This document shows, one piece after another, positions 1-64,000 of a stretch of DNA of 64,000 bases (the first letter of the stretch is position 1; every line of letters begins with the position of its first letter). This DNA is from Chitinophagaceae bacterium. GTDB lineage: Bacteria; Bacteroidota; Bacteroidia; Chitinophagales; Chitinophagaceae. Location of the stretch: positions 25,634 to 89,633 of the forward strand of contig JAMLHK010000015.1 of NCBI GenBank assembly GCA_023957155.1, written 5' to 3'. A model generated the notes under the pieces. The model did not search any database and was not told the origin of the DNA. It saw nothing but the letters and a program-made list of their open reading frames with translations. A program made the translations under genes and the position numbers.

Positions 1-329
1 CGGATATTGATCTGCCTGCCATTATATGTATAATGTAAGGGGCGGGTAACTGTTTTTGTTGTCAATCCCACGGCTTTGATCTCCATTCCTTTGGCATCCA
101 GTACAACAGAATCGGTGCTGTAAAAGTGAGGCTCCAGGGTTATCCATACTTTACCATACAGGTAGCTTTTTTGATAATCGAACCTGGCTTCTAACTTGGT
201 GTGCACCAGGTTATTCATCTTTTCCGGCACAGCCCTGTACGTACGGGTTGAGGCAGTATTACCGCTAACCTGTGCATACAGGAATACAGGGAATGTGGCA
301 ATAAGCAATAAGCCTGTTATTCTTTTCAC
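1..329 (-). CDS. M1 family aminopeptidase, N-terminal part (partial)
   Basis: The gene runs off the left edge; only about 109 N-terminal residues are present. A GTG at 327-329 is followed by a signal peptide ending near LYAQ, so the protein is exported. The next residues (VHTKLEARFDYQKSYLYGKV, then ITLEPHFYSTDSVVLDAKGM) match the first beta-sheet domain of M1 zinc aminopeptidases, which sits before the catalytic HExxH domain, outside this window. A stop codon lies in frame just upstream of the GTG, so no longer start is available. Family assignment rests on the N-domain only; metal site and activity cannot be checked here. It is divergent from the gene starting at 628. Confidence 0.72.
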   Translation of the reverse strand, partial: MKRITGLLLIATFPVFLYAQVSGNTASTRTYRAVPEKMNNLVHTKLEARFDYQKSYLYGKVWITLEPHFYSTDSVVLDAKGMEIKAVGLTTKTVTRPLHYTYNGRQINI

Positions 330-481
330 GTTATATACAATTTAATACTGAAAATGATTTTTAATAACCTGTCTTTTAATATGTATACCGGTACGTAATG
401 CTATCGTTAGCCTGGCAGTACCGGATTATGATATCTGTATGTGATAATGTATGTACTATAACACAATAATACTAACATTTA

Positions 482-503
482 TTACGATTTATAAAAATCG
501 TAA
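482..503. promoter_or_regulatory. Perfect 9-bp inverted repeat between divergent genes
   Basis: TTACGATTT, a 4-bp spacer ATAA, then AAATCGTAA form a perfect AT-rich palindrome midway between the M1 aminopeptidase gene and the repeat-protein gene at 628. The size and symmetry suit a dimeric regulator operator, but no regulator is linked to it here. The rest of 330-627 is AT-rich; a TAGTTTTG at 568-575 resembles a Bacteroidota -7 element for the rightward gene, without a clear -33 partner. Confidence 0.4.
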
Positions 504-627
504 ATTTTCGATTGATATGAGAGATATTGTTTTTTTACATAAGTGGCGGCTGTTTCATCTTTTGCAGTAGTTTTGTCTGGGTTTATCACAACGAAAACAT
601 ACTGGCATAAGAAAATCTATAGGTTAC

Positions 628-2019
628 ATGAATGTATTGAGGAAACTGGTTTTCATTTTTTTGTTTTCGGCCCTGGTTAAAGATGGATTTTGCCAGGAGC
701 AGTATTATGTCTATATACAATCTCAAAATCGCCAGTCTTTTTATGCCCGGGTAGGGTCTGCGATATTCAATTCTTCAGGCGATGGTTATTTGCTGGTTCC
801 CGGACTTGGGAAAAATACTTACGAGCTGATCATCGGTCTTCCGGGAGAAAAAACGGCTGAATGGAAATTTAGCTGTACCGTTGATGACACAGATCTTGGG
901 TTTATATTGAAAGAAAAAAGTGCAGGCGGGATGCAGTTGCTTCAGCTTGATCAGCAAAATGAGCTGACAGGGACTCTAATGAAACCGCATACCGAAAAAA
1001 CAGCGGAAGTTGTTCCTCTTTCCGGCGTAGTAAGTAATGATCCTTTTTCTACCCTGCTTGCTAATGTGGTGAACGATCCTTCTATACGGCAGCAGTTAGT
1101 TATTATTGATAAAAAAGTGCCATCGGCTGTTCCCGTGGTAGAAGACCCGGTTGCTGCTGTGGTGCCGGAGGTACCTGTGCAGGACAAAGAAGTACCTGCG
1201 ATAAAAGATACGGTGACAGCATCGGTACCCGAAATAAAAGAAGCGGTAGCCGCTGCACCTGCGGATAAGAAATCGGGGAAAAAGGATAAGCCGGTTGCGG
1301 CGTTAGAAGAAAATAAAGCAGGTTCAGTAACACCGGAGGTGAAAAACGAAGAGCCTTTTGTAGTAAAAGAAACGATAGCCGCTGCGCCTGCGGATAAGAA
1401 ATCGGGGAAAAAGGATAAGCCGGTTGCAGCATTGGAAGAAAATAAAGCGGGTTCAGTAACGCCGGAAGTGAAAAGTGAAGAGCCTTTTGTAGTAAAAGAA
1501 ACGGTAGCTGTTGCACCTGCGGATAAGAAATCGGGGAAAAGGGATAAGCCGGTTGCAGCATTGGAAGAAAATAAAGCGGGTTCAGTAACGCCGGAGGTGA
1601 AAAACGAAGAGCCTTTTGTAATAAAAGAAGTATTATCCGGTTCGGAGGATAATGAACCCGCGAGGAAGACTGGCGTGACTAAAAAAGATAAAGTTGCCGG
1701 AGAAGAAGCTAAATTCCTGCCCTTTGAAATAAGACCAGGTGAAAAAGCAGGGCAAAAGGAGGTAGCTGCCAATAATAAATCATTAGATGTGGTACCCGGA
1801 AAGAAAAGAGCGGGAAAGGCCGGTGCGGCAACAGGGGTTACGGAATCTCCAACTGTTCAAAACGGGAAACCTGCCGGGGGAGAAAACAAAACAAGACTGT
1901 CTGTTGTTAAGAAAACACTGGAACGTAAAGGACGGGAAGGTGTTGACCTGATAGATGTTGATGAAGATAGCAATGGGCAGAAGGACACGATCCGTATTTT
2001 TATACCTGCGGTTAAATAA
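628..2019 (+). CDS. Secreted hypothetical protein with three 43-residue tandem repeats
   Basis: A signal peptide (residues 1-22, cleavage after GFC/Q) precedes a predicted beta-rich domain of about 100 residues (YYVYIQSQNRQSFYARVG...). Residues about 205-335 hold three nearly identical 43-residue units beginning APADKKSGKKDKP and containing ALEENKAGSVTPEVK, very rich in Lys, Glu, Pro and Ala and probably extended and flexible. The last part stays Lys-rich and ends in an acidic-hydrophobic tail (DTIRIFIP). No catalytic motif is visible and I do not recognise a family for the N-domain. A spacer or linker role in the periplasm or at the surface is plausible inference. The repeats are also near-identical at DNA level, so copy number may vary between strains. 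Confidence 0.75.
   Translation: MNVLRKLVFIFLFSALVKDGFCQEQYYVYIQSQNRQSFYARVGSAIFNSSGDGYLLVPGLGKNTYELIIGLPGEKTAEWKFSCTVDDTDLGFILKEKSAGGMQLLQLDQQNELTGTLMKPHTEKTAEVVPLSGVVSNDPFSTLLANVVNDPSIRQQLVIIDKKVPSAVPVVEDPVAAVVPEVPVQDKEVPAIKDTVTASVPEIKEAVAAAPADKKSGKKDKPVAALEENKAGSVTPEVKNEEPFVVKETIAAAPADKKSGKKDKPVAALEENKAGSVTPEVKSEEPFVVKETVAVAPADKKSGKRDKPVAALEENKAGSVTPEVKNEEPFVIKEVLSGSEDNEPARKTGVTKKDKVAGEEAKFLPFEIRPGEKAGQKEVAANNKSLDVVPGKKRAGKAGAATGVTESPTVQNGKPAGGENKTRLSVVKKTLERKGREGVDLIDVDEDSNGQKDTIRIFIPAVK
1252..1638 (+). repeat. Three 129-bp in-frame tandem repeats
   Basis: Units start at 1252, 1381 and 1510, exactly 129 bp (43 codons) apart, and differ by only a few substitutions per unit. They lie wholly inside the coding sequence of the 628-2019 gene and keep its frame, so gain or loss of a unit would alter protein length without a frameshift. 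Confidence 0.9.
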
Positions 2020-2080
2020 AGATCAATTCCTGCATACCCGGAATGATATAAAAAGAGTGACAAGACCAGCAATGAAAAGA

Positions 2081-3349
2081 TTATTGCTTTACAAATTTTG
2101 CGGTAAGGGTCTGTCCGCCCCACTGTAATTGTATAAGATATATCCCGGTCCTTAAGGTATGGACCTGGATGATTCTTCCTGCCGTATAGTTCCCTTCAAG
2201 AACGCTCCTTCCCATAGCATCGTAAATATGGTATGTTGCCGGCATCGTCAGCTCCTTTTTATTGACCCGGAGGGTAAGGCTTGTTGAAGCGGGATTGGGG
2301 AACAGGTTTACATGAAGACTACTGCTGTCTTGCAGGTGTTCGGGTGGAGTGGCGGTATTCCAGGGTTCTTTTAATCCCATAGAATGTAGCAGGCTTTCCC
2401 GGGGGGCAAATGTTTCAAATAAGGACTGCATTCTTTGTTTCTGACCGGTAGTGAACATGTGCAGGCAGGCATCGTCCGAAAAATCCATAAAATTCATAAA
2501 CATATCCCCCGAAGGAAGCGGGTTACAGCTGTTTGCCATAATCCGGGGGAAAGAAGGGCAGCCGCTGTTGTATGTTTTTTGTGGAGGGGTATCCTCTACA
2601 CCGTCATCGCCGCAGTCTGTATCACCCCAGAGATGCTTCAGGTTAAGCCAGTGCCCCACTTCATGGGTCGTGGTTCTGCCCTTATTGTATGCCGTAGCAT
2701 TATCGGGCGAAATACCGAATATATCGGTGCGTATAACCACACCGTCTTTTTCGGGAGAGGCCCCGGGGAAGGTAGCATAGCCCAATAAGCTTTTGGTAAG
2801 ATTACAAACCCATATATTAAGATAGTACCGGCTGTCCCAGGTATCATTTCCGCCTGATGCGGAAAATTTCATTTTATCATCCTGCTGCCAGGAAGACCGG
2901 TCTGTTTTTTTACGAACGATCCCCGATGTGGGACGTCCTTCGGGATCTGTTTTTGCCAGCTCAAACTGAATCCCGCAATCGGCAGCAAAAGGGGCAAATG
3001 CAGACGGGATAAAAGCCGTATCATCATTCTGCTTCCGGAAATCTTTATTTAGTATGCCAAGCTGCGAATGTACCCGGGCATCGCTGATGTTCTCCCCGGG
3101 AGTATTATATAGTATGTGTACTACAACGGGAATAGTGATAACCGGCATTTCCGCCACGCCTGTACCCTGTTCTTTTTTTGAAATCAACGGTCGTGTTTTT
3201 GCGGACTGCTCTATTTCGTTGTACCGTAATCGTAATGCGGGGTCATTATTTAGCTGGGTTTGCCAGTAGGCATGTGTTGCACAACTACGCTGGGCATTAA
3301 GCTGCAGGAAGCTACAACAGGTGATAACGGCAAACAGGAAAAATTTCAT
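2081..3349 (-). CDS. Secreted M43 (cytophagalysin/pappalysin-like) zinc metalloprotease with T9SS type A sorting domain
   Basis: A signal peptide (cleavage near LNAQ, residue 20) is followed by a pro-region and an M43 catalytic domain. The extended zinc motif HEVGHWLNLKH is at residues 229-239 (HExxHxxGxxH type with Asn at the Gly position), and the Met-turn FMNFMDFSDD is near residue 288. Paired cysteines occur around both, as in cytophagalysins. Residues about 348-422 form a type IX sorting domain (LFPNPAS...TGIYLIQL...KFVKQ), so the enzyme should cross the outer membrane by T9SS, be trimmed, and be released or surface-anchored. It probably digests extracellular protein. It converges on the 628-2019 gene and is otherwise monocistronic. 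Confidence 0.92.
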   Translation of the reverse strand: MKFFLFAVITCCSFLQLNAQRSCATHAYWQTQLNNDPALRLRYNEIEQSAKTRPLISKKEQGTGVAEMPVITIPVVVHILYNTPGENISDARVHSQLGILNKDFRKQNDDTAFIPSAFAPFAADCGIQFELAKTDPEGRPTSGIVRKKTDRSSWQQDDKMKFSASGGNDTWDSRYYLNIWVCNLTKSLLGYATFPGASPEKDGVVIRTDIFGISPDNATAYNKGRTTTHEVGHWLNLKHLWGDTDCGDDGVEDTPPQKTYNSGCPSFPRIMANSCNPLPSGDMFMNFMDFSDDACLHMFTTGQKQRMQSLFETFAPRESLLHSMGLKEPWNTATPPEHLQDSSSLHVNLFPNPASTSLTLRVNKKELTMPATYHIYDAMGRSVLEGNYTAGRIIQVHTLRTGIYLIQLQWGGQTLTAKFVKQ

Positions 3350-3666
3350 GAGCTGATATTTAATGATCAGCTTTTCATGGTGATACTAAATTTAAAGGCT
3401 GCAATGAAACCGGGTGATATCAGGATTCATTGAACTGCATTTTCCGTTTTTACAGAGGATATAAAGATGAAGGGAAATCAACAGGAATTGGAGCAGGTTG
3501 TATCATTCGTGAAGTACGCCTGAAAGACAAAGTAATCTAATATTTACGGGATATACAACTAAACGGTACCGGTTTTCGATAGTCTGCTTATAATTGACGG
3601 TTAAAAAATAATTTAGTCATCATTCGTCATGTTCAAAACTTTATTTTTGTGGCAATTGGTTATGAT
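3350..3666. other. Intergenic region with no gene found
   Basis: AT-rich spacer between the divergent M43 protease and glutaminyl cyclotransferase genes. A short open stretch around 3433-3540 has no start, family resemblance or codon support and is not called. The only signal I trust is the TATTTTTG at 3642-3649, listed separately. Confidence 0.4.
3642..3649 (+). promoter_or_regulatory. Bacteroidota-type -7 element (TAnnTTTG)
   Basis: TATTTTTG lies 17 bp before the ATG at 3667. It overlaps a possible GTG start at 3649, which argues that the GTG is promoter sequence and that translation starts at 3667. No convincing -33 TTTG is seen at the usual distance. Confidence 0.45.
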
Positions 3667-4488
3667 ATGATAAAAAAAATATCCCTTTTTAGTTTTTGTA
3701 TGGCTTTGCTCTTGTCATGTAACAATGGGGCCCCTTCCGGTTCGGATACGCAGGCGGAGGTCAATAGCATCCCGCCGCCTTCCGCGGTAAACTATACCTT
3801 GCTGAATATTTATCCCCATGATACTACCGCGTTTACCCAGGGGCTTGTATTTTATGATAATACGCTGTACGAAGGAACGGGACAGAAAAAAGAATCAACG
3901 GTTCGTAAGTTAGATTACAAAACAGGAGCCATACAGAAGAAAGTGGATATTGATCCCGGACTGTTCGGTGAAGGAATAACCATTTTAAATGACACCCTTT
4001 ACCAGCTAACCTGGCAGGATCATATCGTGCTGGTATATACCCTTAAAGATTTAAAGAAGGTAAATACAATATATTGGAGCCGGGAAGGCTGGGGAATTAC
4101 CCACGACAGTACGAACCTGATTATAAGTGACGGAACAGACAAGTTGTATTTTGTTCGCCCGGGCGATTTTAAGTTGATGAAAATCGTATCGGTATATAAT
4201 CACCTGGGACCGGTAAATAATCTTAATGAGCTGGAATATATTGACGGTTATGTATATGCAAACCAGTGGGAAACCAATTATATCCTGAAAATAGATCCTG
4301 CTTCGGGAAGAGTGGCAGGGTTTCTTGATTTTACAGATGCGCTGAAAAGATTTGCGAACATTAATTATGATAAAGAAGCCGTGCAAAAAGGTGCGGTGCT
4401 GAATGGCGTGGCCTGGGATGCAGCTGGTAGCCGGATGTTTGTGACCGGGAAGCTATGGCCTAAATTACTGGAAGTGAAACTGAACTAA
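3667..4488 (+). CDS. Glutaminyl-peptide cyclotransferase (bacterial glutamine cyclotransferase family), lipoprotein
   Basis: The enzyme family converts N-terminal glutamine of peptides to pyroglutamate with loss of ammonia. The protein (273 aa) starts with a lipoprotein signal ending in the lipobox LLSC, so it is probably anchored in a membrane facing the periplasm or surface. The rest is a beta-propeller-like domain with family signatures: PHDTTAFTQGLVF followed by LYEGTGQKKES near the N-terminus, LNELEYIDGYVYANQW in the middle, and LNGVAWDAAGSRMFVTGKLWP at the C-terminus. I chose the ATG at 3667 over the GTG at 3649 because it gives a standard signal peptide and the GTG overlaps a promoter-like TATTTTTG. 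Single gene, no operon partner. Confidence 0.88.
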   Translation: MIKKISLFSFCMALLLSCNNGAPSGSDTQAEVNSIPPPSAVNYTLLNIYPHDTTAFTQGLVFYDNTLYEGTGQKKESTVRKLDYKTGAIQKKVDIDPGLFGEGITILNDTLYQLTWQDHIVLVYTLKDLKKVNTIYWSREGWGITHDSTNLIISDGTDKLYFVRPGDFKLMKIVSVYNHLGPVNNLNELEYIDGYVYANQWETNYILKIDPASGRVAGFLDFTDALKRFANINYDKEAVQKGAVLNGVAWDAAGSRMFVTGKLWPKLLEVKLN

Positions 4489-4509
4489 TGCTATGTTAAT
4501 TATAGCATT
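4487..4509 (+). terminator. Weak hairpin at the end of the cyclotransferase gene
   Basis: AATGCTAT and ATAGCATT form an 8-bp stem with a 7-nt loop that begins at the stop codon. It is AT-rich with only a loose T-tract, so its role as terminator is uncertain. Confidence 0.35.
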
Positions 4510-4750
4510 GTTGTATTGTTCGTGAGAATAGGCAATTGTCAGTAGTGAACTTATTCACTATTCACAAAGTGATGCGGTATATTACCTGTCTCCCTTGATT
4601 TTACTTATCTTAATTTCTTAAACGGACAAGACGCCAATAATACAACCATAAAACTTACAAAGGCTACCAGTGCAAAAAAAGTAATGCTCAGGCAGCAGGT
4701 CAGCTATTACACAACAGCTGCGCTACAGACCTGTAGCAGATTTAGTTGGT

Positions 4751-4787
4751 CTTTCCGGTCGGTACGCGACAGCGTCAGACCGGAAAG
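4751..4787. repeat. Dyad repeat, GGTCGGTACGC family, copy 1
   Basis: CTTTCCGGTC and GACCGGAAAG form a perfect 10-bp stem around an inner CGC/GCG pair. The core GGTCGGTACGC...GCGTCAGACCG recurs at 22409, 30107, 55272 and 63077, always between genes. It lies in the 437-bp gap 4489-4925, in which no gene is seen. Confidence 0.7.
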
Positions 4788-4860
4788 GGTAATGAGATAA
4801 AAATTTTCGGTTAATGGTAGCAGTTATATCACACTTGTACTTTTTTGTACCGGATTAAGA

Positions 4861-4892
4861 ACTGCGGTTAGCACCGCCGGTCAGACCGCAGT
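4861..4892. repeat. Diverged dyad repeat related to the GGTCGGTACGC family
   Basis: ACTGCGGT and ACCGCAGT form an 8-bp stem. The right arm, GGTCAGACCGCAG, resembles the GCGTCAGACCG arm of the family, but the left arm has diverged. It lies about 75 bp from copy 1 in the same gap. Confidence 0.5.
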
Positions 4893-4925
4893 CTTCCCGG
4901 CCCGGCTGTTACATAAACGTACCGG

Positions 4926-6278
4926 TCATGATTTTTTCATCCGGTATTTCTTCGCCACTTTAGGATTGTTGAAGTATTTATCAAGCTCTTCGGGGGAGTC
5001 GCCAAATTCTACTATAGGCACTTCTATCAGCTGCGCCTGGATTTGTTTGAGCTCATCCCTCAGTTTTTGGGTTTTATTAAGTAATTCAGGATCCTTTTCG
5101 CCTGTCAGCGTGTTATTCTGGAGCATGTAGTCTAAGCGTTTAATGCTATTGCGTACAAGGGTAGCTGAATTTTGTTGTTCCGGTTTAACAGGAGCTACTG
5201 ATTCTTTAACGGGTACCATAGCAACACCAACGCTGGGTAATATTTTACCCGCTGTTTTCTGACCGTCTGTTGGTAAAGATGAAAACACGGTTCCGCCTAA
5301 TGAAGAAGCGGCAGATGTCAGGTCAAAGCTTGTGCGTGTACCCCGTGTGGATTTAACCTTCTGATCCAGCTCCATAAAAGTGGCTTTCAAACGGTTAGAA
5401 TAATTTTGAATAGTTTTTACCAATTCATGGTATTCCAGTACTTTTTGAGGATAATTGATGTTTTCTTTTACGAGAATACGTATGGTAGCGGTATCCCGTA
5501 CATTAAATTTCGTAGCGCCTACGAAATTAACGATCACTTCCCGTTGTTTGTTAGGATCAGTAGGCTTGACAAAGCCGAACGGTGGAGACCACATAAAATC
5601 ATCTCCGCATTTGGTTACCGTTCTCATCGTTTTAATGGGGAAGTTGCTGGTCATGGTAATATTCTGGATAGGAAAATTACCGTCTTCACATAGCACTTTA
5701 AAGCTGATACTATCTCCCTCATCAACATATATTATGTTATTAACAGCGGGCTTTATTTTGGAAGGGATGATCTCTGTACTAAAGAACAGCAGGGTAAAAG
5801 AGGTGTCTATCCTGTCTTTGGGATCATCTAAGTTTTGCACCCCCAGATCCACTTTATAATCAATGTCGTATTTTAATCTGCCGGAAAGAAAAAATGCCTT
5901 ATCGGCTTTAAATGTCAGTAACCCGGTATTCCGGTCAATTTGTAATCCTACCGGGGAATTTTTCAGGAACCAGTAATATTGTGACTGGTCTTTGTTTATG
6001 TCTAATTTGTATTGCAGGGTAGAATCAACATGAAGGGTAATATACGGATCCAGGTTTCTTATTCTCAGAATCGAATCCTGCTGCGGGATCGTATTGAAAA
6101 TTGTTGTATCCGCAACTTTAACGGAGTCTGTTTTCAATGGGTCTGCAACTTTTAATGAATCTGCGACCTGTGAAAACGATGGCAGCGCAAAACCTGCAAA
6201 CAGAACTAAGGTAAATATAAACTTGTTGCTGATCAATTTGCCGATCTTTAAAAGGGTTAAAAATTTGAATAAGCGCAA
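4926..6278 (-). CDS. Exported hypothetical protein with Ig/cadherin-like region
   Basis: A long N-terminal signal (hydrophobic segment about residues 18-36, ending LPSFSQ) implies export. Residues about 75-180 contain a pattern common in cadherin- or putative-Ig-like domains of surface proteins (YYWFLKNSPVGLQIDRNTGLLTFKADKAFFLSG). A second beta-rich region follows to about 275 (EGDSISFKVLCEDGN, FMWSPPFGFV). The C-terminal 170 residues are probably helical, with an Ala/Ser/Gly-rich linker. No enzyme motif or sorting domain is visible, so it may stay in the periplasm or outer membrane. I do not recognise a named family. It is transcribed alone, away from the dyad repeats. Confidence 0.7.
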   Translation of the reverse strand: MRLFKFLTLLKIGKLISNKFIFTLVLFAGFALPSFSQVADSLKVADPLKTDSVKVADTTIFNTIPQQDSILRIRNLDPYITLHVDSTLQYKLDINKDQSQYYWFLKNSPVGLQIDRNTGLLTFKADKAFFLSGRLKYDIDYKVDLGVQNLDDPKDRIDTSFTLLFFSTEIIPSKIKPAVNNIIYVDEGDSISFKVLCEDGNFPIQNITMTSNFPIKTMRTVTKCGDDFMWSPPFGFVKPTDPNKQREVIVNFVGATKFNVRDTATIRILVKENINYPQKVLEYHELVKTIQNYSNRLKATFMELDQKVKSTRGTRTSFDLTSAASSLGGTVFSSLPTDGQKTAGKILPSVGVAMVPVKESVAPVKPEQQNSATLVRNSIKRLDYMLQNNTLTGEKDPELLNKTQKLRDELKQIQAQLIEVPIVEFGDSPEELDKYFNNPKVAKKYRMKKS

Positions 6279-6365
6279 ATTTAATGCTTAAACTTTACAT
6301 GACGCTAAAAGTATAGATCTAATTGCAAAGTACGGGAGCATAATTCATTGCGAATGTTAAGATTA

Positions 6366-6397
6366 TCAAAAAAGGCTGGCCGAAAACAGCCAGCCTT
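6366..6397 (-). terminator. Rho-independent terminator of the hsp20 gene
   Basis: AAGGCTGGC and GCCAGCCTT form a 9-bp stem with an 8-nt loop, followed on the minus strand by a run of five T. It lies just after the small heat-shock protein stop codon at 6452. Confidence 0.8.
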
Positions 6398-6451
6398 CAT
6401 CAAAACCAAAACCAACGTGTGCTTCTTGTATGAAAAACAGGTAACTGTTGC

Positions 6452-6892
6452 TTACTGAACTTCTATTTGTTTAGCGGCAGCCTGTGCTTCTGCTTTCTTC
6501 GGAATATATACTTTTAATATTCCTTCTTCATATTTGCCCTGGATATTATTGGGATCAATTTTATCACTCAGGGTAAAACTCCGTTTAAAGCTGTTGAATT
6601 TAAACTCCCGGCGAATTGTTTTATAATCCTCGGTTTGGGTTTCTTCTTTTTGTTCATAGGAAACAGTCAGCAAGCCCTGCTCAACGGTGATTTTGATGTC
6701 TTCTTTTTTCAGTCCGGGCGCATTCAGCTCCAGATGGAATGCTTCATTGGTTTCATGAATGTTTACGGGAACACTATAGTTTTTAACCGTATCGCCATCT
6801 TTGCCAAAATTTGCCCATTCATTCAGCCATTCATCAAAAAAATGGTTGTAGGTTTTTTTTGCCGGAGCGCCGTTTACTTTTACGAGTGTCAT
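6452..6892 (-). CDS. Hsp20/alpha-crystallin family small heat-shock protein
   Basis: An ATP-independent cytoplasmic chaperone that holds unfolding proteins. The 146-residue length is typical. The alpha-crystallin domain spans about residues 40-138: it begins with VNIHETNEAFHLELNAPGLKKEDI, has the LTVSYEQK strand, and ends with the hallmark A-x-x-x-G-[IV]-L motif, seen as YEEGILKVYIPKK. An I-x-V tail (KQIEVQ) may be the oligomerisation anchor. The N-terminal arm is short and aromatic (HFFDEWLNEWANF). Single gene with its own terminator; heat or stress control is expected from the family but not seen in the sequence. Confidence 0.95.
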   Translation of the reverse strand: MTLVKVNGAPAKKTYNHFFDEWLNEWANFGKDGDTVKNYSVPVNIHETNEAFHLELNAPGLKKEDIKITVEQGLLTVSYEQKEETQTEDYKTIRREFKFNSFKRSFTLSDKIDPNNIQGKYEEGILKVYIPKKAEAQAAAKQIEVQ

Positions 6893-7061
6893 GGTTGTAA
6901 ATTTTATTGGTTATTAATTTTTGTTTGTTTAGCAGGAACTGATCAAACACTATTCCAGCCCCTAAAAAATGAATTATTATCAGGAAGGGTGAATTAGGAC
7001 TGAATAAATCAGGACATTATGTCGTTTATTTGTTTTTTATGGTGTCATTGTGTCGCTTTTG

Positions 7062-7090
7062 TTGAATGAAGAAAGATTTGCCTAATTTCG
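7062..7090 (+). promoter_or_regulatory. Bacteroidota-type promoter of the bacilliredoxin gene
   Basis: A TTG at 7062-7064 (in TTTTGTTG) and TAATTTCG at 7083-7090 are separated by 18 bp, close to the phylum consensus TTTG-N19-TAnnTTTG. The ATG follows at 7129. Confidence 0.5.
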
Positions 7091-7128
7091 CAGTGAAGAA
7101 AATTCAATAAACCAAAAATATTTAAGCA

Positions 7129-7545
7129 ATGTATCCTGAAGAAATAGTTATCCCCATGAAGGAGGAATTAACCGAAAATGGTTTTAATGAGCTGTTAACA
7201 CCAGCAGAAGTAGAAGCGGCTTTGCAGCTTAAAGGCACAACCTTAGTCATGATCAACTCCGTTTGCGGTTGCTCTGCGGGCAGTGCACGCCCGGCGGTAT
7301 TAATGGCTGTAGCCAATGCGGCAAAAAAGCCTGATCAGCTTGCCACCAGCTTTGCAGGCTTTGATGTTGATGCGGTAAAAAAATTAAGAGAGCACCTGTT
7401 GCCTTACCCGCCATCATCTCCTTCCATAGCACTTTTTAAAGACGGGCAGTTGGTGCATTTTATAGAACGTCACCAAATTGAAGGTAAGCCGGCCCAGGTA
7501 ATTGCCGGTAACCTGATGGCGGCATTTGATGAACATTGTAATTAA
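7129..7545 (+). CDS. brxA: Bacilliredoxin, BrxA/BrxB (YphP/YqiW) family
   Basis: Members remove bacillithiol from S-bacillithiolated proteins. The 138-residue protein carries the family start MYPEEIVIPM and the CGC active-site motif at residues 46-48 (SVCGCSAGSARPAV), which replaces the CxxC of ordinary thioredoxins. The HLLPYPPSSPSIALFKDGQLVHFIERH segment is the conserved C-terminal half with the cis-Pro. A bacillithiol-disulfide reductase homologue (YpdA) is encoded 6 kb away, which supports a working bacillithiol pathway in this organism, although no bsh genes are in the window. It has its own promoter-like sequence and a strong terminator. The gene symbol is by family; BrxA and BrxB cannot be told apart here. 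Confidence 0.93.
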   Translation: MYPEEIVIPMKEELTENGFNELLTPAEVEAALQLKGTTLVMINSVCGCSAGSARPAVLMAVANAAKKPDQLATSFAGFDVDAVKKLREHLLPYPPSSPSIALFKDGQLVHFIERHQIEGKPAQVIAGNLMAAFDEHCN

Positions 7546-7565
7546 ATGATTTGTTTAGTGGTATC

Positions 7566-7595
7566 ATCCCGTTCGGTAAGAGCGGGATTTTTTAT
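7566..7595 (+). terminator. Rho-independent terminator of brxA
   Basis: ATCCCGTTC and GAGCGGGAT form a 9-bp stem (one wobble) with a 5-nt loop, followed by TTTTTTATTT. Confidence 0.88.
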
Positions 7596-7647
7596 TTCCG
7601 ATCCATATATTTAAAGTAACATTGTGCTTTCTAACTATTTGTAAAGT

Positions 7648-8934
7648 ATGTATCCTAATCTCTATTTTTTCCTTAAAGATACTTTTGGAATGGAGCCGTG
7701 GGGCTGGACGAAGTTTGTAAATTCCTTTGGTTTTTTCGTTGCCATTGCATTTATTCTTTCTGCTATGGTGTTGGTGAAAGAATTGAAGCGGAAAGAGCGG
7801 GAAGGATTATTGTTCCCGGTTGAAGAAACGATGATAACCGGTAAGCCGGCATCCCTGCAGGAATTATTGATCAATGCGTTGCTGGGGTTTCTGGTAGGGT
7901 ATAAAGCGCTGGGTATTTTTCTTAATAGTGACCAGATTCCTCCGCAGGAATATATCTTTTCATCTAAGGGTAGCTGGGGTGGCGGTCTTATACTGGCATT
8001 GGTTTTTGCAGGGTTAAAATACCGGGAAAAAGCAAAGCAAAAGCTGGCAAAACCCGAGAAACGGAAAATAAGGATATGGCCTCATGAAAGGGTGGGGGAT
8101 ATCACTATTTATGCGGCAATTTTTGGTTTTATAGGGGCTAAGTTGTTTGATAATTTTGAAAACTGGGACAGGTTTATTCAAAATCCCATAGAGAACCTGC
8201 TGTCTCCGAGCGGACTTACTTTTTATGGCGGCTTAATTTGTGCCACCATTGCCATTTTATGGTATGCCCGTAAAAAGAAGATCAGCATCCGGCACCTGGT
8301 AGACGCTGCGGCCCCTGTTTTGATGCTGGCCTATGCATTGGGAAGAATAGGTTGCCAGGTAAGCGGAGATGGCGATTGGGGAATTTTAAACAGCGCCTAT
8401 GTTACGGATGCTTCAGGTAAGGCGGTAGAGGCCGGACCGGGTGATTTTGAAAAAGCGCTTGAAACCCATAAAACGTATTACCTGAGTGAATTTGGAGCAG
8501 ATAGCATACCGCGTATAGCCGTAAAAGCGCCGGCTTCTTTGCCTGCCTGGGTGGTGGCGTACGCTTATCCCCATAACGTAAATGAGCAGGGATTTAAAAT
8601 GGACCATTGTACAGGCGATCACTGTAATGCCCTGCCCGTACCGGTTTTTCCTACGCCGTTGTATGAGATCATCGCCTGCCTGGTTTTATTTTTGGTATTA
8701 CTGGCTTTACGGAAGAAAATCCGTATTCCGGGGCAAATGTTTGCCATTTATTTGATCCTCAACGGGCTGGAAAGATTCTTTATCGAAAAGATCCGGGTCA
8801 ATACGAAATATGATCTTTTTGGATTTCATCCCACCCAGGCGGAAATTATCTCTTCTGCACTTATCATAACCGGTGTGGTATTGTTCTTCTGGTTAAAAAA
8901 GAGAGCAGAGGGAGCAACGGTTTCTAAAGCCTGA
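7648..8934 (+). CDS. lgt: Prolipoprotein diacylglyceryl transferase family protein (Lgt-like)
   Basis: Lgt moves diacylglycerol from phosphatidylglycerol to the lipobox cysteine of prolipoproteins in the inner membrane. This 428-residue polytopic protein has at least seven hydrophobic segments, the SGLTFYGGL motif near residues 187-196 (equivalent to the H/Y-GGL motif of Lgt), and GRIGCQVSGDGDWG at 232-245, matching the GRIGNF...G signature with the conserved Arg. It is about 140 residues longer than the E. coli enzyme. Most of the excess lies in an N-terminal extension and a hydrophilic insert at about residues 250-330 that includes a Cys/His cluster (DHCTGDHCNALPVP). The many lipobox proteins in this window give it substrates. 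A second Lgt elsewhere in the genome is possible. Confidence 0.85.
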   Translation: MYPNLYFFLKDTFGMEPWGWTKFVNSFGFFVAIAFILSAMVLVKELKRKEREGLLFPVEETMITGKPASLQELLINALLGFLVGYKALGIFLNSDQIPPQEYIFSSKGSWGGGLILALVFAGLKYREKAKQKLAKPEKRKIRIWPHERVGDITIYAAIFGFIGAKLFDNFENWDRFIQNPIENLLSPSGLTFYGGLICATIAILWYARKKKISIRHLVDAAAPVLMLAYALGRIGCQVSGDGDWGILNSAYVTDASGKAVEAGPGDFEKALETHKTYYLSEFGADSIPRIAVKAPASLPAWVVAYAYPHNVNEQGFKMDHCTGDHCNALPVPVFPTPLYEIIACLVLFLVLLALRKKIRIPGQMFAIYLILNGLERFFIEKIRVNTKYDLFGFHPTQAEIISSALIITGVVLFFWLKKRAEGATVSKA

Positions 8935-9012
8935 TCTTCTCTGTATCAGGTAAAAAATGATCTTCCGCGTACGGTACAAATAAACTGCGGTGGGACGGGT
9001 ATAAAAGATTGA

Positions 9013-9040
9013 GGCTCATAGAAATGAGCCCCCTTTAGTT
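9013..9040. terminator. Possible terminator between convergent lgt and ndk
   Basis: GGCTCAT and ATGAGCC form a 7-bp stem with a 4-nt loop, followed by CCCTTTAGTTT. The T-tract is poor. It sits in the 227-bp space between the convergent genes. Confidence 0.4.
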
Positions 9041-9161
9041 TCAACCCTAAACCCTTGAGAAAGATACTGTTGATATAACTAATATTATGCCAGTTTTGCG
9101 AAAAGGCAGTTTTTTAATTTTTTATGCTTAAATGTATAACTGCCCGGTAAGGTACTGCTCT

Positions 9162-9578
9162 TTAGAATTTTTCAAGATTACTAAAGAAGAAACTACCTTC
9201 TATCTGCGCATTTTCATTGCTGTCGCTTCCGTGGATGGCATTTCTCCCCACATTTTCGGCAAAAAGCTGGCGGATCGTTCCTTGCTCTGCTTTTGCAGGA
9301 TCGGTGGCGCCAATCAGTTTCCGGAAATCTTCAACTGCATTATTTTTTTCAAGTATGGCAGCAACAAGGGGACCACTGCTCATAAATTCCACCAGTTCTC
9401 CATAAAAAGGACGTTCTTTATGAACGGCGTAAAATTCTCCCGCTTTTTCGGCCGAGAGAGAAGTGAGCTTGAGGGCTACAACGCGAAACCCGGCTTTGAT
9501 GATTTTATCTAAAATAGCGCCTGTATGTCCGTTTGCAAATGCATCCGGCTTAATCATGGTAAAAGTAATGTTGCTCAT
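9162..9578 (-). CDS. ndk: Nucleoside-diphosphate kinase
   Basis: This enzyme transfers the gamma phosphate of ATP to nucleoside diphosphates through a phospho-histidine in the cytoplasm. Length (138 aa) and motifs are canonical: [13 protein letters not shown] at the N-terminus with the nucleotide-binding Lys, and the active-site NAIHGSDS with His116, flanked by the [14 protein letters not shown] loop. The C-terminus ends FFFSNLEKF, of the usual length. It converges on lgt and is divergent from the DHH phosphatase gene. Confidence 0.98.
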
Positions 9579-9720
9579 ATTTTTCCTTTAGGGTCGCAAA
9601 GGTAACGGTTTGGTCTGTTCAAAAAAACAGGGAATGCCTCAACATTTGTTAATAATGAGCTGCCTTTCCGCAAAAAAGATTTGACTGAATGCATATTATA
9701 ATTGATTTTTGCCGCTTTGT

Positions 9721-10728
9721 ATGAAACCCATCGAGGAGATCTATCCATTATTACGTACGCCGCGGAAAGTAGTTGTCACCATGCATCAGAAACCTGATCC
9801 GGATGCTATGGGATCTTCTCTTGCGCTTGCCGGTGTATTGGTACAACTGGGGCATGACGTTACCGTTATTTCGCCCACCAATTGGCCGGATTTCCTGAAA
9901 TGGATGCCCGGTTCAAAGAAAGTAATTGATTATGAGGCAGCCCGGGAGAAAGGTAACGCGGCACTGGAGTTGGCGGAATGGGTATTTTGTCTTGATTTTA
10001 ATGCGTTATACCGTACTAAGCACATGGCCGCAAAACTGGCTGCATTGTCATGTGTTAAGGTTTTGATAGATCATCATGAACAACCGGAAACGCAGGCTTT
10101 TGATTACGGTATCAGCCTTACGTCAAAAAGCTCCACTTCCGAGATGGTATATGATTTTATTACGGGTTCGGGTAATGAGGCGCTTATTAATAAGGAGGTG
10201 GCAGCCTGCCTCTATGCCGGGATTATCGGGGATACCGGGTCATTCCGGTTTCCGTCCACTTCTCCTCATGTGCATGAGATGGTAGCGGATCTGAAACGTA
10301 AAGGACTGGACCATGCTATTGTTCACGAAAATTTGTATGACAATTTTCTGGAAGACCGGCTACGGTTTATTGGGCATGTGCTGTTGAACCGCATGGAAAT
10401 ATTTTACGAATACAATACCGCTCTTATTGCCATACCCAAAAGCGATCTTATTAAGTTCAATATTAAGACCGGCGATACGGAAGGATTGGTGAACTACCCG
10501 TTGACGATACAGGGTATAAAGCTTGCCGGATTAGTGATAGACAGGGACGAAGAACGGAAATGGTCATTTAGAAGCAAGGGTAATGTTGACGTTAATACGT
10601 TTGCCCGTAAATATTTTAACGGGGGCGGGCATTTTAATGCTTCGGGAGGAAGGAGCGCCGATTCGCTTCAAACCACAGTGCAATTATTTAAAAAAGCGAT
10701 AAAAGAAAACGCATCACAATTACAATAA
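9721..10728 (+). CDS. DHH/DHHA1 family phosphoesterase, NrnA-like (nanoRNase / pAp phosphatase)
   Basis: Family members degrade 2-5 nt RNAs and dephosphorylate 3'-phosphoadenosine 5'-phosphate in the cytoplasm. The DHH domain shows metal-binding motifs in order: HQKPDPDAMGSSLAL, CLDFNALYRT (Asp), LIDHHEQP (the DHH triad) and GIIGDTGSFRFPST. The C-terminal DHHA1 domain ends with GGGHFNASGG, which binds substrate. I start it at the ATG at 9721 rather than the TTG at 9709, since MKPIEEIYPLL is a normal N-terminus for the family. Only 6 bp separate it from the FKBP gene, so the two are probably co-transcribed. Confidence 0.93.
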   Translation: MKPIEEIYPLLRTPRKVVVTMHQKPDPDAMGSSLALAGVLVQLGHDVTVISPTNWPDFLKWMPGSKKVIDYEAAREKGNAALELAEWVFCLDFNALYRTKHMAAKLAALSCVKVLIDHHEQPETQAFDYGISLTSKSSTSEMVYDFITGSGNEALINKEVAACLYAGIIGDTGSFRFPSTSPHVHEMVADLKRKGLDHAIVHENLYDNFLEDRLRFIGHVLLNRMEIFYEYNTALIAIPKSDLIKFNIKTGDTEGLVNYPLTIQGIKLAGLVIDRDEERKWSFRSKGNVDVNTFARKYFNGGGHFNASGGRSADSLQTTVQLFKKAIKENASQLQ

Positions 10729-10734
10729 AAAAAC

Positions 10735-11670
10735 ATGAAAACAATAACTTGGATAGCCTCCATCGTAACATTGGCTTTTGGATTAAGTTCCTGCACAGGT
10801 GGGGATGGAACCTATAAAAAAACGGCAAGTGGGATGGAATATAAGATCATCACCAGCGGTAAAGGGGATATCGTTGCTCATGGTGAGGTAATGAAATTTC
10901 ATTTTGAGCAGCGATACAAGGATTCTGTGATGAAAAACACGTACGGTCAGCCCCCGCAATACCAGCCCGTTGACAGTACCCAGTTGCCGCCTGAATATTA
11001 CGGCATATTTAAGGAAGTAAGAAAAGGGGATAGTATTGTGACCCGTATTCTTACGGATAGCGTATTTAAAGGCGGGATGACCATGATGCCTCCGGAGTTT
11101 AAAAAAGGAGAATACCTGCTGACTACTTTTAAAGTGCTGGATATCCTGAAATCCGATAGCGCACAGGCCGATTTTACTAAGGAAATACAGAAATTCCGTG
11201 AACAGGATTCTATACATGCCATCGCACAAAAAGAAAAAGATGATAAGATCCTGCAGGATTATATTGCTTCCAATAATATAAAAGCAACAAAAACCGACCA
11301 GGGAACTTATGTTGAGATCCAGCAGGCGGGCGGTGATCCGGCTAAGGACGGGCAAACCATATCCGTTAAATATACGGGCCGATTCCTGGATGGCGAAGCA
11401 TTCGACAGTAATGTGGATTCTTCTTTTCATCATACGGAGCCGTTTAGCTTAACCCTCGGTGCAGGTGGTGCTATCAAAGGGTTCGATGATGGTTTGAAGC
11501 AGTTAGGTAAGGGTGCAAAAGGCAGGTTATTTATTCCCTCTGTGCTGGCCTACGGATCGCAGGGATCGGGTAAAATAAAGCCGAATACCAACCTTATATT
11601 TGAGATAGAAGTGCTGGACATAAAAGATCCTGAGACGGCAAAACCCGCTCCTGTTGCTCCCAAAAAATAA
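10735..11670 (+). CDS. FKBP-type peptidyl-prolyl isomerase, lipoprotein with two FKBP-like domains
   Basis: A lipoprotein signal ends in LSSC (Cys20), so the protein is membrane anchored outside the cytoplasm, where it should help fold exported proteins. The C-terminal domain (about residues 180-298) is a complete FKBP: ISVKYTGRFLDGEAFDSN, FSLTLGAGGAIKGFDDGLKQL, GRLFIPSVLAYGSQG and LIFEIEVLDI cover the core and the substrate pocket. Residues 30-145 look like a second, degenerate FKBP domain (GMEYKIITSGKGDIVAHGEVMKF... to ...LLTTFKVLDI), joined by a charged helix; it lacks the pocket residues and may serve in dimerisation or chaperoning. It follows the DHH gene by 6 bp. Confidence 0.93.
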   Translation: MKTITWIASIVTLAFGLSSCTGGDGTYKKTASGMEYKIITSGKGDIVAHGEVMKFHFEQRYKDSVMKNTYGQPPQYQPVDSTQLPPEYYGIFKEVRKGDSIVTRILTDSVFKGGMTMMPPEFKKGEYLLTTFKVLDILKSDSAQADFTKEIQKFREQDSIHAIAQKEKDDKILQDYIASNNIKATKTDQGTYVEIQQAGGDPAKDGQTISVKYTGRFLDGEAFDSNVDSSFHHTEPFSLTLGAGGAIKGFDDGLKQLGKGAKGRLFIPSVLAYGSQGSGKIKPNTNLIFEIEVLDIKDPETAKPAPVAPKK

Positions 11671-11806
11671 TGGAAGAACAGTGTTTCTTATGATCGTTAA
11701 ACGGGGCGCTGACATTGAGTCGGCCCTCATGATAAATAGAGAATGTTTAGTGTAGGTGTAGCAACTGTTTTATCCACGCTTATATTTATTAAACTAAATA
11801 CTTATC

Positions 11807-11835
11807 CGGGCGGGTTTTACCCGCCCGTTGAGTTT
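11807..11835. terminator. Terminator between convergent FKBP and folP genes
   Basis: CGGGCGGG and CCCGCCCG form an 8-bp GC-only stem with a 5-nt loop, followed by TTGAGTTT on the plus strand; the minus strand has no comparable T-run. It lies in the 217-bp gap between the two convergent genes. Confidence 0.7.
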
Positions 11836-11887
11836 ATTTTGGAAGCAGGCTTATAGCGCCTTACCTCAATCCTGTAATGGTAAAATT

Positions 11888-12718
11888 TTAAGCGTTTTTG
11901 TACGCTGTAAAAAGGTCAATAGCTTCTTTCGCTTCTTTTACATCATGTACCCGCAAGATATTTGCCCCGTTTAGCAGGGCAATAGTATGAAGTGCCGTCG
12001 TTCCGTTCAAAGCCGCTTCAGGGGTGCTGTGCAATGTTTTGTATATGGTTGATTTGCGTGAAAGTCCGACCATAACAGGGCGTTGAATGATTTGCAGGGC
12101 AGGGAGTGATTTAAGCAGCGTAAAATTATGCGCTATGGTTTTCCCGAAACCGAATCCCGGGTCTACAATGATATCATTGATGCCCGCTTTCCTGCATTCA
12201 TCTGCTTTATGGATAAGATAATCTAATACGGTTAAGGTAACGTTGTCATAGTGCGGGTCTTTTTGCATGGTATCGGGAGTACCCTGCATGTGCATACAGA
12301 TATATGGAGTTTGCAATGATGCAACCACAGGCAGCATAGCGGGATCCATATCCCCGCTGCTGATATCGTTAATGATGGAAGCTCCGGCTTGTACGGCACT
12401 TTTGGCTACTTCGGATGAATAGGTGTCAATGGATATAAGCGTGTTCGGGAAATGCTGAACAATACGTTCTATTGCCGGGGCGGTCCGGTCTGTTTCTTCC
12501 TGTATACTGATTCTTTTGCTGCCGGGGCGGGTGCTTTGCCCCCCGATATCTATAATGTCTGCTCCTTCGGCAATCATTCTTTCCGTAAGCTGCATCACTT
12601 CGTCCGTGTGTTGTTTCCTGCTTCCGGTATAAAAAGAATCAGGGGTAATATTGATAATGCCCATAACCCGGGGCTTATCCAATACAAGCAAACGGCCTCT
12701 ACAGTTTAATGTGTACAT
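11888..12718 (-). CDS. folP: Dihydropteroate synthase
   Basis: Condenses 4-aminobenzoate with 6-hydroxymethyl-dihydropterin pyrophosphate in folate synthesis; the sulfonamide target. Conserved TIM-barrel loops are present in order: MGIINITPDSFYTGSR (loop 1), DIGGQSTRPGS (loop 2, the sulfonamide-contact region), SIDTYSSEVA, IINDISSG, DPGFGFGKT and GLSRKS. The 276-residue length is standard. It is divergent from the DUF1599 gene across a 79-bp space with TATTTTTG motifs on both strands (12759-12766 minus, 12734-12741 plus) that could be -7 elements. folD, another folate gene, lies 3 kb away but is not in the same operon. Confidence 0.97.
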   Translation of the reverse strand: MYTLNCRGRLLVLDKPRVMGIINITPDSFYTGSRKQHTDEVMQLTERMIAEGADIIDIGGQSTRPGSKRISIQEETDRTAPAIERIVQHFPNTLISIDTYSSEVAKSAVQAGASIINDISSGDMDPAMLPVVASLQTPYICMHMQGTPDTMQKDPHYDNVTLTVLDYLIHKADECRKAGINDIIVDPGFGFGKTIAHNFTLLKSLPALQIIQRPVMVGLSRKSTIYKTLHSTPEAALNGTTALHTIALLNGANILRVHDVKEAKEAIDLFTAYKNA

Positions 12719-12797
12719 TATTTGTTTTTGACTTATTTTTGAAACCCGGGTCCGGGAACAAAAATAGGGGATCGGATTTTAAATCAGCGGCTATATA

Positions 12798-13340
12798 ATG
12801 ACTACTCTTCAACAGTATGATAATGCGGTAAGCCAGTGCAGGGATATTTTCTTAAAAAAAACTTCGGATTATGGTACATCCTGGCGGGTTTTGAGAACGA
12901 TTTCCATTGTTGACCAGATCTTCATTAAAGCAAAACGCATCCGTACCATCCAGGAAAATAAGTCGCAGAAAATTGATGATGATATTGCATCGGAATTTAA
13001 GGGTATTTTGAATTACGGGGTGGTGGGTCTTATGCAGTTAGAGCTGAAGGCTGAGGAGGCTGAAGAACTGGATATACATACTGTACAGCCGTTATATGAT
13101 AAGGTGATAGCCGGGGCCAGGGCGCTGATGGAAAATAAAAACCACGATTACGGTGAAGCCTGGCGCGAGATGAGCCAGGAAAGTTTTACCGACCTGATAT
13201 TATCCAAGCTGCTGCGTATTAAACAAATTTTAGCTAATAAAGAGCAGACCCTGATCAGTGAAGGTATTGATGCCAACTACTACGACATTATTAACTATGC
13301 TGTTTTTGCACTGATCCTCATTAATGAAGGTAAACATTAA
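12798..13340 (+). CDS. DUF1599 domain protein, internally duplicated
   Basis: A cytoplasmic protein of 180 residues made of two copies of one helical unit. The first has DYGTSWRVLR...DQIFIKAKRIRTIQ...FKGILNYGVVGLMQL; the second has DYGEAWREM...DLILSKLLRIKQIL...YYDIINYAVFALILI. The KxxDYGxxWR and INYxVxxLxxL signatures are those of the DUF1599 family, whose biochemical role I do not know to be established. The residue pattern (Asp/Glu/Lys in helices) faintly recalls MazG-like all-alpha nucleotide enzymes, which is speculation. Divergent placement next to folP is a frequent arrangement in Bacteroidota. Confidence 0.85.
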   Translation: MTTLQQYDNAVSQCRDIFLKKTSDYGTSWRVLRTISIVDQIFIKAKRIRTIQENKSQKIDDDIASEFKGILNYGVVGLMQLELKAEEAEELDIHTVQPLYDKVIAGARALMENKNHDYGEAWREMSQESFTDLILSKLLRIKQILANKEQTLISEGIDANYYDIINYAVFALILINEGKH

Positions 13341-13453
13341 CCTCCTGTTCGTGGTGCGACAATTTGGAATGTGCCTAAGCAATATCAGGATCTGTTCCTA
13401 CCTTTGCCTATCGTTTGCCTGCCGTTAAGGATGGATTAAACCTGTTCAAATAC

Positions 13454-14437
13454 ATGTTAGATATTATTATAGTCGGAGGCGGCCCCATAGGACTTGCCTG
13501 CGCACTTGAAGCACAAAAAGCCGGATTGAAATATTGTATTCTGGAAAAAGGCTGCTTAGTCAATTCCCTGTATCATTATCCGTATAACATGACTTTCTTT
13601 TCTACTTCCGAGCGCCTGGAAATAGGAGGTATCCCCTTTGTTTCCATATCGGTTAAGCCTACCCGGAATGAAGCGCTGGAATATTATCGCCGTGTTACGT
13701 TATCCAATCGTCTCGATGTACATCTCCGGGAGCAGGTTGAATCTGTTACCGGTAAAGATGGAGTATATGAAGTAACTTCTTCCAGGGCCACTTATCTTAC
13801 CCGCTATATCATCCTGGCAACGGGATTCTATGATAGCCCGGTATTATTGCATATACCGGGAGAAAATCTGCCCAAGGTTACTCATTACTACCGGGAACCG
13901 CATTTCTATGCCATGCAAAAAGTGATTGTAGTGGGCGCTAATAATTCGGCTGTGGATGCTGCATTGGAAACCTATAGAAAAGGAGCCGAAGTGACGATGG
14001 TTATAAGGGAAGGCGAAATCGGGAAACGCGTGAAATACTGGGTTAAGCCGGATATAGAAAATCGTATTGCTGAAGGAAGCATAAAGGCTTTTTTCCATGC
14101 TCACCTGGCGGCTATTTATGAAGACAGGGTAGATATACAAACAGGTGATGGTATAGTTACCTTACCCAATGATTATGTAATTGCAGCAACGGGTTATCAG
14201 CCGCAGTTTGATTTTCTCCGGGCAACCGGTATTCATTTGTCTGATGATGAAAAATTACGACCCGACTACAACGCTGAAACAATGGAAACCAATAAAAAGA
14301 ATATCTACCTGGCAGGGGTAGTATGTGGCGGTATGGATACACATAGCTGGTTCATTGAAAACTCGAGAGTGCATGCTACCGTTATTATGAAAGATGTGCT
14401 GAGAAAGGAAAAAGGTGAATACCCGGGTAAATCATAG
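13454..14437 (+). CDS. ypdA: YpdA-family FAD/NADPH bacillithiol-disulfide reductase homologue
   Basis: YpdA recycles oxidised bacillithiol using NADPH. The protein (327 aa) begins with a Rossmann FAD motif (IIVGGGPIGLACALEAQKAG), followed by the family region LVNSLYHYPYNMTFFSTSERLEIGG with its FFST segment. A second dinucleotide motif, VIVVGANNSAVDAALE, binds NADPH, and the C-terminal GVVCGGMDTHSWFIENSRVHA contains the second FAD contact. There is no CxxC as in thioredoxin reductase, as expected for YpdA. I chose the ATG at 13454; an in-frame TTG at 13415 would add 13 unlikely residues and overlaps the end of a TACCTTTG -7-like element at 13399-13406. It converges on queE. Pairs functionally with the bacilliredoxin at 7129. 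Confidence 0.92.
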   Translation: MLDIIIVGGGPIGLACALEAQKAGLKYCILEKGCLVNSLYHYPYNMTFFSTSERLEIGGIPFVSISVKPTRNEALEYYRRVTLSNRLDVHLREQVESVTGKDGVYEVTSSRATYLTRYIILATGFYDSPVLLHIPGENLPKVTHYYREPHFYAMQKVIVVGANNSAVDAALETYRKGAEVTMVIREGEIGKRVKYWVKPDIENRIAEGSIKAFFHAHLAAIYEDRVDIQTGDGIVTLPNDYVIAATGYQPQFDFLRATGIHLSDDEKLRPDYNAETMETNKKNIYLAGVVCGGMDTHSWFIENSRVHATVIMKDVLRKEKGEYPGKS

Positions 14438-14443
14438 ATCCTT

Positions 14444-15097
14444 CTAGGGAATATTAATATGCTTATGCACCTGCAGACTAAGCTGCCATTGAGGGTTTGC
14501 CTTAATATAGTCAATAATCAGGGGCGTAATCGTATCGGCTTTGCTCCATTCGGGTTGAAGGTATAGCTTACAATCTGTTTTTACCCCGGCTGCATATTTT
14601 TCGCCCCATGCAAAATCAGATGTATTATAGACGATGATCTTCAGTTCATCTGCACGTGAAATGACTTCCGGCAGGGGTGCTTTGAATTTTTTGGGGGAAA
14701 GACATATCCAGTCCCATGATCCGCTTATTTTACTGCTGCCGGAAGTTTCAATATGGGTCCGGAACCCGGCCTTTTTTAAGGCAGACGTAAGTGCATCGAG
14801 GTTGTGCAAGAGTGGCTCACCACCGGTAATTACGACAATTCCCCGGTTATCTGTTTCTTTATGGTGCTGTACCGGAACAAACCTGAGCGCCGAGGAAACG
14901 ATATCATCTATAGTCTTTTGCGGATGAGCATTGATATCCCAGCTCTCTTTAACGTCACACCACACGCAGCCCACATCACATCCTCCCAGGCGGATAAACC
15001 AGGCTGCTTTACCCTGGTGCATACCTTCTCCCTGGAGAGTGTAGAATGCTTCCATAACGGGAAGCGTTGTTACAGGAATGACGGTTGTTGATTTCAA
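14444..15097 (-). CDS. queE: 7-carboxy-7-deazaguanine synthase
   Basis: Radical-SAM enzyme that makes CDG from 6-carboxytetrahydropterin in the queuosine/preQ0 pathway. The cluster motif CDVGCVWC (CxxxCxxC) follows FIRLGGCDVGC, with EAFYTLQGEG upstream and the SAM motif VVITGGEPLLHN, then HIETSGS and a WICLSPKKFK segment. The start is uncertain: the first ATG (15055) would cut the first strand (PVMEAFYTLQGEG), so I prefer the TTG at 15097; a TTG at 15181 would overlap the end of folD and add an unlikely arginine-rich leader. It follows folD on the same strand and may be co-transcribed with it. The other queuosine genes are not in the window. Confidence 0.9.
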   Translation of the reverse strand: MKSTTVIPVTTLPVMEAFYTLQGEGMHQGKAAWFIRLGGCDVGCVWCDVKESWDINAHPQKTIDDIVSSALRFVPVQHHKETDNRGIVVITGGEPLLHNLDALTSALKKAGFRTHIETSGSSKISGSWDWICLSPKKFKAPLPEVISRADELKIIVYNTSDFAWGEKYAAGVKTDCKLYLQPEWSKADTITPLIIDYIKANPQWQLSLQVHKHINIP

Positions 15098-15158
15098 TAT
15101 CAGGTTAAAATTTACAGATAAGGTGTAGCGCTGCCGACCGGGAAGTCCCGGCCTGCCG

Positions 15159-16034
15159 CTATTGTTTTTTTGTAGCCGCAAGGTAGGTGTTTTGCATCAG
15201 GGCTGCGATAGTCATTGCACCTACCCCTCCGGGAACAGGGGTAATATAGCTGCACTTTGGTGCTACGGTATCATAATGCACATCGCCCTTAATAGCGTAT
15301 CCTTTCTTTTTGGTTTTATCTTCTACACGTGTAATACCTACATCAATTACAACGGCCCCGTCCTTCACCATATCGGCAGTAAGAAATTCCGGTTTGCCCA
15401 GTGCCGCCACGATAAGGTCTGCCTGCAGGCAAATCTCTTTCAGGTTACGGGTATGTGAATGACACAGGGTTACGGTGCAGTTCCCGGTGGGCGTATTTTG
15501 ACTCAGGAGAATGCTGATCGGGCGGCCTACGATATTACTGCGTCCGATGATTACCGCATGCTTTCCTTTGGTTTCAATTTTATAATGTTCCAGCAGCAGC
15601 AGGATACCATAAGGGGTAGCGGGGATATAGGCCGGCTGGCCCTGGATCATTTTACCCATATTGGAAGGATGGAAACCATCCACATCTTTTTCCGCAGCAA
15701 TGGTATTGATCACTTTCTCTTCGCTGATCTGTTTAGGCAGGGGCAGTTGAACCAGTATCCCGTGAATATTGTTATCTGCGTTTAGCTCGTTGATCTGTTG
15801 AAGCAGCACCTGCTCTTCAACAGTATCTTCAAAACGGATCAACGTTGACTGGTATCCCAACTCTTCGCAGGTTTTTACCTTTGAGGCAACATAGGTTTCG
15901 CTGGCGCCGTTGTGACCTATTAGAATAGCCGCCAGGTGAGGTGCTTTTTTACCTTCTTTTTTAAGCGCATCCACCTTTTGCTTTAAGCTGTCTTTTACGG
16001 CCTGTGCTACCAGCTTTCCATCTAATATTTGCAT
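15159..16034 (-). CDS. folD: Bifunctional methylenetetrahydrofolate dehydrogenase / methenyltetrahydrofolate cyclohydrolase
   Basis: Interconverts 5,10-methylene-THF, 5,10-methenyl-THF and 10-formyl-THF with NADP in the cytoplasm. The sequence is complete at 291 residues and shows the ETYVASKVKTCEELGY region with the catalytic Lys, ILVQLPLPKQI, KDVDGFHPSNMGKM, the NADP-binding GRSNIVGRPIS, and the C-terminal ITPVPGGVGAMTIAALMQNT. Upstream of queE on the same strand, 61 bp from its preferred start. folP, 3 kb away, belongs to the same cofactor pathway. Confidence 0.98.
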   Translation of the reverse strand: MQILDGKLVAQAVKDSLKQKVDALKKEGKKAPHLAAILIGHNGASETYVASKVKTCEELGYQSTLIRFEDTVEEQVLLQQINELNADNNIHGILVQLPLPKQISEEKVINTIAAEKDVDGFHPSNMGKMIQGQPAYIPATPYGILLLLEHYKIETKGKHAVIIGRSNIVGRPISILLSQNTPTGNCTVTLCHSHTRNLKEICLQADLIVAALGKPEFLTADMVKDGAVVIDVGITRVEDKTKKKGYAIKGDVHYDTVAPKCSYITPVPGGVGAMTIAALMQNTYLAATKKQ

Positions 16035-16168
16035 GGTGCAAAGGTAGAAGCGAAAATTGAAAAGGCAAAAGTGAAATCTGTTTGTTGCGATTAAATATTT
16101 AAAGGAGTAAAAAAGGAAACGCTATTCCTTATTTTTATTAGTTCTAATGTGTTCTCTATCTTTGTTGT

Positions 16169-17362
16169 ATGTTATCTATCAGCAGCCGTGGGCAGCTTAT
16201 GCCTGCATCTCCCATCCGGAAACTGGTCCCTTTTGCAGAAGCAGCAAAGGAAAAGGGCATCACGGTATATCATCTTAATATCGGGCAACCTGATATTGAA
16301 ACTCCCCAGTCGGTCTTGGATGCCGTTCGACATTCAGATTTTAAAATCCTGGAATATAGTCACAGTGCGGGTAATGAAAGTTACCGCCGTAAGCTGGTAC
16401 GGTATTACAAAGCGGCCGGGATAAATATTCAACACACAGATATTGTGATCACTACCGGAGGCTCGGAAGCTATTTTATTTGCTATGATGAGCTGCCTTGA
16501 TGCCGGGGACGAGATCATTGTTCCGGAACCTTTTTATGCCAACTATAATGGATTTGCTGTTGCTGCCGGCGTCAAAATAATACCGGTAGCTTCTTATATA
16601 AAAGACGGCTTTGCCCTGCCGCCTATTGCAGCCCTGGAGGAGAAAATCACTAACCGTACCAAAGCGATCCTTATTTGTAACCCGAATAATCCAACGGGGT
16701 ATTTGTATAGCAGGGAAGAGCTGGAAACCTTAAAGACCATTGTTAAAAAACATGGTTTGTTTCTTTTTTCTGACGAAGCCTACCGGGAATTTTGTTATAC
16801 CGGCACGCATTTTAGCGCTATGCAGCTGGAAGGTGTAGATGATCATGTAATATTGTTAGATACCATTTCTAAACGGTATAGCTCATGCGGGGCAAGGATC
16901 GGTGCGTTGATTACCAAAAACAGGCAGGTGTTAGAAACGGCGCTGAAATTCGGACAAGCCAGGCTTAGTCCCCCGGCCTTCGGTCAGATTGCCGGTGAAG
17001 CCGCACTGGATCTGCCCAATGATTACTTTAAAGCAACCAAAGCGGAGTACCGGTTAAGAAGAGATACATTGGTAAGCCGGCTGAATAAGATCCCGGGTGT
17101 ATTTTGTCCTAATCCCGGTGGCGCATTCTATGCCATGGCAAGCCTTCCGGTGGATGATTCGGAAAAGTTCTGTCAGTGGATACTGGAATCTTTTTCCTAT
17201 GAAGGACAAACGGTAATGATGGCGCCGGCAAGCGGCTTTTATGGAACGGAAGGATCAGGCAGGCAGGAAGTGCGTTTTGCTTATGTTCTGAATGTAGAGG
17301 CAATACATAGCGCTATGGATTGCCTGGAGAAAGCACTTGAAGCGTATAATAGCCGGGTATAA
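16169..17362 (+). CDS. Class I/II pyridoxal-phosphate aminotransferase (aspartate aminotransferase-like)
   Basis: A 397-residue fold-type I PLP enzyme that moves amino groups between amino acids and 2-oxo acids. Visible motifs: HLNIGQPDIETPQSV, ITTGGSEAI (phosphate loop), ICNPNNPTGYLYS (the Asn contacting PLP), SDEAYREF (Asp and Tyr for PLP) and DTISKRYSSCGARIG with the Schiff-base Lys. The final Arg region ...REVRFAYVLN binds the substrate carboxylate. Amino-acid specificity cannot be read from sequence. The start MLSISSRGQLMPASPIRKL agrees with homologues, which begin at this position. A TATCTTTG at 16157-16164 lies too close to the ATG unless the transcript is nearly leaderless. Confidence 0.93.
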   Translation: MLSISSRGQLMPASPIRKLVPFAEAAKEKGITVYHLNIGQPDIETPQSVLDAVRHSDFKILEYSHSAGNESYRRKLVRYYKAAGINIQHTDIVITTGGSEAILFAMMSCLDAGDEIIVPEPFYANYNGFAVAAGVKIIPVASYIKDGFALPPIAALEEKITNRTKAILICNPNNPTGYLYSREELETLKTIVKKHGLFLFSDEAYREFCYTGTHFSAMQLEGVDDHVILLDTISKRYSSCGARIGALITKNRQVLETALKFGQARLSPPAFGQIAGEAALDLPNDYFKATKAEYRLRRDTLVSRLNKIPGVFCPNPGGAFYAMASLPVDDSEKFCQWILESFSYEGQTVMMAPASGFYGTEGSGRQEVRFAYVLNVEAIHSAMDCLEKALEAYNSRV

Positions 17363-17403
17363 GAAAAGAGGGGCTTACGGTTAGTAATGCCTGGCTTTTT
17401 TCA

Positions 17404-17712
17404 TTAAGCCTGCGCAGCGGGTCCTCCAAAATTCATGGGGATCTGTATTTCTTCAATATCCTGGATTGGACCGTTTGCCGCTTCAAAACGTTTTACATTA
17501 TCTACCAGGGCTTTCATAAAGCGTTTTGCGTGCTGTGGGGTAAGAATAATTCTTGATTTTACCTTGCTTTTAGGTGTACCGGGCATCACGTTTACAAAGT
17601 CTACTACAAATTCGGCATGGCTGTGTGTAATAATAGCAAGATTAGCATATATGCCTTCCGCGATTTCTTCAGAAATTTCTATGTTGAGCTGGTTCGGTTG
17701 TTGGTCTGCCAT
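17404..17712 (-). CDS. DUF3467 family protein
   Basis: A small cytoplasmic protein (102 aa) of a family widespread in Bacteroidota and of unknown function. The signature is continuous: LNIEISEEIAEGIYANLAII, SHAEFVVDFVNVMPGTPKSKV, SRIILTPQHAKRFMKALVDNV. The order of beta strands and an amphipathic helix suggests a small compact domain. No signal peptide. Convergent with the aminotransferase and divergent from the M49-like gene; a low-complexity TTTGAAATTTGAGATTTGA stretch follows the start codon region at 17742-17774. Confidence 0.88.
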   Translation of the reverse strand: MADQQPNQLNIEISEEIAEGIYANLAIITHSHAEFVVDFVNVMPGTPKSKVKSRIILTPQHAKRFMKALVDNVKRFEAANGPIQDIEEIQIPMNFGGPAAQA

Positions 17713-17883
17713 GAGCGTTGTTTGTGCAAATGTAATTAAGATTTGAAATTTGAGATTTGATATTTGAAATTGTTGCCGACAGCTCCTTGCGGATTTTTGA
17801 TTTATTTGTTTTTTGTTATTTCTGATGTGGCGCTTTGTATTCCTCCCTTAATCGCTACATTTATCTTCTTAAACAGGATCGCT

Positions 17884-19539
17884 ATGAAACAATGCGCATT
17901 TCTTGCATTTAGTATTACAGCAGGTATATTATTATCATGCAATGGCAATAATAGTGCAACCGCAACGAACGGGTCACCCAAAAATACTTCAATGAATTAT
18001 ATACAGCAAAGGCTGGCCTCTTATGAAAAAGTGAAATTAACAACCGATTTAAATCAGCTTACGGCAAAGGAAAAAGAAATGCTTCCCCTGCTTATTGAGG
18101 CTGCCCGTATTATGGATGACCTCTTCTGGTTGCAGGCTTATGGCAATAAAGACAGCCTGCTGAATGTGGTAAAGGATGAGTCCACAAGGCAACTGATCGG
18201 GGTGAATTATGGCCCGTGGGACAGGCTGAATAATGATACGCCTTTTGTTGCCGGTGCAGGTATAAGACCGCCTGGTGCTAATTTTTACCCAAAGGATATG
18301 ACTAAGGAGGAGTTTGAGCAGGCTGATCTGAAAGACAAAGAGGGGTTATATTCGGTAGTCAGGCGCGATGCTTCCGGAAAGCTGTACACGGTGCCTTACC
18401 ATGAAGAGTATAAGGCTCCGTTAGCACGTGCGGCTTCATTGCTTAATGCAGCGTCAGCGCTTGCGGAAGATGCGGGGCTAAAAAAGTATTTGACATTACG
18501 TGCTCAGGCGCTGGTTACCGGTAAGTATCATGCCTCCGACATGGCCTGGATGGATATGAAAACCAATGGTATTGATTTTATTATCGGTCCCATTGAAAAT
18601 TATGAAGATAAATTGTTCAATTATCGTGCTTCTTTTGAAGCTTATTTGCTGGTAAAGGATAAGGAATGGAGCAAACGGCTGGCGAAGTATGTTTCCCTGC
18701 TTCCCGAATTGCAGGAAGGGCTCCCGGTGGAAGGAAAATATAGATCGGAAAGTCCCGGAACCGATTCGGAGCTGAATGCGTATGATGTAATTTATTATGC
18801 AGGTGATTGCAATGCAGGCTCCAAGACGATTGCAGTGAACCTGCCTAATGACGAAACGATACAACAGACCAAAGGAACCCGCCGCTCCCAGCTTAAAAAC
18901 ACCATGCAGGCCAAGTTTGATAAAATTTTAATGCCTGTAGCAGGTGAGCTTATAGATACCGGCCAGTTATCAAAAATAGCTTTCGATGCATTTTTTGCTA
19001 ATGTGATGTTTCATGAAGTGGCGCATGGGCTGGGAATTAAACAAACCGTAAACGGTAAAGGAACCGTACGGTCTGCATTGCAGGAGCAGCACTCCTGGCT
19101 TGAAGAAGCCAAGGCAGATATATTGGGCTTATACATGGTAACTAAGCTGCTGGAAAAAGGAGAGCTGGAAGGCGAATTAGAAAGCTATTATATTACCTAT
19201 ATGGCTGGTATATTACGCTCCGTGCGATTTGGTGCCGCCAGTGCGCATGGCAAGGCCAATATGTTAAACTTTAATTTTTTTCAGGAAAAAGGGGCTTTTG
19301 TGAAAACAGCCGAAGGCCGATATAAAGTAAACCACCAGCCATTCCGGCAGGCGATAAATGATCTCGGGGCGCTGATCTTAACGCTGCAGGGAAATGGCGA
19401 TAAGGCGGGTGTGGAAACGCTGCAAAAAGAAAAAAGCATTATAAAGGCTGATCTGCAATCAGACCTGGATGCATTACAGCAAAAAGGTATACCGGTAGAT
19501 ATTGTTTTTGAACAGGGGATGGAAGCTTTGGGATTGTGA
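17884..19539 (+). CDS. M49 family zinc peptidase (dipeptidyl-peptidase III-like), lipoprotein
   Basis: DPP III enzymes cut dipeptides from the N-terminus of oligopeptides. The protein begins at the ATG at 17884, which gives a lipoprotein signal ending LLSC; a longer in-frame start at 17764 would bury it behind an unlikely leader. M49 features: WLQAYGNKDSLLNVV, YGPWDRLNNDTPFV, and the zinc site at residues 377-381 HEVAHGLG with the downstream helix EEAKADILGLY (Glu407/408, Asp412). The zinc motif is the five-residue HExxH form, not the six-residue HExxGH of most DPP III, a variation I recall as reported for some bacterial members. Membrane anchoring is also unlike the cytosolic animal enzyme. 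It ends at a strong bidirectional terminator. Confidence 0.86.
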   Translation: MKQCAFLAFSITAGILLSCNGNNSATATNGSPKNTSMNYIQQRLASYEKVKLTTDLNQLTAKEKEMLPLLIEAARIMDDLFWLQAYGNKDSLLNVVKDESTRQLIGVNYGPWDRLNNDTPFVAGAGIRPPGANFYPKDMTKEEFEQADLKDKEGLYSVVRRDASGKLYTVPYHEEYKAPLARAASLLNAASALAEDAGLKKYLTLRAQALVTGKYHASDMAWMDMKTNGIDFIIGPIENYEDKLFNYRASFEAYLLVKDKEWSKRLAKYVSLLPELQEGLPVEGKYRSESPGTDSELNAYDVIYYAGDCNAGSKTIAVNLPNDETIQQTKGTRRSQLKNTMQAKFDKILMPVAGELIDTGQLSKIAFDAFFANVMFHEVAHGLGIKQTVNGKGTVRSALQEQHSWLEEAKADILGLYMVTKLLEKGELEGELESYYITYMAGILRSVRFGAASAHGKANMLNFNFFQEKGAFVKTAEGRYKVNHQPFRQAINDLGALILTLQGNGDKAGVETLQKEKSIIKADLQSDLDALQQKGIPVDIVFEQGMEALGL

Positions 19540-19580
19540 TCCAGGGTATAGTACTTCCAAAGGAAGATCCGGGATAAAAA

Positions 19581-19607
19581 AAATCACCGCCCAGGCAGCG
19601 GTGATTT
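19581..19607. terminator. Bidirectional terminator
   Basis: AAATCACCGC and GCGGTGATTT form a perfect 10-bp stem with a 7-nt loop; A-run before and T-run after make it functional in both directions, serving the convergent M49-like and zinc-ribbon genes. Confidence 0.88.
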
Positions 19608-19628
19608 TCTATTTGAATATTTTGTTTT

Positions 19629-20384
19629 TTATTGTGCATCTGTACTGTGGTACAGGTCCTCATCTATCAGGATACGGCCACAGTTTTCGCAAACGATGAT
19701 TTTTTTGTGCTGACGGATCTCGCTTTGTCTTTGAGGAGGGATAGCATTAAAACAACCTCCGCAGGCATCTCTTTGTACGGGTACAATAGCCAGCCCGTTG
19801 CGGTAGCTGTTACGTATCCTTTCATAGGATGTTAGCAGGCGCGATTCTACTTTTTCACGGGCCTGAACAGATATTTTGTTAAACTCAGCTTCTTCTTTTT
19901 CCGTATCGTTTATTATTTTTTCAAGCTCTCCTTTCTTGTGCTTCAAAACGCTTTCTTTTGCAGCCACCGCTTTTTTTGCACTTTCCAGCAGGCGGGCTTT
20001 CTCCCCGATTTCTTCCGTAGCGTCTTTGATATGCTTTTCGGCTAATTTAATTTCCAGGCTTTGCAATTCCATTTCCTTGTTAATAGCCTCAAATTCGCGG
20101 TTGTTTTTTACATTCTCACTTTGCTTTTCATACTTTTTCACGAGGGCCTGCGCATCCTTGATTACATTCTTCTTCTGCTCAATAAATTCCTGGATACCGT
20201 TGATTTCCTCCTCTACGCGGGTTTGGCGTGCGTGCAGCCCCTGGATCTCATCTTCAAGGTCGTGTACTTCCATGGGAAGTTCTCCTTTCAGTATTTTGAT
20301 CTCATCTAATTTGGAATCGGCTTTTTGCAGGGAAACGAGCGAAATAAGTTTTTCTTCTACAGAGAACTCTTTTACGTTGGCCAT
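19629..20384 (-). CDS. Coiled-coil protein with C4 zinc ribbon
   Basis: A 251-residue cytoplasmic protein. Residues about 10-180 are almost entirely heptad-like helix (LVSLQKADSKLDEIK... KHKKGELEKIINDTEKEEAE), forming a long antiparallel hairpin as in the CT398/HP0958 family. A zinc ribbon closes the protein: CGGCFNAIPPQRQSEI, then IIVCENCGRIL. Relatives have been linked to RNA or secretion-chaperone functions, but the role in Bacteroidota is not established. It lies 21 bp downstream of the Nif3-like gene on the same strand, a pairing often seen in this phylum, and the two are likely one operon. Confidence 0.9.
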   Translation of the reverse strand: MANVKEFSVEEKLISLVSLQKADSKLDEIKILKGELPMEVHDLEDEIQGLHARQTRVEEEINGIQEFIEQKKNVIKDAQALVKKYEKQSENVKNNREFEAINKEMELQSLEIKLAEKHIKDATEEIGEKARLLESAKKAVAAKESVLKHKKGELEKIINDTEKEEAEFNKISVQAREKVESRLLTSYERIRNSYRNGLAIVPVQRDACGGCFNAIPPQRQSEIRQHKKIIVCENCGRILIDEDLYHSTDAQ

Positions 20385-20405
20385 ATGATCTGTACGATTT
20401 TTGTA

Positions 20406-21503
20406 TTAAGCGTAATAAAAGACCGGATTGGTATTTACCGCCGTTTTTAGGACGGCAAAGGTAGGGAATTTTTCCAGCAAAATATCATGTAAAAGGTCAA
20501 CTGTATATTGTTCGCTTTCAAAGTGACCGATGTCTGCGATCATCATCCTGCCGTCTGCATCAAAAAACTCGTGATATTTGATATCCGAGCTGATGAAAAT
20601 ATCGGCATTATCCTGTAATGCATTGAAAATCAGGAAGCTGCCCGCACCTCCACAGAGCGCTACTTTTTGTATGGGTCTTCCCGGAAAACGGGTATGGCGT
20701 ATGATATTAAGCCGGAAACTTTCTTTTAAGAAGGCTAAAAAAGCCTTTTCTTCCATAGGTTCGGGTAGTAACCCGATAAGTCCTGATCCTGTACCGGGGT
20801 GCCTGTTTTCAAGCTGTAACACATCATAAGCAACTTCCTCATACGGGTGAGCCGCTTTAAGCGCCTGTATTAATTTATGCTCGATCCATGCCGGGAAGAT
20901 AACTTCAATTTTTATTTCCTGCTCGGTGTGGAACGCTCCCGCCACACCGGCAAAAGGATGTGTTCCTGCTTCCCCTTTAAAAGTTCCCGTTCCTTCAGCG
21001 TTAAAACTACATTGGCTGTAATTACCGATATGTCCTGCCCCGGCATTGAACAGGGCGGCTCTCAGCTCATCTGCCTGTTTAGCGGGTACAAAAGTGTATA
21101 GCTTTTTAAGCGTGGACGCCCCGGGTTGTAGAACGGTACGGTTAATCAGCCCCAGTTTGTCCGCCATTCTGCCGTTAACCCCGGATATGACATTGTCGAG
21201 GTTAGTATGAATAGCATATATGGCGATATCATGTTTGATAGCTTTTATTACTACGCGTTCCACATAATTTCTGCCTGTAATACGTTTTAATCCCTTAAAT
21301 ATGACCGGATGATGCGCTACGATGAGGTTACATTTAAGTTTAAGGGCTTCCTCAACCACTTCTTCAGTTACATCTAATGAACAAAGTACACCGGTGCAGT
21401 CCTGCAATTCATCACCGGTAATTAAGCCTGCATTGTCATAAGATTCCTGTAGTGAGGGAGGCGCCTGCGTTTCTAAAACGTTAATGATGTCCTTAATTTT
21501 CAT
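20406..21503 (-). CDS. Nif3-like dinuclear metal centre protein (DUF34/YbgI-type)
   Basis: Hexameric metal-binding protein of the NIF3 family, once named GTP cyclohydrolase I type 2; true substrate unknown. The N-terminal half has SYDNAGLITGD, LDVTEEVVEEA, LIVAHHPVIFKGLKRI (metal-binding His pair) and YAIHTNLDNV; the C-terminal half has DIKYHEFFDADGRMMIADIGHFESEQY, which completes the metal site. A 110-residue insert in the middle (TFVPAKQADELRAAL... HPYEEVAYDVLQLEN) is the PII/CutA-like domain found in longer members. Length 365 is normal for that class. Likely co-transcribed with the zinc-ribbon protein. Confidence 0.93.
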   Translation of the reverse strand: MKIKDIINVLETQAPPSLQESYDNAGLITGDELQDCTGVLCSLDVTEEVVEEALKLKCNLIVAHHPVIFKGLKRITGRNYVERVVIKAIKHDIAIYAIHTNLDNVISGVNGRMADKLGLINRTVLQPGASTLKKLYTFVPAKQADELRAALFNAGAGHIGNYSQCSFNAEGTGTFKGEAGTHPFAGVAGAFHTEQEIKIEVIFPAWIEHKLIQALKAAHPYEEVAYDVLQLENRHPGTGSGLIGLLPEPMEEKAFLAFLKESFRLNIIRHTRFPGRPIQKVALCGGAGSFLIFNALQDNADIFISSDIKYHEFFDADGRMMIADIGHFESEQYTVDLLHDILLEKFPTFAVLKTAVNTNPVFYYA

Positions 21504-21581
21504 AACTCTTCAAAAAGGAATATAAAAATAGCCATTACTTTGCTGCGAAATTATTTTTAGAGGATTTGTCTTTACCAGGGA

Positions 21582-22394
21582 ATGAAAAAAACGCTTCTTC
21601 TTGTATTTTGCTGCTCAGTGTTATTTAAAATAAAGGCACAGCAATTCAGCGGTAACTGGGATACGTATGTGATACAGACCACCCCAAAGCCGGTATCGGT
21701 TGTTGTTGATCTTGATTTTGGCTATTCTCCCGGGGCTAAAGAAAAAAAGAACGTAATTATTGTACAGCTTAATTTGAAGCAGGTGCAGCCGGACGGGATG
21801 CCGGCAAGAGAGGAGATCATAATGTTAGACAGTATAGAAAACGGGTTGCACAATACGTTAGTCAGTGCATTAAATGCACAATACACCGGGCGCTATACCA
21901 GCGAGGGGAGAAGGGATTTTTATTTTTATAGTAATGATACTTCACATTGCCGGCAACATCTTGCTGCTGTTTTTCAACAGTTCCCGGTATATTCCTGGTC
22001 AGTTATTGTAAAGTGGGATGCCGATCTGAGTAATTATTTCAATGTATTATATCCCACTTCGAAAGAAATGGAACGCATTAAGAACAGGCGTATGGTGGAT
22101 GTTCTGCATGCCAAAGGAGACCTGCTTACGGCGCCCCGGAAGGTAGAGCATTTTCTTTTTTTTAAGACGGCTGCTGACCGGAAGAATTTCGCAACAGTTA
22201 TACAGGATAATGGTTTTGTAATAGAGAATGGAGGGAAAGAAATGGGGGTGAAAGATCGCCCTTATAGCCTGCATATTTCGAGGGCCGACAAGGTGGATGC
22301 CAACAGCATTGATCGGGTAAGCTTATATTTATGGGAACTGGCATTACGCTATTCGGGAAAATATGACGGGTGGGAAACTTTTGTGGTGAGGTAG
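21582..22394 (+). CDS. Exported DUF695 plus RraB-like two-domain protein
   Basis: A signal peptide (residues 1-19, ending KAQ) precedes two domains. The first (about 20-145) matches DUF695, with WDTYVIQTTPKPVSVVVDLDF. The second (about 165-270) matches the RraB/ribonuclease-E-inhibitor fold, with VLHAKGDLLTAPRKVEHFLFF, FATVIQDNGFVIEN and VDANSIDRVSLYLWELALRY. RraB in E. coli acts in the cytoplasm; the export signal here argues against RNase E inhibition and for another use of the fold. The same domain order occurs in cytoplasmic proteins of other bacteria. Divergent from the Nif3-like gene; a dyad repeat follows it. Confidence 0.8.
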   Translation: MKKTLLLVFCCSVLFKIKAQQFSGNWDTYVIQTTPKPVSVVVDLDFGYSPGAKEKKNVIIVQLNLKQVQPDGMPAREEIIMLDSIENGLHNTLVSALNAQYTGRYTSEGRRDFYFYSNDTSHCRQHLAAVFQQFPVYSWSVIVKWDADLSNYFNVLYPTSKEMERIKNRRMVDVLHAKGDLLTAPRKVEHFLFFKTAADRKNFATVIQDNGFVIENGGKEMGVKDRPYSLHISRADKVDANSIDRVSLYLWELALRYSGKYDGWETFVVR

Positions 22395-22408
22395 GAGAAT
22401 AAAGAAAA

Positions 22409-22443
22409 GCGGTCGGTACGCAGCGAAGCGTGCGTCAGACCGC
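22409..22443. repeat. Dyad repeat, GGTCGGTACGC family, copy 2
   Basis: GCGGTC/GACCGC outer stem and ACGCA/TGCGT inner stem form a long imperfect hairpin. A decayed half-copy (TGCGAAGCATAGATCAGACTGCAG) follows at 22460-22483, directly before the M32 peptidase start. Confidence 0.7.
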
Positions 22444-22492
22444 GGATTAAATTGGTTTGCTGCGAAGCATAGATCAGACTGCAGAAAAATGT

Positions 22493-23989
22493 ATGACATC
22501 TCAACAATTATATGAGCAGTATACCGCTCAAATGCGAAAGATCGCTGATGTAAAATATGCGCAGGCGGTATTGCAATGGGACCAGGAAACCTACCTGCCT
22601 TCGGGGGGAGCAGCGGCCCGCGGGCAGCAAATGGCCACACTTAGTGAAATAGCTCACCAGCTTTTTGCAGATGAAAAATTAGGCGTATTACTGCAGGAGC
22701 TGTCAGGAGCAGATGAATTAACAGAGAAGCAGCAACGTAACGTGGCATTAACCCTGGAAGACTATCAGAAGAATAAAAGATATACCCCTGTATTTGTACG
22801 TGAGCTTGCTGAAGTTACAAGCCGGTGTTACCATACATGGATTGAGGCGCGAAAACAAAACGACTTTCGTGTTTTTGAAAGTAGCCTGGGTGAGCTTATC
22901 CGGCTTAAAAAAGAAGAAGCCCGGGTACTTGAATTTGAGCAACATCCTTATGATGCGCTTTTAAATGAATTTGAAAAAGGAGCTACGGTTGCCTGGTTAG
23001 ATACTTTATTTGATGAATTGCAGCAGCCCTTAAAGCAGTTGCTTTCAGCAATTATGAAATGTCCTCAACCTGATGATCGTTTTCTGAAACAGCATTTTGA
23101 CAAAGACAGCCAATGGCGTTTCGGACTTGAGATGCTTAAACAGATCGGCTTTGATTTTGAAGCGGGACGGCAGGATCTTTCGCCCCATCCTTTTACAACC
23201 AGTTTTAATACCGGTGATGTACGGGTTACTACCCGTATAGATGAACATGACTTTACTTCAATGACCTGGAGTTGTTTGCACGAAGGAGGGCATGCACTGT
23301 ATGAGCAGGGATTGCCCTCAGACCAATACGGGTTACCACTGGGTGAATACTGCTCTTTGGGAATACACGAATCCCAAAGCCGGTTTTGGGAAAACTGTAT
23401 TGGCAGAGATCAGGCTTTTATTGAGTATAATATCCCGCTGATCACCCGTTTTTTCCCGCAATTAAAAGAGGTGGGGGCGAAGCCGTTGTTTGGCGCGGTA
23501 AATAAAGTACAGCCTTCTCTGGTCCGTACGGAAGCCGATGAGCTGACCTATCATTTTCATGTAATGATTCGCTATTCCTTAGAAAAAAAATTAATAGAAG
23601 GGAGTTTAGATGTGAAAGACATCCCGTCATTTTGGAATGAGGCATACAAGAACCTTTTGGGTGTTGATGTGCCGGATGACAGGAAAGGGTGCCTGCAGGA
23701 TATTCACTGGAGTCACGGGAGCTTCGGATATTTTCCGACATATAGTCTGGGGAGTCTTTATGCGGCACAGTTTTTTACCGCTGTGCAAAAACAAACTCCC
23801 GGATTGGCACAACAAATTGCCCGGGGTGATTATTCTGCTGTTCATCTTTGGTTGAAAACCAATGTATATCAGTATGGGAGAACATATACCAGCAATGAAT
23901 TATGCAATAAAATAACCGGGGAACCGTTGCAATTGAAGTATTTTCTGCAGTATCTGACCGATAAATATAAAGCGGTATATCATTTTTAG
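22493..23989 (+). CDS. M32 family metallocarboxypeptidase
   Basis: A 498-residue thermostable-carboxypeptidase-1 homologue that removes C-terminal amino acids from peptides in the cytoplasm. The zinc motif HEGGHALYEQGLP and the downstream ESQSRFWENCIGR helix, with its metal-binding Glu, are intact. Other M32 marks are the ITTRIDEHDFTSMTWS-type run just before the zinc helix (VRVTTRIDEHDF), LTYHFHVMIRYSLEK with the catalytic region, and HWSHGSFGYFPTYSLGSLYAAQ. I start at the ATG at 22493 (MTSQQLYEQY); an upstream in-frame start at 22457 lies within the decayed dyad repeat. No signal peptide. Confidence 0.95.
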   Translation: MTSQQLYEQYTAQMRKIADVKYAQAVLQWDQETYLPSGGAAARGQQMATLSEIAHQLFADEKLGVLLQELSGADELTEKQQRNVALTLEDYQKNKRYTPVFVRELAEVTSRCYHTWIEARKQNDFRVFESSLGELIRLKKEEARVLEFEQHPYDALLNEFEKGATVAWLDTLFDELQQPLKQLLSAIMKCPQPDDRFLKQHFDKDSQWRFGLEMLKQIGFDFEAGRQDLSPHPFTTSFNTGDVRVTTRIDEHDFTSMTWSCLHEGGHALYEQGLPSDQYGLPLGEYCSLGIHESQSRFWENCIGRDQAFIEYNIPLITRFFPQLKEVGAKPLFGAVNKVQPSLVRTEADELTYHFHVMIRYSLEKKLIEGSLDVKDIPSFWNEAYKNLLGVDVPDDRKGCLQDIHWSHGSFGYFPTYSLGSLYAAQFFTAVQKQTPGLAQQIARGDYSAVHLWLKTNVYQYGRTYTSNELCNKITGEPLQLKYFLQYLTDKYKAVYHF

Positions 23990-24005
23990 ATTAAACAGCG
24001 ATTTT

Positions 24006-24440
24006 ATGAAAAGTACGGGTGCCTGTTGGCGTATATTCTTTTTACTTATTTTTTCATTGAGCGGATTTCAGTGCAAGAAAATAAAGGAAGACATCGGTAG
24101 GAAATTTATCATAAATGCCATGACGAGCGGGTTGTGGATCGTGCAGACCTTTTCGAATGAAAATGTTGATATAACTGCTGAGTTCAGCAGTTATGAATTT
24201 CAATTTAAAAAAGACGGAAAAGTAATTGCTATTAAAGCGGCAACATCAGAACAGTTCACCGGTTCGTGGGAAGGTAATGTAGATAACCTCACCATATATT
24301 CAAATTTTCCCGGAGCGGGAGAACCGCTGCTAAAGCTTAATGATACCTGGAAAATTACCAACAACACCATGGAACTCGTTGAAGCAAAGCCTTTTAATAT
24401 GGGTCGTACGGCTTATCTTAAACTGGTCAAAAAAGTATAG
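24006..24440 (+). CDS. Small exported hypothetical protein, possible lipoprotein
   Basis: A hydrophobic N-terminal segment (IFFLLIFSLSGFQC) ends in a cysteine at residue 23. The -3 to -1 residues (GFQ) are not a classical lipobox, though Bacteroidota sequences can be lax. The mature 120 residues look like an all-beta barrel: alternating strands YEFQFKKDGKVIAI, SEQFTGSWEGN, LTIYSNFP and DTWKITNNTMELVEA, a pattern seen in lipocalin-like domains. No named family is recognised. It begins 16 bp after the M32 peptidase stop and could be in the same transcript. A GC-rich hairpin at 24504-24520 follows it. Confidence 0.65.
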   Translation: MKSTGACWRIFFLLIFSLSGFQCKKIKEDIGRKFIINAMTSGLWIVQTFSNENVDITAEFSSYEFQFKKDGKVIAIKAATSEQFTGSWEGNVDNLTIYSNFPGAGEPLLKLNDTWKITNNTMELVEAKPFNMGRTAYLKLVKKV

Positions 24441-24538
24441 CTATGCCCGTATAACCCAACTTGCCAGGCAAAAGAGACGTATGTTTTGTTAGTTCCCGGT
24501 TTCCCGGAGCTATACTCCGGAAAGGGTTAGATTAAGGC

Positions 24539-24570
24539 TTTGAGCTATGTGAAAAAATGTTATAGTTTTG
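24539..24570 (+). promoter_or_regulatory. Bacteroidota-type promoter of the PKD adhesin-porP operon
   Basis: TTTG at 24539-24542 and TAGTTTTG at 24563-24570 are 20 bp apart, close to the phylum consensus (TTTG-N19-TAnnTTTG). The start codon is at 24638. Confidence 0.6.
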
Positions 24571-24637
24571 CGCCGTTTGCCGGCATATTGGTATTATTGC
24601 TAAAGTTAAACCGGACCCTGTATAAATTTATCTCAGC

Positions 24638-27600
24638 TTGAAAAAAGGAATACTGAATATTATTTTAATCTTATTACTTATTCAGGCTGTGAAAGCACAA
24701 ACCCCGGTGGCTGATTTTAGCGGGTCCGTATTGGCAGGCTGTGCACCACTTCGTGTTAATTTTAAGGACCTGTCTACGGGTGATCCCAAGTACTGGGATT
24801 GGGAATTTACCGATAGTGGCGGTTTTGGCCAGTTATCCAACCTGCAGAATCCCGGTATTACGTTCAATCAGCCCGGTACTTACACCGTAACGCTCGTTGT
24901 ACGCAATCAGAATGGTGTTAATGCCGTTACCAAAACAGGTTATATCACCGTGTATCCTTCGCCAACCGTTTCTCTTTCCGCTGATATTACCACGGCTTGT
25001 TTACCGGCATCTATTCAGTTTACGGGTACGGCATCCACCACGGTGGGAACGATCAATGAATGGTCCTGGGATTTTGGTGACGGGGCAACATCTAACCAGC
25101 AGAATCCACAACATACTTATACGGAAACGGGGTATTATAATGTGGCGCTCACTGCAACCAGCAGCAATGGCTGTAGCCGCCGGGTAAGCCGGGGAAGATA
25201 CATCCGGATGGTATCGGGTATCGTGGCTGACTTTGTAAATACATCGCCTGCCGAGTGCAGACCTCCTTTTGGTATTGCTTTTACCAATGAGTCAAGTGGG
25301 CCGGGACAACTTACTTATACATGGGATTTTGGGAACGGCGCTACGTCAGGTTCTGATAACCCGGTAGTTAACTTCGCTGCGGATGGTGATTATACGGTTC
25401 AGTTGATCGCTCAAAGTATTTATGGCTGTAAGGATACGGTTAAAAAAACGGTTACGGTTACCACCTATGCAGCAGACTTTAACAGCCCCGACAGCAGTTG
25501 TTTGGTTGAACCTGTCAATTTCCAGAATATTTCTGTTCCCGGTGCAGGGTCTTTGTTATGGGACTTTGGCGATGGTACACAATCGTCAGAGACTAACCCG
25601 GTAAAGACCTATGCGGCAGCCGGCACCTATACTGTAAATTTGATCAGCAACTACGCGCACTGTAGCGATACGGTAAGCAAACCCATCAAGATCACTCCCA
25701 AAGCGCCGGTAGATTTTACGGCAACGAATAACCTGGGTTGCGGTACCCCGCTTGAAGTACATTTTCAGAACAATACCCCCGGTGCGGTAAGCTGGCTGTG
25801 GGATTTTGGTGATGGAACAACATCCGACCAACAAAATCCTGTACATACGTATACTGCTGTCGCATCGTATGATGTGAAGCTTACCGTAGCCACTGCCAAC
25901 GGCTGCGGTAATACTGTTACCAAGCCCCGCTTTGTACGGGTGATTCCTACTACCGTAAAGATCATTACCGATATAGATGGAGGTTGTGTAAATGCCGTTA
26001 CGGTTCACCCTGCAACGGAGATCCGTACGGTGGATGCTATCGCTTCCTACCTGTGGGATTTTGGCGATGGAAGCACATCTCCTTTGGAAAATCCGACACA
26101 TACCTATACTACTACCGGCGTATTCCCGATGAAGGTTACCGTTACCACGGCCGATGGCTGTACGGTTACGGCTACCCATACAGTGAGGGTGGGCACACCT
26201 CCTTCGGGTGCGGATTTTACTTTTGATAATACAGGCAACTGCGTATCAGATAGTGTAAGATTTTATGGAACTGCAAATGGGGCTAATGAATGGTTATGGG
26301 ATTTTGGTGACGGAGAATCTTCCATAGAGCAGAATCCCGTTCATTTGTACCGGGATACGGGGATGGTTACAGTAAGATTAACGCCAATTCATAACGGCTG
26401 CCCCGGCCCCGCAGTAACCAAAACGAATTTGTTTCATAAAGACGCACCGGTAGCTAACTTTGGCTTTGATGTTGACTGTTCCAACCCGCTGCGGGTGAAA
26501 TTCACCGACAGCTCTATCGTAGAGCCCGTTTTAGGTAATATTTCCTATGCCTGGGATTTTGGAGATGGGCAGACGTCCTCCGATCAAAATCCCCCCGAGC
26601 ATACTTTCACGTCTTCCGGGCAATATAATGTACAGCTTACGGTTACCAACGGCTCCTGTACAGCGGTATATATACGCCGGGTAGACCTTTTTTCCGTTAA
26701 TGCCGACTTTACGTTGCCGTCTGGCGCTTTATGCAGAAACACGCAGATGATGTTCAACCCGGTGGAAGATACATCAAGGATCGCGTCCTATTCCTGGGTG
26801 GTTGACGGCGTGGCAGTCGGCGATCTGCCCTCTTTTGATACGGTTTTCCGGTCGGCCGGCGACAGGGTACTGGAATTAACGGTAATGGATAAAAACGGGT
26901 GTTCGGCAACGGAAACTAAAACGCTGCAGGTGAAAGGTGCTATCGCACAATTTACTTCATCGGCTGCTGCAACCTGCGGATCTGATGCAGTGAGTTTTAC
27001 CGATGCATCTACTTCTACTTCATCCATTGCCGGGTGGTTGTGGGATTTTGGAGATAATGTAACACAAACATTTTCAGCACCGCCGTTTGCACACCAGTAT
27101 GCCGATACCGGAACCTACCGGGTAAAGCTTACCGTAAAAGATATGGATGGTTGCATAGATACATTTTCTCTTGCTGACCCCATAAAAGTATCTGCTCCAA
27201 AAGCTCTTTTTGGTACTGCCCAAACCTTGTTCTGCCCGGGTGCATCACTGGCATTTACAGATTCTTCCCGTGGTGTAGGGCTTACGTATGTATGGGATTT
27301 TGGTGACGGAAAAACGTCAACAGCACAAAACCCGTCTACGGTGTATGATGCCGGAAGGTATACGGTAAAATTAGTGGTAACCGACAGCGAGGGTTGTAAG
27401 GATTCACTAATAAAAACAGACTATATAGATGTAAGAACACCTGTACCGGCCTTTGATGCCCGGGATACCTCCTCTACCTGTCAGTTGCTGGAAGCCAAGT
27501 TCTTTAACCGGTCGCAGGATTATGAATCCTTCTACTGGGATTTTGGTGATGGTACCAATTCTACTCTTTCAGATCCTAAACATTTTTATGATGTATATGG

Positions 27601-28963
27601 AAACTATACGGTGAAGCTTTTTGTAAAGGGATATGGAGGCTGTGTGGATTCGGCTGTGGGGCAGGTGAATGTGTATGATCCTACAGCCTTTACCAGGATT
27701 GATTATACCGTACCCTCTTCGGTTTGTAATGAAATAGCCGTGGAGTTTAATATAGCAACGCCACCCGGCACCCGGTTCCAGTTTGCTTTTGGAGACGGGA
27801 AGATTGATTCTTCAGGACAAACGGTATTACATCATGTGTATGATTATCCAAACACCTATCGGCCTTCTGTGGCGCTTGTTGATTCGCAGGATTGCCGCGT
27901 AAGTGTTCCCGGTTTGGTAGCGATTAATGTAAGGGGTGCTGTACCTGCATTTAATATAGACAAGAAGCAGTTTTGTGATTCCGGTACCATATTCGTTACG
28001 AATTATACCATTAGTAACGAACCGGTTGATTCCTATGTCTGGGACTTTGGCGATGCACAAACTTCGCCGGACAGGAATCCTCCTGCTCATGTTTTTTCGC
28101 AGCCGGGCTTATACCCTGTTTCGCTTACTGCCACCACACAAAGTGGCTGTCAAAGAACATTTACCGACACGGTAAGGGTATATCGCACACCCGCCCCGGT
28201 GATTGCATTAGATGATATTACCTGTATCAACCGGTCCCTCGCTTTTAACGGTCTGCTTGCCCAGCCCGATACCGGCATATCGTGGAACTGGAATTTTGGG
28301 GATGGAAGAACATCTGTCGAAAGAAACAATATCATTACTTATGCCAATCCCGGTAATTATCAGGTAACCCTTACTGCTGCCAATCGCTTTGGTTGCAGGG
28401 ATATAGCAACACATGCTTTAACGGTAGCGCCTTTGCCCGTAATTTCGGTACAAAATGTAGTCATCCCGGTTGGGAGCTCAATTGTGATGCCGGTAAGCTA
28501 TAGTAATGGAGTTAGTAGTTATATCTGGACTCCCCCCGATGGATTGAACTGTACTGATTGCCCAACGCCGCTGGCTAAGCCGAAGATTACTACTACCTAT
28601 CATGTACAGGTAACCGATGACAATACCTGTTCAAACGCTGCCGATATTACAGTAGAAGTGGTGTGCCGGGAGGAAAATTATTTTGTGCCCAACACTTTTT
28701 CACCCAACGGCGATGGGATGAATGATGTGTTTTATCCCCGGGGCAGGGGACTCGCAAGAGTACAGGCTATGAAAATATACAACCGCTGGGGGCAATTGGT
28801 TTTTGAGAAACGGGATTTTTCGGCAAATGATCCGGCAAACGGCTGGAATGGAAAATTGGGAGGGCAGCATTTACCGCCGGACGTATATGTATATATGATA
28901 GAATTTGTTTGTGAAAATGCACAGATCGTACCAATGACGGGGAACGTAACTTTAATACGATAA
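24638..28963 (+). CDS. Giant PKD-repeat surface protein with T9SS type B (gliding motility) C-terminal domain
   Basis: 1441 residues, starting at a TTG that directly precedes a good signal peptide (KKGILNIILILLLIQAVKAQ). The body is about 15 PKD-type beta-sandwich repeats of roughly 85 residues, marked by WDFGDG and variants (WDFGNG, WNFGDG, FAFGDG, WDFGDA) with a following ...NPxHxY and a TYxVxLxV strand; one repeat near residue 710 has lost the motif. Paired cysteines begin most repeats. The last 90 residues (VPNTFSPNGDGMNDVF, IYNRWGQLVFEK, LPPDVYVYMIEF) form a type B sorting domain as in the SprB adhesin. It is likely carried to the cell surface by T9SS to bind matrix or sugars. The porP gene follows by 3 bp, the usual partner. 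Confidence 0.93.
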   Translation: MKKGILNIILILLLIQAVKAQTPVADFSGSVLAGCAPLRVNFKDLSTGDPKYWDWEFTDSGGFGQLSNLQNPGITFNQPGTYTVTLVVRNQNGVNAVTKTGYITVYPSPTVSLSADITTACLPASIQFTGTASTTVGTINEWSWDFGDGATSNQQNPQHTYTETGYYNVALTATSSNGCSRRVSRGRYIRMVSGIVADFVNTSPAECRPPFGIAFTNESSGPGQLTYTWDFGNGATSGSDNPVVNFAADGDYTVQLIAQSIYGCKDTVKKTVTVTTYAADFNSPDSSCLVEPVNFQNISVPGAGSLLWDFGDGTQSSETNPVKTYAAAGTYTVNLISNYAHCSDTVSKPIKITPKAPVDFTATNNLGCGTPLEVHFQNNTPGAVSWLWDFGDGTTSDQQNPVHTYTAVASYDVKLTVATANGCGNTVTKPRFVRVIPTTVKIITDIDGGCVNAVTVHPATEIRTVDAIASYLWDFGDGSTSPLENPTHTYTTTGVFPMKVTVTTADGCTVTATHTVRVGTPPSGADFTFDNTGNCVSDSVRFYGTANGANEWLWDFGDGESSIEQNPVHLYRDTGMVTVRLTPIHNGCPGPAVTKTNLFHKDAPVANFGFDVDCSNPLRVKFTDSSIVEPVLGNISYAWDFGDGQTSSDQNPPEHTFTSSGQYNVQLTVTNGSCTAVYIRRVDLFSVNADFTLPSGALCRNTQMMFNPVEDTSRIASYSWVVDGVAVGDLPSFDTVFRSAGDRVLELTVMDKNGCSATETKTLQVKGAIAQFTSSAAATCGSDAVSFTDASTSTSSIAGWLWDFGDNVTQTFSAPPFAHQYADTGTYRVKLTVKDMDGCIDTFSLADPIKVSAPKALFGTAQTLFCPGASLAFTDSSRGVGLTYVWDFGDGKTSTAQNPSTVYDAGRYTVKLVVTDSEGCKDSLIKTDYIDVRTPVPAFDARDTSSTCQLLEAKFFNRSQDYESFYWDFGDGTNSTLSDPKHFYDVYGNYTVKLFVKGYGGCVDSAVGQVNVYDPTAFTRIDYTVPSSVCNEIAVEFNIATPPGTRFQFAFGDGKIDSSGQTVLHHVYDYPNTYRPSVALVDSQDCRVSVPGLVAINVRGAVPAFNIDKKQFCDSGTIFVTNYTISNEPVDSYVWDFGDAQTSPDRNPPAHVFSQPGLYPVSLTATTQSGCQRTFTDTVRVYRTPAPVIALDDITCINRSLAFNGLLAQPDTGISWNWNFGDGRTSVERNNIITYANPGNYQVTLTAANRFGCRDIATHALTVAPLPVISVQNVVIPVGSSIVMPVSYSNGVSSYIWTPPDGLNCTDCPTPLAKPKITTTYHVQVTDDNTCSNAADITVEVVCREENYFVPNTFSPNGDGMNDVFYPRGRGLARVQAMKIYNRWGQLVFEKRDFSANDPANGWNGKLGGQHLPPDVYVYMIEFVCENAQIVPMTGNVTLIR

Positions 28964-28966
28964 TGG

Positions 28967-30022
28967 ATGCTCATAAAAAACAGCACATATTACACATTGC
29001 CGTGCATACCCGTAAGGAGGCTCCTGCAGCTGACCTTATTATTAATTTTTTCTGTTGTAACGAAAGCGCAGGATCTGCACTTCTCGCAATTTTATGAAGC
29101 GCCCCTCGCACGTAATCCGGCATTGGCAGGTTTGTTTGAAGGGGATGTCAGGGCTCAATTGGTATATCGCAACCAGTGGGGAAGCGTCACCACTCCTTAT
29201 CAGACAGGTTCGCTTAATAGTGAGTATAAGTTTGCTATAGGCCGCGGAGATGATTTTATGACAGCAGGAGTGCAGGTGTTATGGGATAAGGCCGGAACGG
29301 TGGCGCTTAATACAACCCACCTGATGCCTGTAGTAAATTACCACAAATCCATGAATGCCGATAAAAACAGGTATGTTTCGGTTGGCTTTATCGGCGGATT
29401 AGTTTCACGGAGCTTAGACCGGTCGAAAGTAACTACCAATAACCAGTATGACGGGTTTGGTTATAACGGCTCATTACCCGATGGGGAACGCTTCGCTTCT
29501 AACTATTCCTATTTTGATGCGGGGGTAGGAGTGAGCTACAATTCATCAATAGGTGAGATAAAAGAAAATAATTTTTTTGTAGGACTGGCATATCATCATT
29601 TTAACCGGCCGGTCAATTCTTTCTACCAAAAGCTTCAGCATCTGCCGAAGTGGGTTGCTTCAGGCGGGCTGAGAACAACGATGGGTGATTTTTCATATAT
29701 TACCATCAGTGCAGATGTGAGTGTACAGGGTCCTTATAAAGAGCTGATCGGAGGAGCCATGTATTCGCGGAAAATTGACGATATTGAAAATCCGGCCTAT
29801 ATCGTACACATGGGGGCATACCTGAGATGGGAAGATGCGATTATTCCTGTGGTGAAGCTCGATTATCAACCCTTTTCTATAGCATTTAGTTATGATATGA
29901 ATATATCACAACTGCGTACCTCAAGCCAGGGAAGAGGTGGTTTTGAAATTTCGTTCGGTTATACCGGGTTTCTTAATACCGGCGGCAGCACCAAAGATGT
30001 AATTCGTTGTCCGCGGTTCTGA
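28967..30022 (+). CDS. PorP/SprF family T9SS outer-membrane protein
   Basis: A 351-residue beta-barrel protein after a signal peptide (ending TKAQ). The family hallmark DLHFSQFYEAPLARNPALAGLFEGDVRAQLVYRNQW is complete. The remainder alternates short strands with loops (YVSVGFIGGLVSR, NNFFVGLAYHHFN, SFAIAFSYDMNIS-like ends) and finishes with a strand (GFEISFGYTGF), as in outer-membrane barrels. SprF-type members secrete and attach one linked adhesin with a type B domain, which here is the PKD protein located 3 bp upstream. The small type A tail protein at 30229 is the next gene in the same direction. Confidence 0.93.
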   Translation: MLIKNSTYYTLPCIPVRRLLQLTLLLIFSVVTKAQDLHFSQFYEAPLARNPALAGLFEGDVRAQLVYRNQWGSVTTPYQTGSLNSEYKFAIGRGDDFMTAGVQVLWDKAGTVALNTTHLMPVVNYHKSMNADKNRYVSVGFIGGLVSRSLDRSKVTTNNQYDGFGYNGSLPDGERFASNYSYFDAGVGVSYNSSIGEIKENNFFVGLAYHHFNRPVNSFYQKLQHLPKWVASGGLRTTMGDFSYITISADVSVQGPYKELIGGAMYSRKIDDIENPAYIVHMGAYLRWEDAIIPVVKLDYQPFSIAFSYDMNISQLRTSSQGRGGFEISFGYTGFLNTGGSTKDVIRCPRF

Positions 30023-30106
30023 TCATCCTGCAGGATTGGCATAAGCCGTACTGTTTCAGCGACTTGCTAAATTTCATTCCCATATTCGACCTTTCCTTAT
30101 CAGTCC

Positions 30107-30141
30107 GCGGTCTGACGCTCCTTTTGTCACATGCCGACCGC
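30107..30141. repeat. Dyad repeat, GGTCGGTACGC family, copy 3 (inverted orientation)
   Basis: GCGGTC and GACCGC bound the copy, and the reverse strand reads GCGGTCGGCATG...GAGCGTCAGACCGC. As in copy 5, the reverse strand is preceded by TTGAAAAATGTGAAAATAAAA, so that low-complexity leader may be part of the repeat. Confidence 0.65.
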
Positions 30142-30228
30142 TTTTATTTTCACATTTTTCAATTTTTTCCTATACTTTAAAAGACAACTTTCACGTTATG
30201 TTTTACATATAAATCCTACTTTTATAGT

Positions 30229-30573
30229 GTGAAGACCTTTACGTTGATATTTTTTATGGGAGTAATGTTGCATTTTTCCGGTTTCGGCCAGGAAGATTAT
30301 CGCTATGCAGCAAAAGAACCTGCCGTAAAGATCCTTAAGTTTTATCCCAACCCGGCTACCACTTTTATCAATTTTGACTTTCAGAAAAATTACGACAGAT
30401 CATACAGCTTAGTGATATATAATTTTTTGGGAAAAAAGACACTTGAGATAAGTAGTGTAAGTCTCACTAATCACGTAATACTTTCCGACTTTACCCGGGG
30501 AGTGTATATTTTTCAGCTTCGTGATAAGACCGGGAAGGTCATAGAATCGGGTAAGTTCCAGGTATCGAAATAA
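30229..30573 (+). CDS. Small secreted protein consisting almost only of a T9SS type A sorting domain
   Basis: 114 residues: a signal peptide (GTG start, cleavage near GFGQ), about 15 linker residues, then a complete type A C-terminal domain of about 80 residues (LKFYPNPATTFINFDF, LVIYNFLGKKTLEIS, LSDFTRGVYIFQLRD, GKFQVSK). No cargo domain exists between signal and sorting domain. It may be an orphan tail left by deletion of a cargo gene, or a genuine mini-substrate. The copy 3 dyad repeat lies just upstream. It converges on the secreted hydrolase gene. Confidence 0.8.
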   Translation: MKTFTLIFFMGVMLHFSGFGQEDYRYAAKEPAVKILKFYPNPATTFINFDFQKNYDRSYSLVIYNFLGKKTLEISSVSLTNHVILSDFTRGVYIFQLRDKTGKVIESGKFQVSK

Positions 30574-30579
30574 TGCGTT

Positions 30580-31518
30580 TCATTCTTCCCTTTGCAATGT
30601 TGTACCGGTATTTGTAGGAATGGAGGTATGGTGTTTTAAATCAGCTCTATTCTTAACTATCTGATGCAGCCAGGATCGTGCAGCCCTTCTTACCGGAATA
30701 TCTCTTAATATCCAGCGATCGGAATGATTACGGAAAGGGATGGACTGAAAAGTAAGGTTACTTTTAACTTCAGTTCCCAACAGATAGTTTTGGATGTCTT
30801 TGATACCCCCTTCATGGGATATCCACTGTGGTCTTTTGTTCAAACGCTTCAATCGTTGAAGAGCAGAAACTCGGTCAGCATCCGGATACGGCCAGTCTTC
30901 ATAAACGCCATCATAATGTGAATGACAAAAAAAGGCTGTCCATATTGCAGCGATCTTGTCATCGTTTAATCCGATATAATTACAGGCAATTGCACCACGA
31001 GAAAAACCCGAAAGGATAATACAGCCGGTATCTGCGCCAAAAGCCTTAGCGAGATAATCAAGTGTGGCTACTACATATCGTTTAGTTTCAGCTACATCTC
31101 CCCACCATTTGATAGCATTGGATTTTGCCCCGTCATTAACATTTATAAAGGGCAAGCAAACCCATATAAAATCTAATCCTCCACTCAGTCCATAGCCAAG
31201 AGAGCACTCCTCCACTGTGCCGTTACAAACATCACCATACCTGTTTCTAAACAAACCATTTCCGGGATATTCTACTATAACAGGAAATTTATATCCTGGC
31301 TTCCAATTTTCAGGTAAATAAAGTGCATGATAAACGTCTGTATTTTCCCATCCCGGGGTAGTTTGTTTTACACGCCGACCGGCGATGGGGTAATTGAAAG
31401 ACATAGCAGGCACAACAATATCCATAGGGATAGACGACAGGTCAGGAAGTTCCTGGGCGTTTACCCTCTCAAAAGCGATAACAATGAATAAGGCTACAAA
31501 TGTGCAATATGCTTTCAT
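30580..31518 (-). CDS. Secreted alpha/beta-hydrolase-like protein
   Basis: 312 residues with a signal peptide ending VNAQ. The nucleophile elbow GFSRGA sits after the strand GCIILS, as in serine alpha/beta hydrolases; a late His candidate is in FRNHSDRW. The N-terminal part (YHALYLPENWKPGYKFPVIVEYPGNG) is the first core strand region and usual oxyanion area. The sequence SHYDGVYEDWPYPDAD is a probable lid or acid-loop segment. Several cysteines may form disulfides. The best guess is an esterase or glycan-ester hydrolase, but no substrate family is clear. Its start lies 7 bp past the tRNA-Gln end. Confidence 0.72.
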   Translation of the reverse strand: MKAYCTFVALFIVIAFERVNAQELPDLSSIPMDIVVPAMSFNYPIAGRRVKQTTPGWENTDVYHALYLPENWKPGYKFPVIVEYPGNGLFRNRYGDVCNGTVEECSLGYGLSGGLDFIWVCLPFINVNDGAKSNAIKWWGDVAETKRYVVATLDYLAKAFGADTGCIILSGFSRGAIACNYIGLNDDKIAAIWTAFFCHSHYDGVYEDWPYPDADRVSALQRLKRLNKRPQWISHEGGIKDIQNYLLGTEVKSNLTFQSIPFRNHSDRWILRDIPVRRAARSWLHQIVKNRADLKHHTSIPTNTGTTLQREE

Positions 31519-31524
31519 TTAGAG

Positions 31525-31595
31525 TTGGCCTACCTGGATTCGAACCAAGACAGACAGAACCAAAATCTGTTGTACTACCATTATACTATAGGCCA
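31525..31595 (-). tRNA. tRNA-Gln (anticodon UUG)
   Basis: On the minus strand a 7-bp acceptor stem TGGCCTA/TAGGCCA is followed by a D-arm (TAATGGTAGTA), an anticodon arm ACAGA-TTTTGGT-TCTGT with loop anticodon TTG, and a T-arm with TTCGAATC. Discriminator base is A and no CCA is encoded. Length 71 nt including the discriminator. Confidence 0.95.
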
Positions 31596-31666
31596 ATCTT
31601 TATAAGAACTTGAGGGCTGCAAAGGTAAATTTCCCCTGCATGTAAACCAAATTTCATTAGGGATAA

Positions 31667-32944
31667 TTAATGGGTCCTGACGAGGTAGTAATTTTTTCTG
31701 CCTTTTTGAATTAATATATATTGATCATGTAAAAGGTCGTCCGTATTCATTTTTTTTGCAATGCTATCTATTTTACTACGGTTTATGCTGACTCCTCCGT
31801 TCTGAATCATTTTCCGGGCCTCTCCTTTACTTGGAAAAGTGCCAGTTTCTGCTAAGAAGGACACGATGTCAATACCTTCCTGTATCTTTTGTATGGGATA
31901 TTCAAATTTTATAACGCCTTCCATGTTTTCCAGGTCTTCGGCGCTTAGTGTTTCAACAGGTGCGTTTTGTCCTGCAAATAATTTTTCTGTTGTTTCTACA
32001 GCCTTTTGGTACTGCTCCTCTCCATGAATAAAAAGGGTTACTTCTTTTGCTAAGCTTTTTTGTAACAGGCGGCCAGCCGGGTTTTTGTGGTGTTGCTCAA
32101 GCAGCATAGCTATTTCCTCCGGGGATAAAAAGGTGAAAATTTTTATCCACTTTCCGGCATCTTCATCTGATGCATTGAGCCAGAACTGGTAGAACTGGTA
32201 AGGAGATGTTTTTTCTTCATCCAACCAGATATTCCCCTTTTCTGTTTTACCGAATTTGCCCCCGTCTGCTTTTGTAATAAGCGGGCAGGTAAAGGCAAAA
32301 GCTTCTCCGCCTGCCTTACGCCGTATAAATTCCGTTCCGGTAGTAATATTTCCCCACTGGTCGCTTCCGCCCATCTGGAGCTTACAGCCCTTATTTTTGT
32401 AAAGCCAGTAGAAATCATAGCCCTGCATCAACTGGTAGGCAAATTCTGTATAGCTGATGCCGGTGTCACCTTCAATGCGTTTTTTTACACTATCCTTGGC
32501 CATCATATAGTTAACCGTAATATGTTTCCCGGCGTCTCTTAAAAATTCAATGAATCCAATTTTGCCGAACCAGTCGTAGTTGTTTACCAGTTCAGCGCTG
32601 TTTTTCAGCGCAGGATTGAAATCAAGATGCTTTTCAAGTTGTTTTCTTATACCGCCAATATTCACTTCTAATTGATCCTCGCTCAGCAGGTTCCTTTCTT
32701 CGCTTTTACCGCTCGGATCGCCGATCATACCGGTTGCACCGCCGATAAGTGCAATGGGTTTATGCCCTCTTTTTTGCAAATGAACCAATAATAATATAGG
32801 TACCAGGCTGCCGATGTGTAAACTGTCGGCAGTAGGATCAAAACCAATATAAGCCGTAGTCATTTCCTTATTTAGCTGATCTTCCGTTCCGGGTATAATA
32901 TCCTGAAGCATGCCCCGCCATTTCAATTCTTCTATGAGCGTCAT
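31667..32944 (-). CDS. tyrS: Tyrosyl-tRNA synthetase
   Basis: Class I synthetase of 425 residues that charges tRNA-Tyr. The HIGH-type motif is HIGS at residues 43-46 after [12 protein letters not shown]; the tyrosine-binding YxxxQ region reads [35 protein letters not shown] binds the substrate; the KMSKS-type loop is KFGKT. The C-terminal S4 RNA-binding domain starts near [21 protein letters not shown] use the ATG at 32944; the longer in-frame start at 32995 would add 17 unsupported residues. tRNA-Gln is encoded just downstream. Confidence 0.97.
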
Positions 32945-33139
32945 TTTTACGTCTTTTCGGGCAAAAATAGTGTTAGTTTGCGAAGTCCGTTTCAAAAAGC
33001 AATAATAGGTGGGATAAAATCGTTATAAAAGCTTGTGTTTTAATGCTTATTCCTGCAAATGTTCCTGTGTATATTTGTGTTACGGCCGGCAATATGACAA
33101 CGGTAAAATCAGTACATTATTTACGCGTAAACGATCTTA

Positions 33140-34267
33140 ATGAAAGAAACACTTCTGAGAATAATATGGGTGATGGTGTTAAGTAGTGGTATGCATGTCC
33201 ATGCTCAGTTTCGTAAATACTCGAATGAGTTCCTGAATATCGGAGCCGGGGCCCGTGGATTGGGGATGGGAGGCGCACAGATCGCATCAGTAAGGGATGG
33301 GAATGCCGGGTACTGGAATCCTGCGGGACTTGTACATATTCAGGATTATCCGGTGATCAACTTTATGCACGCGGAGTATTTTTCGGGTATCGGTAAGTAT
33401 GATTATGGTAGTATAGCCATCCCTTTACAGGATAAAAAAAGAACCATTGCATTGTCTTTACTCCGGTTTGGCGTGGACGATATTCCTAATACCCTCTATC
33501 TCGTAGAGCCGGACGGATCTATTAATTACAATAATATCCGTTCTTTTTCTTCAGCTGATTATGCTTTTCTTTTTTCTTATGCACAAAGACTGAAACAAAA
33601 GGGCAATAAGCTGTTCAGCTTTGGTGTGAATGCCAAAGTCATTCATCGTAATGTGGGTACATTCGCAAAAGCCTGGGGCTTTGGCATAGATGCCGGGCTG
33701 CAGATGCAAACCAAACAATGGAAGTTAGGACTTTCCGCCAGGGATGTTACCACTACATTTAATGCCTGGAATTTTAGCTTTGCCGAAGAGGAGAAAGAAG
33801 TACTTTATCTGACCAATAATGAAATTCCCGTTAAATCAACCGAGCTAACTGCCCCACGACTGGTATTAGGCGTAGCTTATGATTTTGCTTTAGGGAAAAA
33901 ATTCAATCTATTGGCTGAAGTTAATGCAGACCTGACATTTGACGGAAAGCGAAATGTGATCATTAGTGCTGATCCGGTAAGTATTGATCCCAGGATGGGT
34001 ATCGAGTTAGGATATAAGGAGGTGATCTTTGTGAGAAGCGGTATTTATAATTTCCAGCGGGCACTGGCGGACGGGGATGTCCTTAACCAGAAAAAAGTAT
34101 GGATTTACCAGCCGGGATTAGGAGCAGGGTTTAAGCTTAAACATGTGGCCATAGATTATGCATTTACGAATCTTGCTAACCAGTCCAGCCCATTATATAC
34201 GCATATCTTTTCCGTTAAGTTAGATTTAGTGAAGACGGAAAAGAATAAAAGCGTAAAAACAAAATAA
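33140..34267 (+). CDS. PorV2-type T9SS outer-membrane protein (PorV/PorQ family)
   Basis: 375 residues with a signal peptide (ending HAQ) and a barrel similar to PorV/PorQ: FLNIGAGARGLGMGGAQIA, NAGYWNPAGL at the start, then repeated strands (YDYGSIAIPL, FSFGVNAKVIHRN, WGFGIDAGLQM, KLGLSARDV) and a closing GLGAGFKLKHVAIDYAF. The GAGARGLGMGGA segment is a family hallmark of the N-terminal plug region. PorV shuttles type IX substrates from the pore to the attachment complex. The gene ends 3 bp before a gingipain-like C25 gene, and this pair is the layout annotated as PorV2-PorU2 in Bacteroidota. A TATATTTG at 33070-33077 is a candidate -7 element. Confidence 0.88.
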   Translation: MKETLLRIIWVMVLSSGMHVHAQFRKYSNEFLNIGAGARGLGMGGAQIASVRDGNAGYWNPAGLVHIQDYPVINFMHAEYFSGIGKYDYGSIAIPLQDKKRTIALSLLRFGVDDIPNTLYLVEPDGSINYNNIRSFSSADYAFLFSYAQRLKQKGNKLFSFGVNAKVIHRNVGTFAKAWGFGIDAGLQMQTKQWKLGLSARDVTTTFNAWNFSFAEEEKEVLYLTNNEIPVKSTELTAPRLVLGVAYDFALGKKFNLLAEVNADLTFDGKRNVIISADPVSIDPRMGIELGYKEVIFVRSGIYNFQRALADGDVLNQKKVWIYQPGLGAGFKLKHVAIDYAFTNLANQSSPLYTHIFSVKLDLVKTEKNKSVKTK

Positions 34268-34270
34268 TGT

Positions 34271-37200
34271 ATGATGAAACAGTTACTGCTGATACTATTT
34301 ACGTTAACCTCTTTTTGGGTGAGGGGGCAGTACAACAATGAGTGGATAGATTACGGTAAGGTATATTATAAATTCCCGGTTGCAAAAGACGGGTTACACC
34401 GGATTACCCAATCTGTTTTACAGGGAGCAGGTCTGGACAATACACCTGTGGAGCATTTCCAGCTATGGCGTAACGGGACCCAGATCCCTTTATATACCTC
34501 CGTTCCTTCCGGTGTTTTAGACGGAGCAGGATATTTGGAGTTTTGGGGAGAAATGAATGATGGTAAGCCGGATACCAAACTATACCGGAATATCAATGAC
34601 CAGCTGAATGATAAATGGAGCCTGGAAACAGACACGGCTTCCTATTTTTTAACCGTTAATCCTTCCGGTAATAATTTAAGGCTGGTTAATGAAGCCAATG
34701 ATATTGCAGGCAATACATTAGCCCCGGAGGCTTTTTTTATGTATACTTATGGTCAGTATTATAAAAACAGGATCAACCCGGGTTATGCCGGTTTGGTAGT
34801 GGAGTATATATATTCTTCGTCTTACGATAAAGGTGAGGGTTATACCAGCGGGGATATCCGTCCGGCATCTCCCCGTAGTGAAACGATCAGCAATTTATTT
34901 GTATACCCGAATGGACCCAATGCTTCTTTTTATATTGCAGGAGCGGGTAATGCGTTGTATAACCGGAGGCTCCAGGTAAGCATTAATAATACCCAGGTGA
35001 TAGATGCGGTGATGAATATGTTTAATGATACCCGCCAACAGGCAACCCTGCCGGTGAGTTTAATTAACCCGGGTGCCCCGGTGGTTAAGATCACCAATAC
35101 TTCCGATAACCCCAATGACAGGATGGTTATTGCAAAGTATGAACTTACTTATCCGCGGCAGTTTAATTTCGGAAATAGTACCAATTTTATCTTTGAATTA
35201 CCGGCTTCAGATACCGGCAACTATCTAAGGATTACAAACTTCAACAGAGGTAGCGAAGCGCCCATCCTGTACGATCTTTCTAATTATAAAAGGTATATTG
35301 GTAATATTACCGAATCGGGAGTGATAAAATTTGCTCTTCCTCCTTCTGCGAAGAAAAGGAAATTGGTGCTCATGAATGCGCTGGCGTCAAACAGGACATT
35401 AGTCAATACATTGACCCAACGTAATTTTATAGACTATCGTCAGCCGGATCATCAGGGGGATTATCTTATCATAAGTAACCGGTTATTATATAATGGTCCG
35501 AACGGCAACCCGGTACAGGCGTATGCGCAATATCGCAATTCAGATATAGGGGGTGGTTATAATGCAAAAGTATACGACATTGACCAGCTAACCGACCAGT
35601 TTGCTTTTGGCATCAAACGGCATCCCTCAGCGGTAAAGAATTTTGTACAATATGCGGAGTCTGTTTTTCAGGCGAAGCCCAGGGCTGTTTTTATCATAGG
35701 CAAAGGGGTTAATTACATAGATGCAAGAACTAACCAGAATAATCCATTGCTGGAGTCCTTAAATCTCGTTCCTCCGTTCGGTCATCCTGCTTCAGACAAT
35801 TTGCTGGTGGCCAGGGATGGTGAAATCATTTCGAGTATTCCCGTTGGCAGGCTGTCCGTGGTTCGGGCAGAGGAGATTGAAATATATCTCCAGAAGGTAA
35901 AAGAATATGAAGCCGCCGGGGCCAATGCTCCTCAGACTGCTGCAGGAAGGGCGTGGATGAAGAATATTGTACATGCTATAGGGGGAGGAGATGCTATACT
36001 CTCTGCCAAGATCGGGGGGTATATGAATCAGCTGAAAGCCAGGATAGAAGATACTTTATATGGTGGTAATGTTAAAAGCTTTACCAAATCTACGGCAGTT
36101 ACCAGTGATCTTTCTTCTGAGGCGCTAAAACAATTGTTTGCGGAAGGTATTGGTATCATTAATTATTTCGGACATTCTTCAGCAAGTACCCTGGAGTTTA
36201 ATATTGACGACCCCTTTGTTTATGAAAACCAGGGGAAGTACCCCTTCTTTTTAGTGAACGGATGCCTGGCAGGAGATATTTTTATGTTCGATCTAAACCG
36301 CTTTAATGTCATCACCACCTTGTCCGAAAAGTATATGCTGGCAGAGCAGCGGGGTAGTATCGGGTTTATTGCCAGTTCGCATTTCGGTGTTGAAAACTAT
36401 TTGAACTCTTACCTGGTAGGATTGTACAACAGCTTATCGCAGAAAGAGTTTGGACATCCTGTCGGTGAAATCATGGAAGAGGCCCTCCGGCATCTCCAAA
36501 ATGTCTGGGGAGCCGATTTCTTTGCCAGGGCACATGCGGAGGAAATTACTTTACATGGCGACCCGGTTATTCATTTTTATACCCAGCCCAAGCCGGATTA
36601 TGTAGTGGAAGATCAACTGGTAAGAATACCATCCATCATATCCGTAGCCGACAGAACATTTACATTGAATATAAAATTCCTTAACATCGGCAAGGCTGTT
36701 GATGATTCCGTTACCATTGATGTAAAACGGCAACTGCCGGATGGCAGCATCATTACGCTACTCAGAAAAAGAATTGAGGGGCCCAGGTATGCTGATAGTA
36801 TAGAAATGGTGATCCCCGTAAACGGCGCAATTGAAAAAGGAGAGAATAAGTTTATTATAAAAATTGACGCTGATGATGAGGTGGAAGAAATAACCGAAGC
36901 AAATAATACGCTGATAAAGTCTTTTTATATTTTAGAAGATGAGATACGCCCCATTTATCCATATAATTTCTCTATAGTTACCCAGTCGTCAACCGGCTTT
37001 TTTGCTTATGCTCCCCAATTGGGTAAAGGAAGCAATCAGTATATTATGGAAATTGATACAACCCAGTTATTCAATTCACCCCTAAAGCAGACCGTATCAC
37101 AGAACGGGACGGGTGGGATCATTGAATTTCACCCGGGCATTAGTATGGTTAATAATACGGTATATTATTGGCGTACTACTACTTCAGGAGATAACGCAGT

Positions 37201-39304
37201 ATGGAATAATTCTTCTTTCCTGTTTAATTCCAATAGCACTCCCGGGTATAACCAGTCTCATTACTTTCAACATACTTACAGTGGTTATGATTCGATCACG
37301 TTAAACCCGGACAGGCGGTTTTATTTTGATAAGAAACCGGTGGATGTTTACGCAAAAGTTGGATTATACCCTGCATTCTCCGGTGGACAGATTGCTATTA
37401 GCAGGGATGATGAGGTGATTGCCGACTGGATGTGTGATTTTAACGTATTGCAGATAGTAGTGTTTGACGGGAACACAAGCCGGCCCTGGGAAAACTTTAA
37501 TGTAAGCCCTTCGGAAGGCAGGTTTGGCAGCCGGCCGATATGCCATCTCAAGCCCTTCTCTTTCTCTTATCTGTTAGCCGATCCTGACCAGCGGAAAAAA
37601 GCGATGCAGTTGCTGGATTCCATTCCTGATAATAATATGGTTATGATCTACTGGGCAGGAGTATCCGTGAATACGTTTACCCCGGCTAATCAATCATTTA
37701 TAAGCGACTGGATGGCAGATACCACCTTGTTAGGGTCAAATCAATCGCTCTACCACAAGCTCAAGAGCCTGGGTTTGAACAAAATTGATAGTTTTACCCG
37801 TAACATTCCTTTCCTTTTCTTTTTTAAGAAAGGAGATGCAACTGCCCCGATTTTTCAAAAAACGGGGGCTACACCGGATGATTATCTGGTTGAATATTTT
37901 ACACTCCAGGAGTCTATGGAAAAAGGGTGGGTTGAATCTCCGTGGTTTGGCCCGGCTTTAGAATGGAATGAACTGCACTGGGATGGCTCCAGTCTTGATC
38001 CTGTTCCCCTGGCAGACAGGTCGGAAGTAGAAGTGTTTGGCAAAAAGGTTAATGGTGATGTGGAGCGGTTAGCTACGGTTCGTAATGCACGTGATACCAC
38101 TTTAGCATTTATTGATAGTAAAGAGTACCCTTACCTGAGACTGCGGATGCTAACGAATGATACGGTTAATGCTACGCCTTACCAGTTGGGGTATTGGCGG
38201 ATCAACGGTAAGCTGCCTCCTGAAGGATCTATTGCGCCCAATTTATATCTGAAGGGGAGAGATACGTTGGAGCTGGGAGAGCAATTTGTTTTTGCTATAG
38301 CGTTTAAGAATATTAGTGAGATTGCTTTCGACAGTGTTAAACTTAGTGTGAGGATAACGGATAGTAAAAATGTACAGCATATTATTGATTTGCCTAAAAA
38401 GAAACCGTTAGTAGCGGGTGATACCCTTATCTTTTCTTATGAAATTGATACAAAGGCATTCCCGGGCTCTAATTCATTATTTGTAGAGGTTAACCCGGAT
38501 GAGGATCAGCCCGAACAATACCACTTTAATAATTATGCGATACATAATTTTTATGTGCGGCCGGATAATGCCAATCCTTTACTGGATGTAACCTTCGATG
38601 GGATTCATATCCTCAACAATGATATTGTTTCTGCAAAGCCGCATATTTTAATTACATTAAAAGATGAAAATAAGTTCCTGGCGCTTGATGATACCTCCTT
38701 GCTGAAAGTACAGGTTAAATATCCCGATGGACAATTGAAGGTATTCTCCTTTACCAGTGATACCTTGCGATTTACGCCGGCAAGTATTCATTCCGGCAGG
38801 GTGGAAGATAATAGCGCTACCATTGATTTTAACCCGGCATTCCTGGAAGACGGAGAGTATGAACTGATTGTTTCCGGCCGGGACAGAAGCGGCAATAAAA
38901 GCGGGCAATCTGAATACCGTGTCAGCTTTAAGATAATTAATAAGCCCATGATCTCTAATATGTTCAATTATCCCAATCCTTTTACTACATCAACGGCTTT
39001 CGTATTTACGCTAACGGGTAGTGAGTTACCGCAAAATATTCGTATCCAGGTGTTAACCATAACCGGTAAAATAGTTCGGGAAATAACCAAAGAAGAACTT
39101 GGTCCGCTTAAAATAGGCAGAAATATTACTTCATTTAAATGGGATGGGACAGACCAGTACGGACAAAAACTGGCGAATGGCATTTATCTGTACAGGGTAA
39201 TTACAAGCCAGAACGGAAAACCGCTGGATAAATACAAAGCGGAAGGGGATCAAACCGATCAGTATTTTAATAAAGGCTATGGTAAAATGTACCTGATGAG
39301 ATAA
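34271..39304 (+). CDS. PorU2-type C25 (gingipain-like) cysteine peptidase, T9SS-associated
   Basis: 1677 residues, signal peptide ending VRGQ. The C25 catalytic domain spans about residues 370-770, with the catalytic His at 635 (INYFGHSSAS) and Cys at 665 (VNGCLAGD), the spacing expected for gingipains. Ig/CARDB-like beta domains follow (EITEANNTLIKSF, YHFNNYAIHNFY). The C-terminal 100 residues (NMFNYPNPFTTSTAFVF, FKWDGTDQYGQKLANGIYLYRV) form a FlgD/type A-like end domain. PorU proper is the sortase that removes type IX signals and adds the surface anchor; PorU2 is a longer relative whose exact job is less certain. Translationally close to PorV2 (3-bp gap). Two adjacent ATGs at 34271 and 34274 are possible starts. 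Confidence 0.88.
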   Translation: MMKQLLLILFTLTSFWVRGQYNNEWIDYGKVYYKFPVAKDGLHRITQSVLQGAGLDNTPVEHFQLWRNGTQIPLYTSVPSGVLDGAGYLEFWGEMNDGKPDTKLYRNINDQLNDKWSLETDTASYFLTVNPSGNNLRLVNEANDIAGNTLAPEAFFMYTYGQYYKNRINPGYAGLVVEYIYSSSYDKGEGYTSGDIRPASPRSETISNLFVYPNGPNASFYIAGAGNALYNRRLQVSINNTQVIDAVMNMFNDTRQQATLPVSLINPGAPVVKITNTSDNPNDRMVIAKYELTYPRQFNFGNSTNFIFELPASDTGNYLRITNFNRGSEAPILYDLSNYKRYIGNITESGVIKFALPPSAKKRKLVLMNALASNRTLVNTLTQRNFIDYRQPDHQGDYLIISNRLLYNGPNGNPVQAYAQYRNSDIGGGYNAKVYDIDQLTDQFAFGIKRHPSAVKNFVQYAESVFQAKPRAVFIIGKGVNYIDARTNQNNPLLESLNLVPPFGHPASDNLLVARDGEIISSIPVGRLSVVRAEEIEIYLQKVKEYEAAGANAPQTAAGRAWMKNIVHAIGGGDAILSAKIGGYMNQLKARIEDTLYGGNVKSFTKSTAVTSDLSSEALKQLFAEGIGIINYFGHSSASTLEFNIDDPFVYENQGKYPFFLVNGCLAGDIFMFDLNRFNVITTLSEKYMLAEQRGSIGFIASSHFGVENYLNSYLVGLYNSLSQKEFGHPVGEIMEEALRHLQNVWGADFFARAHAEEITLHGDPVIHFYTQPKPDYVVEDQLVRIPSIISVADRTFTLNIKFLNIGKAVDDSVTIDVKRQLPDGSIITLLRKRIEGPRYADSIEMVIPVNGAIEKGENKFIIKIDADDEVEEITEANNTLIKSFYILEDEIRPIYPYNFSIVTQSSTGFFAYAPQLGKGSNQYIMEIDTTQLFNSPLKQTVSQNGTGGIIEFHPGISMVNNTVYYWRTTTSGDNAVWNNSSFLFNSNSTPGYNQSHYFQHTYSGYDSITLNPDRRFYFDKKPVDVYAKVGLYPAFSGGQIAISRDDEVIADWMCDFNVLQIVVFDGNTSRPWENFNVSPSEGRFGSRPICHLKPFSFSYLLADPDQRKKAMQLLDSIPDNNMVMIYWAGVSVNTFTPANQSFISDWMADTTLLGSNQSLYHKLKSLGLNKIDSFTRNIPFLFFFKKGDATAPIFQKTGATPDDYLVEYFTLQESMEKGWVESPWFGPALEWNELHWDGSSLDPVPLADRSEVEVFGKKVNGDVERLATVRNARDTTLAFIDSKEYPYLRLRMLTNDTVNATPYQLGYWRINGKLPPEGSIAPNLYLKGRDTLELGEQFVFAIAFKNISEIAFDSVKLSVRITDSKNVQHIIDLPKKKPLVAGDTLIFSYEIDTKAFPGSNSLFVEVNPDEDQPEQYHFNNYAIHNFYVRPDNANPLLDVTFDGIHILNNDIVSAKPHILITLKDENKFLALDDTSLLKVQVKYPDGQLKVFSFTSDTLRFTPASIHSGRVEDNSATIDFNPAFLEDGEYELIVSGRDRSGNKSGQSEYRVSFKIINKPMISNMFNYPNPFTTSTAFVFTLTGSELPQNIRIQVLTITGKIVREITKEELGPLKIGRNITSFKWDGTDQYGQKLANGIYLYRVITSQNGKPLDKYKAEGDQTDQYFNKGYGKMYLMR

Positions 39305-39397
39305 GCAGGTGTTTTAAGGGTATAAAAATTATGGATATTCGCTCTTTTTCAGGCAAATTCTATTTACTTTGTCTGCTACAGATATAAAAAGGAGCAG

Positions 39398-40228
39398 GTG
39401 ATCAAACCATATATAGCGGGATTATTGAGAAGGCTTGGGCTTTTAGCCTGGATGGAAAATGCCCGTTTCTTTTTGTACCGGATAGGGTACAGAAATACGA
39501 ACAAAAAGTTTTTGAGCGAACATCCGGGGATTGAGATGCCTCCCGACTTTTTTTTGTATGAAACCTACCTGCTGAATTATGAATATTATTTTAAGGATGG
39601 TTGTGAAACAGCCCGGGAGGTAGTAGACCTGGTGAAAAAACATTTGAACATTAGCCAGCCGGGTAGCCGGTGTTTAGATTGGGGTTGTGGCCCGGCAAGA
39701 ATAACACGGCATTGGCCTGACTTATTACCTGAAGCTGAATTGCATGCCGCTGATTATAACGAGAAGTATATCCATTGGTGTAGATCAAAAATAAAAGGGA
39801 TCCGGTTTGAACAGGTAAACATTGCTCCTCCTACCTTATATCCGGCTGCTTTTTTTGACTTTGTAATGGGACTGTCTGTCTTTACCCATCTTTCCGCTTT
39901 AAATCATTATACATGGATGGACGAGTTGCATCGGTTCATTAAGCCCGGTGGGATATTGTTTATAACTACCCAGGGTAATGCATATCAATGCAAGTTGTCA
40001 GCAGGTGAAAAGATCCGGTTCAGGGAAGCGAAGCTGGTTGTGAGGGACAGGGTAAAGGAAGGAAATCGTTTATTTTCTGCTTTTCATCCCCGGCCATTCA
40101 TTGAATCGCTGGTGAAGGATAAATTTGAAATTGTCGAATGTATTCCGGGAAGGGAAAATCAAAAGTTACCCGAACAGGATACATGGATATTAAGAAGGCT
40201 TGTTGGTAAAGACCGCGTGGTTGAATAA
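39398..40228 (+). CDS. Class I SAM-dependent methyltransferase
   Basis: A 276-residue protein with motif I LDWGCGPARI (a typical SAM glycine loop) near residue 96, an acidic residue ending strand 2 (HAADYNEKYI), and a post-motif region FDFVMGLSVFTHLS plus FIKPGGILFITT for motifs II and III. A GTG start at 39398 is chosen because an AAGGAG ribosome site lies just before it, uncommon here. No target is evident; the N-terminal extension (VIKPYIAGLLRRLGLL) is hydrophobic and amphipathic and may touch the membrane. It is 93 bp past PorU2 and next to a GT-C-like gene 25 bp downstream, so a role in envelope glycan or lipid is possible. Confidence 0.85.
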   Translation: MIKPYIAGLLRRLGLLAWMENARFFLYRIGYRNTNKKFLSEHPGIEMPPDFFLYETYLLNYEYYFKDGCETAREVVDLVKKHLNISQPGSRCLDWGCGPARITRHWPDLLPEAELHAADYNEKYIHWCRSKIKGIRFEQVNIAPPTLYPAAFFDFVMGLSVFTHLSALNHYTWMDELHRFIKPGGILFITTQGNAYQCKLSAGEKIRFREAKLVVRDRVKEGNRLFSAFHPRPFIESLVKDKFEIVECIPGRENQKLPEQDTWILRRLVGKDRVVE

Positions 40229-40253
40229 TCAGAGATATTTCTATTTAATTGAG

Positions 40254-41666
40254 ATGAAGCTTGAACGTACAATGTATAAGATCAACCCGTTCCTGGTATT
40301 CCTGTTGGCTTACCTGATCCTGTTTCTTGTATCATTCAACAATGGTTTTTTCTGGGATACTACCCATTTAGCTTCACTCCAGGCATGGTGGTATTATGAT
40401 CATGATTTCCGTTTTTTCTTTTTACCGAATGAAATTGACAGTGGGCATCCTTCTTTCTTTGCCATGTTGCTGGCGTTGATGTGGAAGATCTTTGGTGTGC
40501 GGATTGTAGTAGGGCATATTTTGATGTTGCCGTTTATGATTCTGCTGATCCGTGAAGTGCTGGTGTTGTGCCGCTACTATTTTAAAGATAAATACCCGTA
40601 TATCGCTGCCCTTATACTTTTTAACCCGGTTATTTTAGGACAGGCAACATTAGTAAGCCCCGATGTGGTATTATTCGCCTTCTTCTTTTTTACGTTGAAT
40701 GGAATCTGGAGTAATCATAAACTGAAAGTAGCGGTTGGAGCATTAGTTCTTGGTGCTGTTAGCATGAGAGGGATGATGTGTGTTGCTTATTTATTCCTGT
40801 TTGCCGTACTCAGGCAGAAGATTTCCTTTAGATTGGTTATTCATTACCTGCTTATTTTCTCCCCGGGCATTTTGATAGTTGTTATTTTTCTGGCTTTGCA
40901 TTATATACATACGGGATGGATAGGATACCATACGGGTTCTCCCTGGGCTGAGTCGTTTGAAAGAACAGGTATAAAAGGCTTTCTCCGAAATATCATTGTG
41001 TTTGTATTCAGGATGGCCGATATGGGAATGATTTTTATCTGGATCTTTATGGGGCTTGCTGTCATCGGGGAAATGAGATCTGGTCTTTCCTTAAGTAAAC
41101 GGACAAAGGAATTTTTGTTGTTGTGGATACTGTGTTTCCTGGTTTCCGTATTGCTTCAGTTTTTTTACCGGCATTCCTTGTTACATCGTTATTTGTTGCC
41201 ACTGATAACGATTACCGTATTTATTTTTTGCTCTTTTGCCGATGAGCATTTATCGTTTAAATCATTCAAAAAACTGTGGCTGCTTTCTTTTGTGGGTTTA
41301 TTGTCGGGCAATTTGTGGGTTTATCCTGATCCGGTCGCTAAGGGCTGGGATGCTACCCTGGCACATTTGCCTTATTATCATTTACGGAAGGAGGCATTAC
41401 ATTATATGAAAGAGAAAAACATTCCACCGGGAGAGGTGAGTGGAGGTTTCCCGTATAATTTAACCGGGAAATGTATTGATTTGAACCATGATACTACTCC
41501 ATTCTCCTCACTCCCTATGGAAAGATCACCTTATGTGCTTTACTCCAATATCTCCAATGATTTTACAGATCAGCAGTTATATGCTTTGAAAAATGAATGG
41601 ATACCTGTAGAAAAGTTTGGTGGATGGCCGGTAAGGTTTGTATTGTATAAAAACCCGGATCTGTAA
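40254..41666 (+). CDS. Polytopic membrane protein, GT-C/ArnT-like glycosyltransferase fold
   Basis: About 470 residues with 10-12 hydrophobic helices. The first luminal loop has FFWDTTHLASLQAWWYY with an early Asp, followed by the DSGHPSFFAML segment, where Asp and His match the position of the catalytic loop in PMT/ArnT-type GT-C enzymes, which use polyprenyl-phosphate sugars. The C-terminal soluble part (about 390-470) is small. No full Pfam signature is recognised, so substrate is unknown. The start could be the ATG at 40254 or at 40272. It trails the methyltransferase by 25 bp; together with it this suggests a cell-envelope modification unit. Confidence 0.68.
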   Translation: MKLERTMYKINPFLVFLLAYLILFLVSFNNGFFWDTTHLASLQAWWYYDHDFRFFFLPNEIDSGHPSFFAMLLALMWKIFGVRIVVGHILMLPFMILLIREVLVLCRYYFKDKYPYIAALILFNPVILGQATLVSPDVVLFAFFFFTLNGIWSNHKLKVAVGALVLGAVSMRGMMCVAYLFLFAVLRQKISFRLVIHYLLIFSPGILIVVIFLALHYIHTGWIGYHTGSPWAESFERTGIKGFLRNIIVFVFRMADMGMIFIWIFMGLAVIGEMRSGLSLSKRTKEFLLLWILCFLVSVLLQFFYRHSLLHRYLLPLITITVFIFCSFADEHLSFKSFKKLWLLSFVGLLSGNLWVYPDPVAKGWDATLAHLPYYHLRKEALHYMKEKNIPPGEVSGGFPYNLTGKCIDLNHDTTPFSSLPMERSPYVLYSNISNDFTDQQLYALKNEWIPVEKFGGWPVRFVLYKNPDL

Positions 41667-41708
41667 TTAAAATGATGATTCATTGTGCTCATTTTATTTT
41701 CAATGGGT

Positions 41709-42662
41709 TCATTTACCAAGAGCCTGGTTTACAGAATTATTTAGAAAAGCAGTTAGACGACTGTCGGGTAACAACGCTTTCCCGTTCCACTTATAATTCA
41801 GTCCGTCCAATCTTTCAGCTACGGCGTGCTCTCTGCCTCCTGAAGAAAGGAATACCGGGACAACAATAACGTTTCCGAATTTACCCGCCTGGCGTACTAT
41901 AGCTCTTAATTGTTCCTTTGCCTGGTCGAATATTTCTTTGTTGGCATCATCCCGGACGGTTGTGGCAAAAATTTGTTTGAATCCTTTTCCCCTGGTACTT
42001 TGAATTTTCTCAATTTTCACAGATAAGGATTCCAGGCCGGCGAGCCATTTCTGGTTATCCTCTTCTCCATTTGGTCCATGGGCTACCAGAATTACGGTTT
42101 CATTAGGCGGATTGGTACTGAGTTCGGCGATCCGGTCGCGAAGTATTTCAGCTACCACTGCATTATCATCAAGGGCAGGGGTTACCACTAATTTGGCCTT
42201 TATTTTTAAAGGCTTCAATTCTACTTCCTTCGTATCGTGCGCATGGTGCATAGCCATAGCGTTTCCGCTTCCCATTTGATGCCCTCCCGAGTGCCCTCCT
42301 GAATGGTCCATGGAAGGCATCGGTGGATCAGCAAGTTTATCGCGAAGTCCCAATAAAAATTCTGTCTGCCGTATGACCATGCTATGACTGGAAATAAACA
42401 GCGGGACGGCGATGATTTTAGTTACACCCTGGGCTTCCAGTTCATCAATAGATTTTTGCAGGGTTATCGGGTCAGCCATTCCCCAGGCATGGGAAACCGC
42501 ATATTGTTTGGTAAGGGGCTGAGCTGCTTCCATTACCAGGTTGTTCCACTTCGGACTACCACCGTGAGCCATGATCATTACTCCTGTTTTCTGAGCCTGA
42601 GCTGAAAAACTCATCAAAATACAGGTTAAGCAGGAAACAATAATTTTTGTCAGGTTCATCAT
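41709..42662 (-). CDS. Exported CbiX/SirB-like (sirohydrochlorin chelatase fold) protein with His-rich insert
   Basis: 317 residues with a signal peptide (FSAQAQ). Two CbiX half-domains follow: the first starts VMIMAHGGSPKWN and has the IIAVPLFISSHS strand; the second starts VILVAHGPNGEEDN and ends GNVIVVPVFLSSGGREH. Cobaltochelatases of this fold carry one metal-binding His in such AHG and FxSxG-H loops, and both are kept here. Residues about 135-165 are unusually rich in His, Met and Gly (HSGGHSGGHQMG, then AMAMHHAHD), as in metal-buffering peptides. A periplasmic chelatase is unexpected, since sirohydrochlorin is cytoplasmic; a periplasmic metal-binding or chaperone role is more likely. 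Cobalt or nickel is a guess. Confidence 0.82.
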   Translation of the reverse strand: MMNLTKIIVSCLTCILMSFSAQAQKTGVMIMAHGGSPKWNNLVMEAAQPLTKQYAVSHAWGMADPITLQKSIDELEAQGVTKIIAVPLFISSHSMVIRQTEFLLGLRDKLADPPMPSMDHSGGHSGGHQMGSGNAMAMHHAHDTKEVELKPLKIKAKLVVTPALDDNAVVAEILRDRIAELSTNPPNETVILVAHGPNGEEDNQKWLAGLESLSVKIEKIQSTRGKGFKQIFATTVRDDANKEIFDQAKEQLRAIVRQAGKFGNVIVVPVFLSSGGREHAVAERLDGLNYKWNGKALLPDSRLTAFLNNSVNQALGK

Positions 42663-43026
42663 GTTGATCTTTTTGTATTAAAAATTTTATGCTTATTTCA
42701 AGTTGATGTCAAAAATAGAATAACCTGTATTGTCATGCTTATGTAAAACGGAAATTATAAATTTTACCAAATTCGTAAATCCCTTATTATTCTGAATGGT
42801 GCAACAGGCAGGGTGGTAACTCCGGTTATTAGTATATGAACAATATTTCATATATTGGACTACACTTGCAATCTCATGCTAACAGGGAAGATGATTTTGG
42901 ATTTATTACACACTATAAGTCATAACACTTTTCTTTCCCTCCCTACTGTTGTTGGTGAGCTAAATCACGAACCTGTTCATCAACACCAACGGCACGTGAT
43001 AAAGAGTGGGCGGTAAAAATAATAAC
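42663..43026. other. AT-rich intergenic region
   Basis: No gene or RNA is recognised in this 364-bp stretch. It contains a short inverted repeat (GTTGGTG at 42951 and CACCAAC near 42984) just before the orphan lipoprotein gene. Base composition turns more AT-rich than the flanking regions. Confidence 0.35.
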
Positions 43027-43527
43027 ATGAATAAGAGATTTAGAATAGAGCTGTATAAACCAGGGTTATATATTCTTATACTCATAGGCTGTAAATATCA
43101 TCCAGAGGTTTATAATGATAAATTCTATAATCGAATGCGTGAAGATGAACATAGAATTTTGCCGATTCGAAAGCCCTATTATCTAAATGCCATTTTTAAT
43201 GAGCCTTGGGAAATAAACTTTATAAGTAGCGAATTATCTTCAAGTAATGTTGATAGGTTTTGCTTAGATAAGGGCTATATGTGGGGTTATGGAAAATTTG
43301 GTACAACTTATTCAATATATGAAGAACCAGTAAAGGATCTGTTTACTTATTTTATAGTAGATTTTGATAATAACACTGAGTATATATCTGTAGACTCTGT
43401 TAAATATCAGGAAAAACTTAAAAATCTAAAACTATATAGTAAAATTTGTTATTCAAAAAAAGAACTGGACAGCATGTATAATGATTTTTCAAGAACCGGT
43501 AAACTACCTTGGTATTCAGAAAAGTAA
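43027..43527 (+). CDS. Orphan AT-rich lipoprotein of unknown function
   Basis: 166 residues. The N-terminus is basic, then LYILILIGC gives a clean lipobox (LIGC), so a membrane-anchored lipoprotein is likely. The mature part is rich in Tyr, Asp, Lys and Asn and predicted beta strands (NTEYISVDSVKYQEKL, LKLYSKICYSKKELDSMY). No family is recognised. It is visibly more AT-rich than its neighbours and lies in a region with a pseudogene, typical of horizontally acquired orphan genes. It could be an immunity-type protein, but no toxin gene is adjacent. The start at 43027 is preferred over an in-frame GTG-like start at 43006. Confidence 0.6.
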   Translation: MNKRFRIELYKPGLYILILIGCKYHPEVYNDKFYNRMREDEHRILPIRKPYYLNAIFNEPWEINFISSELSSSNVDRFCLDKGYMWGYGKFGTTYSIYEEPVKDLFTYFIVDFDNNTEYISVDSVKYQEKLKNLKLYSKICYSKKELDSMYNDFSRTGKLPWYSEK

Positions 43528-43844
43528 ATCTATAAACTATTCAATAAAATAGGCTTCGTAATTGTGGGTGTTGATTATTTCCCGACGGGGTCTCCGCAGC
43601 ATGGCTCTTGAGCATACGGGTGGGACCCCGGCGGACAGAGTTCAGTGTTGGGCTTTCATAGCTATCCTACTACTGCCACACCGTGGTCTTCATTCAAGGC
43701 TATTGTGGAGCAGCCATGAGAAACAATTTAATAATTTGCCGGGATCTTACTCTTTGCGCTGTTGCCAGGCTGTGAAGACCCCGGCAGGGCGAATGCTTTT
43801 GGCATTTTTGAATAATCTGCAAATACTATAGCCAACTAATTTCC
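43528..43844. other. Gene-poor region with short inverted repeats
   Basis: No gene is supported between the orphan lipoprotein and the GIY-YIG remnant. A perfect 7-bp inverted repeat CGGGGTC/GACCCCG at 43586 and 43624 and a further GACCCCGGC near 43777 suggest decayed repeat DNA. Confidence 0.35.
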
Positions 43845-44084
43845 TTAAAGAAGATGCTTCATTATAAAAGCCCTGCCAGATCCGCTCTTTAAATATTTTT
43901 CAAATTGGTAGGCTTTATATCTGTCAGTATAAGAACAACACTATACTAATTTGAGTGGGCGATATGGTTTAGTAGCAGGAACATAGCCTTTTAAATGGCG
44001 GGACAAACGTTCTTTTATATTGATTGTACAACCAACATAGTGCTTTTTATTGCTAAGTTCAAGGATATAAACATAATACCACAT
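43845..44084 (-). pseudogene. GIY-YIG nuclease family pseudogene (single in-frame TAG)
   Basis: Reading the minus strand from the ATG at 44082-44084 gives MWYYVYILELSNKKHYVGCT, then a GIY-YIG core (the YVYIL and YVG motifs, LSRHLKGYVPATKPYRPLKLV). At codon 48 a TAG (43941-43943) interrupts it, but the same frame continues with CCSYTDRYKAYQFEKYLKSG and ends GRAFIMKHLL at a TAA (43845-43847). The post-stop part is the ordinary C-terminus of small bacterial GIY-YIG proteins (URI/UvrC-N-like, about 80 aa), in frame with no indel. The catalytic Tyr and Arg residues precede the stop, but the product would be cut before the final helix. A TAC or TAT codon is expected at the TAG position. Function was probably lost recently. 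Confidence 0.85.
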
Positions 44085-44282
44085 TGCAATACAATATAAG
44101 TAGAAGTTTGGGAAAACCGGACATTGTGCGTGTGTCGGTGCTGAAGCTCCGGCGCAAGCGTCCGAAGCCCGCTACAGATATAACCAAAGGTGAAGTTATT
44201 GCATAAAAAAGCCCGCCTATGCTTTGTAGCAGCCCGAGCAGACTTCGCCCGCTGAAACCAGCCGAACGAGGAAAGAATGCTA

Positions 44283-44324
44283 TATTAAAAAAAGAAAGCC
44301 AGCCTTCGCTAAAGCTCCGGCTGG
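44283..44324 (-). terminator. Rho-independent terminator of tRNA-Ser
   Basis: CCAGCC and GGCTGG form a stem with a 14-nt loop; the minus strand then reads CTTTCTTTTTTTAAT. It lies directly downstream of the tRNA-Ser gene. Confidence 0.7.
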
Positions 44325-44330
44325 TGAAAG

Positions 44331-44417
44331 CGGAGAGACAGGGATTCGAACCCTGGGTACAGTTGCCCGTACAACGGTTTTCGAGACCGTCCCATTCAAC
44401 CACTCTGGCATCTCTCC
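44331..44417 (-). tRNA. tRNA-Ser (anticodon CGA)
   Basis: On the minus strand an acceptor stem GGAGAGA/TCTCTCC, a D-arm (GAGTGGTTGAATGG), an anticodon arm ACGGT-CTCGAAA-ACCGT with loop anticodon CGA, a long variable arm (GTACGGGCAACTGTAC) and a T-arm (GGGTTCGAATCCC) are clear. The long variable arm confirms a class II tRNA. Discriminator base is G. Confidence 0.96.
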
Positions 44418-44460
44418 AAAATATGACGCGGCAAATGTATTTAATTCCGGGTAAAAATGG

Positions 44461-46407
44461 TTATTCGGTACCTGCGATCTCCAGTTTGTTGTCTTTAAAT
44501 ATAATAAAGGTGCCATCACCTTTCTTTAATGCTACATTGTGAAGATGAAATTGTTTATCGGGGAAAGCGGTTTCCGAAAATTCAATATTTACCTTATCCT
44601 CCCTGATGTTTAACTGCGTATAAATGAACATAGCAATATCCTGACGTAATCCTCTTGGCGTAAATTCCTTTTCATAAATCAGGGACTGGTCTTTCGATGA
44701 TGTTATTTTTAAGATAACGGGGCTTCTCTTTTTTACTACCGGAACTTTTGCCTGCATGTGTGCAGCACCGGAACTCCCCTGCTCATATTCCATAGGAGTG
44801 GAGATATATTTGAAGTTTACAAACAGGGTTTTTTCCGTAGGACTAAAGAATTGTACGGTGGTGCTGCTTAGTGGGATCATCAGGGCAAAGAAAACGGTGA
44901 GGATGAGTACTGCAGGAATAGGTTTGGTTTTTTCATGGTCAGCAACGGCCATTTGCCCGGGGTTCTTATCATCTTCAACTTTTTGATGAAAAAAGTTGAG
45001 CAGTTTTTCTTTGCTATATTGGGTCAGGGTAAACAACTTTACTTTAGAGGCATCATACTTTTTTGAAAATAAGGGCGCTCTTTTTCTCAGGAACCTGTGC
45101 AGCGCCCATGTTTTCCCTAAGCGGTAATAGCAGTCCTCACAACTCAGCAGGGCTACTTTGTTGCTGTTGTTTTCCAGGATGTGCTGAACGTCTTTAGGCA
45201 TTACGCTTCCGATACAGGGAACCCGGTAGTGAACGGTATTCAGCTGCCCGGGTAGTTCCGGTTCAGGGAAATAGCTGCAACTGAACAAGGTAAGATCAGC
45301 TTTACTTTGAGGTTGCAATGCCACTTCCGGGAACAGGGGATGGGTGATGGCATGCTCATCACAGGAGCCAATGCAGATGGCACACCCTACACATTTATCC
45401 GGTGAAAGAATAGCTTTTCTTTTCCCGTTTTTCATGAGCATGTCAATAGCTTCATAGGGACAATCGTATGAGCAGAGATTGCAGGCATCACATTTGTCCA
45501 GGTCAATATGAACAGGAGGATTGTTTTTTCTCTTAATAAGGTAAGGGATGACGGATAGTAAGACCCCCGAGCCGATTAAGATCATCCAGTTTTGGTTCAC
45601 GCTGAACAGCTTCATGAGATAGTAGCCAAAATAATAATACCAGTCGAAAGTAGTTTGTACCGGCAGATTAGAGAGCTCTGCAGGGGGATCACTTTTTACA
45701 GGGAAGAGAAGAGATATAATACTCAGTGCAATGACAGCATAGAGCATCAGCTTCTTGGGAGGAAATATTTTAGGCTTAGATATGCGAAGCAGGTGTATCC
45801 ATATAATGATTACCGTGATCAGTGAAAAAACAATATGACCAAACAGGGCTACTTTAAAAAAACCGCCTACGGTGGTCAGATCGTTCATCAGGAAAGCGCC
45901 GGCTATAGCAGGATCGAAGATAGGCAGGGTGGAAAACAGCTTTGCCGTAAGATAGCCGGTAAGCTTTGCTTTTTGATCCCATACCAGGATATATCCTGTT
46001 ACGCCTATCATAATGACGATCAGGAACGAAATAATGCCGCTGATCCAGGAGATCAGCCTTTTAAATTTGGATGTAAGCAACGTGTGCAGCAGGTGCATCA
46101 GGATGAAAATGACCAGCAGGTCTGATGAATACCGGTGAATGGTGCGCATCCAGCCGTTAAAAATATTGGCCGATAATGCTTCTACCGAGTCCCATGCATG
46201 GCGCGGATTGATGTTGTAAAAAATAAAGATATAGGTACCGGAAATGCAGGCTACAACAAACAGCAATACCGCAATGCCGCCAAGGTGATAAAGCGGGTTC
46301 AGTTCTGTAGCATAAATCCTGCTCAGGTAAGAAGAAAACTTTTGATACAACTGGTGTCCACGGGTACGTTCTTCAATAACATTTGATTTTTCAGAGTGCT
46401 TATCCAT
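44461..46407 (-). CDS. Cytochrome b / double [4Fe-4S] ferredoxin / MvhD-like fusion protein
   Basis: 648 residues, three redox modules. Residues 40-235 are the N-terminal domain of a Rieske-bc-type cytochrome b: two heme pairs H91/H105 and H191/H205, each 14 apart, on helices of a four-helix bundle. Residues 300-355 hold two [4Fe-4S] motifs, CDACNLCSYDCP (C306-C316) and CVGCAICIGSC (C339-C349). Residues 372-440 resemble the MvhD/HdrD delta-subunit domain, with Cys398 in VPCIGSVMPKDV and C423/C426 in LLSCEDCYYRLG. A TM segment follows near 500 and a periplasmic-like beta tail. The likely job is electron transfer between quinone and soluble carriers, but direction is unknown. Its ATG overlaps the SCO1 stop by 8 bp, so it is co-translated with the oxidase cluster. 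Confidence 0.85.
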   Translation of the reverse strand: MDKHSEKSNVIEERTRGHQLYQKFSSYLSRIYATELNPLYHLGGIAVLLFVVACISGTYIFIFYNINPRHAWDSVEALSANIFNGWMRTIHRYSSDLLVIFILMHLLHTLLTSKFKRLISWISGIISFLIVIMIGVTGYILVWDQKAKLTGYLTAKLFSTLPIFDPAIAGAFLMNDLTTVGGFFKVALFGHIVFSLITVIIIWIHLLRISKPKIFPPKKLMLYAVIALSIISLLFPVKSDPPAELSNLPVQTTFDWYYYFGYYLMKLFSVNQNWMILIGSGVLLSVIPYLIKRKNNPPVHIDLDKCDACNLCSYDCPYEAIDMLMKNGKRKAILSPDKCVGCAICIGSCDEHAITHPLFPEVALQPQSKADLTLFSCSYFPEPELPGQLNTVHYRVPCIGSVMPKDVQHILENNSNKVALLSCEDCYYRLGKTWALHRFLRKRAPLFSKKYDASKVKLFTLTQYSKEKLLNFFHQKVEDDKNPGQMAVADHEKTKPIPAVLILTVFFALMIPLSSTTVQFFSPTEKTLFVNFKYISTPMEYEQGSSGAAHMQAKVPVVKKRSPVILKITSSKDQSLIYEKEFTPRGLRQDIAMFIYTQLNIREDKVNIEFSETAFPDKQFHLHNVALKKGDGTFIIFKDNKLEIAGTE

Positions 46408-47146
46408 GCTGATCTTTTGTAATGATAAAGGATTTTATAAAAAGCCCGCTTACCAGGGTGATCATCAGGAGTCCTGCTGAGGTAGAAATGATAAACCGCC
46501 AGTCCATCTTATACGTTTTTAACACAGGATCATACCCGAAGCAACGCAGGTAAAAGCCTTTGATGATGCCCGGCCTTGTTTTTTCGGCCATAGCTTCCAT
46601 AACGGCAAGCTTAATATCTTTCTTTGAAGGGTTTATGCCATAGATATATCTTGATATCTTTCCGGCAGGGGTTAATACGATGAGTATGGACGGATGATTA
46701 AACTCCTTTGTTGACGGGTCATAATCATATTGGTAGTCAATAGAAGACAGGAATCGTTGAATGTTCTCTCCCGAAGCGGAAATGGTCTTCCAGTTTTTAC
46801 CGTCCATTTTCCACCTGTTTTCATAGGTTGCCAGGTTCATTCGCCGGTCGCTGCTGTCGAATGAAAAACTGACCATCGTAAAATCTTTTCCCAGGCTTCC
46901 CAGCTCTGTAATTACCTGCTGTACCCCGTTGCTGATCACACCACATAATGAATGACACCGGGTATACACCGGTGAAATGACTAATGGCTTTTGATTCAAT
47001 AGCGTATATAATTCAAAATGATTACCGGCAGCATCAAATACTTCAATATTAGCAGCCTGTTGAGCAAGGAATCTTTTTTCGTTGGGGAAATTGAACCCGC
47101 TTAATAAAAGCCATGCCGGTAATATCCATATAAATGCGTATTTCAT
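46400..47146 (-). CDS. SCO1/SenC/PrrC family copper chaperone with C-terminal membrane segment
   Basis: 248 residues. A signal or anchor at the N-terminus (WILPAWLLLSGF) leads into a thioredoxin-like SCO domain: the copper motif CHSLC at 64-68 (TRCHSLCG) and the third ligand His151 (EFNHPS). A C-terminal TM (ISTSAGLLMITLVSGLFI) is additional to the usual single anchor. SCO proteins deliver copper to the CuA site, and the neighbour encodes a CuA subunit. Transcribed after the heme-copper subunit I, separated by a strong hairpin; overlaps the fusion protein gene by 8 bp. Confidence 0.92.
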   Translation of the reverse strand: MKYAFIWILPAWLLLSGFNFPNEKRFLAQQAANIEVFDAAGNHFELYTLLNQKPLVISPVYTRCHSLCGVISNGVQQVITELGSLGKDFTMVSFSFDSSDRRMNLATYENRWKMDGKNWKTISASGENIQRFLSSIDYQYDYDPSTKEFNHPSILIVLTPAGKISRYIYGINPSKKDIKLAVMEAMAEKTRPGIIKGFYLRCFGYDPVLKTYKMDWRFIISTSAGLLMITLVSGLFIKSFIITKDQHG

Positions 47147-47160
47147 ATCAGCCGGGTTAA

Positions 47161-47186
47161 AGATACCGGGGTAGGCCCCGGTATCT
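47161..47186 (-). promoter_or_regulatory. Strong hairpin between subunit I and SCO1 genes
   Basis: AGATACCGGGG and CCCCGGTATCT make a perfect 11-bp stem with a 4-nt loop in the 83-bp space between two co-oriented genes. Little T-tract follows on the minus strand (CTTTAACC), so it may be a stability or processing element or a partial terminator, lowering expression of downstream genes. Confidence 0.55.
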
Positions 47187-47229
47187 TGTTCTCTGTATAA
47201 CAGGGTTTTCCGTGGGTATTATAGTATTA

Positions 47230-48897
47230 TTAATTTACATTCCAGGTAGCTGCCAGCCATTTCCAGTTCAGGAAAAAGAGCGCCAGGAATACCAGCAGGA
47301 ATATAAACGTAAGCACTAAAGTGCCCGGTGCTTCAAATCCCTTATGTGCTTTAGCCGGTGGTGCTAACGGCGAGATGGTAAGCTGCATATCTTCCGGCCC
47401 GTTTACTTTGGGTCCCCAAAATACCGATATCACCACAATCAGGATCCATATCAACGTAGCAATAAAAGCCAGCGTGCCGCCGAGCATCATCAGTGCCCAG
47501 AAAAAGTCAACAGCAGGATTGAAATTATGGGTAAAAACGCCACCGGAGAAAGTAGAATCCCAGTGCCGGCGGGGAACTCCCAATTGTCCTAATACGATCA
47601 TGGATATGGATAACAGGGCTATGCCTATAAAAAACATCCAGGGTTGCCATTTTGCCCAGCCATAGCCTACAATTTTTCTTCTGAAGATCAGGGGGATCAG
47701 GTAATAGGTTATACCCATGAAGGTGAGTGTAGTACCAATGACCACAGTTCCCTTAAAATGTCCCGGGATGGCTATTGTATTATGTACAATGATATTGGTT
47801 TGTTCCATCCCGAAGATCACACCTGTAGTACCGCCAATAAAGCCAAAACCGATAATGGCTAAGATAATGGCGGAGAAAGCCGGGTTTCCCCATGGTGCTT
47901 TTGACAGCCATTGGAATAAGCCTTTATTATATCCCCATCTCCGCTGGGCCGATTCAAATGAAGAAGGAACGGCAAATGCGTGTATCATGGAAGCCAGAAC
48001 GGCAAGATACATGGCATAGCTGGTGTTCCATACCTTCCAGGCGCTGCTCACTCCGGGGTCGGTCAGCAGGTGATGGGCGGATGCCAGGCAGATAAAAAGG
48101 ATATAGAGTACAAAGGCGGTCCGTGAAACTCTTTCATTAATAGAAGTGCCTCCTACGGCCAGGAAAGAAGTCATATACCATATAGACACCATAGCAGCCA
48201 CGTTGATCTGCTGGGAGGAGTGCCCCAGTCCCCACCAGATCAGCTTGTACATTGCCGGGTCAATATTGTCTATCAGTCCAAGCGACCATAAAAAAGTAGG
48301 GATATAAATAAGTGCCCCGGAAGCCAGGGTAATAACGGCAATGATGGCCGCAGTCATCAGTCCGTAAGTAAATAGCGGCATGGTTTCTCCATAAGCCTTT
48401 TCTCTCCTGGCGATCATCAGGTTGCCAAAAAACAGGATCACTGCCAGCAATGCGCCTACGGCAAAGAGGATGATACCTAAGTAATACAACGGATGCGCCT
48501 TGAGCGGCGTATAGGAGGTAAGCATTACATCCGCTTTTCCCATCAGGATAATGATATTGGATAGCACCAATCCGGCAACCATCAGCGCAAAAGCCACCCA
48601 GCCCAGCTTCGGAGCACAAAACCGGGTATTCAGCACTACGGTGGAGCCAAAATACAACCCGGCAATTTCGAAAAAGATGATCCAGAAAATAAGTGCGTTC
48701 AGTCCGTGAAAGGTAACCAGTCGGTAATACCATTCGGCGCCCAGCAGGTGCACGGGCTGGTAACGGGTAAACACCAGCAATAAAGCAGCAGTTACGGCAA
48801 GTAACAGGGAAATAACGGCAAATACTGCGTTGTAGCGGATGAGCTTTTCCGACTGAAGGTCTACTTTAAATCCTGTTATATCGCAAGTACGAAACAT
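47230..48897 (-). CDS. Heme-copper oxidase superfamily subunit I, B-type/sNOR-like, with altered active site
   Basis: 555 residues and 12-14 TM helices. Conserved ligands: H64 in TFHGLN (low-spin heme), H226 in GLGHSSQQINVA (CuB), H275/H276 in SAHHLL (CuB), and H380 in IPGHFKGTV (high-spin heme). Two changes stand out. Position 230, four after H226, is Gln where A- and B-type oxidases have the cross-linked Tyr. Position 382 is Lys where HFH gives the second low-spin heme ligand. Loss of the Tyr is a mark of NO reductases in this superfamily; gene order (subunit II with cyt c, subunit I, SCO1) matches norSY-senC clusters. An oxygen or NO reductase with a CuA donor is therefore possible. Fully annotating it as a cbb3-type oxidase would be wrong on subunit grounds. 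Confidence 0.85.
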   Translation of the reverse strand: MFRTCDITGFKVDLQSEKLIRYNAVFAVISLLLAVTAALLLVFTRYQPVHLLGAEWYYRLVTFHGLNALIFWIIFFEIAGLYFGSTVVLNTRFCAPKLGWVAFALMVAGLVLSNIIILMGKADVMLTSYTPLKAHPLYYLGIILFAVGALLAVILFFGNLMIARREKAYGETMPLFTYGLMTAAIIAVITLASGALIYIPTFLWSLGLIDNIDPAMYKLIWWGLGHSSQQINVAAMVSIWYMTSFLAVGGTSINERVSRTAFVLYILFICLASAHHLLTDPGVSSAWKVWNTSYAMYLAVLASMIHAFAVPSSFESAQRRWGYNKGLFQWLSKAPWGNPAFSAIILAIIGFGFIGGTTGVIFGMEQTNIIVHNTIAIPGHFKGTVVIGTTLTFMGITYYLIPLIFRRKIVGYGWAKWQPWMFFIGIALLSISMIVLGQLGVPRRHWDSTFSGGVFTHNFNPAVDFFWALMMLGGTLAFIATLIWILIVVISVFWGPKVNGPEDMQLTISPLAPPAKAHKGFEAPGTLVLTFIFLLVFLALFFLNWKWLAATWNVN

Positions 48898-48915
48898 AAG
48901 GTTTTGTTTTAGGGA

Positions 48916-49836
48916 TTAGTTTTTTAATGTTTTGATAAAGGCGATCAGCTGTTCAACCTCCTCATCGGTAACCGGGAAAACCGGCATGGGGGTATTTTCA
49001 AATCCAACCGTTATTTTTTGCTGCGGATTTTTTATGGATTCTCTTATATACGCTTCATCTACTTTAACATTGACCTTTTTCCCGTTTTCTATTACAGCTT
49101 CTTCCTTCCCGAATAAACCATTCCAGGCAGGAGCAATTTGGCTGGTTCCGTCTGTTTTATGACAGGCGCCGCAACCTTTCAGGGTGTATACCTGCTCGCC
49201 TAATAAAGCCATCTCTGTTTCCGACAGGGGCTCATTTTTCTTTTCCGGTAGCGGATCAGGCGCTTTCTTGAGATTCTCGTATCCATACAATTTCAGGTCT
49301 TCTTCCTTTTCTATTACTACAATCTTTCCGATCATGGCATGATGCCCGATGCCGCAAAATTCATTGCAGATCACCTTGTATTCGCCGGCTTCCGTTGGTT
49401 TAAATTCCAGTACATAATCATATTGCGGGTAAACCTGGAAGTTCATGTTTACCGGCTGAATAGAAAGTCCGTGTACCACATCTTTGGAGGAAATATGAAA
49501 TCGGTATGACTGGTCTTTCTGCAGGATCAGCGCCGGGCTCCATCTCCACATTTCGGCTACCACAAAAACATCGCTGTTGGGCTGGGGCCTTACTACGGGG
49601 ATGCCGTTATCCGTTCCGATCATATTTTGCTTAGTGTATGCTTCTCCCAGTTTGGCAAACTCTGCGGTGCTGGTACGGTAAGTAATACTGGAAGGATTTT
49701 GTTTTCCATAAACATGCCACATAATCATCCATATAAACATGGCAATGCAGAGGATAAGGGCTATGACCATCCACATTTTTTCATCTTTGGATACTTTCTT
49801 GTTATACCAACCTTCGGCCGGACTGAATAAACTCAT
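48916..49836 (-). CDS. Subunit II with CuA domain fused to C-terminal cytochrome c
   Basis: 306 residues. One N-terminal TM (residues 20-44, VIALILCIAMFIWMIMW) anchors a periplasmic cupredoxin with the full CuA site: H122, C157, E159, C161, H165, M168 (CNEFCGIGHHAM). After a proline-rich linker, residues 210-306 form a class I cytochrome c with CxxCH at 222-226 (GCGACHK) and a Met-containing PMPVFP segment as sixth ligand. It thus accepts electrons by its own heme c and passes them to CuA and subunit I. Eighteen base pairs separate it from the subunit I gene, and 24 from the small membrane gene. Confidence 0.93.
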   Translation of the reverse strand: MSLFSPAEGWYNKKVSKDEKMWMVIALILCIAMFIWMIMWHVYGKQNPSSITYRTSTAEFAKLGEAYTKQNMIGTDNGIPVVRPQPNSDVFVVAEMWRWSPALILQKDQSYRFHISSKDVVHGLSIQPVNMNFQVYPQYDYVLEFKPTEAGEYKVICNEFCGIGHHAMIGKIVVIEKEEDLKLYGYENLKKAPDPLPEKKNEPLSETEMALLGEQVYTLKGCGACHKTDGTSQIAPAWNGLFGKEEAVIENGKKVNVKVDEAYIRESIKNPQQKITVGFENTPMPVFPVTDEEVEQLIAFIKTLKN

Positions 49837-49860
49837 AAAGTGAGGTTTTAGATAAAGAAT

Positions 49861-50046
49861 TTATTTAATCAGGGTTTGTTTGATCTCTTCCGGGATTGCC
49901 GGTAAATTGGAAAGCTCCATTACTCCCCATAAGAGATAAAAAATAGCATAAATTGTTACGCCAAGGAATAGCAATAACATGAAGTCATCCATAATCATCC
50001 TGGAGAATGGAATGTTTTCTTTTTCCTGTTGCTGATTATTTTCCAT
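49861..50046 (-). CDS. Small single-TM subunit of the heme-copper complex
   Basis: 61 residues. A polar N-terminus (MENNQQQEKENIPFSRMIMDD) leads to one membrane helix (FMLLLFLGVTIYAIFYLLWGVMEL) and a short tail. It is the first gene of the cluster and resembles in size and position the subunit IIa of ba3-type oxidases or the orf1-type membrane protein of NOR clusters. Not recognised by sequence alone; the call rests on location. Translation starts near an 18-bp palindrome (50065-50082). Confidence 0.7.
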   Translation of the reverse strand: MENNQQQEKENIPFSRMIMDDFMLLLFLGVTIYAIFYLLWGVMELSNLPAIPEEIKQTLIK

Positions 50047-50064
50047 GCTGATTGTTTTAACATT

Positions 50065-50082
50065 AATAAACTATTGTTTATT
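50065..50082 (-). promoter_or_regulatory. Palindrome upstream of the heme-copper cluster
   Basis: AATAAAC, spacer TATT, GTTTATT: a perfect 7-bp inverted repeat 19-36 bp before the first ATG of the cluster. It could be an operator for the Crp/Fnr-type protein at 51944-52684, but it is not the canonical TTGAT-N4-ATCAA form, and AT-rich DNA gives such repeats often. Confidence 0.3.
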
Positions 50083-50177
50083 TAATATAAAACTAACAGC
50101 GATATCGTTGAGGATAGCGTATTATGAAGAATTAATATAGCAGAAAATACGATTTCGTACTTTTTTATTTTTCCCCT

Positions 50178-50203
50178 GCTGGTGCGTGAAAGTACACACC
50201 AGC
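50178..50203 (+). repeat. REP-type hairpin A
   Basis: GCTGGTG-C-GTG ... CACACCAGC: an 11-bp stem with one mismatch. Followed by CATAAATTTTTACC, nearly the same as the flank of REP B (CATGAATTTTCACC). It lies 149 bp upstream of the fic gene. Confidence 0.75.
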
Positions 50204-50351
50204 ATAAATTTTTACCTTATTAAAGCGCTGAATTTGTCCTTAAAGGCTATTCAGCTTATTTTCTCTTTTATTATATGCTCTAAATAACAATTACACCTAT
50301 TTATTCGTATATTAATATATAATATAGCGGATAGCTGAACATATTAAACAA

Positions 50352-51188
50352 ATGGGTATTGATTCTACTATAGAAAAGCTCCTGGCTGAATATAAAATAA
50401 CACTTGAGGATTATATTAAACAGGTGACTTCAACCTTTTCAAAGCAGAACCTCTTTGAATACAATGAGATTTTGCTCTCTGCTCACTCCTGTGCTATCGA
50501 AGGTAATAGCTTTACCGTAAATGATACCCGCGAACTTAAAGAACACGGACTGAACCTCAAACTCCGGGATAAATCCATGCTTGAAGCTTTTGAAATTCTT
50601 GACCACTTTAAGGCTTTTGAGTATTTGTTTAATAACCTGGAGCTGCTGCTCAATGAAAAACTTCTTATTGATACACATAAATTACTTACGGCTAACACCA
50701 TTCAATATACGAAGGGTTATTTGCCCGGAGAATATACCAGGTCGCGCATGGCAACAGGTGATACCATCTTTCCTGATCATGAAGCCAGTATTGCAAGTGT
50801 GCCGGCATTGATGGAGCAAACACAACAGGCAATGAATAAGAAGGCGGTGCACCCTATTGAAATATCAGCTAAATTCCATAAGTATTTTATCTATCTGCAT
50901 CCCTTTCCGGATGGTAATGGACGGATAGGAAGATTGATATCCAATTTTATCCTGGCTAAAGCGGGTGAGCCGCTTATCATTATTGAAGCAAAGCAAAAAC
51001 CGGAATATATTGATATCCTGAAATTCTCGCATAAGCACAATGACCTGAATGTGATTTCCTCTTTCTTTATAAAAACTTCGATCAGCAGGATGAAACAGGA
51101 AATGCAGCAGGCTGCTCAAAATGCCGGGGGAAAAGCCAATGCTGAAAACAAGGATAATAAATCAAGGGGTGTGAAGTTTATTTTTTGA
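50352..51188 (+). CDS. Fic domain protein, class II (N-terminal autoinhibitory helix)
   Basis: Fic proteins transfer AMP, or another nucleotide-derived group, to hydroxyls of target proteins. The 278-residue protein has the complete active site HPFPDGNGRIGR at residues 183-194, with His183 as catalytic base and the Asn/Arg phosphate contacts. Residues 46-51 (SCAIEG) match the inhibitory [S/T]xxxE[G/N] motif, located in an N-terminal helix: this marks class II Fic, kept off by its own Glu50. The tail is charged and short (SRGVKFIF). The last 29 bp of the gene are duplicated 724 bp downstream. It is bracketed by REP hairpins A and B; a typical mobile-region neighbour. Target is unknown. Confidence 0.92.
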   Translation: MGIDSTIEKLLAEYKITLEDYIKQVTSTFSKQNLFEYNEILLSAHSCAIEGNSFTVNDTRELKEHGLNLKLRDKSMLEAFEILDHFKAFEYLFNNLELLLNEKLLIDTHKLLTANTIQYTKGYLPGEYTRSRMATGDTIFPDHEASIASVPALMEQTQQAMNKKAVHPIEISAKFHKYFIYLHPFPDGNGRIGRLISNFILAKAGEPLIIIEAKQKPEYIDILKFSHKHNDLNVISSFFIKTSISRMKQEMQQAAQNAGGKANAENKDNKSRGVKFIF

Positions 51189-51221
51189 TTTTTCTGCAGA
51201 TTGATGTCATCATCGTATGTT
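51160..51221 (+). repeat. 62-bp direct repeat, copy 1 (fic tail)
   Basis: Starts in the last nine codons of fic and extends 33 bp past its stop. It is identical to copy 2 at 51884 in 59 of 62 positions; the last 50 bp are identical. Confidence 0.9.
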
Positions 51222-51228
51222 TCTCCTA

Positions 51229-51252
51229 CTGGTGTGTGTCTTCACACACCAG
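51229..51252 (+). repeat. REP-type hairpin B
   Basis: CTGGTGTGTG-TCTT-CACACACCAG: a perfect 10-bp stem and 4-nt loop. Same orientation as hairpin A and 80 bp before the RAYT gene. Confidence 0.85.
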
Positions 51253-51332
51253 CATGAATTTTCACCTATATTTGTCAGGATACTTCTATAAACATTGCAC
51301 CTGTGAATATACAGCACAAAAGGCAAGGCCAA

Positions 51333-51848
51333 ATGGAATTGCAGGATATTTATTTTTATACTGATACTATTGTTGACTTTAAGCATTTGTTAGAAGATGA
51401 TAACATAAAGCTTATCATAATTAAATCTCTCTGTTATCTGGTAGAGCATAAACTGGTCAGGATTTTTGGTTATGTAATCATGCCTAACCACATACACCTT
51501 ATATGGACGCGCCTTGCATTAAATGGGAAAGAAAGCCCGGCAGGTAGTTTTGCCAAATACACCGCACATCAAATAAAAAAATATCTGCAAACAAATAACC
51601 CTCTGCAATTATTAAATTATTTATCAAACAAAAATGATCGCCGGTATCAGTTCTGGAAGCGTGACCCGCTGGCTATCCCATTAAGTACTATAAAAATATT
51701 AGAACAAAAACTGGAATATATACATAATAATCCTGCGGTTGAAAAATGGGCTTTATGTAACCTGCCTGAAGATTACAGGTGGAGTAGTGCAAGATTCTAT
51801 TTAAAAGGTATTGATGAGTTTTGTTTTTTGACACATTATGAGGAGTGA
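51333..51848 (+). CDS. REP-associated tyrosine transposase (RAYT), IS200-like Y1 family
   Basis: A single-strand DNA transposase-like HUH enzyme thought to spread REP elements. The 171-residue protein carries the HUH motif H53-I-H55 in MPNHIHLIW, the EYIHNNPA helix with the catalytic Tyr129, and the YRWSSARFY segment typical of RAYTs. The ATG at 51333 gives MELQDIYFYT, as in homologues; a GTG at 51303 would add ten residues. The gene sits between REP B (same strand) and REP C (inverted), the standard layout of RAYT genes, so it is probably intact and recently active. Confidence 0.9.
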   Translation: MELQDIYFYTDTIVDFKHLLEDDNIKLIIIKSLCYLVEHKLVRIFGYVIMPNHIHLIWTRLALNGKESPAGSFAKYTAHQIKKYLQTNNPLQLLNYLSNKNDRRYQFWKRDPLAIPLSTIKILEQKLEYIHNNPAVEKWALCNLPEDYRWSSARFYLKGIDEFCFLTHYEE

Positions 51849-51854
51849 GTATTT

Positions 51855-51876
51855 CGATGTGTGAAGACACACACCG
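51855..51876 (-). repeat. REP-type hairpin C (inverted)
   Basis: On the minus strand CGGTGTGTG-TCTT-CACACATCG, a 9-bp stem with one G-T pair and the same TCTT loop as hairpin B, in opposite orientation. It begins 7 bp after the RAYT stop codon. Confidence 0.85.
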
Positions 51877-51883
51877 ATAGGGG

Positions 51884-51945
51884 AATCAAGGAGCATGAAG
51901 TTTATTTTTTGATTTTTCTGCAGATTGATGTCATCATCGTATGTT
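51884..51945 (+). repeat. 62-bp direct repeat, copy 2 (remnant of a fic tail)
   Basis: Differs from copy 1 at three positions. Its reading frame still gives SRSMKFIF followed by TGA, as in a fic C-terminus, so the copy is a gene-end fragment. Its last two bases overlap the stop codon of the Crp/Fnr gene. Confidence 0.88.
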
Positions 51946-52684
51946 ACCAGCGTGTTGTATTACTTTTCTCTTCTTTGGGTAGTGAAGGATGGTTGGAGAT
52001 GCTCCAGAGCCTGGTGGTATTGAGATAGCTGAACTTCTTGGCGGCGCATTTGATCAGCCCTTCTTTTTCAAAGTCTTTCAGGATTTTGGAAACCTGCTCT
52101 TTGGTGGTGCCGGCAAGGTCGGCAATATCCTGCCGGCAAAGGCTGATCCGGAAGCTTTGCTTTTTTTCTTCGTATTGATAAGCTTCAGCTATCATCAGAA
52201 GTGCTTCTGCTACTTTTTCCCGTACCGATTTGTGCGCCAGGTGGACGGCCTTTTTTTCTATGAGTTCCAGTTCGTCCAGGAACTGGTTTATGATTTGCTC
52301 TTTCAGGGTTGGACTTTTTTCCGCAATGTCGCCAAACAGGTCGAAGGGAATATAACAGTACAATACATCCGATACGGCTGTTGCCGAGCAGGAGTAAGAA
52401 GGATGCCGGGTATTGAGCCTGTGACCGAAAATGGTACCCCTGCCGGCAATCCGCAGAATCAGCGGGCGGCCCTGCTTTCCGTTTAGCTCTACTTTGAGAA
52501 ATCCTTTTTTGATAAAGCAAACGCCCTGTATGGGATCGCCCTCGGAAAAGAGCTTCTCACCCTTTTGCAGCGATTTGGAAAGTTTATAGGTGCTGATGGA
52601 CGTGAGCGTCTCTCTGTCGCAGTTATCCAGGATGGAGCAGTTCCTGACTTTGCAGGTAATACAATCGTAGCGGGTGATGGCCAT
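51944..52684 (-). CDS. Crp/Fnr family transcription regulator with N-terminal cysteines
   Basis: 246 residues. N-terminal cysteines C8, C11, C16 and C22 (DCITCKVRNCSILDNC) could hold an oxygen- or NO-sensitive iron-sulfur cluster as in FNR. A cyclic-nucleotide-like beta roll spans about residues 30-145 (SLQKGEKLFSEGDPIQGVCFI, GRGTIFGHRL), and a winged helix-turn-helix follows at about 170-220 (RISLCRQDIADLAGTTKEQVSKILKDFEKEGLI). It lies about 2 kb from the heme-copper cluster, on the same strand but separated by the Fic-RAYT island, and may control that cluster. Its stop codon overlaps the 62-bp repeat. Confidence 0.88.
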   Translation of the reverse strand: MAITRYDCITCKVRNCSILDNCDRETLTSISTYKLSKSLQKGEKLFSEGDPIQGVCFIKKGFLKVELNGKQGRPLILRIAGRGTIFGHRLNTRHPSYSCSATAVSDVLYCYIPFDLFGDIAEKSPTLKEQIINQFLDELELIEKKAVHLAHKSVREKVAEALLMIAEAYQYEEKKQSFRISLCRQDIADLAGTTKEQVSKILKDFEKEGLIKCAAKKFSYLNTTRLWSISNHPSLPKEEKSNTTRW

Positions 52685-52965
52685 TGTTGATCTGTTGGAT
52701 TTATTTTTCTTTCCGGGGAAAGCTGTCCTAAAATCCGGTTTTACGGTTTTTTATTTTATGATCCTGATTAGCCGGAAAGCTGATTTGTGTTTGGTTTCTG
52801 TTGTATCGGATAATATGCATTGAAATATTAATGTGTGTAATGGCTTCATCCCGGGTTTTATAGTTAATGTAACCGGCAGGTAAAGAAGGGGGATGCCCGC
52901 CATTTCATACAAACCAATCGCCTTTATCCGTATTTTTGTGTACTTTTTACAACGGAAGTATTATC

Positions 52966-54000
52966 ATGCAGAAAAAGGTATTGGTTATTAAGTTAGGTAC
53001 GGCTGTAATTACAGATGAGGAAGGGAGGGTTGATGAGTCCGTTATAAAAAAAATTGCCGGGCAAATTGCCACGCTTAGTAAAGAATATAATATTGTACTG
53101 GTATCCAGTGGGGCAGTGGGAAGCGGTAAGTCGTTTATCAGGCAATACAAAGGGACCTTAACAGAACGGAAGGCTGCTGCTGCCGTGGGCAACCCCATAT
53201 TGATCCAGCTGTATCATCAGTATTTTTCGGCGTATCATATACCGGTAGCCCAGGCTTTGTGTGAAAGACATCATTTCTCCAACCGCAAACAATTCCTGCA
53301 GCTTAAGGAAACCTTTTATGAGTTCTGGCAAAATAATATTTTGCCTGTGGTAAATGAAAATGACCTGGTGAGTAATATTGAGCTGAAGTTTTCCGATAAC
53401 GATGAACTGGCAACGCTGATCGCTGTTGGTTTTGATGCAGATACGCTTATGCTCTGCACTTCTGCCGGAGGATTGATGGACACCGAAAAGAATATTATAC
53501 CTGCGGTACAGAAGATTGATGCTGCTGTACTGGGCTATGTAACCCAAACAAAATCCAGCCTGGGATTGGGTGGTATGCTTTCAAAGCTCACTTCCACCCG
53601 GTTGGCCACGTCCCTGGGGATCAGGGTTATTATCTGCGGCTTAAATAAGAAGGATACTTTAATTTCCGCTTTACAGGGTAAGAACGGTACCACTTTTGCA
53701 GCAAAGCCTTCTAATCTGAAAGCCAGGCAGAAATGGCTGGCCAGCGGTTCTGTTGCCATCGGGGGGGTATATATTGATAAAGGCGCGCTAAAAGCACTAT
53801 ATGCCCGGAAGAGCTTGCTTACGGTAGGGATAAAAAAAGTAAAGGGGAATTTTTTGGCAGGTGAGGTGATCCGGTTGATGGATGAGGAGGAAGCCATTGT
53901 AGGCGTAGCTAAAGCAAAGCTGAGCAGCAACGAAACCAGTAAACAGATTGCGCAAAAAAACAGGATAGCGGCACATGCCGATGATATTGTGATGTTTTAA
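52966..54000 (+). CDS. proB: Glutamate 5-kinase
   Basis: First step of proline synthesis: ATP-dependent phosphorylation of glutamate. Motifs of the amino-acid kinase fold are complete: VLVIKLGTAVIT at the N-terminus, LVSSGAVGSGK, PVVNENDLVSNIELKFSDND (glutamate and Mg site), LMLCTSAGGLMD and LGLGGMLSKLTSTRLATS. A C-terminal PUA domain follows from about residue 255 (GSVAIGGVYIDKGALKAL). The ATG at 52966 is used; an upstream in-frame ATG-like start at 52936 overlaps a TATTTTTG -7 element at 52931-52938. proA follows by 7 bp; classical proBA operon. Confidence 0.97.
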   Translation: MQKKVLVIKLGTAVITDEEGRVDESVIKKIAGQIATLSKEYNIVLVSSGAVGSGKSFIRQYKGTLTERKAAAAVGNPILIQLYHQYFSAYHIPVAQALCERHHFSNRKQFLQLKETFYEFWQNNILPVVNENDLVSNIELKFSDNDELATLIAVGFDADTLMLCTSAGGLMDTEKNIIPAVQKIDAAVLGYVTQTKSSLGLGGMLSKLTSTRLATSLGIRVIICGLNKKDTLISALQGKNGTTFAAKPSNLKARQKWLASGSVAIGGVYIDKGALKALYARKSLLTVGIKKVKGNFLAGEVIRLMDEEEAIVGVAKAKLSSNETSKQIAQKNRIAAHADDIVMF

Positions 54001-54007
54001 TAAAATA

Positions 54008-55252
54008 ATGATGTCTACTACCATTGTACAAATCAGGAAAGCTTATGATGCGGCTCCCCGTTTGAGAGCAGTGAGCGATAAGCAGTTGAAGAAAATATTG
54101 CTGGCACTGGCTGATGAGCTAGAAAAGCAGCAGCCCCTTTTATTAAAGGCAAACCGGGCCGATGTGGTGAAGCAGGATGCTGCTAATCCGCGTACCGATC
54201 GTTTACGGTTAGATGAAAAGCGGATCAAAGCCATAGCGCAAAGTATCCGTAAGGTAAGCCGCTTGCCCAACCCGGCAGGGAAAGTCCTGGAAAAACGTAA
54301 ATTGAAAAACGGGCTTTTGCTCGAAAAAGTAGCTGTGCCGTTAGGTGTGGTAGGAGCGATATATGAATCCAGACCCAATGTAACATTTGATATTGCAGCC
54401 TTGTGTATTCGCAGTGGTAATGCGTGTGTGCTTAAGGGCAGCGGGGAAGCAGAGCACTCCAACCGTGCAGCTGTCCGGATCATCCACCAGGTGCTGAAAA
54501 AGAACGGGCTGCCTGCGGCTATAGTTACGTTACTGCCTTCCGAAAGAGAAGTTGTGCAGGATCTTTTCACTGCCACATCGTATGTGGATGTGCTGATTCC
54601 CCGCGGTTCGGATGGTCTTATCCGTTATGTACGTCAGAACAGCCAGGTACCGGTAATTGAAACCGGCGCGGGAGTGTGTCATGTTTATGTGGAAAAAAAG
54701 GCGGATATCAATAAAGCCGTTAATATTACCGTAAACGCTAAAGTTTCGCGTCCCTCGGTATGTAATGCAATGGATGCCTTACTGGTAGATCAGTCTGTTG
54801 CCCCGGCCTTCCTGGCGAAGTTACAACCGGCGCTTGGGCAGTACAAGGTTGAAATATTTGCTGATCCTGTTTCTTATAAACTTTTAAAAGGGTACCCTTA
54901 CCTGCGAAAAGCGCAACAGGCTGATTTTGGGAGAGAGTTTCTCGATCTGAAATGTGCGGTTAAGGTGGTTAAGGATGCTACGGAAGCGGTTAGTCATATC
55001 CGTAAGTACTCGACCAAACACTCTGAGGCCATTGTAACCGAAGATAAAAAGCAGGCCGAATATTTTTTGCATGAGGTAGATGCTGCTGCCGTTTACCATA
55101 ACGCTTCTACCCGGTTTACAGATGGGGAGGAGTTCGGACTGGGTGCAGAAATAGGTATCTCTACCCAAAAGCTGCATGCCCGGGGGCCTTTTGCGCTGGA
55201 AAAGCTGGTAACGGAGAAATGGGTGGTGAGAGGGAATGGGCAGGTGAGGTAA
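54008..55252 (+). CDS. proA: Gamma-glutamyl phosphate reductase
   Basis: Second step of proline synthesis, NADPH-dependent reduction of glutamyl-5-phosphate to the semialdehyde. The aldehyde-dehydrogenase-like fold shows PLGVVGAIYESRPNVTFDIAALC, VLKGSGEAEHSNRA, DVLIPRGSDGLIRYVRQ, and the catalytic Cys in AKVSRPSVCNAMDALLVD, followed by FTDGEEFGLGAEIGISTQKLHARGP. Length 414 is standard. It has two adjacent ATGs at 54008 and 54011. Operon with proB. Confidence 0.97.
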   Translation: MMSTTIVQIRKAYDAAPRLRAVSDKQLKKILLALADELEKQQPLLLKANRADVVKQDAANPRTDRLRLDEKRIKAIAQSIRKVSRLPNPAGKVLEKRKLKNGLLLEKVAVPLGVVGAIYESRPNVTFDIAALCIRSGNACVLKGSGEAEHSNRAAVRIIHQVLKKNGLPAAIVTLLPSEREVVQDLFTATSYVDVLIPRGSDGLIRYVRQNSQVPVIETGAGVCHVYVEKKADINKAVNITVNAKVSRPSVCNAMDALLVDQSVAPAFLAKLQPALGQYKVEIFADPVSYKLLKGYPYLRKAQQADFGREFLDLKCAVKVVKDATEAVSHIRKYSTKHSEAIVTEDKKQAEYFLHEVDAAAVYHNASTRFTDGEEFGLGAEIGISTQKLHARGPFALEKLVTEKWVVRGNGQVR

Positions 55253-55271
55253 TTTGAAAATGGGAATGTGA

Positions 55272-55307
55272 GTGGTCGGTACGCGATGAAAGACGCGTCA
55301 GACTGTG
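55272..55307. repeat. Dyad repeat, GGTCGGTACGC family, copy 4
   Basis: GTGGTCGGTACGCG and CGCGTCAGACTG surround a short loop; preceded by AATTTGAAAATGGGAATGTGA, the same leader type as copies 3 and 5. It lies between proA and uxaB. Confidence 0.7.
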
Positions 55308-55391
55308 GGTAGGATTCCGTTCCTTGTAACCTGCGCCTTGCATCCTGTTGACCTTTTCGGATTCGATTTTTAATCCTTGAACTTTTTATAT

Positions 55392-56891
55392 ATGCGACTC
55401 AACAAAACTAATCTTTCCGCTATTACATCCCCGGCAGTTCAAATACCGGGAGTGGAGGTGTTTGAACTGCCTGAAAAGGTACTGCAATTTGGTACGGGGG
55501 TATTGCTTCGCGGCTTACCTGATTATTTTATTGATAAAGCCAACCAGCAGGGCATATTTAACGGCAGGGTAGTGGTGGTAAAGTCAACAGGGTCTGGCGG
55601 AACAGATGCCTTTGGTGAGCAGGATGACCTGTATACTTTATGTGTACGTGGAATTGACCAGGGAGTAAAAGTAGAAGAAAACCGGGTCTGCTCGGCCATA
55701 AGCCGGGTACTGTCCGCCAAAAGCCAATGGGATGAAGTTTTAAAATGTGCGCACAATCCTCAGCTGCAGATTATTATTTCTAACACTACGGAAGTAGGGA
55801 TCGCGCTGGTGGAAGAAGATATCCGGCAGGAACCTCCTGTTTCATTTCCTGCAAAGCTCCTGGCATTTTTATATGAGCGGTATCAAGCCTGCAATGGTAG
55901 TGCAGACGGGGGCATGGTTATAATTCCTACCGAACTTATTGTGGGTAATGCCGACCGGCTTTACGAAATTGTACTGGATCTTTGCCGGTACAATAAGCTG
56001 GATGATCGTTTCATGACATGGCTGAAGGAGCATAATACTTTTTGCAACTCGCTGGTAGACCGGATTGTTCCCGGACGGCCTGCCCCGGAGGTAAAGCAGC
56101 AGATAGAAGAATCGCTTGGTTTTGAAGATGAGTTAATGATCATCTGCGAGGTATACCGGCTATGGGCTATTGAAGGAAATGATAAAGTGAAAAAGATCAT
56201 ATCGTTTGCAGGGGCAGATCGCGGGGTGATCATTGCGCCGGATATCGAAATATACCGGGAGCTGAAACTTCGGTTACTCAATGGAACGCATACTCTCAGT
56301 TGCGGGTTGGTATTTCTTTCCGGGTTCGATACGGTAAAAGATGCAATGGAAGATGCGGTGTTTGGAAAATTTATACATGATTTAATGCTCAACGATATTG
56401 CTCCTGCAATTCCTTCTCCTGTGGATGAGGTAGAAGCGGAGCGTTTTGGTATGCAGGTGCTGGACAGGTTCCGGAATCCTTATATCAAGCACCAGTGGAT
56501 CAATATTACCCTGCAATATACCTCTAAAGTAAAAATGCGGGTGGTACCCGTTCTGCTCCGGTATGTTGAAGCATATAAAAAAGTGCCTCAACATATTGCG
56601 TTGGGCTTTGCCGCGTATTTGCTGTTTATGAAAGTGGAGAAGAAAGATAGTAACGGGTTTGCCGGCGAATGGAAGGGGAAGCCTTATCCCGTAAATGATG
56701 ATAAGGCGGAATACTTTTTTGAACAGTGGAAAAAATATGAGGCGGATGAGCTCGTACAGCAGGTGTTGAGCGATGACGCTTTATGGGGAGCTGATCTTTC
56801 CCTGCTACCTCTATTTGTACAAACCGTACAAAATGATCTCAGGCGTTTAATGAGCGAAGACCCGGCCGGGCTTATTACTGAGCTGGGATAA
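55392..56891 (+). CDS. uxaB: Tagaturonate reductase (altronate oxidoreductase)
   Basis: NAD-dependent interconversion of tagaturonate and altronate in galacturonate catabolism, i.e. pectin use. This is a mannitol-dehydrogenase-family protein of 499 residues: GTGVLLRGLPDYFIDKAN (Rossmann N-domain), VVVVKSTGSGG, IISNTTEVGI, FCNSLVDRIVPGRP, and the helical C-domain with LLNGTHTLSCGLVFLSG, which carries the catalytic Lys/Asn/His region. I start at the ATG at 55392; an in-frame TTG at 55377 is not needed. No other uxa/uxu gene is in the window. Confidence 0.92.
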   Translation: MRLNKTNLSAITSPAVQIPGVEVFELPEKVLQFGTGVLLRGLPDYFIDKANQQGIFNGRVVVVKSTGSGGTDAFGEQDDLYTLCVRGIDQGVKVEENRVCSAISRVLSAKSQWDEVLKCAHNPQLQIIISNTTEVGIALVEEDIRQEPPVSFPAKLLAFLYERYQACNGSADGGMVIIPTELIVGNADRLYEIVLDLCRYNKLDDRFMTWLKEHNTFCNSLVDRIVPGRPAPEVKQQIEESLGFEDELMIICEVYRLWAIEGNDKVKKIISFAGADRGVIIAPDIEIYRELKLRLLNGTHTLSCGLVFLSGFDTVKDAMEDAVFGKFIHDLMLNDIAPAIPSPVDEVEAERFGMQVLDRFRNPYIKHQWINITLQYTSKVKMRVVPVLLRYVEAYKKVPQHIALGFAAYLLFMKVEKKDSNGFAGEWKGKPYPVNDDKAEYFFEQWKKYEADELVQQVLSDDALWGADLSLLPLFVQTVQNDLRRLMSEDPAGLITELG

Positions 56892-56917
56892 TATCGGACG
56901 GTATCACTACAGCAAAC

Positions 56918-57925
56918 TTAAAAATAGACTTCAGTAGCACCGTAGCCAAAGGAAGGATGAAACTGGTTAACAAAAGATTTTACCTCTTTTTTATGGCGTA
57001 GCAGGGCATGAATTTCATTCCGAAGTTTACCATTGCCTACACCATGAACAATAATCAGCATGGATTGGTGATGTTGCAGGGCAAGGTCATAATATTTTTC
57101 AAAGGTCTTTAATTGCAGGTCTAATTTTTCGGCATTGCTCATCTTTTGTCCCAAATCGGTGAGCTTTTCTATATGCAGGTCCACCACCGTACGGGGGGGA
57201 TTTGACGTTTTAGTTTTCGCAGCTTCATATATTTTATATCCGGCAGCAGATAATTTTTCCAGGTTGGGTTTTTCTTCCTTTACCCGGTCGGGATACGCTT
57301 CAAATAAAAGATATGAAAAGCTGGCTTCCTGTTTTAGTTTCATTTCCTCAACTTTATGAAATACCTGTTTTGCCCGGAGCTTTAAAAAGGTTTCATAAAA
57401 TTCCGCTTTGTTTTTGTCCGGCTTTGCTAATGAAAACTCAAACCAGAACTTAGGGTTATCATTCAGGTTTTCAAACGGGATATCATGCAGGTAAAAATCA
57501 CTGAGGGGTAGTACTTCGTTTTTCAATTCAAATTCCGGTTCACCGGCAAGAGATAGCTGGTAAGAGAAAGAGAAAATATGCTCCGTCTGGTTAACAATAT
57601 AAAGCCTCAGCTTCTCTACAATATCATCATCGAATACATCTTTGTCAAATACGGGAAGCAGGGCAAGCCACAGACCTTCACCTACCTTGTATTTTGCATT
57701 ATGCTTTTCCTTTTTTATCTCATCTGCGTACTGCTTTGTTTTTTTTACTACAGCTTTCTTCTGGGAAAATCTTTTGAAATAAGGGAAATCAATCTGGTCG
57801 AGGTATACGGGAAATTTTACTCCATTCACATCTACCATCACCATTTTTTCGTTGATGATATCAATAATCTTCCCTTCCTCATCGGAATGGAGCAGCAAAA
57901 CGGTGTCGCCAATCTGGTACTTCAT
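56918..57925 (-). CDS. DUF2027 and Smr domain protein
   Basis: 335 residues. The N-terminal part has a small SH3-like region (YQIGDTVLLLHSDEEGKIIDI), then the DUF2027 domain (GLWLALLPVFDKDVFDDDIVEKLRLYIVNQTE, PLSDFYLHDIPFENLND). The C-terminal Smr domain, about residues 245-335, has VVDLHIEKLTD and IIVHGVGNGKLRNEIHALL, the conserved DLHxxxx and HGxGxGxLR motifs of the MutS2/Smr nicking or RNA-cleaving domain. Cytoplasmic, nucleic-acid related by family; no defined substrate. The start is the ATG at 57925; an in-frame TTG three codons upstream is less likely. Confidence 0.92.
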   Translation of the reverse strand: MKYQIGDTVLLLHSDEEGKIIDIINEKMVMVDVNGVKFPVYLDQIDFPYFKRFSQKKAVVKKTKQYADEIKKEKHNAKYKVGEGLWLALLPVFDKDVFDDDIVEKLRLYIVNQTEHIFSFSYQLSLAGEPEFELKNEVLPLSDFYLHDIPFENLNDNPKFWFEFSLAKPDKNKAEFYETFLKLRAKQVFHKVEEMKLKQEASFSYLLFEAYPDRVKEEKPNLEKLSAAGYKIYEAAKTKTSNPPRTVVDLHIEKLTDLGQKMSNAEKLDLQLKTFEKYYDLALQHHQSMLIIVHGVGNGKLRNEIHALLRHKKEVKSFVNQFHPSFGYGATEVYF

Positions 57926-58031
57926 AACAGCCAAAGGTACGAAGGTTTGTCCATCTGCCGGAAAACGGACTGTTTTTATGGGGATGCGTTTTGAAGTGTA
58001 GAAATGGTCTTGTGATCCGGGGTAAATAGAA

Positions 58032-58063
58032 AGAGGGTATACCCGGCTTATGGCATACCCTCT
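58032..58063 (-). terminator. Hairpin after the yceI gene
   Basis: AGAGGGTAT and ATACCCTCT form a 9-bp stem with a 14-nt loop in the space after the YceI stop codon on the minus strand. The T-run is short. Confidence 0.5.
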
Positions 58064-58127
58064 CGTCCATTTTTCTCATTAATACAAAAACGTGGATCTA
58101 TAAGTTAACTTGTCCTGTTCGGCTCTG

Positions 58128-58667
58128 TTATGCGGGTTCTTTTATCAACTGTATTTCGGCGTTAATTTTCACTTCATCGCTTACCAATACCCCGCCGGAT
58201 TCAAGGGCGGCATTCCAGGTCAGCCCCCAGTCTTTTCTGTTGATCTTTCCGTTCACTGAAAAACCCGCTTTTGTATTTCCCCACGGGTCTTTATTAGTGC
58301 CGCCAAATTCCACATCAAGGCTGATTTCTTTTTCAACACCTTTTATGTTCAGCATGCCTTTCAGCAGGTAATTGTTATCGTCAAGTTGTTTTAAGGAAGT
58401 GCTTTTAAACTTTATTGCTTTGTGATTCTCAACATCAAAAAAGTCAGCATTTTTTAAATGTGTATCGCGATCGGGGTTGTTCGTCAATATAGAATCGGAT
58501 TCAATATTTACTTCAACCGTGCCTTTGCTGAAGTCATCACCCTCTGTTAAAACATGAGCGCTGAATTTCGTGAACTCACCCTGTACATTGGTGATCATCA
58601 TGTGTCTTACCTTAAAACGGATTTCGCTATGTGCGGGGTCTAATGCCCATTTGGTTTGGTTTGTCAT
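58128..58667 (-). CDS. YceI family lipid-binding protein
   Basis: 179 residues, an eight-stranded lipocalin-like barrel that binds isoprenoid chains in relatives. Marks: WALDPAHSEIRFKVRHMMITNVQGEFTKF, the THLKNADFFDVENHKAIKFKS segment, GMLNIKGVEKEISLDVEFGG and DWGLTWNAALESGGVLVSDEVKINAEIQL. It has no signal peptide when started at the ATG at 58667, and the longer in-frame start at 58733 does not create one either, so it is probably cytoplasmic. It is separated by 110 bp from the Crp-like regulator upstream on the same strand; regulation by it is possible. Confidence 0.93.
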   Translation of the reverse strand: MTNQTKWALDPAHSEIRFKVRHMMITNVQGEFTKFSAHVLTEGDDFSKGTVEVNIESDSILTNNPDRDTHLKNADFFDVENHKAIKFKSTSLKQLDDNNYLLKGMLNIKGVEKEISLDVEFGGTNKDPWGNTKAGFSVNGKINRKDWGLTWNAALESGGVLVSDEVKINAEIQLIKEPA

Positions 58668-58777
58668 GTTGCTGTCTTTATTTGTGTTAAAAGAAAAAGA
58701 ATAGAACAAAGTTGGGGCATGATTTTTTAACAATCATTCACCTGTGTTAATAAATAGGGTAAAAGATGCGGGTAAGG

Positions 58778-59365
58778 CTATTTTTTGAGTGCTATTTCTT
58801 TTCTTATCCGGCTGAGTGACTGGGGTTTGATTCCCAGGTAAGAAGCGATCAGGTATTGGGGAATACGTTGATTAAAATTGGGGAACTGCCGTGCAAATTC
58901 CAGGTAACGCGATTCTGCGTCCTCGCTGTTGGTTTTAGCAAGGCGGTATTGCAATGCCACAAAAGCGTTCTGGATCAGCAGGCGAAAAAAACGGTCAATC
59001 TCCGGGCATAAATCACATGCTTTCTTAAAGTTTTGCCTGTTTAGCAGCAGGGCATGGGTAGGCTCAAGGGTTTCTATGGTATAGATACCTTTCCGGTCAG
59101 AAAAAAAACTGTAGAGATCGGATATCCAGTATCCCTCAAGAGCAAACTGGATGGCATGCTTTTCACCTTTTGGATCGGTGAGGTAAGAATAACAGGCGCC
59201 CTGTTCAAGAAAATATACATACCTGCAGGATTGACCCTCTTCTGCCAGTAATATTTTCTTATCGAAAGATTTAGGAAACACACAATCTTCAAATGCCCTG
59301 AATGAGGCATCGGGAATAGTATATCCCAGTGTTTTTTCTATATTTTCCCGTAACAGGGTGTACAT
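58778..59365 (-). CDS. Crp/Fnr-family regulator with short C-terminal helix-turn-helix
   Basis: 195 residues. The N-terminal domain is a cyclic-nucleotide-binding-type beta roll: ILLAEEGQSCRYVYFLEQGACYSYLTDPKGEKHAI, WISDLYSFFSDRKGIYTIETLEP. The DNA-binding part is the short Crp-HTH typical of Bacteroidota regulators: RIPQYLIASYLGIKPQSLSRIRKEI. No cysteines of the FNR type. A cAMP or redox signal cannot be inferred. Next to yceI on the same strand, divergent from rbfA. Confidence 0.9.
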   Translation of the reverse strand: MYTLLRENIEKTLGYTIPDASFRAFEDCVFPKSFDKKILLAEEGQSCRYVYFLEQGACYSYLTDPKGEKHAIQFALEGYWISDLYSFFSDRKGIYTIETLEPTHALLLNRQNFKKACDLCPEIDRFFRLLIQNAFVALQYRLAKTNSEDAESRYLEFARQFPNFNQRIPQYLIASYLGIKPQSLSRIRKEIALKK

Positions 59366-59493
59366 ATAATAAAACGATCAGGTTAAATTAACGGATATGC
59401 ATATTAAGAAATTTATGGTAAACTCACGGGATACTGTTTTCAAATAAAATTTATTGAATCTCTTTCTTTAGGCTAAATTTACAGCCATAAAAC

Positions 59494-59874
59494 ATGAATG
59501 AGATGCAGGAAGGGAAACGTCAAAAACAGGTAGCCGGTTTATTGTACGAGGAGTTTAATGAAATATTCCAACGACTGGGATTAACCATGCTTGAAGGCGG
59601 CATGGTTTCCATATCATCGGTTAAGGTTACACCGGATCTGCTGGAAGCGAGGATATACCTGAGTTTTTTTCAGTTAAAAGATCCAAAAGAAGGTCTGAAG
59701 AAAATAGAAGCTAAAGCCTGGGAAATTAAAAAAGAGTTAACGGCAAGGGTTAAGCACCAGTTGCGCCGTATCCCTGAATTAAAGTTTTATATTGATGATA
59801 CGCTCGACCATGTATTCAAAATGGAGGAACTCTTTAAAAAGATCAATGCGGAAAGAGAGGAAAAGAATACATAG
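59494..59874 (+). CDS. rbfA: 30S ribosome-binding factor A
   Basis: Assists late 16S rRNA processing and cold growth. The KH-like domain is complete in 126 residues: KQVAGLLYEEFNEIFQ, MVSISSVKVTPDLLEARIYLSFF, IKKELTARVKHQLRRIPELKFYIDDTLDH. The length matches the family. It is followed by a LolE/FtsX-like permease gene after 69 bp, a frequent arrangement in Bacteroidota. Candidate promoter motifs lie at 59454-59481 (TTG-N17-TAAATTTA). Confidence 0.95.
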   Translation: MNEMQEGKRQKQVAGLLYEEFNEIFQRLGLTMLEGGMVSISSVKVTPDLLEARIYLSFFQLKDPKEGLKKIEAKAWEIKKELTARVKHQLRRIPELKFYIDDTLDHVFKMEELFKKINAEREEKNT

Positions 59875-59943
59875 TCACTAAGTCGCCTTCATCCTGTTGC
59901 TGTGTTTTATTATACTTCATTCTTTTAGCTTAAACGATTTATA

Positions 59944-61164
59944 TTGTACCTGATCTTTGCCTGGAGATATTTTAAAGCCAAAAAATCTACCAATGCCATT
60001 AACATCATTGCATGGGTAAGTGTAACGGCAATTGCCTTTGCCACTGCAGCTTTATTGGTACTATGGAGCGCTTTTAACGGGTTTGAAGGATTGGTGAAAT
60101 CACTGTATGCAACATTTTATACCGATCTTAAGATATCGGCTTCTTCCGGTAAGACCATTATACTCACGCCTTCGCAAATCGCTCAGCTGTCTGCACTGGA
60201 TAATATAAGAAGTGTTTCGCTGGTGGCGGAGGAAAAGGCGCTTCTGCAAAACCAGGACTACCAGGCTATCATCGAGCTAAAAGGAGTGGATAGCAATTAT
60301 ACGCAGGTAACTACGGTTGAACAAAGCCTGGTAAGAGGTAAATTTTTATTAGGCGATGCCGGGCAACCGGGGGCGGTAATGGGTGTAGGTATTGAAAATG
60401 CCATAGCTGTTTTAAGTGACAGGGCTATCGGTGCGCTTACCGTTTATTTGCCCAAAAAAGGAGCCGATGATATCAGTAACCCCCTGTCATCATTCAATGA
60501 AGGGAAGATCATACCTAACGGTGCTTTTGCCATTCAGCAGGATTTTGATAATAAATATGTACTTACAAATCTCGATTTTGTTAAACAAAACATGGGATTT
60601 AAACCGGACGAGTATTCCGCTTTGGAGATAGCGCTTATCAGCACAGACAGGGAAGAGGTAACGAAAAAAAATATCCGGCAATTGTTAGGCCCGGCATATA
60701 AGGTACAAACGCGGTTTGAGCAGAACAGCAGCTTATATAATGTAATGCGGTTAGAAAAATATGCCATATACGGCATTTTTATTTTGGTATTGATCGTGGC
60801 CGCTTTTAATATGATCGGTGCATTGACTATGCTGGTGCTCGAAAAACAAAAAGATATCCAGATCTTGCAGTCTATGGGGGCAACCCGGGGCTGGATTCAA
60901 AGAATATTTTTAACGGAAGGTATTTTACTGGCAGCTATAGGAGCCGGAATAGGTATATCCCTTGCCCTGCTGCTCTGCTTTTTACAGTTGCAGTATAAGC
61001 TTATTCCGCTGGAGGGTACTTCTTTTGTTATTGACTATTATCCTGTTAAGCTGGTATTTACCGATTTTGTTATCGTGGCCGCCACCGTTTTTATTATTGC
61101 TGTTGCTGCCTCCTGGTTTCCTTCCAAACGGGCGGCCGGACAGCCCTTTGAATTGAGAAATTAG
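59944..61164 (+). CDS. ABC transporter permease, FtsX/LolE (MacB-like) family
   Basis: 406 residues. One TM near the N-terminus (residues about 20-42), a large periplasmic domain (about 45-265), then three TMs at the C-terminus (YAIYGIFILVLIVAAFNMIGALTML, LLAAIGAGIGISLALLLCFL, FTDFVIVAATVFIIAVAAS), with the FtsX-type coupling segment EKQKDIQILQSMGATRGWIQRIFLTEG that contacts an ATPase. LolE/LolC move lipoproteins to the outer membrane; which lipoprotein or lipid is moved here is unknown. The start is a TTG at 59944 with no ATG alternative. No LolD-type ATPase is adjacent. Confidence 0.88.
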   Translation: MYLIFAWRYFKAKKSTNAINIIAWVSVTAIAFATAALLVLWSAFNGFEGLVKSLYATFYTDLKISASSGKTIILTPSQIAQLSALDNIRSVSLVAEEKALLQNQDYQAIIELKGVDSNYTQVTTVEQSLVRGKFLLGDAGQPGAVMGVGIENAIAVLSDRAIGALTVYLPKKGADDISNPLSSFNEGKIIPNGAFAIQQDFDNKYVLTNLDFVKQNMGFKPDEYSALEIALISTDREEVTKKNIRQLLGPAYKVQTRFEQNSSLYNVMRLEKYAIYGIFILVLIVAAFNMIGALTMLVLEKQKDIQILQSMGATRGWIQRIFLTEGILLAAIGAGIGISLALLLCFLQLQYKLIPLEGTSFVIDYYPVKLVFTDFVIVAATVFIIAVAASWFPSKRAAGQPFELRN

Positions 61165-61223
61165 ATAAACGGCTATTGATGGTAATTTACTTACTTTGCC
61201 TTTCAATTTGATCAGCAAGCATA

Positions 61224-63032
61224 ATGAAGAAATATTCGAGGATTTTTAATTACCTGAAGCATTACCGGTCACAGATTGTTCTTTACTTTATTTGCATCGT
61301 ATTATCCATTGTTTTTTCCGTTGTCTCTCTGGGGATGCTTGCACCCTTTTTTGATCTTATATTTATGGGAGATAATGTAGGCGGGGTTCCCAAAGCAGAC
61401 AGCCCGCTAACCGCGTATATCCGTGAGCTTTTAGTATACTGGGTGTCTGATCTGAATCCTGTAGGAGCGTTGGCCTTTATTTGTATTATTATTGTACTCT
61501 CTATTTTTCTGAAAAACCTGTTTCTTTATTTGTCATTCAATATCCTCAACCCCATAAAAAACAGGATCGTTAATACGCTTCGCTCCGAATTGTATAATAA
61601 AATCCTGGGATTGCCTATTGGTTTTTTTACGGAAAAAAGGAAGGGCGACCTCATCAGCCGTATCACAAATGATGTTTCGGAAGTAGAGGTTTCGCTGGTC
61701 GGTGCTCTTGAGGGCTGGATTCGTGATCCTTTAACGATTCTGATCAATTTTGCCGTTTTGTTTTACATCAGTCCTGAGCTCACCCTGGCGATCCTCGTTT
61801 GTATCCCGGTAGTGGGTTTTATCCTGGGACGTATTTCCCGGTCCTTAAAAAGACAGTCTAACGAGGCTGCCATTAAGCTCGGTGAATCCCTTTCGGTATT
61901 AGATGAAACACTCAACGGGCTGCGGGTAATTAAAGCCTTTAATGTTGAAAAGATACTCCAGGGGAGGTTTAACAGGATAAATGACGAGTTGTTGGATGCA
62001 AAGAATAAGATCAGCCGCCGCCGTGATATGGCTTCTCCCATGTCGGAGTTTTTAGGGGTATTGGTTTTTGTGGGCATATTATGGTTTGGAGGGCAATTGG
62101 TGTTAGGTAAACAGCTTTCCCTTCCTCCCTCGATGTTCTTAGCCTATCTCGCTATGTTCTATAATATCATTAACCCGGTAAAAACATTGTCTACTTCTTT
62201 TAGTAATATGCAAAAAGGATCTTCTGCTATTGTCCGGATTGAAGAGATATTAAAAACAGAGGTAACGGTTGATGATAATCCTAACGGGAAACAATTGCTT
62301 TCTTTCAGCAACAGTATTGAGTTCCGTAATGCAGGCTTTGCTTATGATGATGCGGTAATACTCAAAAATATTAATCTCGTTATTGAGAAGGGGAAAACAA
62401 TAGCACTGGTGGGGGCATCCGGAGCAGGTAAATCTACCCTGGCCGACCTGGTACCGCGATTTCATGATGTTACCACCGGAGAGGTGCTGATTGACGGTAC
62501 CAATATTAAAGCGTATTCCCTGCATTCGGTGCGCAGCCTGATGAGCATTGTAACACAGGAGCCGATATTGTTTAATGATACCATTGCCAATAATATAGCT
62601 TTGGGTTGCCCGGATTCTACGCCTGAAGCCATTGTTCAGGCAGCAAAAATTGCCAATGCCCATGATTTTATTATTACTAAAGAGGGAGGGTATAACAGCA
62701 ATATCGGCGACAGGGGCACCAAGCTCAGCGGAGGGGAAAGGCAGCGGCTGACCATTGCAAGAGCGGTGCTTAAAAATCCGCCGATTCTTATATTGGATGA
62801 GGCTACTTCTTCCTTAGATACGGAAAGTGAAAGATTGGTGCAGGATGCAATCAATAACCTGATGGTTGAGCGTACTTCGATAGTGATTGCCCACCGGCTG
62901 TCTACGGTTAGACATGCCGATGAGATCTTAGTGTTGCAAAAAGGGGAAATCGCAGAAAGAGGGACGCATGATCAGTTGATGGAAATGAATGGTATTTACC
63001 GGAAGCTGGTTGAAATGCAGGAAGTGAGGTGA
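61224..63032 (+). CDS. ABC exporter, MsbA-like (permease fused to ATPase)
   Basis: 602 residues. Six TM helices in the first 310 residues with the typical intracellular coupling helices (LGLPIGFFTEKRKGDLISRITNDVSEVE), then an ATPase: Walker A GASGAGKST (about 396-404), Q-loop VTQEPILFND, signature LSGGERQR (about 501), Walker B ILILDEATSSLD, H-loop VIAHRLST. Layout and size match lipid-A/multidrug half exporters that work as homodimers. The substrate is not determined. It follows the permease gene by 59 bp; shared transcription is possible. Confidence 0.95.
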   Translation: MKKYSRIFNYLKHYRSQIVLYFICIVLSIVFSVVSLGMLAPFFDLIFMGDNVGGVPKADSPLTAYIRELLVYWVSDLNPVGALAFICIIIVLSIFLKNLFLYLSFNILNPIKNRIVNTLRSELYNKILGLPIGFFTEKRKGDLISRITNDVSEVEVSLVGALEGWIRDPLTILINFAVLFYISPELTLAILVCIPVVGFILGRISRSLKRQSNEAAIKLGESLSVLDETLNGLRVIKAFNVEKILQGRFNRINDELLDAKNKISRRRDMASPMSEFLGVLVFVGILWFGGQLVLGKQLSLPPSMFLAYLAMFYNIINPVKTLSTSFSNMQKGSSAIVRIEEILKTEVTVDDNPNGKQLLSFSNSIEFRNAGFAYDDAVILKNINLVIEKGKTIALVGASGAGKSTLADLVPRFHDVTTGEVLIDGTNIKAYSLHSVRSLMSIVTQEPILFNDTIANNIALGCPDSTPEAIVQAAKIANAHDFIITKEGGYNSNIGDRGTKLSGGERQRLTIARAVLKNPPILILDEATSSLDTESERLVQDAINNLMVERTSIVIAHRLSTVRHADEILVLQKGEIAERGTHDQLMEMNGIYRKLVEMQEVR

Positions 63033-63328
63033 GAGGCAATTTGAAAATTTGAAAGTGTGAAAATGTGAAAATGAAAGTGGTCGGTACGCAACGGGTGGAG
63101 CGTCGGACCGTGGATAAATTGGGAATTTGAAAATGTGTGAATTTGAAAATTTGAAAATGAAAAGAAGGAATATAAGGATAGGCTTTGCTCTTCGGATTTG
63201 AGATTTATCCGCCCCGGCGGACAGGTTTGGTTCTTCTTTTCGGATTTTATCCAAAGGTTCCTGGTACCTTATAGCGATCAGTCTATCGGCAGTCAGCAAT
63301 CCCGGCCTCATACCTGAAACCTGAAACC
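63033..63328. other. Low-complexity intergenic region with dyad repeat copy 5
   Basis: Contains short repeated TTTGAAAATGTG-like words on either side of the dyad repeat, and no gene. After 63180 the DNA reads like decayed repeat sequence rather than coding sequence. Confidence 0.45.
63077..63112. repeat. Dyad repeat, GGTCGGTACGC family, copy 5
   Basis: GTGGTCGGTACGC ... GCGTCGGACCGTGG, near-match to copy 4, preceded and followed by TTTGAAAATGTGAAAATG-type low-complexity sequence. Confidence 0.7.
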
Positions 63329-63760
63329 CTACCTCAGCTTCTTTACCATCACATAGTGGGGAATGGTTACTTCGTAAAACTCATCGCCGGATATGACATA
63401 CCCGAATTTCTGATAAAACCCTACTGCCGGTTTACGGGCATGCATTATCAGGGTATGATAACCTTTATCCCGGGCTATATTTTCTGCAAAATTCATAAGT
63501 GTTGCACCGATACCCTTTTTTTGAAGCTGCCGGCTGACCGCCATCTGGCGAAGCCGGCAGGAGCCATTGCCCGACCGGGTCAGCAGGCAACAGCCAATTA
63601 GCCTGTCTTCCTCAAATGCACCGATGAGAATATCATCTTTTTCACGAATAAGCTCTTCAGGATCAAAATAAAGCCCCAGCGGCTTGCGCAATATTTCATC
63701 CCGCAGGTTGATCATCTGGTGGTATTCCTTTGAGTTATGCTCAATAATTTTTAAAGGCAT
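63329..63760 (-). CDS. GNAT family N-acetyltransferase
   Basis: 143 residues. The acetyl-CoA-binding segment is MAVSRQLQKKGIGATLMNFAENIA (the Q/R-x-x-G-x-G/A loop), preceded by the strand CRLRQ and followed by IMHARKPAVGFYQKFGYVISGDEF with the C-terminal aromatic motif. This is the small ElaA/YjcF-like type of GNAT with an Asn/Asp-rich N-terminal region. Acceptor is unknown. Monocistronic, oriented toward the dyad repeat. Confidence 0.93.
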   Translation of the reverse strand: MPLKIIEHNSKEYHQMINLRDEILRKPLGLYFDPEELIREKDDILIGAFEEDRLIGCCLLTRSGNGSCRLRQMAVSRQLQKKGIGATLMNFAENIARDKGYHTLIMHARKPAVGFYQKFGYVISGDEFYEVTIPHYVMVKKLR

Positions 63761-63933
63761 ACTGCTGATTTACAATGGATTTTCTTAAAAATACAAAAAA
63801 TAGGATATAAATCCATCGTGCAAAAGCCTGATTTTAATGCAGAAAGGAAGCTGATATTACACCGGACGGGAATATTTTGGGACTTGCCAAAGGAAGAAAA
63901 TAATTATCTTTTACAGACAAACTTAAATAGATA

Positions 63934-63962
63934 TTGTTTTTATCTCAAAAACTATATTTTTG
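63934..63962 (+). promoter_or_regulatory. Bacteroidota-type promoter
   Basis: TTG at 63934-63936 and TATTTTTG at 63955-63962 are 18 bp apart, upstream of the ATG at 63991. A good match to the phylum consensus. Confidence 0.6.
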
Positions 63963-63990
63963 CACCCAGTATTAACCAAATTTTACAACC

Positions 63991-64000
63991 ATGTCTGACA
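63991..64000 (+). CDS. Start of a further gene (partial)
   Basis: Only ATG TCT GAC A (Met-Ser-Asp) is inside the window, 28 bp after a promoter-like TATTTTTG. No family can be read from three residues. Confidence 0.45.

Follow-up and report, generated by a model that had tools for sequence, protein, structure and literature searches.

The eNOR proteins, which have been characterised biochemically as NO reductases, are related to the B-family heme-copper oxidases, and a relation to the same oxidases has also been proposed for sNOR (excerpt of PMC11388526). The two enzymes differ in the residue found at the position of the active-site Tyr of oxygen reductases, Gln being diagnostic of eNOR and Asn being present in sNOR (excerpt of PMC8756737), and eNORs have been described, in excerpts of PMC8756737, PMC11388526 and PMC4653789, in Archaea, Chloroflexi and Proteobacteria. 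The sNOR genes (norS, norY and senC) are arranged in the order subunit II, subunit I and SenC. The eNOR of A. maritima is encoded in an operon with NirK, and the eNOR enzyme of R. marinus was reportedly the subject of a study by Murali et al. in 2024.

The cluster studied here lies in the window, that is, the whole stretch of 64,000 nucleotides that was analysed, which belongs to a genome assembly that is 88% complete. It shares with eNOR the Gln in place of Tyr, the CuB and high-spin heme His residues, a CuA-containing subunit II upstream of subunit I, the clade, and a denitrification context. On the basis of sequence, the cluster most probably encodes a cytochrome-c-fed, CuA-containing NO reductase of the eNOR branch of the B-family heme-copper enzymes, used in denitrification, a reading to which we assign a probability of roughly 0.78. 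It draws on residues, clade, operon, co-occurrence, and linkage to nos or nir genes in some genomes, all of which can be read directly from the sequences; that NO is the substrate is what we infer.

Gene order and accessory components

All five co-oriented genes reported in the earlier note were found, and the gap between the subunit I and SCO genes was exactly 83 nt and folds into a hairpin, as had been described (Table 1). The folding energy of this gap is -25.4 kcal/mol, and the equivalent gaps of 17 relatives, with lengths of 60-144 nt, gave energies from -9.7 to -30.6 kcal/mol, all of these energies being values for the native sequences alone.

Table 1. Coordinates in the window of the operon genes and of the neighbouring candidate regulatory features
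Feature	Position	Strand	Size	Basis or remark
Cytochrome b / 4Fe-4S / FlpD (MvhD) fusion	44461..46407	-	648 aa	Pfam domains
SCO1/SenC copper chaperone	46400..47146	-	248 aa	Pfam SCO1-SenC
Subunit I-SCO gap with hairpin	47147..47229	-	83 nt	Folding energy
Subunit I	47230..48897	-	555 aa	Pfam COX1, E 5.4e-65
Codon 382 (AAG, Lys), low-spin-heme ligand position	47752..47754	-		Codon table
Subunit II	48916..49836	-	306 aa	Pfam COX2 + Cytochrom_C
Small one-helix membrane protein	49861..50046	-	61 aa	First operon gene; ORF reading
Palindrome TACGATTTCGTA	50148..50159	.		Candidate operator upstream of operon
Crp/Fnr-family regulator, four N-terminal Cys	51944..52684	-		Pfam/NCBIfam

The earlier note had left the recurrence of the gene order to be checked, and this recurrence greatly exceeds what chance would give: the order of subunit II, subunit I, SCO and fusion was kept in 18/18 close relatives read, including L079, in which the fusion is broken, and L073, in which the contig stops inside subunit II. 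A homologue of the small first gene was detected by BLAST at the equivalent place in 13 of these 18 relatives, and also at some of the named eNOR loci. Subunit II consists of a CuA cupredoxin domain, the adjoining subunit that is a trait of eNOR, and a fused C-terminal cytochrome c; the CuA-type motif CNEFCGIGHHxM is present in the window and in its relatives. The fused cytochrome c is a feature in which the subclade of the window differs from other eNORs; a CxxCH motif was found in subunit II at 22/31 Lys-type loci (defined below) and at 0/24 His-type loci among the gene-caller proteins of the named loci. The SCO protein has CxxxC at residue 64, a GYDP motif at about residue 202 and a C-terminal membrane segment, and it presumably loads copper for CuA/CuB assembly.

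Active site and class of subunit I

The CuB ligands His226, His275 and His276, the high-spin heme ligand His380, and Gln230 in place of the cross-linked Tyr were all present at the positions given earlier. The CuB and high-spin heme His residues are invariant in the eNOR residue table, and the low-spin heme ligand His64 is kept, as are Arg443 and Arg444, in 106/106 eNOR rows. The equivalent of Gln230 is likewise found in 106/106 rows, which were gathered with a QQ-containing pattern in a scan that kept the best 80 of 490 relatives. In contrast to the Gln of the window, Tyr occupies this helix VI position at 17/17 B-type loci examined. A Tyr contributed by another helix, as in cbb3 oxidases, would have argued for an oxidase. 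The helix VII position six residues before the HH pair, where we take the active-site Tyr of cbb3 enzymes to be, is occupied by Tyr in the cbb3 oxidase of the same genome and by Ile269 in the window protein.

An AlphaFold2 model of subunit I (pLDDT 85.5, heme-free) gave ba3 as the top Foldseek match, and the protein shares with the Thermus thermophilus enzyme (1EHK) the fold and 5/6 of the heme and CuB histidines, differing by Gln230 for Tyr237 and Lys382 for His386. This nearest solved structure, together with the retention of all CuB and high-spin heme ligands, could suggest that the cluster encodes a high-affinity B-family oxygen reductase that has lost its Tyr. However, Tyr is absent from both the ba3 and the cbb3 positions, nir or nos genes are linked in some genomes, and the protein falls into a clade apart from the Tyr-bearing B-type proteins of the phylum. 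In a tree whose references exclude A-type, C-type, cNOR, qNOR, gNOR and bNOR proteins, 46 eNOR rows were separated from 9 B-type rows (eight Tyr-bearing B-type proteins of the phylum and Thermus ba3) with support of 100/100, and subunit I grouped in one clade with the eNORs, including a Rhodothermus-type protein, probably that of R. marinus, and did not branch among the B-type proteins. The relation of subunit I to the B-family oxidases is also seen in an alignment to Thermus ba3. We therefore rejected an oxygen reductase on the two Tyr positions and the tree, and consider it very unlikely. The main tree left out long branches, namely the CuB-less homologues and the aa3 and sNOR-like proteins of the same genome; a wider tree that included them placed the CuB-less homologues within eNOR, at the end of a very long branch.

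The earlier note had favoured an NO reductase over an oxygen reductase from the altered site without the cross-linked Tyr, which stands as the likely reading, and had labelled the enzyme sNOR-like, which does not. The order subunit II, subunit I and SenC, on which the label was based, is present, and the B-family relation proposed for sNOR (excerpt of PMC11388526) would be compatible with it. However, this gene order is common to an Asn-type cluster of the same genome and to eNOR operons of other phyla and is thus not diagnostic, while sNOR carries Asn at the active site (excerpt of PMC8756737) and Gln, not Asn, is found at this position in 52/52 rows of the clade to which the window belongs. 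The label is therefore wrong, and sNOR, rejected on this diagnostic residue, is an extremely improbable identity for the cluster. The separate Asn-type (sNOR-like) cluster, with equal gene order, is located elsewhere in the genome, at G000:C2, and because of its presence the window enzyme may not be the sole NO reductase of the organism.

A lysine at the low-spin-heme position

In heme-copper enzymes, ligation of the low-spin heme by two histidines, one from helix II and the other being the second histidine in the HxH motif of helix X, is treated as fixed. In the window protein His64 is kept and the second His (His386 in ba3) is replaced by Lys382, the most unusual feature of the cluster and one that the earlier note did not mention, and for this reason the enzyme is filed as a variant of eNOR rather than as a typical member. 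Lys was found at this position in 52/52 rows of one clade from Bacteroidota, Aquificota and HR21 (about 45 distinct contigs, since the 52 count the window itself as well as at least seven pairs in which one contig appears under two identifiers), whereas His was found in 54/54 other eNOR rows and in 9/9 B-type rows. The 54-row set holds 4/7 first-tier and 3/5 Rhodothermus-type proteins, and all 12 proteins of these two groups have His in a separate residue table. The clade was recovered in the tree (19 rows, support 100/100) with one His/Lys state change being needed, the Lys column, 1 of 566, having been retained. At 80 named loci, the best 80 of 490 relatives kept from a scan of genome contigs, the codons at this position were AAA (25) and AAG (8) for Lys, and CAC (35) and CAT (12) for His. 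A sequencing error was ruled out, because at least two base changes would be needed and because Lys recurs at 33/80 named loci and in 18/18 close relatives. Purifying selection on subunit I is strong, with dN of 0.024 and dS of 1.17 (near saturation) in the comparison with L069.

Lys382 is a putative ligand of the low-spin heme. Alternatively, it may not be a ligand at all, in which case the low-spin heme would be five-coordinate or absent and electrons would take another path, such as a direct transfer to the high-spin heme from CuA. A different substrate, or a role in NO detoxification, may also be considered here. The replacement of His by Lys does remove the normal ligand, and the clade carries further substitutions that are fixed or almost so (M68A, T364M, A436L and T309A, the last at the position of ba3 Thr315). 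In contrast, the invariance of His64 and Arg443/Arg444 in the 106 eNOR rows argues that the low-spin heme is still present, and Lys in 52/52 rows, with no drift, is what would be expected for a required residue. We regard this alternative as less probable, though as a serious contender. To our knowledge, no His/Lys low-spin heme is known from the heme-copper superfamily, in which this one would thus be the first. A search of the literature, including an excerpt of PMC8780969, for Lys-ligated low-spin heme in heme-copper proteins gave nothing that was recognised as relevant, Murali et al. PNAS 2024 being outside its coverage. The Lys clade, which comprises Bacteroidota with denitrification genes as well as Aquificota, has kept this residue under strong selection and offers a means of testing how redox potential and the entry of electrons depend on the ligand.

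The fusion protein and proposed electron supply

The fusion contains a diheme cytochrome b, two 4Fe-4S clusters, a FlpD/MvhD domain, an extra membrane helix and, at the C-terminus, a beta domain. NCBIfam models for cytochrome b6/ExtP and for the C-terminal part of HdrA2 (ferredoxin and MvhD/VhuD) match its two halves below curated cut-offs; unlike these proteins, it joins both in one polypeptide, adds the beta domain, lacks the HdrA flavin part, and was found in two genome samples (8/296 and 19/388 genomes) exclusively together with eNOR. An earlier count of 37/37 conserved Cys was partly built in, because the set had been picked by ferredoxin motifs, and the Cys/His count was repeated on 68 homologues chosen by similarity alone. 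In this set each of the four b-heme His was retained in all aligned rows (67/67 or 68/68), each of the eight ferredoxin Cys in 67/68 or 68/68, and the four FlpD Cys in 61/67, 66/66, 66/66 and 65/66. The AlphaFold2 model (pLDDT 87.0, pTM 0.85) matched cytochrome b of bc1/b6f in Foldseek, and D255 (65/68) and Y258 (61/68) resemble, as judged by eye, a Qo motif.

Electrons could enter the fusion in two ways, from menaquinol at its b-heme/Qo-like region or, by way of FlpD and the 4Fe-4S clusters, from a donor in the cytosol. Subunit II would receive them next, at its cytochrome c domain and CuA, followed by a low-spin heme that would have His64 and Lys382 as ligands and finally by the high-spin heme and CuB, where two NO would be converted to N2O at a site in which Gln230 would stand where oxygen reductases have Tyr. 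The proposal that the fusion is a dedicated electron donor is retained as the probable reading; the gene is not special to the window but general to its branch, being present at 33/33 Lys-type and 35/47 His-type loci (best 80 of 490 relatives). The fusion might instead not feed the reductase, and either split electrons, with quinol oxidation shared between the reductase and a cytosolic FlpD partner, or aid assembly of the complex. The cytochrome b fold with its b-heme His, the placing of D255/Y258, and the 4Fe-4S and FlpD clusters, which are expected to be cytosolic, are all consistent with this, but the operon showed no protein of the Rieske type, and we consider it unlikely compared with electron donation.

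A genome search did not find the fusion in five Rhodothermus-type eNOR genomes, and the Rhodothermus-type eNORs are 41-44% identical to the window subunit I; the function is thus carried over a real distance. A literature search for such a fusion paired with an NO reductase gave nothing recognised as relevant, again with Murali et al. PNAS 2024 outside its coverage, so that the novelty of both Lys382 and the fusion extends as far as the literature searched. The one-to-one link between the fusion and eNOR suggests a path by which electrons reach NO reduction and for which this search found no description. Taken from sequence, and only tentatively, the Lys clade might represent a respiratory heme-copper family of two phyla in which a His/Lys low-spin heme is combined with a dedicated transmembrane cytochrome b-4Fe-4S-FlpD conduit, and in which a low-potential pool in the cytosol would supply NO reduction or share electrons with it by splitting.

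Denitrification genes and candidate regulation

In profile searches, the genome carrying the window has NirK and NosZ above curated cut-offs. NirK exceeded its cut-off in 13/20 Lys-type genomes, this one included, compared with 4/20 negative genomes of the family (Fisher p 0.0095), and NirK or NosZ was found in 20/20 compared with 13/20 (p 0.008), the negative genomes being the first listed and not a random draw. NosZ alone (16/20 and 13/20, p 0.48) does not discriminate, and the NirS search, in which the controls were silent, was read neither as presence nor as absence. Linked nos or nirK genes were seen at a minority of the fetched Lys-type loci. For instance, nosZ, nosD and nosY, identified by BLAST, are located directly upstream of the regulator and operon in L182/L086/L106, which represent one genome; nosZ, nosD and nosY are also upstream in L111 from Aquificota, as are nosD and nosY in L114, and NirK is linked in L110. 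In L183, NirK and a homologue with 43% identity to the Asn-type subunit I are found within 20 kb. Since annotations frequently give putative eNORs the wrong label of cytochrome oxidase (excerpt of PMC8756737), the capacity for N2O formation in Bacteroidota may be miscounted.

The palindrome TACG-N4-CGTA lies upstream of the operon; in the window its end is 101 bp away from the first ATG, and in 10/12 relatives tested (all but L070 and L078) it precedes the first ATG by 90-103 bp. It occurs once in the window compared with 0.43 expected occurrences. There is no genome-wide enrichment of the kind that a regulon would give, since 40 sites were found in the genome compared with 114 for the backward control, and the other exact TACGAAATCGTA in the genome sits inside an ORF. 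It is possible that the Crp/Fnr-family regulator controls the operon, and an Fnr-type regulator may switch it on. A homologue of this regulator is encoded upstream on the same strand, within 2 kb, in 16/18 close relatives, the two others being L072 and L073, of which the latter is truncated by the end of its contig. Between the Crp/Fnr gene and the operon, the window has a Fic gene and one other plus-strand ORF.

Subunit I as a predicted NO reductase

The operon encodes a small membrane protein, a subunit II with CuA and cytochrome c, subunit I, SCO and a fusion protein of 648 aa, ORF reading and domain searches having given the same five minus-strand genes that the earlier note had described. 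The subunit I residues it had named, His226, His275, His276, His380 and Gln230 in place of the cross-linked Tyr, were all found in the residue table. When the subunit I profile was compared with solved structures, the Thermus B-type oxidase ba3 was the best match (E about 5e-61), with A-type proteins near 1e-16, and the AF2 model was likewise closest to ba3. Matches at E 1e-40 were found in 32 of 296 phylum genomes sampled, including that of the window. The GH..QQ motif was present in 12 phylum proteins besides that of the window, seven at 52-54% identity (first tier) and five at 41-44% (Rhodothermus-type), while 17 further phylum loci that were read have Tyr, not Gln. PMC8756737 gives Gln as the mark of eNOR and Asn as that of sNOR, and PMC11388526 describes eNOR as biochemically characterised and B-family oxidases as its relatives. 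In a tree of 55 rows, with long branches between eNOR and B-type and without named sNOR, gNOR, bNOR, cNOR or qNOR sequences, 46 eNOR rows were separate from 9 B-type rows (100/100); the placement of the Rhodothermus-type proteins inside eNOR was weak (85/26). The reading that the enzyme is a NO reductase of a denitrification chain, with NO as its inferred substrate, is well supported by family, active site and context, at a probability of about 0.78.

Lysine at the low-spin-heme position

In the alignment to ba3, His380 corresponds to His384, which binds the high-spin heme, and Lys382 to His386, which binds the low-spin heme. In the family sample of 394 genomes, 19 others have a close subunit I, of which 18 are full length (84-96% identical), and HFK was read in all 18. 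The best 80 of 490 relatives comprise 33 Lys-type loci, at least 64% identical to the window and belonging to Bacteroidota, Aquificota (L111-L115) and HR21 (L116), and 47 His-type loci at 61% or less. Lys was found in 52/52 rows of its clade (about 45 distinct contigs), and His in 54/54 other eNOR rows and 9/9 B-type rows; the Lys clade is one branch (100/100), with a single state change on the tree. The codon is AAA or AAG for Lys and CAC or CAT for His, so the switch costs at least two base changes. Among the four large genes, subunit I had the lowest dN in each of three comparisons made (against the relative L069, dN 0.024 and dS 1.17). Also at or close to fixation in the clade are Ala68 (51/52), Ala309 (Thr315 in ba3), Met364, Trp420 and Leu436. 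His64 and Arg443/Arg444, invariant in the eNOR alignment, suggest that the low-spin heme is still bound. The simplest reading of Lys382 is His/Lys ligation, and a ligand role for this residue is somewhat probable.

Gene order and the fusion protein

The order subunit II-subunit I-SCO-fusion is kept in 18/18 close relatives, a count that includes L079, whose fusion gene is broken, and L073, whose subunit II is truncated by a contig end; in Aquificota L111-L115 the fusion gene lies upstream, on the opposite strand. Among gene-caller proteins of the best 80 of 490 relatives, cytochrome c is present on subunit II in 22/31 Lys-type versus 0/24 His-type loci, and therefore the subunit II fusion was either gained later in the Lys clade or lost in deeper members. 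The GYDP motif of SCO instead precedes the SCO domain, as if the parts were swapped, in six operons of the first tier and a few further His-type operons.

By tblastn, the fusion gene was detected in 33/33 Lys-type and 35/47 His-type loci of the same best 80 of 490, and 8 of the 12 His-type loci without it are shorter than 9 kb. A search at E 1e-30 with the fusion protein of the window found it in 8/296 phylum genomes, every one eNOR-positive, and in 19/388 family genomes, every one with a Lys-type subunit I, but in none of the five genomes of the Rhodothermus type. Across 68 homologues selected on similarity, every aligned row keeps the four b-heme His; the eight ferredoxin Cys are conserved in 67/68 or 68/68 and the four FlpD Cys in 61/67, 66/66, 66/66 and 65/66. 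D255 (65/68) and Y258 (61/68) stand at the position of a Qo-like motif, a resemblance judged by eye. The AF2 model (pLDDT 87) gave Foldseek matches to cytochrome b of bc1 and b6f. A role of the fusion protein in electron delivery is likely.

Features in the window and at other loci
Feature	Position	Strand	Description
Fusion protein		-	648 aa; cytochrome b, two 4Fe-4S clusters, FlpD domain
SCO	46400-47146	-	GYDP/membrane segment C-terminal to SCO domain, also in close relatives
tRNA gene	44331-44417	-	Immediately downstream of fusion gene; possible integration site
CbiX-like chelatase domain protein	41709-42662	-	Apparent signal peptide, Met/His-rich insert; perhaps an exported metal-binding protein
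Fic-domain gene and ORF without Pfam match	50352-51848	+	Between operon and Fnr-type regulator
Asn-type (sNOR-like) cluster, own genome (L047)	G000:C2:115513-118329		Subunit II, subunit I, SenC
L079	G630:C19:10710-12615		Fusion gene interrupted by internal stops beside an intact subunit I; possible assembly error or decay
Second heme-copper homologue	L035:5369-6811; L036, L037, L038, L039, L111, L119, L121, L123, L130, L135, L143, L145, L149, L157, L159, L163, L165, L166		About 420-500 aa (one 883-aa ORF)
Rrf2-family-like regulator	L035:4559-5002; L036, L037, L038, L039		Beside five His-type eNOR operons

Denitrification genes, regulation and neighbouring genes

Besides the Asn-type cluster, the own genome (assembly 88% complete) contains NirK, a NosZ of the Sec type and one oxidase each of the cbb3 and aa3 types, and a PF00115 search returned exactly four subunit I proteins. 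Homologues of the Asn-type subunit I, 41-85% identical, occur in 10/39 other family genomes searched. NirK above the curated cut-off was found in 13/20 Lys-type genomes (own included) versus 4/20 negative family genomes, the first in the list of the family sample (p 0.0095); the counts were 16/20 versus 13/20 for NosZ (p 0.48) and 20/20 versus 13/20 for NirK or NosZ (p 0.008). Linkage to nir or nos genes was seen only in a minority of the fetched Lys-type loci: the L182 array regulator-smTM-subunit II-subunit I-SCO-fusion is directly preceded, on the same strand, by nosZ and further nos-like genes; within 20 kb, L183 carries both NirK and a homologue (43%) of the Asn-type subunit I; upstream nos genes are also present in Aquificota L111 and L114; and L110 has NirK. 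NirK is also near the His-type loci L037, L041, L119, L127, L151 and L162, and PMC4653789 reports an eNOR sharing an operon with NirK in A. maritima.

A homologue of the Fnr/Crp-type gene is located upstream, within 2 kb and on the same strand, in 16/18 close relatives; in most relatives read it adjoins the operon, unlike in the window. A TACG-N4-CGTA palindrome ends ahead of the first ATG, by 101 bp in the window and by 90-103 bp in 10/12 relatives tested, with no genome-wide enrichment in the own genome; that the Fnr/Crp-type regulator binds it is a guess.

A second heme-copper homologue is encoded near many eNOR operons and was not seen near that of the window. In the 19 sequences aligned, at low identity, the two adjacent CuB histidines are absent from all and HxH and the helix II His are retained; it is possibly a CuB-less partner or a sensor. 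For the Rrf2-like regulator of L035, the one scanned, IscR and other Rrf2 models score above NsrR and none passes its specific cut-off; it could possibly be a NO sensor.
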